Part shown: positions 1 through 34,454 of the stretch, piece after piece
Layout: every line of letters starts with the position of its first letter
Position numbering within the stretch: the stretch's first letter is position 1
Assembly (NCBI GenBank): GCA_017437965.1
Contig: JAFRWN010000078.1
Location: 1-34,454, forward strand
Source of the DNA: Lachnospiraceae bacterium
Lineage (GTDB): Bacteria; Bacillota; Clostridia; Lachnospirales; Lachnospiraceae
DNA length: 34,454 bases
Direction of reading: 5' to 3'
The notes under the pieces: model-generated
Database searches by the model: none
Told to the model about the DNA's origin: nothing
What the model saw: the letters and a program-made list of their open reading frames with translations, nothing else
Translations under genes and position numbers: made by a program

Positions 1-303
1 ACAGGCTGGAACGGAACCGGAAAGAGAATCTCCATCCCCGATACAAGAGGTATCATCGATGCGATCCTTAACGGCGACATCCTTAAGGCTCCCACAAAGA
101 AGATTCCTTACTTCGATTTCGAAGTTCCCACAGAGCTTCCCGGCGTAAATACCGGAATCCTCGATCCTCGTGATACCTATGCTAACGCTTCCGAGTGGGA
201 AGAGAAAGCAAAGGATCTCGCTGGAAGATTCATCAAGAACTTCAAGAAGTACGAGACCAACGATGCAGGTAAGGCACTTGTAGTAGCAGGTCCACAGCTG
301 TAA
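1..303 (+). CDS. pckA: Phosphoenolpyruvate carboxykinase (ATP), C-terminal end (5' truncated by window)
   Basis: Frame 1 is open from the first base to TAA at 301-303 and encodes the last 100 residues of ATP-dependent PEP carboxykinase, which interconverts oxaloacetate and PEP with ATP/ADP in the cytoplasm. Family hallmarks are [11 protein letters not shown] near the start of the fragment, the [12 protein letters not shown] stretch, [17 protein letters not shown] in the middle and the ending VVAGPQL, which align by eye with the C terminus of E. coli PckA. The start and the nucleotide-binding motifs lie outside the window. A strong hairpin terminator follows 41 bases after the stop, so this is the end of its transcript. 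The identity is secure; nothing can be said about its regulation from this piece. Confidence 0.95.
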
Positions 304-344
304 TTTGCGCGTAAGCTCAAAGCTGAACTAAGACGATAAAAAGG

Positions 345-380
345 CCCGGATGGAAGCTCGCTTCCAATCCGGGTTTTTTT
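345..380 (+). terminator. Intrinsic terminator of pckA
   Basis: A GC-rich stem is formed by cccggatggaag (345-356) and cttccaatccggg (361-373), with a four-base loop ctcg and one bulged base. It is followed directly by seven T (374-380). It ends the pckA transcript and separates it from the RiPP operon. Confidence 0.9.
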
Positions 381-392
381 GTCGGCTTACGA

Positions 393-439
393 GCGGCTCC
401 AGCCGCGACAGCCCGGTTATTGCGCAGCAATTACCGGGC
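393..439. repeat. Two adjacent perfect hairpins in the pckA-RiPP spacer
   Basis: The first hairpin is gcggct/agccgc (393-398 with 401-406). The second is gcccggt (411-417) with accgggc (433-439), extended inside by attgc/gcaat. They are outside any gene and lack a T-run. They are also flanked by a 10-base inverted pair, AAAGCTGAAC at 319-328 and GTTCAGCTTT at 443-452, which encloses the terminator and both hairpins. This may be a dispersed palindromic repeat unit or an RNA structure; no second copy was seen in the window. Confidence 0.55.
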
Positions 440-470
440 GGCGTTCAGCTTTAGGTTGTATCTTTTGCTA

Positions 471-500
471 TTGTAAATCTCCCACATTTTATGATATAAT
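471..500 (+). promoter_or_regulatory. Sigma-A-type promoter of the exporter genes
   Basis: TTGTAA (471-476) and TATAAT (495-500) are separated by 18 bases, and TG one base before the -10 box makes it an extended -10 element. The predicted start near 507 leaves a leader of about 30 bases with AAGGAGG at 521-527 ahead of the ATG at 539. No operator was recognised. Confidence 0.7.
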
Positions 501-538
501 ATATTAATAATCCTTAACACAAGGAGGCCAGATCCATA

Positions 539-2698
539 ATGCCGGCAAAAAAACAATCCAGAAAACCTGTCCGCGTTCCTGTCATCATGCAGATGGAAGC
601 CATGGAATGCGGCGCAGCATGCCTTAATATGATTCTTGCCTATTACGGAAAATGGGTAACTCTCGAAACACTCAGGGAGGAATGCGGCGTATCACGTGAC
701 GGCCAGAAGCTTTCAATGGTTGTAAAAGCAGCCGAACATCACGGACTATCCTATGAAGCCCGCCGTTTCCGGCCCGAAAGCATATATCAAAAAGCTACCT
801 TCCCCTGCATGATCCACTGGCGCGGAGTTCATTTTGTCGTGCTCTGCGGAGTAAAAGGCGACAAGGTATATATCAACGATCCCGCTCTCGGTAATGTTGT
901 GCGTTCAAAAAAGGAATTTGAAGAAAACTACAGCGGAATGTGCGTAATGTTTTCACCCTCTGATTCCTTTGTTCCATCCGGTAAAAAGCCCGGCACCTTA
1001 TCATACATAATCAAAAGACTGAAAGACTGCAAACCGGCCGTAGCCTATGTTGCAATAACAACCATTATCGTGGCCGGTCTCGGCATACTTCAGCCGTTTT
1101 TCCTCCGCAACTTCATGGATAAAATCCTGGCCTCAGACAGCAAAGGCCCTGGTACTCTTATATTTCTGATGCTCATTGTTGCAGCCGTACAGCTTTTTGT
1201 AAGCTGGTTCTCGGCACTGAAACAGCTGAAGCTTTTTGGACTGATCTCCGTAAAAAATGATGTCGGCTTCATGCAGCATATTTTCCATCTTCCCGAAAGA
1301 TTCTTTTTCCAGCGCGATACAGGAGACCTTCAACAGAGGCAGCAGGCGAATTCCACGATATCGGAAACCATGATCAATCTCCTGATTCCTCTTGTCCTCA
1401 ACACCGCTCTGATGGCTTTCTACGTATTTTTCATGATAAGCTACAGTCCTCTCCTTTCAGCTGTCGGTATCCTTGCTATCATCATAAACAGCATCTGTAC
1501 CAGGCATTCTGCAAAGAAACGTCTGAATATCAGCCGTATCACAAGAAATGATACCGGCAAGCTCTATTCCGAAACCGCCGGAACCATTACCATGTTTGAA
1601 ACAATAAAGGCCTGCGGCGCCGAAAGCAACAGCTTTGCAGCCTGGGCTGCCCAGCAGGAAAAGGTATTCAACCAGAATCTCGAATATGACAGGGAAATGG
1701 TCGTCATGAAAAACATGATCACCTTCATAAATGACATTGCCACCTATCTCATACTCTGCTTCGGCCTGGTGCTTATCTATAACGGCGACTTTACCAAGGG
1801 CATGATGATGTCCTTCCACTCTATTTTCATGATGTTCTTACGCCCCGTTGAACAGATAGTGGCCTCGGAACAGCTGTTAAACGAAATGAGGGTCGATCTT
1901 GAAAGGGTGGAGGATGTCATGAAATATCCCGAATACCATCCTTACTCAGACAAGCCCGTAGATGAAGATGCATACAAGCTTAAGGGAAATATCGAGCTTA
2001 AGAATGTAAGTTTCGGTTATTCTCCTCTTGAGCCTCCTCTCGTAAAAGATTTTTGCCTTTCGGTAAAACCCGGAAGCTGCGTGGCTCTTGTAGGCCGCAG
2101 CGGAAGCGGAAAAAGCACCATATCCTCGCTTATTTCGGGACTCTACGAGCCCTGGGAGGGAGAAATTCTCTATGACGGTAAACCGATAAGCGAAATACCG
2201 GAGAAAATATTCAGAAGTTCCCTTTCGGTTGTCAGCCAGAATATCGTTCTTTTCAAGGACAGCGTCGAAAATAACTTGAAGCTCTGGAATCCCTACGTAG
2301 AAAACTTTGAAATGATGCTTGCCGTACGCGATGCAGAGGCAAATGATGGCATAATGGACAAGCCCGGGGGCTATGCCTACCAGATAAGCGAATCCGGGCA
2401 TGAATTTTCCGGCGGAGAAAAGCAGAGGCTTGAGATTGCAAGGGCCCTTGCGGTCCAGCCCACCATACTTATAATGGACGAGGCAACAAGCGCGCTGGAT
2501 GCCATGACCGAATTTGAGATAGTAAACAATGTCAAAAAGCTTGGCATAACCTGTATTATCGTGGCCCACAGGCTTTCGACCATCCGCGACTGTGACGAAA
2601 TCATCGTGATGAACGACGGCAATGTTATCGAACGCGGAACCCATGAAGAACTGCTTGACAAGCATGGTTATTATTCAGAACTGATTTCAAGTATGTAA
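539..2698 (+). CDS. NHLM-type peptidase-containing ABC exporter (C39 peptidase/permease/ATPase)
   Basis: This 719-residue protein should cleave the leader of a ribosomal peptide at its Gly-Gly motif and export the core across the membrane. Residues 1-140 form a C39 peptidase domain with oxyanion Gln18, catalytic Cys24 in MECGAAC, His98 and Asp114. A transmembrane domain follows (about 165-430, six helices). The ATPase domain has Walker A GRSGSGKST at 519-527, signature FSGGE at 623-627, Walker B ILIMDE at 643-648 and H-loop His677, all intact. AAGGAGG precedes the ATG by 11 bases. It is the first gene of the cluster and is followed after 20 bases by a second ABC exporter; such pairs are known from NHLP/Nif11-leader peptide loci. 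No HlyD-like fusion protein is present, as expected without an outer membrane. The leader of the precursor at 5018 ends in a Gly-Gly-type site, so it is the obvious substrate. Confidence 0.9.
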   Translation: MPAKKQSRKPVRVPVIMQMEAMECGAACLNMILAYYGKWVTLETLREECGVSRDGQKLSMVVKAAEHHGLSYEARRFRPESIYQKATFPCMIHWRGVHFVVLCGVKGDKVYINDPALGNVVRSKKEFEENYSGMCVMFSPSDSFVPSGKKPGTLSYIIKRLKDCKPAVAYVAITTIIVAGLGILQPFFLRNFMDKILASDSKGPGTLIFLMLIVAAVQLFVSWFSALKQLKLFGLISVKNDVGFMQHIFHLPERFFFQRDTGDLQQRQQANSTISETMINLLIPLVLNTALMAFYVFFMISYSPLLSAVGILAIIINSICTRHSAKKRLNISRITRNDTGKLYSETAGTITMFETIKACGAESNSFAAWAAQQEKVFNQNLEYDREMVVMKNMITFINDIATYLILCFGLVLIYNGDFTKGMMMSFHSIFMMFLRPVEQIVASEQLLNEMRVDLERVEDVMKYPEYHPYSDKPVDEDAYKLKGNIELKNVSFGYSPLEPPLVKDFCLSVKPGSCVALVGRSGSGKSTISSLISGLYEPWEGEILYDGKPISEIPEKIFRSSLSVVSQNIVLFKDSVENNLKLWNPYVENFEMMLAVRDAEANDGIMDKPGGYAYQISESGHEFSGGEKQRLEIARALAVQPTILIMDEATSALDAMTEFEIVNNVKKLGITCIIVAHRLSTIRDCDEIIVMNDGNVIERGTHEELLDKHGYYSELISSM

Positions 2699-2718
2699 GC
2701 AAAAAGGAGCTTTCTTTA

Positions 2719-4905
2719 ATGAATTTATACGGAGAAAACCTAAAAGAAATCCAGAATTACGAAGAAGCCATCCTGAAGGACGCCCTGGCAACGCTTGACG
2801 CAGAAATATCCGGTCAGTATAAGAGCACGCTTTCACAGGATGCTAGTGACAAACTTTGTCCTGTGATAGATCAGCTCCTTGAAGTAATGGGTATACGTAA
2901 AAAGTGGCTTCCCAAAAAGAAGCTAAGCTTCAAGGACCAGCTTGAATACCAGCTGAAGCCCTACGGACTTATGTACCGTTTTTCCAAGCCTGAGGGTGAA
3001 TGGTATAAAAAGGATGAGGGTCCTATGATAGCCGAGCTTAATGACGGCAGGCTGGTTCTTCTCAGACGCCACACATATACCTACTACTATATCGATCCGG
3101 ACAGCAGAAAAAAGATATTCATCAATCCCCAAACACGCGACACTGTTTCAGGAACCCTTATCCGTTTTTACCGCGCACTTCCGGACGATCCCACCAAAAA
3201 AAGAAGTATGTTACTGTGGCTTGCAAAGGAATTCCGTTTTCGTGAAGTAATACGGATCGTCATGTTTACTCTCGGAGCGGTACTATGCGGCACCCTGCTT
3301 CCCCTCATATCCAAAACCACACTTCAGGTAGTATCAGACAGAGAAGAAAAATTAGACGTTTTTAATGCATTCTTTACTTTCCTTATACTTTTCTTCCCGT
3401 TCATACTGATACGCTTTATCTTCAGTGTTATAAAAGAAAAGCTTATACGCAATCTTTCATACAGAATATCCGGAGATGTGCAGGCTGCTTTCATGATAAA
3501 GCTTTACTCGATGCCTGCAGGGGCCGTTGCAAAATATGCTGCCGGTGAAATCGGACATCAGATCATACAGCTCGGTGTTCTTGTAAACCGTATAGTTTCC
3601 GAGGCCCTGCTGATCGGTCTTATGGGAGTACTTTCCCTGTTTTATCTCACATCCGTTGCCGGATATGCACCCGAGCTGGTCGCTGTCACATTGTTTTATG
3701 TTGCGATTGCCGCAATCATCAATATATATACTGCAAGGAAAAAGTCAGAGGTTTCCTTTGAAAACCTTGAGTATCGTGCCGAATCCCAGGGCATGACCTA
3801 CAGTATGATACACGGGCTCCAGAAATTATACCTTTCCGGTGCCGAGACCAGAGGTTTTGTAAAGTGGACGGAAACCTACAAAAAGGGATTAAAGCCCAAA
3901 TACCGTCCCCCTGTCTCAACCGTAGTGGTAAAACCCCTGACAACAGCTATTTTTGCGCTCTGTCTGATGTCATCTTTCAGGATAGCCGATTCCTTAGATC
4001 TTTCAAGGGACAGTTTCTATGCCTACTACCTGGCTTTCGCAATGCTTATCGGAGCCGTTACCGAAATGTTCAACCATATGCTTGCAATTTCGGAGGCCAC
4101 ACCTTTACTGAAGCTTCTGACTCCCATCTTTATGGAAGATACCGAGACCGAGAGCGACCGCGTTTCCATAAATACGCTTAGTGGAGACGTTGCAATGAGC
4201 AAGGTTACTTTCCAGTATTCCGCAGACGACCGCCTGATACTCGACAATGTATCCTTCAAAATAAAGAAGGGCGAGTATGTTGCAATAGTCGGAAAAAGCG
4301 GCTGCGGAAAAAGTACTCTCCTGCGTCTGCTTTTAGGCTTTGAACGTCCCATAAGAGGCGATGTTTTCTATAACAACCAGCCTCTGCGTTCACTGGATCT
4401 GAGGTCCGTCCGTTCAAAGCTCGGAGTAGTATTACAGAGCAGCACGGTTATGCGCGGAACCATTGAAGACAATATAAAACTCAATGCTCCCGATGCCACC
4501 GACGACGAAATCTGGGAGGCTGTAAAGCTTTCCGGACTTGAGGACGATGTGCTGAAGCTTCCGCTGCGCCTTAACACTCCTCTTCCTCTTGGCGGCAAAG
4601 GCATGAGCGGTGGCCAGATACAAAAGATACTTATTGCAAGGGCGATAGTCGGCAAACCGAAGATAATGATCTTTGACGAGGCCACAAGCGCACTTGACAA
4701 CATCAGCCAGAAGCATATAGCGGAATCCCTTGAATCGCTTAAATGTACAAGGATAGTTGTTGCGCACAGGCTTTCGACAGTCAGAAAATGCGACCGTATA
4801 CTTGTGCTCGATGGCGGAAAATTTGTCGAGGAAGGAAGTTACGACGAGCTTATGGCCAAAAACGGTTTCTTCGCAGAGCTTGTAAAGAGACAGCAGGTAA
4901 ACTAA
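2719..4905 (+). CDS. NHLM-type ABC exporter without peptidase domain
   Basis: This 728-residue protein is the partner of the preceding exporter. The N-terminal 165 residues are soluble and replace the C39 peptidase; they lack the Cys/His/Asp pattern and contain a beta-rich stretch around residues 95-150. Membrane helices run from about 175 to 460. The ATPase domain has Walker A GKSGCGKST at 525-533, signature MSGGQ at 629-633, Walker B IMIFDE and H-loop AHRLST, so it appears active. AAGGAG lies a few bases before the ATG at 2719, and the 20-base gap after the first exporter indicates co-transcription. The two half-transporters may form a heterodimer that handles the modified peptide (inference from gene pairing). 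The function of the N-terminal region is not known to me; I assign the family from architecture and neighbours. Confidence 0.85.
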   Translation: MNLYGENLKEIQNYEEAILKDALATLDAEISGQYKSTLSQDASDKLCPVIDQLLEVMGIRKKWLPKKKLSFKDQLEYQLKPYGLMYRFSKPEGEWYKKDEGPMIAELNDGRLVLLRRHTYTYYYIDPDSRKKIFINPQTRDTVSGTLIRFYRALPDDPTKKRSMLLWLAKEFRFREVIRIVMFTLGAVLCGTLLPLISKTTLQVVSDREEKLDVFNAFFTFLILFFPFILIRFIFSVIKEKLIRNLSYRISGDVQAAFMIKLYSMPAGAVAKYAAGEIGHQIIQLGVLVNRIVSEALLIGLMGVLSLFYLTSVAGYAPELVAVTLFYVAIAAIINIYTARKKSEVSFENLEYRAESQGMTYSMIHGLQKLYLSGAETRGFVKWTETYKKGLKPKYRPPVSTVVVKPLTTAIFALCLMSSFRIADSLDLSRDSFYAYYLAFAMLIGAVTEMFNHMLAISEATPLLKLLTPIFMEDTETESDRVSINTLSGDVAMSKVTFQYSADDRLILDNVSFKIKKGEYVAIVGKSGCGKSTLLRLLLGFERPIRGDVFYNNQPLRSLDLRSVRSKLGVVLQSSTVMRGTIEDNIKLNAPDATDDEIWEAVKLSGLEDDVLKLPLRLNTPLPLGGKGMSGGQIQKILIARAIVGKPKIMIFDEATSALDNISQKHIAESLESLKCTRIVVAHRLSTVRKCDRILVLDGGKFVEEGSYDELMAKNGFFAELVKRQQVN

Positions 4906-4939
4906 AAAAGGGTTAATCGAATCTTAAGCATTTTTTTTC

Positions 4940-4968
4940 TTGCCCGTATACATTTTTTATGCTATACT
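4940..4968 (+). promoter_or_regulatory. Promoter dedicated to the peptide precursor
   Basis: TTGCCC (4940-4945) and TATACT (4963-4968) are separated by exactly 17 bases. The predicted start near 4975 gives a 43-base leader with AAGGAGGT at 5002-5009. A separate promoter lets the precursor be made in excess over exporters and enzymes. Confidence 0.7.
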
Positions 4969-5017
4969 CAATATATATCCGGAAAGTGAACCGGGGCTTA
5001 CAAGGAGGTATTATATA

Positions 5018-5260
5018 ATGAACAAAACAGTTGTTGAACTTATGAAGAAGATTCCGAAGGACAAGCTTAAAGAGCTTACCGCTGCTGCTTCTAAGGCTGC
5101 AAACAAGGATGATATTTTAGCTCTTGCTAAGAATTCCGGAATCGACATCTCTTCCGAAGAGGCTGAGGCAGTTTTCGCTGCTTTCAGTGAGGAAGCATCT
5201 GTAAAGGGTGAAGATCTTGACGCTGTCAGCGGTGGCGGAAGCTGCGATGGTGAGTGCTAG
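5018..5260 (+). CDS. RiPP precursor peptide: Nif11-like leader with short CX3C core
   Basis: This gene encodes 80 residues. The ATG at 5018 is chosen because AAGGAGGT lies 8 bases upstream; a longer reading from 4940 would run through the promoter. Residues 1-70 resemble a Nif11-type leader: Lys/Ala-rich helices, then DDILALAKNSGIDISSEEAE, then the conserved ending DLDAVSGG. The remaining core is only GSCDGEC (or SCDGEC if cut after the third Gly), with two cysteines three residues apart and two acidic residues. The neighbours, a C39 exporter and three radical SAM/SPASM enzymes, mark it as a substrate for radical modification such as a thioether crosslink; which bond forms is unknown. It is codon-biased and strongly translated-looking. 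It is not a lanthipeptide, since no LanM/LanB is nearby. The precursor role is well supported; the leader family assignment is by eye. Confidence 0.85.
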   Translation: MNKTVVELMKKIPKDKLKELTAAASKAANKDDILALAKNSGIDISSEEAEAVFAAFSEEASVKGEDLDAVSGGGSCDGEC

Positions 5261-5300
5261 GATTTAATCCTCAGATTCAGAATTTCATAAACATTTAAAG

Positions 5301-5334
5301 GAAATGCCGGGAATATAGCGGCATTTCTTTTGTT
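5301..5334 (+). terminator. Attenuator-like terminator between precursor and first maturase
   Basis: A perfect 9-base stem gaaatgccg (5301-5309) with cggcatttc (5319-5327) has a nine-base loop, followed by tttTgtt. It probably ends most precursor transcripts and lets a fraction read through into the maturase genes, a common stoichiometry device in RiPP loci. No separate promoter for 5367 was recognised. Confidence 0.7.
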
Positions 5335-5366
5335 ATATTGCATTATTTTTACGGATAATCTTGATC

Positions 5367-6686
5367 ATGGAAAAACAATACCGAAAATCCAACTACGTCC
5401 ACGCGGTCTACAGGAAAGAGCATGCGGACTGGCTTTTGTACAATTTCACCACCCGCAGGTTTCTGATACTTGATGAGTTCAAGAAACTGATATATGACGG
5501 CGCTCCCTATGACGATATATCCTCCCCTTTTCTGAAAAGCCTGTATGACAATGGTTTCCTTGTGGACTATGATGAATATGACAATCTTGTAAAGCGCCAG
5601 CTTAAAAGGCAGGAGGAAGATTCATTTGTACATCTCGGGATTGCACCCACCATGGGCTGCAATTTCCGCTGTGCTTACTGCATAGAGACTGGGCAGATAA
5701 GATCCGGACGAATGACAGCTGAGGTTTCAGATAAGGTAATCGCTTTTGCCAAAAAGCTTCTTAAAGGTGCAAAGGGCCTTTCACTGATATGGTTCGGCGG
5801 AGAGCCCATGCTTGCAATGGATGTGCTTTCACAGATCGGAAGTGCTCTTAAGACCTACTGTGATGAACACGCTCTTGCCTTCAACAGCGCAATATATACA
5901 AACGGGTTTTTCCTTTCGGAAAACAATATAAGGCTCCTTGAAAGCATCGGCGTTGATACCGTAAGAATTTCTGTTGACGGAAGCCGCGAAAGCCATGACA
6001 GAATGCGCTTTCTCGCCAACGGAAGCGGTTCCTACGACAAAATCCTTGAAAACCTTTCGGTTCCGACAAAAATGACCTACCGTATACGATGCAACATGAG
6101 GAAGGACAATCTCTCCGACTACGAAACCCTTGTGGATAATCTGCAGAAAATCCACGAAAAAAGCGGCAACCGGATAATCGTAAGCTCAGAGCGTATGCGT
6201 GTGGAAAAGGAAGTCAATTCCGCTCTTAAAGAACTGGAGCTTTCCTATCCCGAATACTATGATTTCTTCCAGAAAAACCGTACTCTTAAGGTATCCGAGG
6301 ACAAGGAAAAAATCATGTCATTGCTTAAGGGCAAGAGCACAGGCGTTACCTGCAACGCGACCAGAAAGAAAAGCTTCCAGATAGATGAGCAGGGAAATAT
6401 ATATAAATGCAACTGGTTTCTCGGAAAGGCTGAGCATGTGATCGGAAATGTAGCGGAAAATCCGAATTTCAGTGAACTCAACAGTACCGAAGAGGCCGGA
6501 TATTTTTTGAATCGCGTCATCGCAGACAGAGAAAAATGCAGAAACTGCGTCATGCTTCCCGTCTGCCTCGGCAGATGCCCGTTAAGCTGGGAAATTGAGG
6601 GAAAATATGACTGCATGAGAGACATAAACAGTCTGAACGAACTGCTTCCGCTTGCATATGAAGCATATAAAGACATGAAATCATAG
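5367..6686 (+). CDS. Radical SAM/SPASM peptide maturase 1
   Basis: This protein has about 439 residues. An ATG at 5367 follows an in-frame TTG at 5361; neither has a strong ribosome site, only GGAT at 5353, so the start is uncertain and translation may depend on read-through from the precursor. An N-terminal domain of about 90 residues is typical of peptide maturases and probably docks the leader. The radical SAM motif CNFRCAYC (cysteines 98, 102, 105) binds the [4Fe-4S] cluster that cleaves S-adenosylmethionine, and the SAM-contacting GGEP follows (FGGEPM). The C-terminal SPASM region has CNATRKK, YKCNWF, CRNC, CLGRC and a last Cys in YDCMRD, enough ligands for two auxiliary clusters. It lies 106 bases downstream of the precursor. 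The exact chemistry cannot be read from the sequence. Confidence 0.88.
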   Translation: MEKQYRKSNYVHAVYRKEHADWLLYNFTTRRFLILDEFKKLIYDGAPYDDISSPFLKSLYDNGFLVDYDEYDNLVKRQLKRQEEDSFVHLGIAPTMGCNFRCAYCIETGQIRSGRMTAEVSDKVIAFAKKLLKGAKGLSLIWFGGEPMLAMDVLSQIGSALKTYCDEHALAFNSAIYTNGFFLSENNIRLLESIGVDTVRISVDGSRESHDRMRFLANGSGSYDKILENLSVPTKMTYRIRCNMRKDNLSDYETLVDNLQKIHEKSGNRIIVSSERMRVEKEVNSALKELELSYPEYYDFFQKNRTLKVSEDKEKIMSLLKGKSTGVTCNATRKKSFQIDEQGNIYKCNWFLGKAEHVIGNVAENPNFSELNSTEEAGYFLNRVIADREKCRNCVMLPVCLGRCPLSWEIEGKYDCMRDINSLNELLPLAYEAYKDMKS

Positions 6687-6703
6687 TACAGAAAGCAATC
6701 TTC

Positions 6704-8164
6704 ATGAACAGATATATTTTACAGGAAAACATAGCACTTCGCGGGTGGCTGAACCGCCCTTATAATTACACCAAAGGAAAGCACTCTGCTCCCGTGCAGA
6801 TAAGTAAAGAACAGTTTGCAAAGCTTTCGGACTGTGAAGAGGCGGCTCTTCTGCCGGATGATGAGCTCACGGCAGAACTTCTTGGCATGGAACTTATCCG
6901 CACTGCGTCTGAGGGTGAAAAGGCAGCCGACTGGCAGAAATATCACTTTTATCCTCATATATATTTCCACAGCATCGAGCTTGAGATCACCGAACGATGC
7001 AACTACAACTGCCGTCACTGCTTCAATGCCGGAAGCATCGGCGTGCCGAGGAACGAGCTGTCGGCAGAAGATGCAAAACGTATCCTCAGCGAAGCATCGG
7101 AGGAAGGTGTAACTAATGTAGTACTTACCGGCGGCGAACCCCTTCTGCATCCGGACTTTTTTGAAATCATTGATGAAATACAGAAGTGCGGCATGACCCT
7201 TCTTGCAATAAACACCAACGGTTATTTTATAAATGAAAAGCTTCTTGACAGGCTTTCACTGCTTGAGCCACGGCCGGTGATGAAAATTTCCTTTGACGGT
7301 CTGGGCTTTCATGACTGGATGAGGGGTGTTTTGGGTGCCGAGGAAAAAACCGTACGCGCCATAAAACTATGTAAAGAGAGAGGCTTCATCGTAATGATAC
7401 AGATGAACCTCAACAAGCGGAACCTCGATGTGATGAACTCTTCCGTTGATTTTCTTAATGAGCTCGGCATAAACAGGGTAAGGATCATCCGCACCACCGA
7501 GGCTCCGAGATGGATAGAACAAGCGGGAAACGACTGTCTCAGCTGGGAAGAATACTATGATGCTGCACTTGAAATTACAAAGTATTATGTCAGTAAACCC
7601 AGAAATTTTTCAATCGACTTCTGGGAATATCTTTTTGTGAACGAGAGAAAGAAAAGTTTCCGTGCGGAAAAAATACAGTTCCGCGATGCAGAGGCTCATC
7701 CCTGGATTTTTTCCTGCCAGGGACGTATCGACCTTTGTGCAAACGGAGAGCTCTACCCCTGTATGCAGATGTCGGGTGGCCTTAAGGAAGCCGGGGTCTG
7801 CCTTGCGGACACTAAAAAAGAAGCTCTTGAAAAGCTGCTTACCGACAGTCTTTACCTGAAGTTTGTTTCAAACACCGTCGGCGACAAGAAAAAAGGCAAT
7901 GAAAGATGTGCAAACTGTCCTTTCTTTAAATATTGTGGCGGCGGTTGTCCGGCACTGAGCCTGATACTGCATGGAAGTTATAATGCTCCGGATGACTCTT
8001 CCTGCATTTTCTTCCGCGACGGCTACTACAAAAAAATACGGGAAATCCTGCCGGGCTATACCGATAAGGCACCGATGCCGGACATAGATTCCTCGTATCT
8101 TAAAGACTTTGATTATGATATAAAAGAGCTGATAAAGCTGGATTTTTCACAGTTCAAGGGATAG
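6704..8164 (+). CDS. Radical SAM/SPASM peptide maturase 2
   Basis: This 486-residue protein starts 17 bases after maturase 1, so the two are co-transcribed. Residues 1-88 form an N-terminal domain with no family I recognise. The core begins at ELEITERCNYNCRHC with cluster cysteines 99, 103 and 106, followed by LTGGEPLLHPDF and NTNGY, the standard radical SAM barrel motifs. The SPASM part has SCQGRIDLC, YPCMQM, CANCPFFKYCGGGCP and a late SCIFF cysteine. No strong Shine-Dalgarno sequence precedes the ATG, which suggests translational coupling or low expression. Sequence differs markedly from maturase 1, so it is not a simple duplicate; it may catalyse a second step or act in complex with it. 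The last 11 bases overlap the end of the opposing gene. Confidence 0.87.
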   Translation: MNRYILQENIALRGWLNRPYNYTKGKHSAPVQISKEQFAKLSDCEEAALLPDDELTAELLGMELIRTASEGEKAADWQKYHFYPHIYFHSIELEITERCNYNCRHCFNAGSIGVPRNELSAEDAKRILSEASEEGVTNVVLTGGEPLLHPDFFEIIDEIQKCGMTLLAINTNGYFINEKLLDRLSLLEPRPVMKISFDGLGFHDWMRGVLGAEEKTVRAIKLCKERGFIVMIQMNLNKRNLDVMNSSVDFLNELGINRVRIIRTTEAPRWIEQAGNDCLSWEEYYDAALEITKYYVSKPRNFSIDFWEYLFVNERKKSFRAEKIQFRDAEAHPWIFSCQGRIDLCANGELYPCMQMSGGLKEAGVCLADTKKEALEKLLTDSLYLKFVSNTVGDKKKGNERCANCPFFKYCGGGCPALSLILHGSYNAPDDSSCIFFRDGYYKKIREILPGYTDKAPMPDIDSSYLKDFDYDIKELIKLDFSQFKG

Positions 8165-9461
8165 CACGGAGTATTCTCTCAGTCTTCCAGAGCCTGAAAT
8201 CCCTGTGGCATTCTTCGCACTCTCTCTGCCTTGCAATGCATTCTTTCAGATTTACGCAGGAGGGATAGAAGGCGCAGCTTTTGCAACTTTCCCAGCTGCT
8301 CTTTTCATAGAACATATCGATTTTTTCCTCATCCCTCGCGGATGATCCAAGCTCGGAAAAATACAGTTCGTTATTGATATTTTCAGGGCATTTGTAAATT
8401 CTTCCTTCGGGCGAGATTCCGACCCACGCGCTGTCATCCGCAAAACAGGAATGAAGCGAAAACGCAGGCAGTGAATAACGGTTCTGCGCTATGGTTATTC
8501 CTGCTTCAAGGCATTTTACATAGGCTTTCTTCTGGATTTCAAAGAGTTCTGCTCTCTCCTCTTCGGAGTAAAAATCATATTTACCTTCATTAAGGACCTG
8601 GGGAAAAATCCTGAAATTTTTGCGGTCTTTAAACTTCCCGATCAGTTCATCAAGTATCCCGGGGATCTTTTCTTTATTGTGGTTTCCGATATTGAGCCTG
8701 ATATCCACCTGGATTCCGGCGTCAAGAAACAGTCCGATATTTGTGACGATTTTATCCCATGGGCTCAGGTTTTTGGGAACATCAACATAATTCTTTATAG
8801 TGTCATAGTCTTCTCCCACACCGTCCACCGGTATCTGCACTATCCTTAACATGCAGATTTCATAAAGATTCCTTATCATTTCTTCGTCAGCAAGATATCC
8901 GTTTGTATTCATTTTTGAAGTAAAGCTTACGCCGTTTTCATGTAGTTTTTCCGAAATCAGTTTTATGGTCGGCATGCACATGCTGGGCTCTCCGCCGAAC
9001 CACTTGATCCTTACAGGCTTTTCTTTAGAATTTTCCGTGATATATTCCGCTGTCTTTAATGCGGTTTCGTCACTCATCACCCTCGGCGCTATTCCTTCTT
9101 CAAAGCAGTAAAAGCATCTGGCATTACAACCGGTCGTCGGATATATGAAATAATTGTTTATTACCGATTTTGAACGGTTTTTGAGGGAGTAGTAGAATCT
9201 CAGATCGTCGACGAAAGCATATTCATCAAAATCCCCGGGCACAAGATAAAGATTGTCAGAAAGATATTTTTCTTCAGACTCGAATTCTTCCGAAGACAGT
9301 TTAACCGCACCACCGGTAAGGATATTATAAATTATCTCGGTATCGTCATCTTCCTTTATTCTCACCAGAAAGCTTAACGGCCTGAGGTTTTCAGAATGTG
9401 CAGTGTAATTGTTTCTATATTCTTTTATCAGCCTTGCATCAGGCTCGCGGAGTATTTTCAT
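8154..9461 (-). CDS. Radical SAM/SPASM peptide maturase 3 (opposite strand)
   Basis: This 435-residue protein has an ATG at 9461 preceded by AGAAGGA at a good distance. Residues 1-105 are an N-terminal region with a short YNILTGGAVKLSSEEFE segment, a pattern usual in the leader-recognition part of peptide maturases. The motif GCNARCFYC supplies cluster cysteines 112, 116 and 119, and WFGGEPSM is the SAM-contacting glycine motif. The C terminus is a Cys-rich SPASM domain (SCFADDS, YKCPEN, CKSC, YPSC, KECIARQRECEEC). It runs against maturase 2 and the two 3' ends overlap by 11 bases. It has its own promoter (9533-9561), so its level can be set apart from the other two. It is most likely a third tailoring enzyme of the same peptide, but it could serve another substrate elsewhere. 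Confidence 0.85.
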   Translation of the reverse strand: MKILREPDARLIKEYRNNYTAHSENLRPLSFLVRIKEDDDTEIIYNILTGGAVKLSSEEFESEEKYLSDNLYLVPGDFDEYAFVDDLRFYYSLKNRSKSVINNYFIYPTTGCNARCFYCFEEGIAPRVMSDETALKTAEYITENSKEKPVRIKWFGGEPSMCMPTIKLISEKLHENGVSFTSKMNTNGYLADEEMIRNLYEICMLRIVQIPVDGVGEDYDTIKNYVDVPKNLSPWDKIVTNIGLFLDAGIQVDIRLNIGNHNKEKIPGILDELIGKFKDRKNFRIFPQVLNEGKYDFYSEEERAELFEIQKKAYVKCLEAGITIAQNRYSLPAFSLHSCFADDSAWVGISPEGRIYKCPENINNELYFSELGSSARDEEKIDMFYEKSSWESCKSCAFYPSCVNLKECIARQRECEECHRDFRLWKTERILRAIP

Positions 9462-9532
9462 GGTGGGGCATCCTTCTAGATTATTTTACCAAAAATATGA
9501 TTACGGATTGTTTCGTGCTGCTCTTTGATCAT

Positions 9533-9561
9533 ATTCTCACATATTATAATCAAAATGTCAA
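9533..9561 (-). promoter_or_regulatory. Promoter of maturase 3
   Basis: Read on the minus strand, TTGACA (9561-9556) is followed after 17 bases by GAGAAT (9538-9533), with TG one base before the -10 box. It abuts the divergent promoter for the exporter gene, whose -35 box begins at the next base. Confidence 0.5.
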
Positions 9562-9590
9562 TTGCATTTATCCGGCGATTATGTTAGAAT
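9562..9590 (+). promoter_or_regulatory. Promoter of the threonine/serine exporter gene
   Basis: TTGCAT (9562-9567) and TAGAAT (9585-9590) are 17 bases apart. The -35 box is directly back to back with that of the divergent maturase 3 promoter, so one bound protein could affect both. Confidence 0.65.
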
Positions 9591-9634
9591 TTCATGTAAA
9601 GAAATAACAGTATCATATGAAACGGAAATAAATT

Positions 9635-10957
9635 ATGAGCAAATTCAGAAAACAACATATGGCCATTCCCTGGCATGAGCTGGTCGAGCAGGATTCGGAC
9701 ACCAGAGCGATAAACGCAAGCCTTAAGGAAAAGGCCACTCTTGTAGGACGAATGGGGCTTTCGATGCTTTCGGTCGGAACCGGTGCATGGCGTGTGCGAG
9801 CTTCGATGAACAAGGTATCGCGTGCGCTCGGGATTACCTGCAATGCGGATATCGGTCTGCTTGCAATTTCCTATACCTGCATTGAAGGCGGCGAAACCTA
9901 TACCAATTCAATTTCGATTAACACCACCGGTGTCAACACCGATAAGGTATATTATCTCGACCTTTTTGCCGACAGTTTTGCGGAAAGAGTCGATAAATAT
10001 TCGGTGGAACAGTTCCACAGCATACTCGACACGATAATGAGCGCCAAAGGGCATTACAATGCCTGGCAGCTCGGGCTTTCAGCCGGCTTTGCATGCGCGG
10101 CCTTTACCTTCCTTCTCGGAGGCGGTCCGATTGAAATGCTTTGCGCACTTTTCGGTGCCGGAGTCGGAAATTTCGTCAGAAAAAAGATGCTTGAAAGGCA
10201 TATCACTCTTTTTGCCAACGTATGTGTGGGCGTCGCCTCCGCATGTACGGTATATGTGCTTCTGATCAAGCTTGCCGAGGCTTTTGCAAATATACCGACA
10301 GCGCACCAGGCCGGATATATCTGCTCGATGCTTTTTATCATCCCCGGCTTCCCGCTAATCACCGGCGGTATCGACCTTGCAAAGCTTGACCTTCGCTCAG
10401 GTATTGAAAGAATTACCTATGCGCTGTTAATTATCGTTGTCGCCACTCTTACAGCCTGGGTCATGGCCACTGTTTATCATTTTAAGCCTGCAGATTTTGA
10501 AGAATTCAAAATGGACGAAAAGCTTCGTTTCGCCCTGTGGATGGTAACGAGCTTCGTCGGAGTCTACGGCTTCTCGATGATGTTCAACAGCACAAAAAAA
10601 ATGGCATCCATTGCCGGATGCCTCGGAATGTGCACAAACACTTTCCGTTTAAGCCTTATTGAATTTGCACATGCTCCAATCCCTCTGGCAGCATTTATCG
10701 GTGCCCTCTGCTCAGGCCTCATCGCCTCAGGTATCAAGAAAGAGGTCGGAGTTCCGCGAATCACACTGACGGTACCCTCGATCGTTATCATGGTACCGGG
10801 TATGTTCATGTATAAGGGCATATACTTTATCGCAAAAAACGAGCTCGCAACGGGCGGCATGTGGCTGTCAAAAGCACTGCTCATCGTAATGTCCCTTCCC
10901 CTCGGACTCATCTGCGCAAGAATACTCACTGATGAAAACTTTAGAAAAAGTTCATGA
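9635..10957 (+). CDS. ThrE-family threonine/serine exporter-like membrane protein
   Basis: This 440-residue protein belongs to the ThrE family, which exports threonine and serine using the proton gradient. The soluble N-terminal part (about 1-140) carries the family's GxGAWRVRASMNKVSRALGI-like stretch and a beta-rich segment. Ten or so membrane helices follow, with FIIPGFPLITGGIDLAKLD in the centre, the most conserved ThrE signature, and a second half rich in glycine helices (LAAFIGALCSGLIASGI). The two halves that are separate proteins in some bacteria are fused here. A weak ribosome site (ACGGAA) precedes the ATG. The gene is transcribed alone from 9562 and ends at a terminator located inside deoB. 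The true substrate has not been shown for this branch. Confidence 0.82.
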   Translation: MSKFRKQHMAIPWHELVEQDSDTRAINASLKEKATLVGRMGLSMLSVGTGAWRVRASMNKVSRALGITCNADIGLLAISYTCIEGGETYTNSISINTTGVNTDKVYYLDLFADSFAERVDKYSVEQFHSILDTIMSAKGHYNAWQLGLSAGFACAAFTFLLGGGPIEMLCALFGAGVGNFVRKKMLERHITLFANVCVGVASACTVYVLLIKLAEAFANIPTAHQAGYICSMLFIIPGFPLITGGIDLAKLDLRSGIERITYALLIIVVATLTAWVMATVYHFKPADFEEFKMDEKLRFALWMVTSFVGVYGFSMMFNSTKKMASIAGCLGMCTNTFRLSLIEFAHAPIPLAAFIGALCSGLIASGIKKEVGVPRITLTVPSIVIMVPGMFMYKGIYFIAKNELATGGMWLSKALLIVMSLPLGLICARILTDENFRKSS

Positions 10958-10989
10958 CATCTCCCCCCTCTTAAGTGAGCAGACCTTTT

Positions 10990-12117
10990 TCACACTCCCA
11001 AAAATCTTTCCACGGCTTCTCCCGCAAAGGAGAAGCCTTTTTTTGTACCATAATCAAGGCCCGGTGTAACTCCCTTGCCGTAAAGAAGCAGCGGCACATA
11101 TTCCCTTGTATGATCCGTACCCTTAAATGTCGGATCGCACCCATGATCCGCTGTGATAAGAAGCAGGTCCTCCTCCGAAAGCTTCTTAAGCAGCTCACCA
11201 AGTCTCAGGTCAAAGGACTCAAGCCCGCCTGCATAACCGTCCACATCTCTTCTGTGGCCCCATGAAGAATCAAACTCCACAAGATTGGTAAATATCAGGC
11301 CGGACTTAACGAAATCAAGTGCCTCTATGGTCTTGTCCATGCCGTCCTCGTTGTCCTTTGTGTGCACAGCCTCGGTAATCCCGACGCCGGCAAAAATATC
11401 CTCAATTTTTCCTATCGCATAAACCGGAAGCCCCACATTCTTTATCCGCACTAATGTATTGTCCTCCGAAGGCTCGAGCGAAAAATCACGGCGGTTGCTT
11501 GTTCTTACATATTTCTCTCCGTCATGCACAAAGGGGCGGGCGATAACACGTGCTACCGCATGGTCTCCCGTCAGTATCTCCCTTGCGATACGGCACATAT
11601 CATAAAGCTTTTCGGGCGGGTAGATCACCTCCGCGCAAGCAATCTGGAACACACTGTCGGCCGAGGTATATACTATCGGCTTTTTCGTTTCCATATGCTC
11701 ATCGCCCAGCTCATTTATAATAGTAGTGCCCGAGGCAACGCAGTTTCCGAGTATGCCGGGAACACCTGTTTTTTCCACAAATTCATTTATCACATCATCG
11801 GGGAATCCGTCAGGGAAGGTAAGAAACGGTTTTTCGGTAATAATGCCTGCCATCTCCCAGTGGCCCGTCGTCGTGTCCTTTCCTGCGCTCAGTTCTTCAA
11901 GGCGCGCAAAGGCACCCTTCGGTTTTTCAACGCTTTCTACGCCCTGCATTCCGTCTATATTTCCATAGCCCAGGCTTCTGAGATTCGGTATTTTCAGATC
12001 CGGATATTTTTCCATGATATGTCCGATGGTACTAGAGCCCTCATCACCGAAGGCAGCCGCATCCGGTGCCTCCCCCATACCCACACTGTCAAGTACTATC
12101 CATATTACGCGCTTCAT
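10990..12117 (-). CDS. deoB: Phosphopentomutase
   Basis: This 375-residue cytoplasmic enzyme interconverts ribose/deoxyribose 1- and 5-phosphate, linking nucleoside salvage to the pentose phosphate pathway. It starts MKRVIWIVLDSVGMGEAPDA, with metal ligand Asp10. The phosphorylated threonine lies in DTTTGHWE (82-84), and the metal-binding DHGCDPTFKGTDHTREYVPL segment is near the C terminus. The length is slightly below the usual 390. AGGAGGG lies 8 bases upstream of the ATG. It is the last gene of an operon after the NlpC-type lipoprotein and the AmrS-type enzyme, 77 bases downstream of the latter. Its last codons (GFSFAGEA) also form the terminator of the convergent exporter gene. I saw no clear terminator of its own. 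Confidence 0.95.
   Translation of the reverse strand: MKRVIWIVLDSVGMGEAPDAAAFGDEGSSTIGHIMEKYPDLKIPNLRSLGYGNIDGMQGVESVEKPKGAFARLEELSAGKDTTTGHWEMAGIITEKPFLTFPDGFPDDVINEFVEKTGVPGILGNCVASGTTIINELGDEHMETKKPIVYTSADSVFQIACAEVIYPPEKLYDMCRIAREILTGDHAVARVIARPFVHDGEKYVRTSNRRDFSLEPSEDNTLVRIKNVGLPVYAIGKIEDIFAGVGITEAVHTKDNEDGMDKTIEALDFVKSGLIFTNLVEFDSSWGHRRDVDGYAGGLESFDLRLGELLKKLSEEDLLLITADHGCDPTFKGTDHTREYVPLLLYGKGVTPGLDYGTKKGFSFAGEAVERFLGV
11014..11044 (+). terminator. Terminator of the exporter gene, embedded in deoB
   Basis: A perfect 9-base stem ggcttctcc (11014-11022) with ggagaagcc (11029-11037) and a six-base loop is followed by seven T on the plus strand. The same bases encode GFSFAGEA near the end of DeoB on the minus strand, where no adjacent T-run follows. 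It therefore serves the plus-strand gene only. Confidence 0.85.
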
Positions 12118-12194
12118 TGTAAACCCTCCTGTAAAACCTAAAGTCTTTGCAATGTCTGTGGCCGGCTGTTTTTCATAAACATTTACTGCCCGAT

Positions 12195-13064
12195 TCAGCA
12201 GTTGCCAGTATATACATATTTAAGCTTTTCTCTTGCCACCTCTGCCAGACGGTAAACCTTTGCGACATCGGTTGAGCGGCGGTCTGTCATATGAAAACAG
12301 GGATGGAAGCGTGAAACATGAAGCGGCACATTCCGCCCGATAGGATTACCATCCGCATCCTTTAGCTCGGAAATCCATGCGCACATTTCGCGCATCTCTT
12401 CTTCGCTGTCGTTTTCGCCCGGAATAATAAGTGTTGTCAGTTCGACATGGCAATGCTTCACTGCCTCGGTGATCATTGCTTTAACCACCCCGAGATCACC
12501 ATTTAGCAGATCTTTATAGTATTGCTCTGTAAAGCCCTTAAGGTCGATATTCATGGCGTCGATATACAGTGCAAGCTCCGAGTAGACCGAAAGCTCCGCA
12601 GTACCGTTTGTCACCATCACGTTATACATTCCGAGTTCATGCACAAGCTTTGCTGTGTCACGTACATATTCATAGCCCACAAAAGGCTCGTTGTAGGTAA
12701 ACGCCACGCCGATATTGCCTCTGTCCCTGTAATGAAGGGCCGCCGCGGCAAGCTCTTCAGGGCTCAGGTATTCTGCCCTCTCCCTGTATTCCGGAACCTC
12801 ATCGCCCCAGGATATGCTGCTGTTCTGGCAGAATGGACAGCGCAGGTTACAGCCGTAGCTTCCTACCGAAAGAATCTTGCTTCTCGGATGAAATCTTTTT
12901 AGTGGCTTCTTTTCTATCGGGTCAAGGGCAAGCGAAGTGATCCTGCCGTAATTTAAGGCATATACTTCCCCGTCCTTAACTCCTCTTGCACCGCAAAAGC
13001 CCAGGCCGCCTTCACTTATCTTACAGTGCCTGAAGCAGACACTGCACTCTTTTGTAATCCCCAT
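12195..13064 (-). CDS. amrS: AmrS-type radical SAM enzyme (AmmeMemoRadiSam system)
   Basis: This 289-residue protein is of the AmmeMemoRadiSam radical SAM family, distantly related to pyruvate formate-lyase activating enzyme; its biological role is poorly defined. A Cys-rich N terminus (ECSVCFRHC and GFCGARG) precedes the cluster motif GCNLRCPFCQN (cysteines 72, 76, 79). The segments FTYNEPFV, NVMVTNGT, DAMNIDLKGF, TTLIIPGEND and LHVSRFHPCF are diagnostic for the family. I place the start at the ATG at 13064, which has AAAAGGAG four bases upstream. The longer reading from 13106 would translate a REP-like palindrome and overlap the stop of the previous gene as TAATG. AmrA and AmrB partners are not in the window. 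It sits between a lipoprotein gene and deoB. Confidence 0.88.
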   Translation of the reverse strand: MGITKECSVCFRHCKISEGGLGFCGARGVKDGEVYALNYGRITSLALDPIEKKPLKRFHPRSKILSVGSYGCNLRCPFCQNSSISWGDEVPEYRERAEYLSPEELAAAALHYRDRGNIGVAFTYNEPFVGYEYVRDTAKLVHELGMYNVMVTNGTAELSVYSELALYIDAMNIDLKGFTEQYYKDLLNGDLGVVKAMITEAVKHCHVELTTLIIPGENDSEEEMREMCAWISELKDADGNPIGRNVPLHVSRFHPCFHMTDRRSTDVAKVYRLAEVAREKLKYVYTGNC

Positions 13065-13077
13065 TTGTTCTCCTTTT

Positions 13078-13104
13078 GGGACAAAAGAACCGTCCCCGTG
13101 TCCC
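13078..13104. repeat. REP-like imperfect palindrome
   Basis: The 27-base element begins gggaca and ends tgtccc, with gaaccgtcccc inside. On the minus strand it reads GGGACACGGGGACGGTTC and so on. From memory this resembles the short palindromes linked to REP-associated (RAYT) transposases in Clostridia and other bacteria. It occupies the gap between the NlpC-type gene and the likely amrS start. No transposase and no second copy were found in the window. Confidence 0.6.
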
Positions 13105-13105
13105 A

Positions 13106-14551
13106 TTAACAGCCGTAAATTGTTTTTAGTACATCTGCTGCGCTCATGTTAAAGATTCCGTCGGGATCCGACAATATTCCGCCGTCGAGCTTCCATGTGA
13201 ATTTTCCGGTTCCTGCGCCGGAAAGCGCCGTATAGTCTGCATAGCTCTTAAGCGCTACCTCATATCTTGCGTACCACTCGGGGCTGAACTGTGACATATA
13301 TTTGTCCGCAAGCTGGTAGGCCTCGCAGCTCTTTGAGTCTCCGATTGCCGAAAGCTGCACTCCGCCTCCGTCGTTTCCGAGCCTGCTTTTTGAGGGTGTG
13401 CTGTGTGCGATCACAATCGATCCGTCGGAGCAGGTTCCGATGCACATCCAGACATGGCCCTTCATGCTGAAAATGTCTCCGGGTTTGAAATCCGCTGCCT
13501 TAAAACTTGTCGTAGCAGTTCCCCAGCCGCGTTCAGCAAAATTTCCGGCCATCTTGGTGGAGCTCATTACATAACCCTCTGCCCCGTCTGCTGTATTCAT
13601 CACATTATAAATCACCCAGCCGACATAACCCGAGCAGTCAAGTCCTGCATAGTAATATTCATTCCACCCGCCGTTCGGATAATAATCGGGCTTATATTTA
13701 TAGTTTCCGTCCTGCGAAAAGAAGAAGTCCGTCCATGAATCCGCAACGCCTATGCTCTTTGCCTGGCCAGAAGACGCGACATCCTGCCAGTCCCAGCCGC
13801 CGCCATATACATAATTAACACAGCCGGCCGGCATTACCGCAGTTTTTATCAGATTGGTAAGAGTTTTCTCTCCCGCAGTACCTTTGATCTGCGGATCATA
13901 CCACGAGGGCGAAGGAACAATATATGCTTCCTTTACGCTTCCGTCCTCATTAAGTATTCCCATGCAGTAAACATTGTCGGAAATCATGCCTTCCTTTACG
14001 GTGCTTCCGCCTGCCGCACGGTTTACGGTATATATTTTACTGAGTTCCGTCGTTCTCATGCTTACAGTCTCATAATAACCTGACAGCACACCGTCAGCCG
14101 GTCCCATATCCGACGTGATTTCTTTAACGGAGCTTATCGTCTCACCGTTTAATCCAAGCGAATAAAGATAACCTTCCTTTAAAGAGTTCTGGATTCCGTA
14201 CTCTTCATCAAGTCCGACCACAAATATCTTTTCTTCCCCGTTGATAAAGAAACGGTATTTGAAATCATTCTTCCCGTCCTTATTCATACTTGCATAATCC
14301 TTGATTCCGAGAAAAACAGCAGGATTTTCGATGACGTTTATTATCTCAGGCTCGGCGCTGCTTTCAGAAGAGGATTCCGGGGCAACCGGATTTGTATTTT
14401 CGGACGATGAGCTTCCGGAAACTTCCCCTGCGCTGCTTTCACTCTGTGCCTTGCTGCTGTCCTTAGCTTTTGTACTGTCCTTTCCGCATGCGGAAAATGC
14501 CATAAATCCTGTAAGAAGCATCACTGCTCCCGATATCAATACTTTCTTCAT
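13106..14551 (-). CDS. NlpC/P60-like lipoprotein (putative cell-wall hydrolase)
   Basis: This 481-residue protein has a signal peptide and lipobox: basic start, hydrophobic 8-19, then FSAC with Cys22 as the acylated residue. A Ser/Glu-rich linker spans about 24-68 and a domain of unknown type 70-225. The C-terminal half looks like an NlpC/P60 or related papain-like peptidoglycan hydrolase: Cys306 in LDCSGYVGW, His366 in KGHVWMCIG and His383 in IAHSTPS. A 50-residue insert lies ahead of the catalytic Cys. It should act on the outer face of the membrane, cutting peptide stems of the wall. AGGAAAG precedes the ATG. It is the first gene of the operon with amrS and deoB, whose roles are unrelated. 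The substrate is unknown, and the family call rests on the catalytic pattern. Confidence 0.78.
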   Translation of the reverse strand: MKKVLISGAVMLLTGFMAFSACGKDSTKAKDSSKAQSESSAGEVSGSSSSENTNPVAPESSSESSAEPEIINVIENPAVFLGIKDYASMNKDGKNDFKYRFFINGEEKIFVVGLDEEYGIQNSLKEGYLYSLGLNGETISSVKEITSDMGPADGVLSGYYETVSMRTTELSKIYTVNRAAGGSTVKEGMISDNVYCMGILNEDGSVKEAYIVPSPSWYDPQIKGTAGEKTLTNLIKTAVMPAGCVNYVYGGGWDWQDVASSGQAKSIGVADSWTDFFFSQDGNYKYKPDYYPNGGWNEYYYAGLDCSGYVGWVIYNVMNTADGAEGYVMSSTKMAGNFAERGWGTATTSFKAADFKPGDIFSMKGHVWMCIGTCSDGSIVIAHSTPSKSRLGNDGGGVQLSAIGDSKSCEAYQLADKYMSQFSPEWYARYEVALKSYADYTALSGAGTGKFTWKLDGGILSDPDGIFNMSAADVLKTIYGC

Positions 14552-14585
14552 AATATCTTCTTTCCTAATTGGTTTTATGCTTTAT

Positions 14586-14614
14586 ATTATATTATACGGT
14601 CTTTGAAAAATCAA
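14586..14614 (-). promoter_or_regulatory. Promoter of the NlpC-amrS-deoB operon
   Basis: On the minus strand, TTGATT (14614-14609) is followed after 17 bases by TATAAT (14591-14586), in a strongly AT-rich stretch with overlapping TATAAT copies. It is divergent from the promoter at 14648. Confidence 0.65.
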
Positions 14615-14647
14615 TATTGTTTGGTGCCGCGCAGGCAGAAAAAAACC

Positions 14648-14676
14648 TTGTTAAATCATTATAAATGTGTTATCAT
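14648..14676 (+). promoter_or_regulatory. Promoter of the ExbB/ExbD-like operon
   Basis: TTGTTA (14648-14653) and TATCAT (14671-14676) are 17 bases apart. The predicted transcript start near 14683 leaves only about 14 bases before an ATG at 14697, which argues for the next in-frame ATG at 14727. Confidence 0.65.
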
Positions 14677-14726
14677 AGACAAGTAGGCACTTTTGTATGT
14701 GCAATTTTTCTTACGGGGTTTGGACA

Positions 14727-15548
14727 ATGGTTATTTTCAGAAATATAATCGGCTTTGACGGCCTGATATTCATACTTGCCGGCGTCAATATCTATATCAT
14801 GATCATGGCAAGGAAGGCTGCAAATGATCTTTACGAGAGCATGCATCAACGTATCTATGCTCCCGCGGTTTTAAATGACCTTTCGAGTGTGCATGAAGGA
14901 ATGACCGAGCTTACGGACCAGAAAATTTCCACACTGCGCGAGGCCGCCGTTTCAAAATATACCCTGTATATCAATTTAACAGCAATCTTCCCGCTGATGG
15001 GAATACTCGGAACCGTTATTTCCTTGCTCGGAATGGTGGGTGACACCTCGGATATCGAAGGCGGTTTCTTCGCGGCACTGACTTCAACCTTCTGGGGTCT
15101 TGTGTTTGCCATCACCTTCAAATTCCTTGACGGTTTTATCTCGCCCAAGCTTGAGGACGGCGAACATGCCGCAGATCTTTTCATGCAGAGAAAGACAGAC
15201 GACATTAAATTTGAAAATATTGGAAGCAAGACAGGTAACCAGAAGACTTCTTCGGTTCCCCGTTCCAATCCCGTGACAACAAGCGGAAGCACCGAGGACA
15301 GACTTAACCGCTATAAGAAGCGTTCGGATAATGATCCTGCTCCGACGGACAAAAACACAAATGACATGATTCCGGCAGCAGCCCAGACTGCAGTTGCTCC
15401 CGTTGTTCCCGTGCAGGTAACAGTCACTACAGCGAAGCCCGAAAAGGCACCAGCACCCGAGACTCCCGCTCCTTTCAACGAGTGGAAGCAGAAAAAACAC
15501 CGCAGGGATGTTATTGAAGCCGAGGATTATATGAGCGGAAAGGAATAG
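14727..15548 (+). CDS. ExbB/TolQ/MotA-like channel protein
   Basis: This protein has about 273 residues (283 if it starts at 14697). The topology is that of proton-channel stators. One N-terminal helix (FDGLIFILAGVNIYIMIM) is followed by a cytoplasmic stretch of about 80 residues. A helix pair comes next, LTAIFPLMGILGTVISLLGM and FFAALTSTFWGLVFAITF, carrying the small and threonine residues found in the ExbB/TolQ pore. The last 100 residues are a soluble, Ala/Pro/Thr-rich cytoplasmic tail, longer than in ExbB. The next gene, 3 bases away, encodes an ExbD/TolR-like partner. In Gram-negatives such pairs energise outer-membrane receptors; here no outer membrane is expected, so the client is unknown. 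The start choice depends on the promoter; the ribosome site is weak at either ATG. Confidence 0.78.
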   Translation: MVIFRNIIGFDGLIFILAGVNIYIMIMARKAANDLYESMHQRIYAPAVLNDLSSVHEGMTELTDQKISTLREAAVSKYTLYINLTAIFPLMGILGTVISLLGMVGDTSDIEGGFFAALTSTFWGLVFAITFKFLDGFISPKLEDGEHAADLFMQRKTDDIKFENIGSKTGNQKTSSVPRSNPVTTSGSTEDRLNRYKKRSDNDPAPTDKNTNDMIPAAAQTAVAPVVPVQVTVTTAKPEKAPAPETPAPFNEWKQKKHRRDVIEAEDYMSGKE

Positions 15549-15551
15549 GCA

Positions 15552-16139
15552 ATGAAAAGACGCAGAGATGTTGCAATCGAGCTCACGCCTCTTCTTGACG
15601 TCATTCTGATACTGCTCTTCCTTATCCTAAGTGGAAGTCAGGAAACCAACAAAAAGGTTAAACAGGAGGCTGACACAAAGGTTGAGTCAATGCAGGAAAC
15701 CGTCGACAGTCTTGATAAAGAGCTTAGCGATTCAAAAATCAAGATCAATTCGCTTTCTGAAGACAATACCAAGCTCAGCTCGATGGTCGAGGGCTTCAAG
15801 GGCTTTGCCGAGTTTGCAAAAATTATCGATATAATGATACGCTATCCGGAAGACCGTGAGGATGTTTCCGGCAGACAGCTTCTGATCGATGACAACGGTA
15901 AGTGGATTACCGTGGAATATGACAAGAACAGTCTTGTTTACGGTTATGACACCACAAAGAGCTATCTGAACGAGCTGCTTGAGGCCGCAGGTGACGGTCC
16001 GGTATTCATTGTTTTTTCATATGACGATAAGACGAAGACCAGGGATGTGACCGAAATCAGCGAGCTCATACAGAGTGTGGCTTCAAAATCACCTGAGATT
16101 TATTTTAAAGTACAGAACATTACTGCAGATAAGCAGTAA
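15552..16139 (+). CDS. ExbD/TolR-like protein
   Basis: This 195-residue protein begins with a basic cytoplasmic tail and one membrane helix, IELTPLLDVILILLFLIL. The Asp in PLLDV (residue 16) matches the essential proton-carrying Asp of ExbD and TolR. A coiled-coil-like segment of about 50 residues (roughly 30-80, Lys/Glu/Ser-rich) follows, then an extracellular domain of about 110 residues with alternating strands (KWITVEYDK, PVFIVFSYDD). It is placed three bases after the channel gene, with AAGGAATAG overlapping the previous stop as ribosome site. It lacks the OmpA-like peptidoglycan-binding motif of MotB. The partner relation is strongly suggested by gene order; the energised client is unknown. 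Confidence 0.78.
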   Translation: MKRRRDVAIELTPLLDVILILLFLILSGSQETNKKVKQEADTKVESMQETVDSLDKELSDSKIKINSLSEDNTKLSSMVEGFKGFAEFAKIIDIMIRYPEDREDVSGRQLLIDDNGKWITVEYDKNSLVYGYDTTKSYLNELLEAAGDGPVFIVFSYDDKTKTRDVTEISELIQSVASKSPEIYFKVQNITADKQ

Positions 16140-16158
16140 AAATATATGGAGGTTTACT

Positions 16159-16665
16159 ATGGCAAACAACTATAATTCAAACAAAAAGGAGGACAAGAAG
16201 GAGAAAAAAGGCGGCGGAATAAAGATCGGCCTCGGAGCAATCCTTCTTCTTTTGATACTTTTCCTTCTCTGGTTCTTCGGTTTAGGAAAGGGTCTTGGCC
16301 TTGGCGACGGAAAGAGCTTCTTCGGACTTGAAAGTTCTTCATCCAAGGGCTCGGGCGATGCTGATTCGGCAACCAAGTCAAATCCCGCAAGTTCTTCTGT
16401 AGAAAGCTCTTCAGCAGAAGCACCTGCCGAAAGCGTTGATCCCGCTGAGGATGGCAAGGTTGAGATTACCGTTAACAAGGACGGAAAGATTGTTGCAGAC
16501 GGAAAAGAACTTGCCGATGCGGCAGCACTCAAGACTTTCCTTACGGAAGTTAACAAAGATGGTGTAAAGTATACTCTTGTTGATAATGATTCAGAAGTTG
16601 GCGTATATACCGCAGTAAAGGCAGTTCTTGACGAACTGAAGCTTGATTATACAGAGAATAAATAA
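16159..16665 (+). CDS. Membrane-anchored protein with ExbD-like extracellular domain
   Basis: This 168-residue protein starts at an ATG preceded by TGGAGGT, 19 bases after the ExbD-like gene. The N terminus is very Lys-rich (about 1-20), then one membrane helix with many Leu (about 21-43), a Ser/Ala-rich linker (about 55-95) and a C-terminal domain of about 70 residues. That domain begins VEITVNKDGKIVADGKEL and ends AVKAVLDELKLDYTE, which resembles the periplasmic domain of ExbD/TolR proteins (strand, helix, strand, helix). Unlike ExbD, the helix has no Asp, so it probably does not carry protons. It may be a force-transmitting or sensing third subunit. I do not know a named family for it. Confidence 0.7.
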   Translation: MANNYNSNKKEDKKEKKGGGIKIGLGAILLLLILFLLWFFGLGKGLGLGDGKSFFGLESSSSKGSGDADSATKSNPASSSVESSSAEAPAESVDPAEDGKVEITVNKDGKIVADGKELADAAALKTFLTEVNKDGVKYTLVDNDSEVGVYTAVKAVLDELKLDYTENK

Positions 16666-16692
16666 TTTTCTTTTACCCCATTACATTATGCA

Positions 16693-16735
16693 AATACCCC
16701 GGAAATCCTTCGGTTCCCGGGGTATTATTCTGTCT
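16693..16735. terminator. Hairpin terminator between convergent operons
   Basis: The arms aataccccggaa (16693-16704) and ttcccggggtatt (16714-16726) form a stable stem with one bulge. The plus strand continues attctgtctt, only moderately T-rich. It ends the ExbB/ExbD-like operon and may also stop the opposing transcript ending with malQ at 16746. Confidence 0.65.
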
Positions 16736-16745
16736 TAATGTTTTT

Positions 16746-18254
16746 TTACTTTCTTGAGAACATTCCTGCCATCCAGTCAAGATACTTTACATCGACTTTC
16801 TTTTCGGCATCCGGAAGCATTCTCCACTGCCAGTTTGTACCACAGGTTGCAGGCTCATTGATCCTTGCATGATTGTCAAGCTTTAAAAGATCCTGCATCT
16901 GGAAAATCACGGTATCTGCTGTGCTTTCATACATTTTCCTGATAATCTGCATGTGAAGCTCTTCATCCTTTAAGATTCCGAAGTAGCCCTTCATCCAGTC
17001 AAACTGCCAGCGCTCGCGGTTACCTAACCAACCGGCGAGAGTCTCATTATCATGGGTACCTGCATAAAGCACGGTATTGGTGTCCTTGTAATTATGAGGC
17101 AGATAAGGATTTCCGGAATTTCCGTCACAGCCGAACTCGAGTATCTTCATGCCGGGATAGCCGCATTTTGCCATCAGGTCGGTAACGGGTTTGGTGATCA
17201 CTCCGAGGTCCTCTGCTATTACATGTCCGCTTCCCATGATAGAATCGATGACAGCGGTAAGCTTTGCTCCGGGACCCTTTCTCCATTTGCCCTTCTTTGC
17301 GGTCTTTGCCTTTCCGGGTATCGACCAGTAATTTACAACACCGATGAAATGGTCAATTCTTATCACATCATAGAGTGCTGCATTTGCCCTGATACGCTCT
17401 CTCCACCACTTGAAATCGTTCTTTTCAAGATATTCCCAGTTGTAAAGAGGGTTGCCCCAGCGCTGTCCGTCGGCGGAAAATACATCCGGGGGAACTCCTG
17501 CGATATTGATGGGTTTTACATCCTCATCGAGCTCGAATATTTCCTTATGTGCCCATGCATCCGCACTGTCCATTGCAACGTAAAGCGGAATGTCGCCGAT
17601 AAGCTCTATGCCTTTTTCGTTGGCATAGTCCCTTACCTTGTGCCACTGTTCGAAAACAGTGAACTGCATATATTTCTGGAATTCGATTTCCTCAGCAAGC
17701 TCTGTCCTGTATTTCTTTACTGCAGATGGTTTTCTGAGCCTTATGTCTTTTTCCCATTCCTGCCAGGGAGCGCCTTTGAATTCACTCTTCAAAGCCATGA
17801 AGAGTGCAAAATCCTCAAGCCAGTACTTTGAATCCTTTTCAAATTTCTTGTAGGCAGCACTTTCCTTATATTTGCCCTTAGTCTTGTCAAAAGCTTTTTT
17901 AAGAACCGTGTACCTGTTTTCATAGAGCTTTCCGTAGTCTACATATTCCGGATTGGTTCCGAAATTCACCTTGTCAAGCTCCTTTTTGTCAAGAAGCCCC
18001 TGCTCGCAAAGTTCGGTAAGGTCGATAAAGTAAGGATTTCCCGCGAATGCCGAAAAGCCCTGATAAGGACTGTCCCCGTAGCTTGTGGGACCGATAGGAA
18101 GTACCTGCCAGTATCTGCTGCCCGTCGAAGCAACAAAATCAACAAACTTTATGGCCTCCTTTCCGAGTGTGCCGCAGCCATAGGGTGAGGGAAGCGAAAA
18201 TACCGGCATCAGTATGCCTGCTCCTCTTCTCCTCGTGTTCTCCTGTTTTTTCAT
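16746..18254 (-). CDS. malQ: 4-alpha-glucanotransferase (amylomaltase, GH77)
   Basis: This 502-residue protein, the usual length for short amylomaltases, transfers alpha-1,4-glucan segments between maltodextrins, releasing glucose, in the cytoplasm. The GH77 motifs are complete: PSPYGCGTLG near the start, QGFSAFAGNPYFIDL, nucleophile Asp301 in VIRIDHFIG, acid/base Glu348 in AEDLG and Asp402 in THDNET. AAAAAGG precedes the ATG. It is the last gene in a long minus-strand series, 24 bases after the FtsE-like ATPase, and no other glycogen or maltose gene is nearby. Function is secure. Confidence 0.95.
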   Translation of the reverse strand: MKKQENTRRRGAGILMPVFSLPSPYGCGTLGKEAIKFVDFVASTGSRYWQVLPIGPTSYGDSPYQGFSAFAGNPYFIDLTELCEQGLLDKKELDKVNFGTNPEYVDYGKLYENRYTVLKKAFDKTKGKYKESAAYKKFEKDSKYWLEDFALFMALKSEFKGAPWQEWEKDIRLRKPSAVKKYRTELAEEIEFQKYMQFTVFEQWHKVRDYANEKGIELIGDIPLYVAMDSADAWAHKEIFELDEDVKPINIAGVPPDVFSADGQRWGNPLYNWEYLEKNDFKWWRERIRANAALYDVIRIDHFIGVVNYWSIPGKAKTAKKGKWRKGPGAKLTAVIDSIMGSGHVIAEDLGVITKPVTDLMAKCGYPGMKILEFGCDGNSGNPYLPHNYKDTNTVLYAGTHDNETLAGWLGNRERWQFDWMKGYFGILKDEELHMQIIRKMYESTADTVIFQMQDLLKLDNHARINEPATCGTNWQWRMLPDAEKKVDVKYLDWMAGMFSRK

Positions 18255-18278
18255 AGACCTTTTTTACCTTTCGATATA

Positions 18279-19391
18279 TTATTTCTTTATTTTGTTCAGA
18301 CGTGACTTTCTTGTGATAAGCTCATTCCACTCATCATCATCGTCATCCGGAGGAGTCATCTCGTCCCTTTCGAATTCCTCATCGGGATCATAGTCCGGAG
18401 CCGCAAATCCAAGTTCCTCGTCCTCTTCTTCCTCTTCGAAGTCATAGTCTTTTTCGCTCACTTCTTCTTTCACATCTTCTGCCGGCTTGGTATCGCCAAG
18501 CATTGAATATGCAACCGCTGCGACTGCATTGTCGAAGTCGAAGTCATCACTTCCCTCTTCAGAAGCCTCCTGCACATCGGCCTCGGCCTTAACTTCCTCT
18601 GTCTCGGTATCATCTGCCTGTGCTTCATCTGCCTGTGCTTCGTCTGCCTGAATCTCTTCAGCCTCGTCCATCACTTCATCTTCATATTTCTCTTCGTCGG
18701 TTTCTTCCCTGACTTCCATTGCCTCTTCGGGAGAGTAATCGGTCTCGTCACCCGGAAGAACACCCTCTGAAATCGGAACTATCCTGTGGCACCTTGCAGC
18801 AATCCTCTTGCTGTGGGTGGTCATTACGATGGTATAGCCGGCGCTGTTCAGTATTTCAAGAAGCTCAAGCATATGCTCTGTTTCATAGCCCTCAAGTATA
18901 TCCGTAGGCTCATCGCAGAAAATGATGTCCGGCTCTTTTATCATGGCCCTGCCGATGCAGACCTTCTGCTTTTCAAAAGGAGTAAGCTCCCTCGGGAAAT
19001 AACGTCCTTTGTCCTTTATTCCGAGGGTCTTGAGTACATCCCTCGCAACCTTTTTCTTTGTCTTGTCATTACCTCTTCTGTGCGCAAGTGCGATCAGAAG
19101 GTTTTCATAGACCGTCATATTCGGAACAAGTATGGGCTCGGTCGGAATATATGCAATGCTCTTTCTTCTCAGCCTGTTGAACTTGAAGCCCGACAGCTTT
19201 TTTCCATCATAGAAAATCTGTCCGGATGAAGGACGGAGTATTCCGACAAGCATCTGTATAAGTGTGGTCATGCCGCTGCCGCGTTTTCCGACAAGTGCGA
19301 TGAACTCTCCCTCTTCGACTCTCAGATTGAAGTCATCGATTATTACATCCTGGCCGAATTTTCTGCCCAGATTTCTAGCTTCATAAACCAT
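18279..19391 (-). CDS. FtsE-like ABC ATPase with degenerate motifs and acidic C-terminal tail
   Basis: This protein has 370 residues. The first 215 form an ABC ATPase domain closest in layout to FtsE/LolD. Key motifs are altered: Walker A reads GKRGSGMTT (35-43) with Met41 in place of the catalytic Lys; the Q-loop region reads AYIPTEP instead of a Gln-containing motif; and the signature reads LTPFEKQKV instead of LSGGEQQRV. Walker B (DIIFCDEPTD) and the H-loop (TTHSK) remain. Residues 215-370 are a long, mostly Asp/Glu tail with a QADEA repeat, ending in a basic stretch (TRKSRLNKIKK). The Met codon is ATG at 19271-19269. The gene lies 12 bases after an FtsX-like permease, so the pair forms a complex. 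It probably has weak or no ATP hydrolysis and may be regulatory; this is inference. AGGAGG precedes the ATG. Confidence 0.82.
   Translation of the reverse strand: MVYEARNLGRKFGQDVIIDDFNLRVEEGEFIALVGKRGSGMTTLIQMLVGILRPSSGQIFYDGKKLSGFKFNRLRRKSIAYIPTEPILVPNMTVYENLLIALAHRRGNDKTKKKVARDVLKTLGIKDKGRYFPRELTPFEKQKVCIGRAMIKEPDIIFCDEPTDILEGYETEHMLELLEILNSAGYTIVMTTHSKRIAARCHRIVPISEGVLPGDETDYSPEEAMEVREETDEEKYEDEVMDEAEEIQADEAQADEAQADDTETEEVKAEADVQEASEEGSDDFDFDNAVAAVAYSMLGDTKPAEDVKEEVSEKDYDFEEEEEDEELGFAAPDYDPDEEFERDEMTPPDDDDDEWNELITRKSRLNKIKK
18611..18655 (-). repeat. Three tandem 15-base repeats coding QADEA
   Basis: The unit catctgcctgtgctt occurs at 18611-18625 and 18626-18640, with a diverged third copy at 18641-18655. 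It encodes the QADEA repeats in the acidic tail of the FtsE-like protein, in frame. Copy number could vary by slippage without breaking the gene. Confidence 0.75.
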
Positions 19392-19403
19392 AATCAGTGC
19401 CTC

Positions 19404-20735
19404 CTATATCCTTCTGAGTATTTTTCCGGTGTTCCAGATCAACAGTCTCACGGTCACAACCGCAAAACCGACTGCAGCGATTATTGCAGCAGGAGTGATA
19501 TATTCCTTCAGATCAATAAAGTTTGTCTTTAATAACTTCATGATTCCGAAATAGAGTGCATATGAAGGAAATACCGTAAATACAAACCATAGTGCGATCT
19601 GCAGCATGTAGATCAGCCAGAATTCTATCTTTCCGGTTCCGTTTATATATGAAAGGAATTCATAGCGCTGATTCCTTGAAATCGACATCAGAAGGAACAT
19701 CACAAGCAGTGCACCCGCAATGATGATCGCGCCCATAGCAATATTCTTAAGGGTTCCCCTGATATCATCAATCTTATCATTATAGAGAAGTTTATTGTCG
19801 TAATCAGCCTCATTTATCCTGATCTTGAAGAAGTCCGAAAGCTTCTTTCCTGTATTTGTGGCATTGTTTTCGCTTAACAGCTTGTCAATATATTTCTGAA
19901 GTTCATCCGGCTTCATGTCGGAAATGATCACACCACGGTTACGCATATCATAGATATGCTCCCAGTATTCTCTTCTTGCCTGGGGATTTGCATTGGAGCT
20001 TGAAGTTCCGATATCGCGGAGAGGAATGATTATCGCACCGGAAAGATCATAATTCTTGTTGCCAAGGGTTATGGTCTCGGACTTGACCTCATCGTTCGAC
20101 ATGTTGATAAAGCCCTTCAGCTTCAGCTTATAGTCGATGCTGTATTCCTCGTCTATGGTCTTGACCCTGCTTACCGAATATCCCTCGTTATCAGCAAGTG
20201 CCTGTACCTCTCCAATCCATGCATAATCATAATACACGGGAAGGATTGCGTCGTAATCCATGTCACCTTCAAAAAGTGTGATAAACTTCTCTGCGAAAGG
20301 AGAACGTATTGCCGTATTCCTGTCGATAAAGAAAACACGCACTTCATAGTTTGTGTGGAAAACTCCTTGGTCATCCTGTGAAGTCTTGGTTCTCGTGCTG
20401 ATGTCGAGTGCCGAAGGATTTTTCAGTCCCACAACCGTTCCGGAGGAAACATAGTAGGAATAATAATCAAAAACCTTAGACCCTGTCAGCATATCATTCA
20501 GGGCTCTGCGCACAACAAGCTTGTCTACGGAATCCATATTCTCGACCACAAGGTCATAGGTGTATTCCTTTTTCTCATTGTTCTCGTTTTTTCCGAAGGA
20601 GTCCTCAACAGTGCTGTCAAGTCCCTTGCAGAATATATGCAGTGTAAGTGCACATATGCTCCAAAGAATGATAAGAAACAGCAGATGCCTGCGCCTCTTC
20701 ATCAGAACACCGAGTTCGCCGAAAAATCTTTTCAT
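19404..20735 (-). CDS. FtsX-like permease of an ABC complex
   Basis: This 443-residue protein has a basic start, one helix at about 18-36 (LLFLIILWSICALTLHIF), an extracellular region of about 290 residues and three C-terminal helices (about 335-360, 375-400 and 412-432), giving the 1+3 layout of FtsX/MacB-type permeases. The C terminus is basic. The extracellular part is much longer than in FtsX (about 100 residues in that family) and has no motif I recognise. It is adjacent to the degenerate ATPase (12-base gap) and 32 bases downstream of metG. FtsX-type complexes usually transmit a signal to wall hydrolases or extract lipids; which applies here is unknown. Confidence 0.78.
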   Translation of the reverse strand: MKRFFGELGVLMKRRRHLLFLIILWSICALTLHIFCKGLDSTVEDSFGKNENNEKKEYTYDLVVENMDSVDKLVVRRALNDMLTGSKVFDYYSYYVSSGTVVGLKNPSALDISTRTKTSQDDQGVFHTNYEVRVFFIDRNTAIRSPFAEKFITLFEGDMDYDAILPVYYDYAWIGEVQALADNEGYSVSRVKTIDEEYSIDYKLKLKGFINMSNDEVKSETITLGNKNYDLSGAIIIPLRDIGTSSSNANPQARREYWEHIYDMRNRGVIISDMKPDELQKYIDKLLSENNATNTGKKLSDFFKIRINEADYDNKLLYNDKIDDIRGTLKNIAMGAIIIAGALLVMFLLMSISRNQRYEFLSYINGTGKIEFWLIYMLQIALWFVFTVFPSYALYFGIMKLLKTNFIDLKEYITPAAIIAAVGFAVVTVRLLIWNTGKILRRI

Positions 20736-20767
20736 ATACAGTCCTCCAAGCTGTAAACTTTAGAAAC

Positions 20768-22792
20768 CTAGCAGATTTCTGCACCGGCAGGCATTGCCTT
20801 GTCGGTGGTAAGAAGGGAAAGCTCGCCTTCGGCGTTTTCCGCACATAAAAGCATTCCCTCCGATTTGATTCCCGCAAGCTCGGCAGGCTTAAGGTTTACA
20901 AGCACGCAAACCTGCTTTCCTACCATCTGCTCGGGTGAATATGACTTCTTGATGCCGGATACGATCTGAAGCACCTTGCTTCCTACCCTTACCTGGCTTA
21001 CAAGCAGTTTCTTTGATTTCTTTACTTCCTCGCACTTCTCGATCACACCAACGCGGAGTGAAAGCTTTGCGAAGTCGCCGTATTCTATTTCATCGGCAAA
21101 AGGCACATCCATTATTCCGGCATCGGTATTGTCTTCGCTCTTTACAGGCTCAACTGCCTTTCCGGTATTCTTTGCGATCATGGCCTGCTCAGCCTCATAC
21201 TCTGCCTTCTGCTGTGCCTGTATCTTTTCAACCTCGGGAAGAACAAGCTTGGGATCGAGTCTTGCAAAAAGAATCTCGGGTGCCGCACTTACCTTTCCGC
21301 CGTCAGGATAGAGACCGAATTTATCGAGCTCATCTATGTTCCTTAAGCTTGTTCCCAGTTCCTCTGCTATCTTCTTTCCTGTCTCGGGAAGGAAGTTCAC
21401 AAGAAGGCTTGCACCTATCAGTATGCTTTCTGTAAGGTTATAGAGAACCTCTGCAAGCCTGGGCTTATCCTCCTCATTCTTTGCAAGAGCCCAGGGAGTA
21501 GTCTCGTCGATATATTTATTGCAACGCTTGAAGAGTGTGAATATCTCCGTAAGGGCATCTGCCACACGAAGCTTGTCCATCTTTTCAGCAACCTTTGCCT
21601 TTGTGGAAACAGCAAGTTCCTTAAGCTCGGCATCTACATCGTCAGTCACGCCGCTTCTCTTTACGATGCCGTCAAAATATTTATTGCTCATGGAAACCGT
21701 CCTGTTTACAAGGTTTCCGAGAGTATTGGCAAGATCGGAGTTTGTACGTTCGATCATTAAATCCCATGTGATCACACCGTCATTTTCAAAAGGCATCTCA
21801 TGAAGCACGAAATATCTTACCGCATCAACGCCGAAAAGCTTTACAAGGTCATCGGCATAGATAACGTTGCCCTTTGACTTGCTCATCTTCTCGCCGCCCT
21901 GAAGCAGCCAGGGATGACCGAACACCTGCTTGGGCAGGGGCTCGCCGAGTGCCATCAGGAAGATGGGCCAGTAAATTGTATGGAAACGAATGATGTCCTT
22001 TCCGATAAGGTGAAGGTCGGCAGGCCAGAACTTCTTATACTGTTCTGAAGAATTTCCGTCGGCATCATAACCGATACCGGTGATATAGTTTGTAAGGGCG
22101 TCAAGCCATACATATACGACATGTTTGTCATCAAAATCAACAGGGATACCCCACTTGAACGATGAACGTGAAACGCAGAGGTCCTGAAGGCCGGGAAGAA
22201 GGAAATTGTTCATCATTTCGTTCTTGCGGCTTACGGGCTGTATGAACTCGGGATGGGTATTTATATGCTCGATCAGTCTGTCGGCATATTTGCTCATCTT
22301 GAAGAAGTAAGCCTCCTCTTTTGCCGGAACAACTTCACGGCCGCAGTCGGGGCACTTTCCGTCCACAAGCTGGGATTCGGTCCAGAAGGATTCGCAGGGA
22401 GTGCAGTAAAGTCCTTCATATGCTCCTTTATAGATATCGCCCTGCTCATAGAGCTTCTTGAAAATCTTCTGTACCTGCTTCTCATGGTCCGCATCAGTAG
22501 TTCTTATGAACTTGTCGTAGCTTGTGCCCATCAGATCCCAGATGGACTTTATCGTTCCTGCAACGTTGTCAACGAATTCCTTCGGTGTGCAGGCATTCTC
22601 AACTGCCTTCTGCTCTATCTTCTGGCCATGCTCATCGGTTCCTGTCTGGAAGAACACATCATAGCCTTCGAAACGCTTATATCTTGCAATTGCATCCGCA
22701 AGCACTGCCTCATAGGTATTTCCGATGTGAGGCTTGCCTGAGGTATAGGCGATTGCGGTGGTTATGTAGTAAGGTTTTTTACAGTCACACAT
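20768..22792 (-). CDS. metG: Methionyl-tRNA synthetase
   Basis: This 674-residue enzyme charges tRNA-Met in the cytoplasm. Its catalytic domain has the class I motifs PHIGNTYE (21-28) and KMSKS (302-306). The zinc knuckle cysteines are CTPCESFW and CPDCG, the pattern of the Zn-containing type. The anticodon-binding domain follows, and a C-terminal tRNA-binding (Trbp111-like) domain begins near residue 570 (FADEIEYGDFAKLSLRVGVIE, VLVNLKPAELAGIKSEGM). No T-box leader is present; the gap to the antiporter upstream is only 13 bases, so it is expressed from the shared transcript. Full length and intact. Confidence 0.97.
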   Translation of the reverse strand: MCDCKKPYYITTAIAYTSGKPHIGNTYEAVLADAIARYKRFEGYDVFFQTGTDEHGQKIEQKAVENACTPKEFVDNVAGTIKSIWDLMGTSYDKFIRTTDADHEKQVQKIFKKLYEQGDIYKGAYEGLYCTPCESFWTESQLVDGKCPDCGREVVPAKEEAYFFKMSKYADRLIEHINTHPEFIQPVSRKNEMMNNFLLPGLQDLCVSRSSFKWGIPVDFDDKHVVYVWLDALTNYITGIGYDADGNSSEQYKKFWPADLHLIGKDIIRFHTIYWPIFLMALGEPLPKQVFGHPWLLQGGEKMSKSKGNVIYADDLVKLFGVDAVRYFVLHEMPFENDGVITWDLMIERTNSDLANTLGNLVNRTVSMSNKYFDGIVKRSGVTDDVDAELKELAVSTKAKVAEKMDKLRVADALTEIFTLFKRCNKYIDETTPWALAKNEEDKPRLAEVLYNLTESILIGASLLVNFLPETGKKIAEELGTSLRNIDELDKFGLYPDGGKVSAAPEILFARLDPKLVLPEVEKIQAQQKAEYEAEQAMIAKNTGKAVEPVKSEDNTDAGIMDVPFADEIEYGDFAKLSLRVGVIEKCEEVKKSKKLLVSQVRVGSKVLQIVSGIKKSYSPEQMVGKQVCVLVNLKPAELAGIKSEGMLLCAENAEGELSLLTTDKAMPAGAEIC

Positions 22793-22805
22793 ATTAATCT
22801 CTCCT

Positions 22806-24032
22806 TTAAGCTTTCTGTTCTGCAGTCCCGGCGGTCTGTGTCTCCGGGCTGTCGGGACCGTTGGTTCCCGAAAATAAAGATTTTAAAAAAATCGGCGTTG
22901 CAATGCTTGATACAACGATCAGAAGTATTACCGATGCGAAGTATACCGAATCAACAAGTCCGGCCGCAAGGCCTTTCTGTGCAACGATAAGGGCAACCTC
23001 GCCTCTTGTCATCATGCCGACACCGATTATCAGATTTTCCTTTCCCTTAAAGCCGCAGAGCCTTCCTGCAAGCCCGCAGCCTACTATCTTGCCAAGCAGC
23101 GCTATCGCTATGAATCCAAGCGAAAACAGCAGGACTCCGGGATTTATGCTGCTGATGTTGGTCTTGAGACCGATCGATGCAAAGAATACGGGACCGAACA
23201 TCATGTATGAGCTTATGCTCATTTTCCGGTCTATATACTTTGAATTCCTTGTATTGCAAAGGATTATGCCCGCAAAATATGCACCGGTGATATCCGCAAT
23301 GCCGAAAACCTCCTCGGCAAGCCAAGCCATCAAAAAGCAGAGCGTAAGTCCGAATATCGGTATCCTCTGCGTATGGTCCCATCTGTTCTCCGCAAGCTCG
23401 AACAGGCGGTAGGTGATGTAGCCCACAACGATGCTGAAAGCAAAGAACAAAAGTATCTTAAGCAGCATCTTTCCGATGTTTGTATCGGCGCTGTCGCCGC
23501 TGAAGCCGATAACGACAGTCAGTACAACGATACCGATGATATCGTCGATTATCGCTGCGCTTACTATGGTTGTTCCGAGAACGGAATTTATCTTTCCGAG
23601 CTCCTTCAGCGTCTGTACCGTGATCGACACCGAGGTTGCGGTCATTATCGTTCCGATAAACACGGCCTGCATGAATTTTGTGGACCCGATCTCTGCAAAA
23701 CCGTAGTAGCAAAGATAATAAAGGGTTCCTGCCGCAAGCGGTACAAAAACTCCCGCAGTCGCGATAAGGCAGGCCTTAGGGCCCGTTTTCACCAGATCCT
23801 TTAAATCAGTTTCAAGTCCTGCCGAAAACATCAGTAGAACTACGCCGATTTCCGCCATTCCGGAAAGGAATTCTGTCTGGTTTACTATGTTGAGGCAGCT
23901 CGGTCCGATAAGCAGACCGGCCACTATCATTCCTACAACCTGGGGTGCACGGAGCTTCCTTGCAATTATCCCCAGAAATTTAGCACTGGCAATGATCACT
24001 GCCAGATCGAGAAACACGTCATATGACTTCAC
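22806..24032 (-). CDS. Cation:proton antiporter (CPA2 family)
   Basis: This 408-residue membrane protein has about 12 helices. It begins VFLDLAVIIASAKFLGIIARKL and contains VGMIVAGLLIGPS, a conserved CPA2 region. The ion-binding helix pair is recognisable in AAIIDDIIGIVVL, with the two adjacent Asp of Na+/H+ and K+/H+ exchangers (NapA/KefB type). The next conserved region is GMMTRGEVALIVAQKGLAAGL. No RCK/TrkA domain follows; the tail after the last helix is about 30 residues and polar. It should exchange Na+ or K+ for H+. The two Asp predict electrogenic exchange, but ion specificity cannot be set here. Gaps of 13 and 19 bases tie it to metG and the beta-propeller gene. Confidence 0.9.
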   Translation of the reverse strand: MKSYDVFLDLAVIIASAKFLGIIARKLRAPQVVGMIVAGLLIGPSCLNIVNQTEFLSGMAEIGVVLLMFSAGLETDLKDLVKTGPKACLIATAGVFVPLAAGTLYYLCYYGFAEIGSTKFMQAVFIGTIMTATSVSITVQTLKELGKINSVLGTTIVSAAIIDDIIGIVVLTVVIGFSGDSADTNIGKMLLKILLFFAFSIVVGYITYRLFELAENRWDHTQRIPIFGLTLCFLMAWLAEEVFGIADITGAYFAGIILCNTRNSKYIDRKMSISSYMMFGPVFFASIGLKTNISSINPGVLLFSLGFIAIALLGKIVGCGLAGRLCGFKGKENLIIGVGMMTRGEVALIVAQKGLAAGLVDSVYFASVILLIVVSSIATPIFLKSLFSGTNGPDSPETQTAGTAEQKA

Positions 24033-24051
24033 TTAACTCGCCTCCAAAAAT

Positions 24052-25740
24052 TCATTCAAGCGTAATCCCATAAATTTTTGATTCCGTGCCGATGATAAGC
24101 TTGTTGTTATATACTATCGGCTCGGTAGTAATGCGTTCCCCAATCTTTCTGGTATCCTTCACTTTTCCGCTTTCTCCGTCAAGCAGGAAAAGGTTTCCTT
24201 CATTGTCACATATGATAAGATAGCCTGCTCCGTCAGCGCCGTAAACACATACGGGGCTCGATGCAGCATAGTTTTTCAGTCTTACATAGTATTTCATGCC
24301 GCCTGTCTTTTTGTTGATGGCGAGCACTATTCCGTTCTTTTTGTCGGCCTTTTTCCCTGTGGTGCCGACCGCCGTAAAGAAAATATAATCCGAAAGAGAA
24401 CCGCTTCCAAGACAGGCCGTTCCCATAAAGCCGCCGTCGGTAAGCTTGGTAACCCTTGTTTTATATTCTCTCTGCCAGATGATATCTCCCGTTGCCGCAT
24501 TCAGCTTGGTGATATAGGAAAGACCCTTGGTCTTTTTTCCGTCATCCAGATCAAGCGACGAGCCTACGTATATGAACACCGTACCGGCTTCCCTGTCTTC
24601 CTCAAGGACCGGAGTGCAGGAAAAGCACTGTCCGAGCTTTCTGACCCATACGGTTTCAAGCGTGTTGACGTTCGTGCAGACAAGCTGTCCGTCGGTATCG
24701 CAGGAATAAAGGTATTCGCCCCATGCCGCGATGCCGGAAGATGAAGTTGCCGATCTGCCGTCATCATAGCTGTAGGTATATTCGGCCTTCTGGTTGAGCT
24801 TTACTTTCATGTCGCCACCGTTTCCCTCTACGGCAACGGCATAGGTATATATCACTCCGTTCTCACCCTGGGTGACAAGGCAGTCTCCCTTGTCTGAAAA
24901 AAGGGCTGAAGCATAGAAATCATATTTTTCTTCGGGGAGCTTCATCGTAAAATTGCTTCTTTCACCGAATTTTCCGACTATCTCTCCGTTTATCAGGTTT
25001 ATTACAAAAATCTGCGAATCGTCATTCTTTGCACAGTCGCCAGTTCCTACAACATAGATCGGTTTTCCGTCGGGACATATCGTTCCGGTTCCGGTCACGG
25101 GGGTTCCGAGTACTATCGGCTCCCTGGTATAGCTACCGTCCTCAATGTCAAGGAAGTATATCCTTCCGTCCTTTGAAGCATAGATGATCTCCGTAAAGTT
25201 TTCCTTGCTTTTCTTGGAATCGGGCCTTACAAGAAGCTGTCTTACCTCGCTGCTCCATGTAATTACAAGAGCCTGGCCTCTCCAGTCAAGGTTCTTGGTC
25301 ACACCCGAGGCTTTTCCGACGCCTGTTTTCCAGGTGGCTGAAAACTTTCCCTCGGTAATATGGTTTTCTCCGGCAGCCGAAGTATTTCTCAGGGCATTTC
25401 CCCTGAAACTGAGTATTCCGTTAAGATATCCGCCTTCCGAGAAGGAAGCTTCGTTCTGCCTTGAAAAAGCGTCAACCACAGTTCCGTCAATCCGAAGATA
25501 TGACACAAGGTTTACGTTTGCCGGGTCGGAAAGCTTGGTTGCACTCGCACCGGCTTCAAACATCTTTGCTGCATCGGCTATCGGTTTTGCGTTATAGATT
25601 GCTGCTCTTTCGTCACCCTTTACGGGCTTCCAGATCAGCTTTACAAAACGTCTGGCAAAAGTCACCGCAAGCACTGCCACAACAAGCAGTACAACCGCAT
25701 AAAGTATAAATTTTTTATTTCTTATGCTTCGACGATGCAT
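24052..25740 (-). CDS. Membrane-anchored PQQ-like beta-propeller protein
   Basis: This 562-residue protein has a basic N terminus and one helix (about 11-30, LYAVVLLVVAVLAVTF), with the rest extracellular. Repeated short strands with WxxxxG-type or AxxGxxxW patterns, such as ATGDIIWQREYKT, LETVWVRKLG and GEIVGKFG, indicate a PQQ-binding-like (BamB-type) beta-propeller. An unusual N-terminal part of about 100 residues precedes the first blade. No catalytic residue is evident. Such proteins in Gram-positives are poorly characterised and are likely scaffolds at the wall. It lies between the transketolase and antiporter genes with gaps of 18 and 19 bases. The fold call is confident; the role is unknown. 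Confidence 0.8.
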   Translation of the reverse strand: MHRRSIRNKKFILYAVVLLVVAVLAVTFARRFVKLIWKPVKGDERAAIYNAKPIADAAKMFEAGASATKLSDPANVNLVSYLRIDGTVVDAFSRQNEASFSEGGYLNGILSFRGNALRNTSAAGENHITEGKFSATWKTGVGKASGVTKNLDWRGQALVITWSSEVRQLLVRPDSKKSKENFTEIIYASKDGRIYFLDIEDGSYTREPIVLGTPVTGTGTICPDGKPIYVVGTGDCAKNDDSQIFVINLINGEIVGKFGERSNFTMKLPEEKYDFYASALFSDKGDCLVTQGENGVIYTYAVAVEGNGGDMKVKLNQKAEYTYSYDDGRSATSSSGIAAWGEYLYSCDTDGQLVCTNVNTLETVWVRKLGQCFSCTPVLEEDREAGTVFIYVGSSLDLDDGKKTKGLSYITKLNAATGDIIWQREYKTRVTKLTDGGFMGTACLGSGSLSDYIFFTAVGTTGKKADKKNGIVLAINKKTGGMKYYVRLKNYAASSPVCVYGADGAGYLIICDNEGNLFLLDGESGKVKDTRKIGERITTEPIVYNNKLIIGTESKIYGITLE

Positions 25741-25758
25741 ATCAACCTTCTGTTTATA

Positions 25759-27786
25759 TTATTTTGAAACCACCTTTTTTACAGTCTGGGCAACATTTTC
25801 TGCCGTGAAACCGTACTTTTCAAAGAGAAGCTTGTTGGGACCTGAAGCTCCGAAGCCCTTCATGGTCACATATGCACCGTCAAGGCCTACATACTTGCCC
25901 CAGCCGAAGTCACATGCTGCTTCAACCGCAACCCTTGCCCTTACCTTTGAAGGCAGGATCTTCTCTTTATATTCGTCAGACTGTTCCTCGAAAATATCCA
26001 TGCAGGGTACGGAAACGACTCTTGCATCGATTCCCTCCTCTGCGAGCTTTTCCTTTGCCTTCACGCAAAGGTCAACCTCGGAGCCCGAAGCCATGAGGAT
26101 CGCATCGGGAGTCTCTTTGTTTGCATCTGCGACTATATATGCGCCCTTAAGTGCTTCCTTCGAGGAACCTGCAAGAGGTGCAAGGTTCTGTCTTGTGAGC
26201 ACAAGTGCGGTAGGTGTATTCTTTGATGTTACTGCGGAGTACCATGCAGCAAGTGTTTCGGTAGCATCGGCAGGTCTGAAGCAATGGAAGTTCGGAAGTG
26301 AACGAAGCATTGCAAGCTGCTCGATCGGCTCATGGGTAGGTCCGTCCTCGCCTACGCCTATTGAATCATGCGTAAGCACATAGATCGTAGGAATCTGCAT
26401 CAGTGCTGCAAGTCTTGCCATCGGCTTTACATAGTCCGAGAAAACGAAGAAGGTAGCACAGAAGGTCTTAAGACCATGGAGCACCATTCCGTTTGTGATC
26501 GCTGACATTGCAAACTCACGGATACCGAAGTGAAGATTTCTTCCGGTATAGTCTGCTGCGGAATAATCGCCGATGCCGGACATATAGGTCATGTTCGAAG
26601 GAGCAAGGTCTGCGGAACCTCCGATAAGTCCGGGAAGCAGAACCTTCAGCTTCTTGTTCAGTACCCAGCCGCTTACATTTCTTGTAGCATCTGCGTCCTT
26701 TGAATAATCAAGCACCTTCGCGGGCTTGAGATCATTTACAAGGTCTGTCCAGTAGCCCTCATCCTCAAGTGCCTTCTCGGCAAAGGAAGGATCTGTGCAT
26801 ACAGTAAGTTCCCTTGCATCCTCAGGGAATTTTGCCTTATATTCTTCATAAAGCGCATTCCATTTTTCCTCATCTTCTGCAAGCTTTTTCTGAAGCTCTG
26901 CATAGTGGGCATATGCTTCATCGGGTACGAAGAAAGGCTCTTTGCTCGGCCAGCCGAAGTTGTCCTTCATTACCTCGATGCCCTCTGCACCTACGGGTGA
27001 ACCATGAACCGATGCTGTTCCGGCTTTCGGAGTACCATAACCGATAACGGTCTTTACGATAACGAGCGAAGGCTTTTCGGTATCTGCCTTTGCAGCAGCT
27101 ATTGCCTTTCCGATCGCCTCGGTATCATTTCCCTCTTCCACAACGAAAACGCCGAAGCCCATAGCCTCGAAACGCTTTGCCACATTCTCGGTGAAAGCGA
27201 TGTCGGTGTCACCCTCTATTGAAATCTTGTTGCTGTCATATATAACGATGAGCTTGTTAAGTTTTAATGTGCCTGCAAGTGACATTGCCTCGTAGGTAAT
27301 ACCCTCCTGCATGCATCCGTCACCGCCGAGAACGAAGGTGTGGTGGTCAACAACCGGATAGCCTTCCTTGTTGAATCTTGCGGCAAGATGTGCCTCAGCC
27401 ATTGCCATGCCGACTGCCATGCCCATGCCTGCACCAAGAGGTCCTGTCGTAGCCTCGATGCCTTTTGTATGGCGGTACTCGGGATGACCGGGTGTGAGGG
27501 ATCCGATCTGTCTGAACTGCTTAAGATCCTCTACGGTAAGTCCGTAGCCGAAAAGATGAAGCAGTGAATAGAGCATTGCGGAACCATGACCGCCGGAAAG
27601 AATGAAGCGGTCCCTGTTTGCCCAGTCGGGATTCTTGGGATTATGCTTCATCTGGTGTGCCCAGATCTCATAGGCTGCGGGAGCAGCACCGAGAGGAAGT
27701 CCGGGATGGCCCGAATTTGCTTTCTGAATGGCATCTACTGCCAGAACTCTTATTGAATTTACTGCGAGCTCATCGATTTTACTCAT
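25759..27786 (-). CDS. tkt: Transketolase
   Basis: This 675-residue cytoplasmic enzyme moves two-carbon ketol units between pentose and triose/tetrose phosphates with thiamine diphosphate. The N-terminal stretch NSGHPGLPLGAAPAAYEIW is typical. The TPP/metal motif is GGDGCMQEGITYEAMSLAG, ending in IVIYDSNKISIEG. The pyrimidine-domain residues follow, including FGIREFAMSAITNG with the catalytic Glu, and THDSIGVGEDGPTHEP is the family signature. Length and motifs are complete. A good AGG-containing site (TCGGAGGTAATC) lies upstream of the ATG. Phosphopentomutase elsewhere in the window feeds the same pentose phosphate pool. Confidence 0.97.
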   Translation of the reverse strand: MSKIDELAVNSIRVLAVDAIQKANSGHPGLPLGAAPAAYEIWAHQMKHNPKNPDWANRDRFILSGGHGSAMLYSLLHLFGYGLTVEDLKQFRQIGSLTPGHPEYRHTKGIEATTGPLGAGMGMAVGMAMAEAHLAARFNKEGYPVVDHHTFVLGGDGCMQEGITYEAMSLAGTLKLNKLIVIYDSNKISIEGDTDIAFTENVAKRFEAMGFGVFVVEEGNDTEAIGKAIAAAKADTEKPSLVIVKTVIGYGTPKAGTASVHGSPVGAEGIEVMKDNFGWPSKEPFFVPDEAYAHYAELQKKLAEDEEKWNALYEEYKAKFPEDARELTVCTDPSFAEKALEDEGYWTDLVNDLKPAKVLDYSKDADATRNVSGWVLNKKLKVLLPGLIGGSADLAPSNMTYMSGIGDYSAADYTGRNLHFGIREFAMSAITNGMVLHGLKTFCATFFVFSDYVKPMARLAALMQIPTIYVLTHDSIGVGEDGPTHEPIEQLAMLRSLPNFHCFRPADATETLAAWYSAVTSKNTPTALVLTRQNLAPLAGSSKEALKGAYIVADANKETPDAILMASGSEVDLCVKAKEKLAEEGIDARVVSVPCMDIFEEQSDEYKEKILPSKVRARVAVEAACDFGWGKYVGLDGAYVTMKGFGASGPNKLLFEKYGFTAENVAQTVKKVVSK

Positions 27787-27806
27787 TTATGATTACCTCC
27801 GAAAAG

Positions 27807-29432
27807 TTATTTTGTTTTTTTGCCGAAATAGTCTTTAAGCTGTTCTTCCGTAACGATTTCACCGTTAAGTATCCTTTCCATCATCTCGGTTGCGCAAGCT
27901 ACCGATTCGGGATCAAGTATGGTTACGGAACGTTTGTACTGCTTTGCGGTATATGTGCATCTGAGCTGCTGCTGGCCGCCGTTTATTCCGGATGTAGCAT
28001 AGCTTACGATGGTCCAGCTTGCACGATCGTCAAGCTGCATTTTTACAAGCTTTGTGATCTCGCTCTGTGTCATGTTTGTTTCAAGGTTACTTGATATCTT
28101 GTCAAGTATCTCACTGTAGTTTGTAAGAAGCGCAGGCGAAATTGCCTTGTTGAATATGGCCTTTATCATCTCGAGATGGTTGCGGCCTCTCTGGTAATCT
28201 CCGTCGGGGAAGGAATATCTCTCACGGCAGAACACAAGTGCCTGATAACCGCTTACATGGTTCATTCCCTTCTTGAAATGAACACCGAGTATGTTCCTTG
28301 AATCAAATTCATAGGCCGAATATACATCAACTCCGCCGAGTGCATCGATCAGACCTCTCATGCTCGTGAAGTTCAGCTTCATGAAATAGTCTATGTCGAT
28401 TCCGTAAACTTTTTCAAGGGCCGCTATCGAAGCCTGGCACTGTGCCGAAAAGATTCCGGCATGGGTCAGCTTGTCGTAAAGACCGCTGCCGTCGGTAACA
28501 CCCGGGATTTCAACATAGGAATCACGCGGTGTGGTAATCATTCCTATCATCTTTGTAACGGGATTCACGCAAATGATGACATTTACGTCGGACCTTGCTA
28601 TGGTAGAAATATCTCCCTCGGTATCGATACCGCTGACATACATCAGAAACGGTGTTACGGAGGTATCGATTATCTCCCTGTCATCTTCTTTCTTTTCGGG
28701 AATATTGGGAGTTTCTCCCTTGTTCTCCATATCCCTGGGCTTTGCTTCAACCGTTATCGTATAGCTCTTTAAGACCTCTGCCATGTCGGTAAACACTACC
28801 GGGATTCCGTCTTCGGTCTTTCCGAGGTATCCGTCCTCGCCTTCTTCTATTGCGGCATAGGTATCGTCTATCGTGCCGACTATCGAAGAATCAACGATCA
28901 TGGCCGAAACATCACCATGAAGAAGGGCCTGGGACAGCGAAAACTCGTCCTCATATTCATTTACCGGAATATCTATGTCTCCGAGATCGCTTCTCATCTT
29001 TGTTGCGGCATCTATGCAGTAATCTCTCGTATCCGTATCCATCTTGCATATTCCGATGGTCTTTCCGGAAAGGGTACCAATCTCATTGAAGCCCGAGTCT
29101 TTTACAACCATGACGTTCATCATTATGTCCATGGTATCCTTCGGGGCAATCTTTTCGATCGCTTTCTCGGTAATATGGATGGAATTGGTTACCCATATAA
29201 GAGCAATTATCAGTATTATCGATAACACATCACCCACAATATTCGCATATCTGAAGAACTGGGTTCCGGCAACTATAACCACTGCGAAAAACAGCGCCAG
29301 CACAAGAAGCACCAGGTATCTGTTTACCAGAACGTCAAACCTTTTTATCCTGTACAGAGCAACTACTGAAACCATTGCCTGCACAAGTACCAGAAGTATA
29401 CCGAGCATTACGGGTATTCTTAATTTTTTCAT
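27807..29432 (-). CDS. LytR-CpsA-Psr (LCP) family wall-polymer transferase
   Basis: This protein has about 541 residues. The ATG at 29432 is chosen because AGAGAGG lies six bases upstream; a longer reading to 29492 would run through the promoter and hairpin. Four hydrophobic helices lie in the first 115 residues. Next is an extracellular region of about 130 residues that resembles a solute-binding domain (TLSGKTIGICKMDTDTRD and HGDVSAMIVDSSIVG). The LCP domain follows: NVIICVNPVTKMIGMITTPRD with the conserved Arg, then KLTHAG, DYFMKLNFTSMRGLIDALGG and the RERYSFPDGDYQRGRNH motif with lipid-phosphate-binding arginines. LCP proteins transfer polyprenyl-linked polymers onto the wall. It is the first gene of the long minus series with its own promoter. 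Confidence 0.88.
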   Translation of the reverse strand: MKKLRIPVMLGILLVLVQAMVSVVALYRIKRFDVLVNRYLVLLVLALFFAVVIVAGTQFFRYANIVGDVLSIILIIALIWVTNSIHITEKAIEKIAPKDTMDIMMNVMVVKDSGFNEIGTLSGKTIGICKMDTDTRDYCIDAATKMRSDLGDIDIPVNEYEDEFSLSQALLHGDVSAMIVDSSIVGTIDDTYAAIEEGEDGYLGKTEDGIPVVFTDMAEVLKSYTITVEAKPRDMENKGETPNIPEKKEDDREIIDTSVTPFLMYVSGIDTEGDISTIARSDVNVIICVNPVTKMIGMITTPRDSYVEIPGVTDGSGLYDKLTHAGIFSAQCQASIAALEKVYGIDIDYFMKLNFTSMRGLIDALGGVDVYSAYEFDSRNILGVHFKKGMNHVSGYQALVFCRERYSFPDGDYQRGRNHLEMIKAIFNKAISPALLTNYSEILDKISSNLETNMTQSEITKLVKMQLDDRASWTIVSYATSGINGGQQQLRCTYTAKQYKRSVTILDPESVACATEMMERILNGEIVTEEQLKDYFGKKTK

Positions 29433-29452
29433 CTGAAACCTCTCTAAAAGCC

Positions 29453-29490
29453 AAAAAGGCATTCTTTGATTATTGTACCAAAGTAATGCC
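29453..29490 (-). terminator. Terminator after the transglutaminase gene, overlapping the LCP promoter
   Basis: Minus-strand reading: ggcattactttg, a loop of about ten bases, then caaagaatgcc and TTTTT (29457-29453). The stem has one bulge. The loop contains the -10 box TACAAT of the next gene. Confidence 0.7.
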
Positions 29491-29500
29491 AATTTGTAAA
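29472..29500 (-). promoter_or_regulatory. Promoter of the LCP-led operon, nested in a terminator
   Basis: On the minus strand, TTTACA (29500-29495) and TACAAT (29477-29472) are 17 bases apart. Transcription would start near 29465, inside the right arm of the hairpin, so this transcript cannot form the terminator. Confidence 0.65.
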
Positions 29501-29511
29501 GTAAAAACTAG

Positions 29512-31950
29512 CTATATGAGCCTGTAAAGCCGTGCTACAGCGTCACTTTCAGCCTTCGAAACGGGATTTTGCGAAAAAGCAGCCTTTTTGACCACTCTCA
29601 TGTACTCTTTAACCTCATCTTTGTGCTCTTCTCCGAGTACACTAAGCAGGGTTTCCTCAAGCTTTTTATCGGTATTTTCCTTACCTTTTATGCCTCCCTT
29701 TCGGCGCAGCTTCCTGTAAACCCTTCTGTTCATCATTCTGACAGCTGCCCTGTAATATTTGTTTTTAAGGGAGTCCTCAATCTTCTCAAGGGCCTTCCTT
29801 TTTGCCCTGAATATGAGACTCAGTGCTGCTATAAACAGTGAGATTATAAGAAGAATGAGCAGGACTTTTCCAAGATTTCCCTTATTTCCTTTTGTTTCCG
29901 CAGGAGTCGGACTTGGTATAGTATTATTTCCGGAAGAGCTTTCGTTTCCCGGGCTTCCGCTCGGCTGGGCTTTTTTGGTAGGTGCAGGAGTAGGACTCTT
30001 TTTCTCACTTCCCGACGGCACCGGAGTCACAGTGTTCGTAGGCTTGGGAGTAGGCGTATAGATGGGCGCCTCGGTAGGCGCCTCGGTAGGAGTCGGGCTC
30101 GGGTTCTTTTTCTTCTCCTCTTCTTTTCTCTGCTCCTGTGCTTCCTTGCTTGCGGGGAATTCGTCGGTCTTGCTTTCATAGCCCGGCGTTACCTCAAAAG
30201 GAATCCAGCCGATATTGTCAAAATATATCTCGACCCATGCATGTGCATTACGGTCCCTTACTGTAGCGGTGTATTTTCCGTCATCTTCTTCCAGCATATA
30301 AGGCTTAAGTACGTAGCCCGAAGCATATCTTGCCGGCACGCCAAGGCTTCTGAGTATGATGGTTCCCGCAGATGCAAAGTGCATGCAGTAGCCCTCTCTG
30401 CCTTTCTTCAGGAAATATTCCAGAGGATCCTCCTCGCTGTCAAGGCTGTCAAGCTCCCAGCTGTAGGTATAGTGCTCCCCAAGATACTCCTTGACCTGCT
30501 TTGCCATATCAAGACGCCACTCGTTTTCCTCACTCAGACGGTGTCTTCTTCTATCTTCAAGTTCCCTGTAGGGCCTGGTTTTGAAAATATATTCAGGCAC
30601 ATAAAGGCAGGTACTGTTGACATAATTCCCATACCAACCCCAGAAGGAATAGTCCTTTGAAGTAAGCGACTTTTCCGGTTCCAGCAGCGTCTTTGTCACA
30701 AAGGTATTGGTATCAAGGCCCGAAAAGCTCACCTTTTTCTTCGTCATTTCCTTTTTCGCAACATAATCTCCCTTGAAGCTAAGCCCGCTTATTCCGTCCG
30801 TATCGACCGCATATGGCAGAAGCATGGCCTGTCCGAGCAGCCCGCTGTATTCGATTTCATAGTCCGCACGATCATAGCGCTTGTTGTCATATTCAGCCCC
30901 TGCAAGCTTTATAGCCACTTCCTCGGGACCGATGCCATAATCCTTGCATGCCTCGGCAAAATCAGATGTGGAAGCCTTCCATGTGCCGTCCTCATAATCT
31001 ACCCCGTAGAACTCCTTGAAATAAAGGTTTCCGGAGGGTTTCGTATCCATGGTGACCGTCATTATTTTTGCATCCTTATACCTCGGACTCGAGTTGTCCA
31101 GGGTCTTGTCCGTGGAAAGAAATACCCTCGAAAACAGACTGTCTATGCTCTTTTCAATTTTGTTCTGTAACTCCTTGATCTCATCCGCATAGTCAAGTAC
31201 CTTTTCGGCAGGAGACAGAAGCACAAAGCCTGCAACTATGCATATGATCATGAAAACGGCAAGGGATGTGGCAGCACTGACAAACCAGCCCCTGCCCCAG
31301 CCTTTTCTGAACACCATAAAGATACCGCCGGCATAAAGTACGATATGGATCCACTCAGGAGCAAGTCCCACGTACATAAGAATTGCTGTGGAAGCTAAAG
31401 GCAGCAGCAAAAACAGCCATTTGCGTTTTCCAAGCCTCGAAACAAAATAAAAAGCAAAAAATATGCAGATAAAGGTAAAGGTAAGGCCCATGGAAATATA
31501 TTCATTGTCAGCATGCCTGATAACAATATTTGAGCCGAAGATCCTGTTGTACGGCTTCAGGAAAAATGTCGCAGCGGCCGCAAGGCCACCCCTTATCTCG
31601 TCGTAGTTTGACCTATAGTAAATGAGAAGCAGAAGAAGTACAGGCAAGAACGGAACAATCGCAAAAAACAGACGCAGGTATTTCCTGGTTTTTCCCTTTA
31701 TCCTGCTTAAAATGAAACGCACCGACACCTCATAGAACATTACGGTAAAAGTAACGATCATTATGATTTTAAAGGCGTCCGATGAATCGGGCGCAATATG
31801 GTATGAAAGGCAGGAAAGCATAAAAAAGGCAGCAAAAATCAGAAGCAGTATGGATATCGTCTCCCAGACTGCCTCGGCGAACAGTACCCTTAATTCCGGT
31901 CTGTCCGACTCATCTGTTTTTTCCCATTGTACTCTCTGAATACGCTTCAT
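29512..31950 (-). CDS. TgpA-like transmembrane transglutaminase-domain protein
   Basis: This 812-residue protein has about six helices in the first 260 residues and an extracellular transglutaminase-like domain whose core holds Cys522 (REGYCMHFASAGTIILRSLG) and His570 (RNAHAWVEIYF). The usual third residue, Asp, appears as Glu586 in WIPFEVTPGY. A Pro/Thr/Glu-rich linker (about 620-690, TPTEAPTEAP repeats) leads to one more helix and a cytoplasmic tail of about 100 residues of the DUF4129 kind. With the MoxR ATPase and DUF58 gene just upstream it forms a conserved three-gene module of poorly understood function, probably at the cell surface. Such domains act as peptidases or crosslinkers; the activity here is not established. 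Confidence 0.86.
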   Translation of the reverse strand: MKRIQRVQWEKTDESDRPELRVLFAEAVWETISILLLIFAAFFMLSCLSYHIAPDSSDAFKIIMIVTFTVMFYEVSVRFILSRIKGKTRKYLRLFFAIVPFLPVLLLLLIYYRSNYDEIRGGLAAAATFFLKPYNRIFGSNIVIRHADNEYISMGLTFTFICIFFAFYFVSRLGKRKWLFLLLPLASTAILMYVGLAPEWIHIVLYAGGIFMVFRKGWGRGWFVSAATSLAVFMIICIVAGFVLLSPAEKVLDYADEIKELQNKIEKSIDSLFSRVFLSTDKTLDNSSPRYKDAKIMTVTMDTKPSGNLYFKEFYGVDYEDGTWKASTSDFAEACKDYGIGPEEVAIKLAGAEYDNKRYDRADYEIEYSGLLGQAMLLPYAVDTDGISGLSFKGDYVAKKEMTKKKVSFSGLDTNTFVTKTLLEPEKSLTSKDYSFWGWYGNYVNSTCLYVPEYIFKTRPYRELEDRRRHRLSEENEWRLDMAKQVKEYLGEHYTYSWELDSLDSEEDPLEYFLKKGREGYCMHFASAGTIILRSLGVPARYASGYVLKPYMLEEDDGKYTATVRDRNAHAWVEIYFDNIGWIPFEVTPGYESKTDEFPASKEAQEQRKEEEKKKNPSPTPTEAPTEAPIYTPTPKPTNTVTPVPSGSEKKSPTPAPTKKAQPSGSPGNESSSGNNTIPSPTPAETKGNKGNLGKVLLILLIISLFIAALSLIFRAKRKALEKIEDSLKNKYYRAAVRMMNRRVYRKLRRKGGIKGKENTDKKLEETLLSVLGEEHKDEVKEYMRVVKKAAFSQNPVSKAESDAVARLYRLI

Positions 31951-31970
31951 GCCTTATGTGTTGCCTTTCT

Positions 31971-33029
31971 CTATTTCAGCAGCAGTTCTTCAATCTTTTC
32001 GGGCCTTACGGGATCTGCGCCGTCAAGGCTGATACCTCCCTTTGAATCTGCAAAAACACCGTGCAGATAGAATTCGCCCTTGTATTTTTCCTTGTATCTG
32101 TCCTTGCGCACGCCCGCATATTCCTCGGAATTATCCTGCATATATACAGTAAGCGCAAAGTAAAAGCTTTCCTCATCATCCACTCTGACTCTCACAAGAT
32201 CACTTCTGCTTGCAGAGTTCCAGACCACATAATGAGGGCATTTCATGTCCATAAGCGTGAAGGACAGCGAAGCCATGTAATCGAGCGCCCCGTTCTCTCC
32301 CTTTACTCCCTCAGGCATAAAAAGCACTACAGGGCAGGCCTTGGGCTGAGCGGTTTCCTTTACGATAAGGTCATCCATTCTGGCACTGAGTTTCCAGTGA
32401 ACCCTCTGAAGCTTGTCTCCGTCACGGAATTCCCGCACGTCAAAGGTCTCGCTCGGGTCCTGTCCCACATTCAGTTCATCATAGACCAGCGCCTCACCAT
32501 AGAAATTCTTGACTCCCTCTCCAAGTGTCACGGGAACCTCGTTAAGTTCAGGAAGTATCAGTGCATGGGTGATGCTCTTTTTCTTCACTTTCATATGGAA
32601 AATGCCGAAATAATCATAAAGTTTAACTTTGTAAGTGGAAAATTCGTAATTGCCCGAATACTTTACCGAAAGCCTTCTGATCTCAGTATTCTTTCCCCTC
32701 GGTACATCCTGCATCTTGAGAATGATCTCCTCCCTTTCCTCACTGCAGTTTTCGCCGTAATCTATGTGCATGACAAGCTTGCCAAGGGGGATCCATGACC
32801 TGTTTACCACATCTATCCTAAGGCCGAAGCTCTGGCCTTTTTCGGCAACCTTTACCGGAATCTCAAGCTTTATCCTTATCCTTTTCCTCATGATCAGCAG
32901 GTAAACAAAAGAAAGCACGGCAAATAACACTGCCGTAAGACCCAGCAGTGCAAAAGCTGTGCTTTCAAAAATCAGCGCAAGATATAAAATTACCGCCGTA
33001 ACCGGAATCAGAAGAACAAAGCCAAACAC
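31971..33029 (-). CDS. DUF58 domain protein
   Basis: This 352-residue protein has two N-terminal helices (about 3-20 and 25-46) and a soluble region. The DUF58 signature is near residues 195-225: VGQDPSETFDVREFRDGDKL then VHWKLSARMDDLIVKE. It is a partner of the MoxR ATPase (gap 2 bases) and of the transglutaminase-like protein (gap 20 bases). In studied members the DUF58 part resembles a von Willebrand A-like domain that binds partners. No enzymatic motif is visible. It is likely a membrane-bound scaffold that the ATPase remodels. Confidence 0.86.
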   Translation of the reverse strand: MFGFVLLIPVTAVILYLALIFESTAFALLGLTAVLFAVLSFVYLLIMRKRIRIKLEIPVKVAEKGQSFGLRIDVVNRSWIPLGKLVMHIDYGENCSEEREEIILKMQDVPRGKNTEIRRLSVKYSGNYEFSTYKVKLYDYFGIFHMKVKKKSITHALILPELNEVPVTLGEGVKNFYGEALVYDELNVGQDPSETFDVREFRDGDKLQRVHWKLSARMDDLIVKETAQPKACPVVLFMPEGVKGENGALDYMASLSFTLMDMKCPHYVVWNSASRSDLVRVRVDDEESFYFALTVYMQDNSEEYAGVRKDRYKEKYKGEFYLHGVFADSKGGISLDGADPVRPEKIEELLLK

Positions 33030-33031
33030 AT

Positions 33032-33988
33032 CTATGCCCTTTCCATGAAGGAAGCCGGCTGTTTCACGCTTCCGAGTATCTCGGTGAGGACGCTTTCACG
33101 GCTCACCTTTGCCACTCTTGCCTTTGTGTTCATTACAATTCTGTGCGTCGCAACATCCCTGAAAACATTCTCAACATCTTCAGGTATGACATATTCCCTG
33201 CCCCCAAGGAAGGCCTCTGCCATCGCCATCCTGCTGCATGAAATCGTTCCTCTCGGACTCATGCCGAGCTCGATATAAGGGTTGTCACGGGTTGCCTGTA
33301 CAAGCTTTGCGATATAGGCATAAATATGGTTATGCACATAAACCTGTGAAACCTTCTGCTTGAGGGCGATCAGTCCGTTTCCGTCAATTACTTCCGAAAG
33401 GCTGTCGACGCTTACGCCGTTATTCTTGCCCTTTGCGATCGCGATTTCATTTTTGAGGTCGGGATAGCCCATGCTCATGCAGATCATGAAACGGTCGAGC
33501 TGGGATTCGGGAAGTAGCTGCGTTCCCGCACTGCCCTTGGGGTTCTGGGTCGCTATTACGATAAAGGGTTCGTGAACCTTTCTCGTCACGCCGTCAACCG
33601 TCCATGAGCCCTCCTCCATTACCTCAAGCAATGCAGACTGGGTCTTCGGAGAGGTTCTGTTTATCTCGTCCGCAAGGAAAAGGTTGCAGGCGATCGAACC
33701 CGGATGATACTCAAAGGTTCCGGTATCTTTTTTATACATGGAAAAGCCAAGGATATCGGAAGGCATTACATCGGGTGTGAACTGCACCCTGTTTTCCTCA
33801 AGCTTCATGGCACGCGAAAGTGCAAGTGCCAGGGTGGTCTTTCCCACGCCCGGAACATCCTCTATCAGTATATGCCCGCCCGCAAGTATAGCGGCAAAGG
33901 CTTTTCTTATACATTCATCCTTACCTGTTACAGCCTTACTTACCTCGCTCATTACGGCAAGGGCTTTTTCAAATTCGATACTTCCCAT
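33032..33988 (-). CDS. MoxR-family AAA+ ATPase
   Basis: This protein has about 318 residues and a complete AAA+ core: Walker A DVPGVGKTT (44-52), Walker B LFLADEINR, pore/sensor region TSPKTQSALLEVMEE, sensor 1 VIATQNPKGSAGTQ and sensor 2 area GMSPRGTISCSRMA. GTG at 34003 opens the frame, but the ribosome site GAGAGGG overlaps it and points to ATG at 33991 or 33988; I use 33988. MoxR proteins act as chaperones that load or mature a partner protein; the DUF58 and TgpA-like proteins downstream are the expected partners. It is the first gene of the operon from the promoter at 34054. Confidence 0.9.
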   Translation of the reverse strand: MGSIEFEKALAVMSEVSKAVTGKDECIRKAFAAILAGGHILIEDVPGVGKTTLALALSRAMKLEENRVQFTPDVMPSDILGFSMYKKDTGTFEYHPGSIACNLFLADEINRTSPKTQSALLEVMEEGSWTVDGVTRKVHEPFIVIATQNPKGSAGTQLLPESQLDRFMICMSMGYPDLKNEIAIAKGKNNGVSVDSLSEVIDGNGLIALKQKVSQVYVHNHIYAYIAKLVQATRDNPYIELGMSPRGTISCSRMAMAEAFLGGREYVIPEDVENVFRDVATHRIVMNTKARVAKVSRESVLTEILGSVKQPASFMERA

Positions 33989-34015
33989 CATTTTCCCTCT
34001 CACGGTTTTTCCGAT

Positions 34016-34053
34016 AAAAATAGATAATCGGCAGAAAACTCTGCCAATTATCT
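34016..34053 (-). terminator. Terminator of the rubrerythrin-type gene
   Basis: Minus-strand reading: agataattggcaga, loop gttt, tctgccgattatct (14-base stem with one G-U pair, 34053-34022), then ATTTTTATC. It begins at the base next to the -10 box of the MoxR operon promoter. Confidence 0.75.
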
Positions 34054-34082
34054 ATTCTACCATATTTTATTCAATTATACAA
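34054..34082 (-). promoter_or_regulatory. Promoter of the MoxR-DUF58-TgpA operon
   Basis: On the minus strand, TTGTAT (34082-34077) and TAGAAT (34059-34054) are 17 bases apart. The start near 34047 falls within the left arm of the hairpin 34053-34022, so transcripts from here lack part of the terminator stem. Confidence 0.68.
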
Positions 34083-34130
34083 GATGAGGAAATGTTTTGT
34101 GTCCAAACTATTTTGTTTCCGGATCAGCTT

Positions 34131-34454
34131 CTATCCGAAATATCTCTTTAAGAGGCCTTCAAATGCCTTGCCATGTCTTGCTTCATCTCTTGCCATTTCA
34201 TGAACTGTATCATGGATAGCGTCAAGATTAAGTGCCTTTGCACGCTTTGCAAGATCGGTCTTTCCTGCTGTTGCACCGTTTTCAGCATCAACACGAAGCT
34301 GCAGGTTCTTCTTTGTAGAATCGGTAACAACTTCACCGAGAAGCTCTGCAAACTTTGCAGCATGCTCAGCCTCTTCAAAAGCGGCCTTCTCATAATACAT
34401 ACCTACCTCCGGATAGCCCTCACGGTATGCCACACGGGCCATCGCCAGATACAT
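34131..34454 (-). CDS. Rubrerythrin-type diiron protein, 5' truncated by the window
   Basis: The frame is open to the window edge; the ATG at 34454 is the last codon available and likely internal, since rubrerythrins start with another helix and often a rubredoxin domain. The 107 residues visible form helices with diiron ligands in [14 protein letters not shown] and in [14 protein letters not shown] near the C terminus, followed by a short LLKRYFG tail. No CxxC rubredoxin module occurs after the diiron domain. The enzyme reduces hydrogen peroxide with electrons from NADH-linked carriers in the cytoplasm, a usual oxygen-protection protein in anaerobes. It ends at the terminator 34016-34053. 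Confidence 0.85.

Follow-up and report, generated by a model that had tools for sequence, protein, structure and literature searches.

Clusters that combine precursors of the Nif11/NHLP type with a peptidase transporter and several radical SAM proteins have been described in anaerobes (PMC4289311; precursor families in PMC2887384). In the portions of these reports considered here, each cluster has one to three precursors, whose cores span 14-59 residues. Pathways with more than one radical SAM enzyme are also known from thuricin CD, where two enzymes acting as a complex serve two precursors, and no Nif11-like leader is reported in the sections of PMC12093266 consulted. PapB, a radical SAM ranthipeptide maturase, joins a Cys sulfur to the carbon adjoining a carboxylate. 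According to the part of PMC9413430 drawn on here, it tolerates spacers of 0-6 residues, with incomplete reaction at 0 and 6, and gives no product when the acid and the Cys are transposed.

The window, which is the whole 34,454-nt stretch of DNA analysed (JAFRWN010000078.1), carries a six-gene RiPP cassette encoding a C39-ABC exporter, a second ABC protein, a precursor and three radical SAM/SPASM proteins. Open reading frames and Pfam and NCBIfam models recover every part of the RiPP locus named in the initial annotation. The features are as follows.

539..2698, + strand: C39 peptidase-ABC exporter (NHLM ABC1-like, 719 aa); Pfam C39 and ABC, TIGR03796
2719..4905, + strand: second ABC permease/ATPase without C39 (NHLM ABC2-like, 728 aa); TIGR03797
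4940..4968, + strand: promoter-like site (extended -10) 5' of the precursor; TTGCCC-17-TATACT with TG, 9/12
5018..5260, + strand: precursor, 80 aa, Cys-free Nif11-like leader ending LDAVSGG; TIGR03798 match, family alignment
5237..5257, + strand: predicted core GSCDGEC, seven residues, CX3C, C-terminal Cys; from sequence, double-Gly site by alignment
5296..5332, + strand: terminator/attenuator-like hairpin between precursor and enzyme 1; -17.9 kcal/mol, z -4.4
5367..6686, + strand: radical SAM/SPASM enzyme 1 (TIGR04463/PapB/SCIFF-maturase side); NCBIfam models, 5wgg
6704..8164, + strand: radical SAM/SPASM enzyme 2 (AhbD/ScmE/SkfB side); NCBIfam models, 6efn SkfB
8154..9461, - strand: radical SAM/SPASM enzyme 3, convergent; TIGR04463, 5wgg

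The cassette shares with the reported Nif11/NHLP clusters a Nif11-type leader ending in VAGG or VSGG, a transporter with an N-terminal peptidase and more than one radical SAM protein, so far as those reports (PMC4289311, PMC2887384) were covered. It differs in having a single precursor and cores of only 5-9 residues with two Cys. No description of this exact gene set was found in the openly accessible literature searched, and within that scope the earlier statement that no named class has it stands. The terms 'radical SAM', CGGC and CDGEC are absent from the main text of the Hungate1000 bacteriocin paper (PMC13289728), as far as that text was available. The G477 locus L125 is similar in that it combines a Nif11-like precursor, whose short core ACCGNACAQC ends in Cys, with enzyme 1-like, enzyme 2-like and ABC1-like genes. 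However, it holds two precursors, two enzyme 2-like genes, and YcaO, Dph6-like and B12-radical SAM genes. Its enzymes are only 25-29% identical to those of the cassette, and its ABC1-like gene is truncated where the sequence examined at L125 stops.

The full set of six genes is found in unchanged order, with the third enzyme convergent, at two loci (L007 and L111) in genomes of two other species. Because this order recurs in two more genomes, the cassette is a conserved unit, and the proposal of a RiPP locus that combines three enzymes with a very short core is upheld. Identities to the window proteins at L007 and L111, respectively, are 58 and 60% for ABC1, 41 and 43% for ABC2, 52 and 51% for the precursor, 55 and 52% for enzyme 1, 45 and 45% for enzyme 2, and 46 and 48% for enzyme 3. 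The flanking genes differ by eye between the window, L007 and L111. The cassettes at L007 and L111 contain nothing beyond the six genes, and the C39 domain is their sole peptidase. A near-identical additional copy of the cassette is interrupted by a contig end. Chance clustering of the genes is ruled out by the two further complete cassettes.

More cassettes were sought in wider draws of genomes, which overlap, are not independent and cover part of each group. Enzyme 1 matched in 12 of 299 family genomes (best match outside its own genome, 159 bits) and its profile in 25 of 392 order genomes (192 bits), while the enzyme 3 profile matched in 13 of 397 family genomes (164 bits). The precursor profile was run on 397 genomes from the G399 family and on 391 from the class; apart from G399 (140 bits) and the precursor's own genome (124 bits), none scored above 43 bits. 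Genomes G743 and G001 do not appear in the match lists of these draws. Neighbourhoods were inspected for 20 of the 26 non-own places of enzyme 1 in the order-wide draw, several of them truncated by contig ends, and for all non-own places of enzymes 1 and 3 in the family draws but G033:C173. The cassette is absent from all 38 of these neighbourhoods of distant matches. Distant relatives of the enzymes (about 25-38% identity) occur with other Nif11 precursors. At the level of orthologues, the genomes searched hold no case of the enzymes without this precursor.

The ABC1 protein has an intact C39 peptidase, as first described: Pfam Peptidase_C39 matches at 115 bits, and residues Q18, C24, H98 and D114 are kept in all three complete cassettes. 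TIGR03796 is the best model for ABC1 at 783 bits (cut-off 853; next best model 364), and TIGR03797 is the best for ABC2 at 537 bits (cut-off 709; next best 302). Since these scores lie under the NHLM cut-offs, the exporters are divergent from NHLM. Both ABC genes noted initially are present, but they are better seen as a single ABC1/ABC2 pair than as two NHLM-type exporters.

The predicted core consists of the seven residues past the Gly-Gly site, as originally counted. The leader can be called only Nif11-like, as the window precursor scores 26.3 bits against TIGR03798 (Nif11 leader), under the curated cut-off of 32.3; the leader type recognized at the outset is thus present as a weak match. 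Fourteen distinct family members (the window precursor and 13 others) are known, of which 11 match TIGR03798 at E values up to 0.01. With a leader-only profile made from three members, all 14 reach 95-144 bits, compared with 31-35 for the six Nif11 peptides that rank next. Because this profile separates the two sets, the family can be defined by its leader alone. Gene neighbourhoods are known for three of the 14 precursors, which probably all belong to one bacterial family.

All 14 members align at an SGG double-Gly site that is followed by a variable core, and 11 distinct cores of 5-9 residues are predicted. Every core has exactly two Cys and every leader is Cys-free. One residue separates the two Cys in two precursors, two residues in seven, and three residues in five. 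The second Cys is C-terminal in 13 of the 14; the exception, P0016, ends in CECGK, and therefore its second Cys is not C-terminal. The shortest cores, DACAC and CHVEC, have five residues. Asp or Glu is present in seven of the 14 cores and lies between the two cysteines in six; the window core has an Asp and a Glu. On the best leader tree, Cys spacing changes five times while the Cys pair stays constant, and the starred branches force at least two spacing changes per class. The spacing classes show no more scatter on this tree than randomised labels do, 55 of 200 shuffles being as low. Since the spacer residues and the spacing vary while the two Cys do not, the Cys pair is the likely target of the enzymes.

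The three radical SAM/SPASM proteins are as unlike each other as was claimed: enzyme 1 is 27% identical to enzyme 3 over 376 residues and 25% identical to enzyme 2 over 371. Each contains CX3CX2C and, when compared with the canonical SPASM cysteine pattern, seven further Cys in the C-terminal (SPASM) region; all ten are conserved in the three cassettes. The C-terminal region of enzyme 3 reads CX2CX5CX5CX6C, with CX5C in place of the CX3C of enzymes 1 and 2. Enzyme 1 scores 213 bits with TIGR04463 (cut-off 525), 146 with the PapB model NF047865 (cut-off 340) and 108 with the SCIFF maturase model (cut-off 425). The solved chain nearest to its profile is 5wgg (91 bits), which we take to be the SCIFF maturase CteB. 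Enzyme 3 reaches 124 bits with TIGR04463 (cut-off 525) and 76 with NF047865 (cut-off 340), and its nearest solved chain is again 5wgg (65 bits). The best NCBIfam match of enzyme 2 scores 105 bits (cut-off 500), its weak matches including AhbD (105), the mycofactocin maturase (74) and PqqE (63), and the solved chain nearest to its profile is 6efn SkfB (63.5 bits). CteB and SkfB both form Cys thioethers. By these profile scores, enzymes 1 and 3 are nearest to TIGR04463 and the thioether-forming PapB/SCIFF maturases, far below the curated cut-offs. Membership of the radical SAM/SPASM family alone leaves the reaction unfixed. Modelling of enzymes 2 and 3 from alignments of two sequences gave structures with mean pLDDT values of 43.7 and 52.8, too poor for use.

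The chances are about even that the three enzymes act in turn on the Cys pair to give a tiny thioether ring, which would be followed by C39 cleavage and export. The precursor would be made in excess over the enzymes, given its own promoter-like site and the hairpin downstream, and its leader would direct every enzyme towards the C-terminus. The sulfur of the first Cys would then be joined to a carbon near the C-terminus by enzyme 1, and perhaps also by enzyme 3, and enzyme 2 would make a further C-H change. Finally, C39 would cleave at the predicted site after Gly-Gly, and the ABC1/ABC2 pair would export a product of 5-9 residues, possibly a metal-binding or signalling peptide.

PapB and CteB are the natural comparison for this ring closure, in that enzymes 1 and 3 match their models and the spacing tolerance of PapB, as given in the part of PMC9413430 covered, fits CX1-3C cores. 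In contrast to those systems, the scores are far under the cut-offs and no CX3D motif is common to the cores. A PapB-type link to a side chain cannot be general, because half of the cores have neither Asp nor Glu. Because the spacer side chains are arbitrary as well, the one acceptor site available in every core would be its last residue, in most cases the second Cys. The portion of PMC9413430 considered contains no example of a C-terminal acceptor. It also offers no PapB precedent for linking the second Cys to a residue that precedes it, since the transposed substrate gave no product.

Taken further, and only tentatively, the cassettes might define radical SAM micropeptides as a new class of RiPP, in which three enzymes turn a tail of 5-9 residues into a macrocycle by bonding the first Cys sulfur to the C-terminal Cys at its alpha carbon. 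The acceptor would be set by the C-terminal carboxylate rather than by a side chain, and the length and sequence of the spacer would therefore be free to drift. The several crosslinks first suggested for the core are plausible. Each core has only two Cys, and half have no acidic acceptor. With cores this short and a uniform Cys pair, the chemistry has little room elsewhere, and three uncharacterised radical enzymes can thus be tested on synthesizable peptides. The eleven natural cores already provide a range of substrates whose rings would contain one, two or three residues. If the proposal is true, a reaction that needs no more than a Cys and a C-terminus would be generally useful for closing small peptide rings.

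Other Nif11 systems in the same assembly (G000) bear on the alternatives. The window precursor is the sole member of its family there, and no second member was found in G000 or G399. The description of it as a single precursor is correct for its own family but not for Nif11-like peptides as a whole, as the assembly has three others with long cores. Two of them lie on contig C104 beside their own ABC1/ABC2 pair; the third, on C161, adjoins an enzyme 2-like gene (34% identical to enzyme 2, 303 bits). Relatives of enzyme 2 also adjoin Nif11 precursors with longer, CxxC-bearing cores at L119, L126 and in the window's own genome. Because its lineage is found beside other Nif11 precursors, enzyme 2 could cross-talk with them. 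Enzyme 3 has two paralogues on contig C90, one directly after a 40-aa open reading frame with two Cys.

It is rather unlikely that both thiols stay free in a tiny dithiol peptide for metal binding or redox chemistry, with the radical enzymes epimerising, forming C-C bonds or oxidising around the pair. The Cys pair is the only invariant of the cores, CX1-3C spacings could bind metal, and the CxxC cores beside enzyme 2 relatives fit such a product. However, variable Cys spacing is unusual for a single metal site, and enzymes 1 and 3 fall on the PapB/SCIFF side, whose members are named as thioether-forming. Lower still is the probability that the core is consumed, with its Cys residues giving rise to a small molecule or cofactor in the manner of PQQ or mycofactocin. 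Five-residue cores and the weak AhbD, PqqE and mycofactocin maturase matches of enzyme 2 are compatible with this idea, whereas the C39 peptidase-exporter and its partner, present in all three complete cassettes, fit export of a cleaved peptide. Moreover, the cassettes hold only the six genes, none of them a partner gene of such pathways, and Tyr occurs in none of the 14 cores. Least probable is that one enzyme (enzyme 3, encoded on the opposite strand, or enzyme 2) acts on another precursor located elsewhere in the genome and is only linked here, an early suggestion kept alive by the enzyme 3 paralogues and the long-core precursors but weakened because the three enzymes are accompanied by a single precursor, with the place of enzyme 2 and the place and orientation of enzyme 3 constant, in all three complete cassettes, and because the other Nif11 system has its own enzyme 2-like gene and ABC1/ABC2 pair.

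The proposed sequence of reactions on the Cys pair begins with the supply of precursor, and two elements flank its gene. The site at 4940..4968 may be its promoter: the stretch has three promoter-like sites compared with a mean of 1.4 (sd 1.2) in shuffles, weak evidence, and L006 has the same letters at this position. Downstream, a consensus terminator scan with a loop limit of 8 reports no terminator at the hairpin before enzyme 1. Hairpins are nonetheless found at the equivalent place in L006 (-17.9, z -4.5), L007 (-25.1, z -6.4) and L111 (-18.0, z -3.0; 1 of 200 shuffles as good). At the other end of the cassette, the convergent genes for enzymes 2 and 3 overlap by 11 bases.

The window is contig C19 of a 2.54-Mb draft assembly in 162 contigs, and its first 9.5 kb contain the cassette, whose genes are arranged as follows.

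1-303: preceding gene (end only), upstream of the six-gene cassette
539-2698, + strand: C39-ABC exporter
2719-4905, + strand: second ABC protein
5018-5260, + strand: precursor, 80 residues
5367-6686, + strand: radical SAM enzyme 1
6704-8164, + strand: radical SAM enzyme 2
8154-9461, - strand: radical SAM enzyme 3

The genes for enzymes 2 and 3 are convergent and overlap by 11 bases.

These six genes form a conserved unit. With enzyme 1 as the query, genome contigs yield two loci. L006, in a Lachnoclostridium assembly, ends inside enzyme 2; its enzyme 1 is 97% identical to that of the window and its precursor core is identical. L007, in a Lachnospiraceae metagenome assembly, carries all six genes in the order and orientation of the window. 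Among 31 genomes of the genus to which the L007 genome belongs, enzyme 1 is found at E <= 1e-80 in two: G399, the L007 genome itself, which probably belongs to the window's own family, and G743, which has a third complete cassette on contig L111. The same gene set, for which the initial annotation had proposed a search of related genomes, thus recurs complete in L007 and L111. Genes at these two loci are 41-60% identical to those of the window, and the flanking genes of the cassettes are unlike by eye. The gene that follows the window cassette, from 9635 on, encodes a membrane protein by eye and is absent beside the L111 cassette, the only one compared here because the L007 contig stops just past enzyme 3. 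A hairpin lies 3' of the precursor in all four loci and is weakest in L111, where 1 of 200 shuffles is as good. Within the window's own genus, the precursor is present in two of five genomes, the second of which (G001) is likely to be the same assembly as L006.

Most components fall near known families while scoring below their cut-offs. The exporter is nearest to NHLM ABC1 (783 bits, cut-off 853) and the second ABC protein to NHLM ABC2 (537 bits, cut-off 709). The precursor leader is a weak Nif11-like match (26 bits, below the cut-off of 32). The C39 active-site residues Q18, C24, H98 and D114 are conserved in all three complete cassettes. TIGR04463 is the best model for enzymes 1 and 3, at 213 and 124 bits, far below its cut-off of 525, and their nearest solved chain in profile searches is 5wgg (91 and 65 bits), the SCIFF maturase CteB. 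For enzyme 2 the best models, among them those of heme b synthase AhbD and of ScmE, score about 100 bits, far below their cut-offs; its nearest solved chain by profile is 6efn, SkfB (63.5 bits), followed by cytosylglucuronate decarboxylase (50 bits).

Precursor searches return two proteins with one sequence, eight with a three-sequence profile and 19 with a nine-sequence profile. Thirteen of the 19 score at E <= 2.1e-25 and the next from 2.1e-5; the remaining six are other Nif11 peptides with at most one cysteine each. The family numbers 14 distinct members, including the window precursor (P0003) and that of L007 (P0009); P0007, the window precursor with a longer start, is not counted separately. 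Gene neighborhoods were seen for three of the 14. The cores are listed by cysteine spacing.

CX3C: GSCDGEC (2 members), SSCFGQC, WCDSEC, CHVEC
CX2C: SGCGGC, SSCGGC, GSCGGC (2 members), KGKLGCNGC (2 members), SDCGEC
CX1C: SACECGK, DACAC

Every member combines a cysteine-free leader with a core that has exactly two cysteines. One, two or three residues separate the pair in two, seven and five members, respectively, and cysteine is the last residue in 13. As the search profiles took in the core, a profile of three leaders without it served as a control. The 14 family leaders reach 95-144 bits with it, against 31-35 for the six other Nif11 peptides, so that the leader alone separates the two groups and the common cysteine pair is not an artefact of selecting by core. 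The search reaches only relatives that have short exact words in common, and more distant cores that lack the pair may therefore exist. On the best leader tree cysteine spacing changes five times, and well-supported branches force at least two changes per class. The scatter of spacing on this tree, with 5 of 12 inner forks open, is indistinguishable from that of shuffled labels, 55 of 200 shuffles being as low.

Only the two cysteines and a C-terminus adjoining the second one, except in P0016, whose core ends in CECGK, are common to the cores; Asp or Glu occurs in seven of 14. Enzyme 1 scores 146 bits against the PapB model. According to PMC9413430, PapB joins a cysteine sulfur to the carbon adjoining a carboxylate and tolerates 0-6 residues between the partners. 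Since the C-terminal carboxylate is the one found in every core, a PapB-like enzyme 1 would join the first cysteine to the last residue. We infer this closure by analogy, and it would account for the free spacing and the free choice of spacer residues. P0016 weighs against it, and so does the absence of such a reaction from the literature consulted.

Other Nif11 systems carry relatives of the enzymes. Weaker matches of the precursor profile lead to genomes G759, G1396, G826 and G477. Enzyme 2-like genes lie beside three Nif11 precursors in G759 (L119, contig C6, 6912-9863; 317 bits) and beside one in G1396 (L126, contig C117, 8174-10073; 332 bits). These precursors have long CPxC...CxxC cores that resemble zinc ribbons by eye, and the stretches fetched contain no enzyme 1- or 3-like genes. 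The window's own genome has a second such system, as two of its three weak precursor matches are real Nif11-like precursors of a different kind from the window's. Contig C104 (L128, 185-5990) encodes two, with long cysteine-bearing cores (CSSTPCPHNG...CNNC), adjoining an ABC1/ABC2 pair with 43% and 34% identity to that of the cassette. Contig C161 (L129, 1-1999) encodes one, near-identical to the C104 kind, with an enzyme 2-like gene alongside (34% identity, 303 bits). These arrangements suggest that the cassette recruited enzyme 2 from a Nif11 system with long cores. Because these loci were reached through their precursors, the link between the enzyme 2 lineage and Nif11 leaders stems partly from selection.

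G826 holds Nif11 sets with enzyme 1-like genes. At its locus L121 (contig C16, 7946-15380), several precursors flank one radical SAM gene beside an ABC1/ABC2 pair, so that precursors outnumber enzymes, the opposite of the ratio in the window. Several radical enzymes accompany a short core ending in cysteine outside the cassette as well, in G477. This elaborate Nif11 locus (L125, contig C11, 78000-97000; 8603-19001) has two precursors with cores ACCGNACAQC and EPCAGAVSFGCVGLGIF. Its radical SAM genes are one like enzyme 1, two like enzyme 2 and a B12-radical SAM gene nearest to ApyD (320 bits, cut-off 750); Dph6-like and YcaO genes are also present, and its ABC1-like gene is incomplete at the end of the stretch. 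The product is possibly a heavily modified short peptide.

Neither the cassette nor two-cysteine cores of such length are described among the matches listed in the open-access literature. Published Nif11/NHLP clusters of anaerobes already combine a peptidase transporter with more than one radical SAM protein, and the window gene set is therefore a variation on a known type; the cores of those clusters span 14-59 residues (PMC4289311), whereas those of the cassette family are shorter. Core size and the uniform cysteine pair look new.

Two enzyme 3 paralogues (33 and 30% identity) occur elsewhere in the window's genome (L041, contig C90, 35000-53478; 7194-8833 and 12996-14327). A 40-residue open reading frame ending in STCDPVTGEGDETCIPMDN lies directly ahead of the first and may encode its precursor. 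By eye from translations only, the window itself also carries a radical SAM reading frame of the AmmeMemoRadiSam or activase-like kind (12195-13106, - strand) and a MotA/ExbB-like set (14697-16665, + strand).
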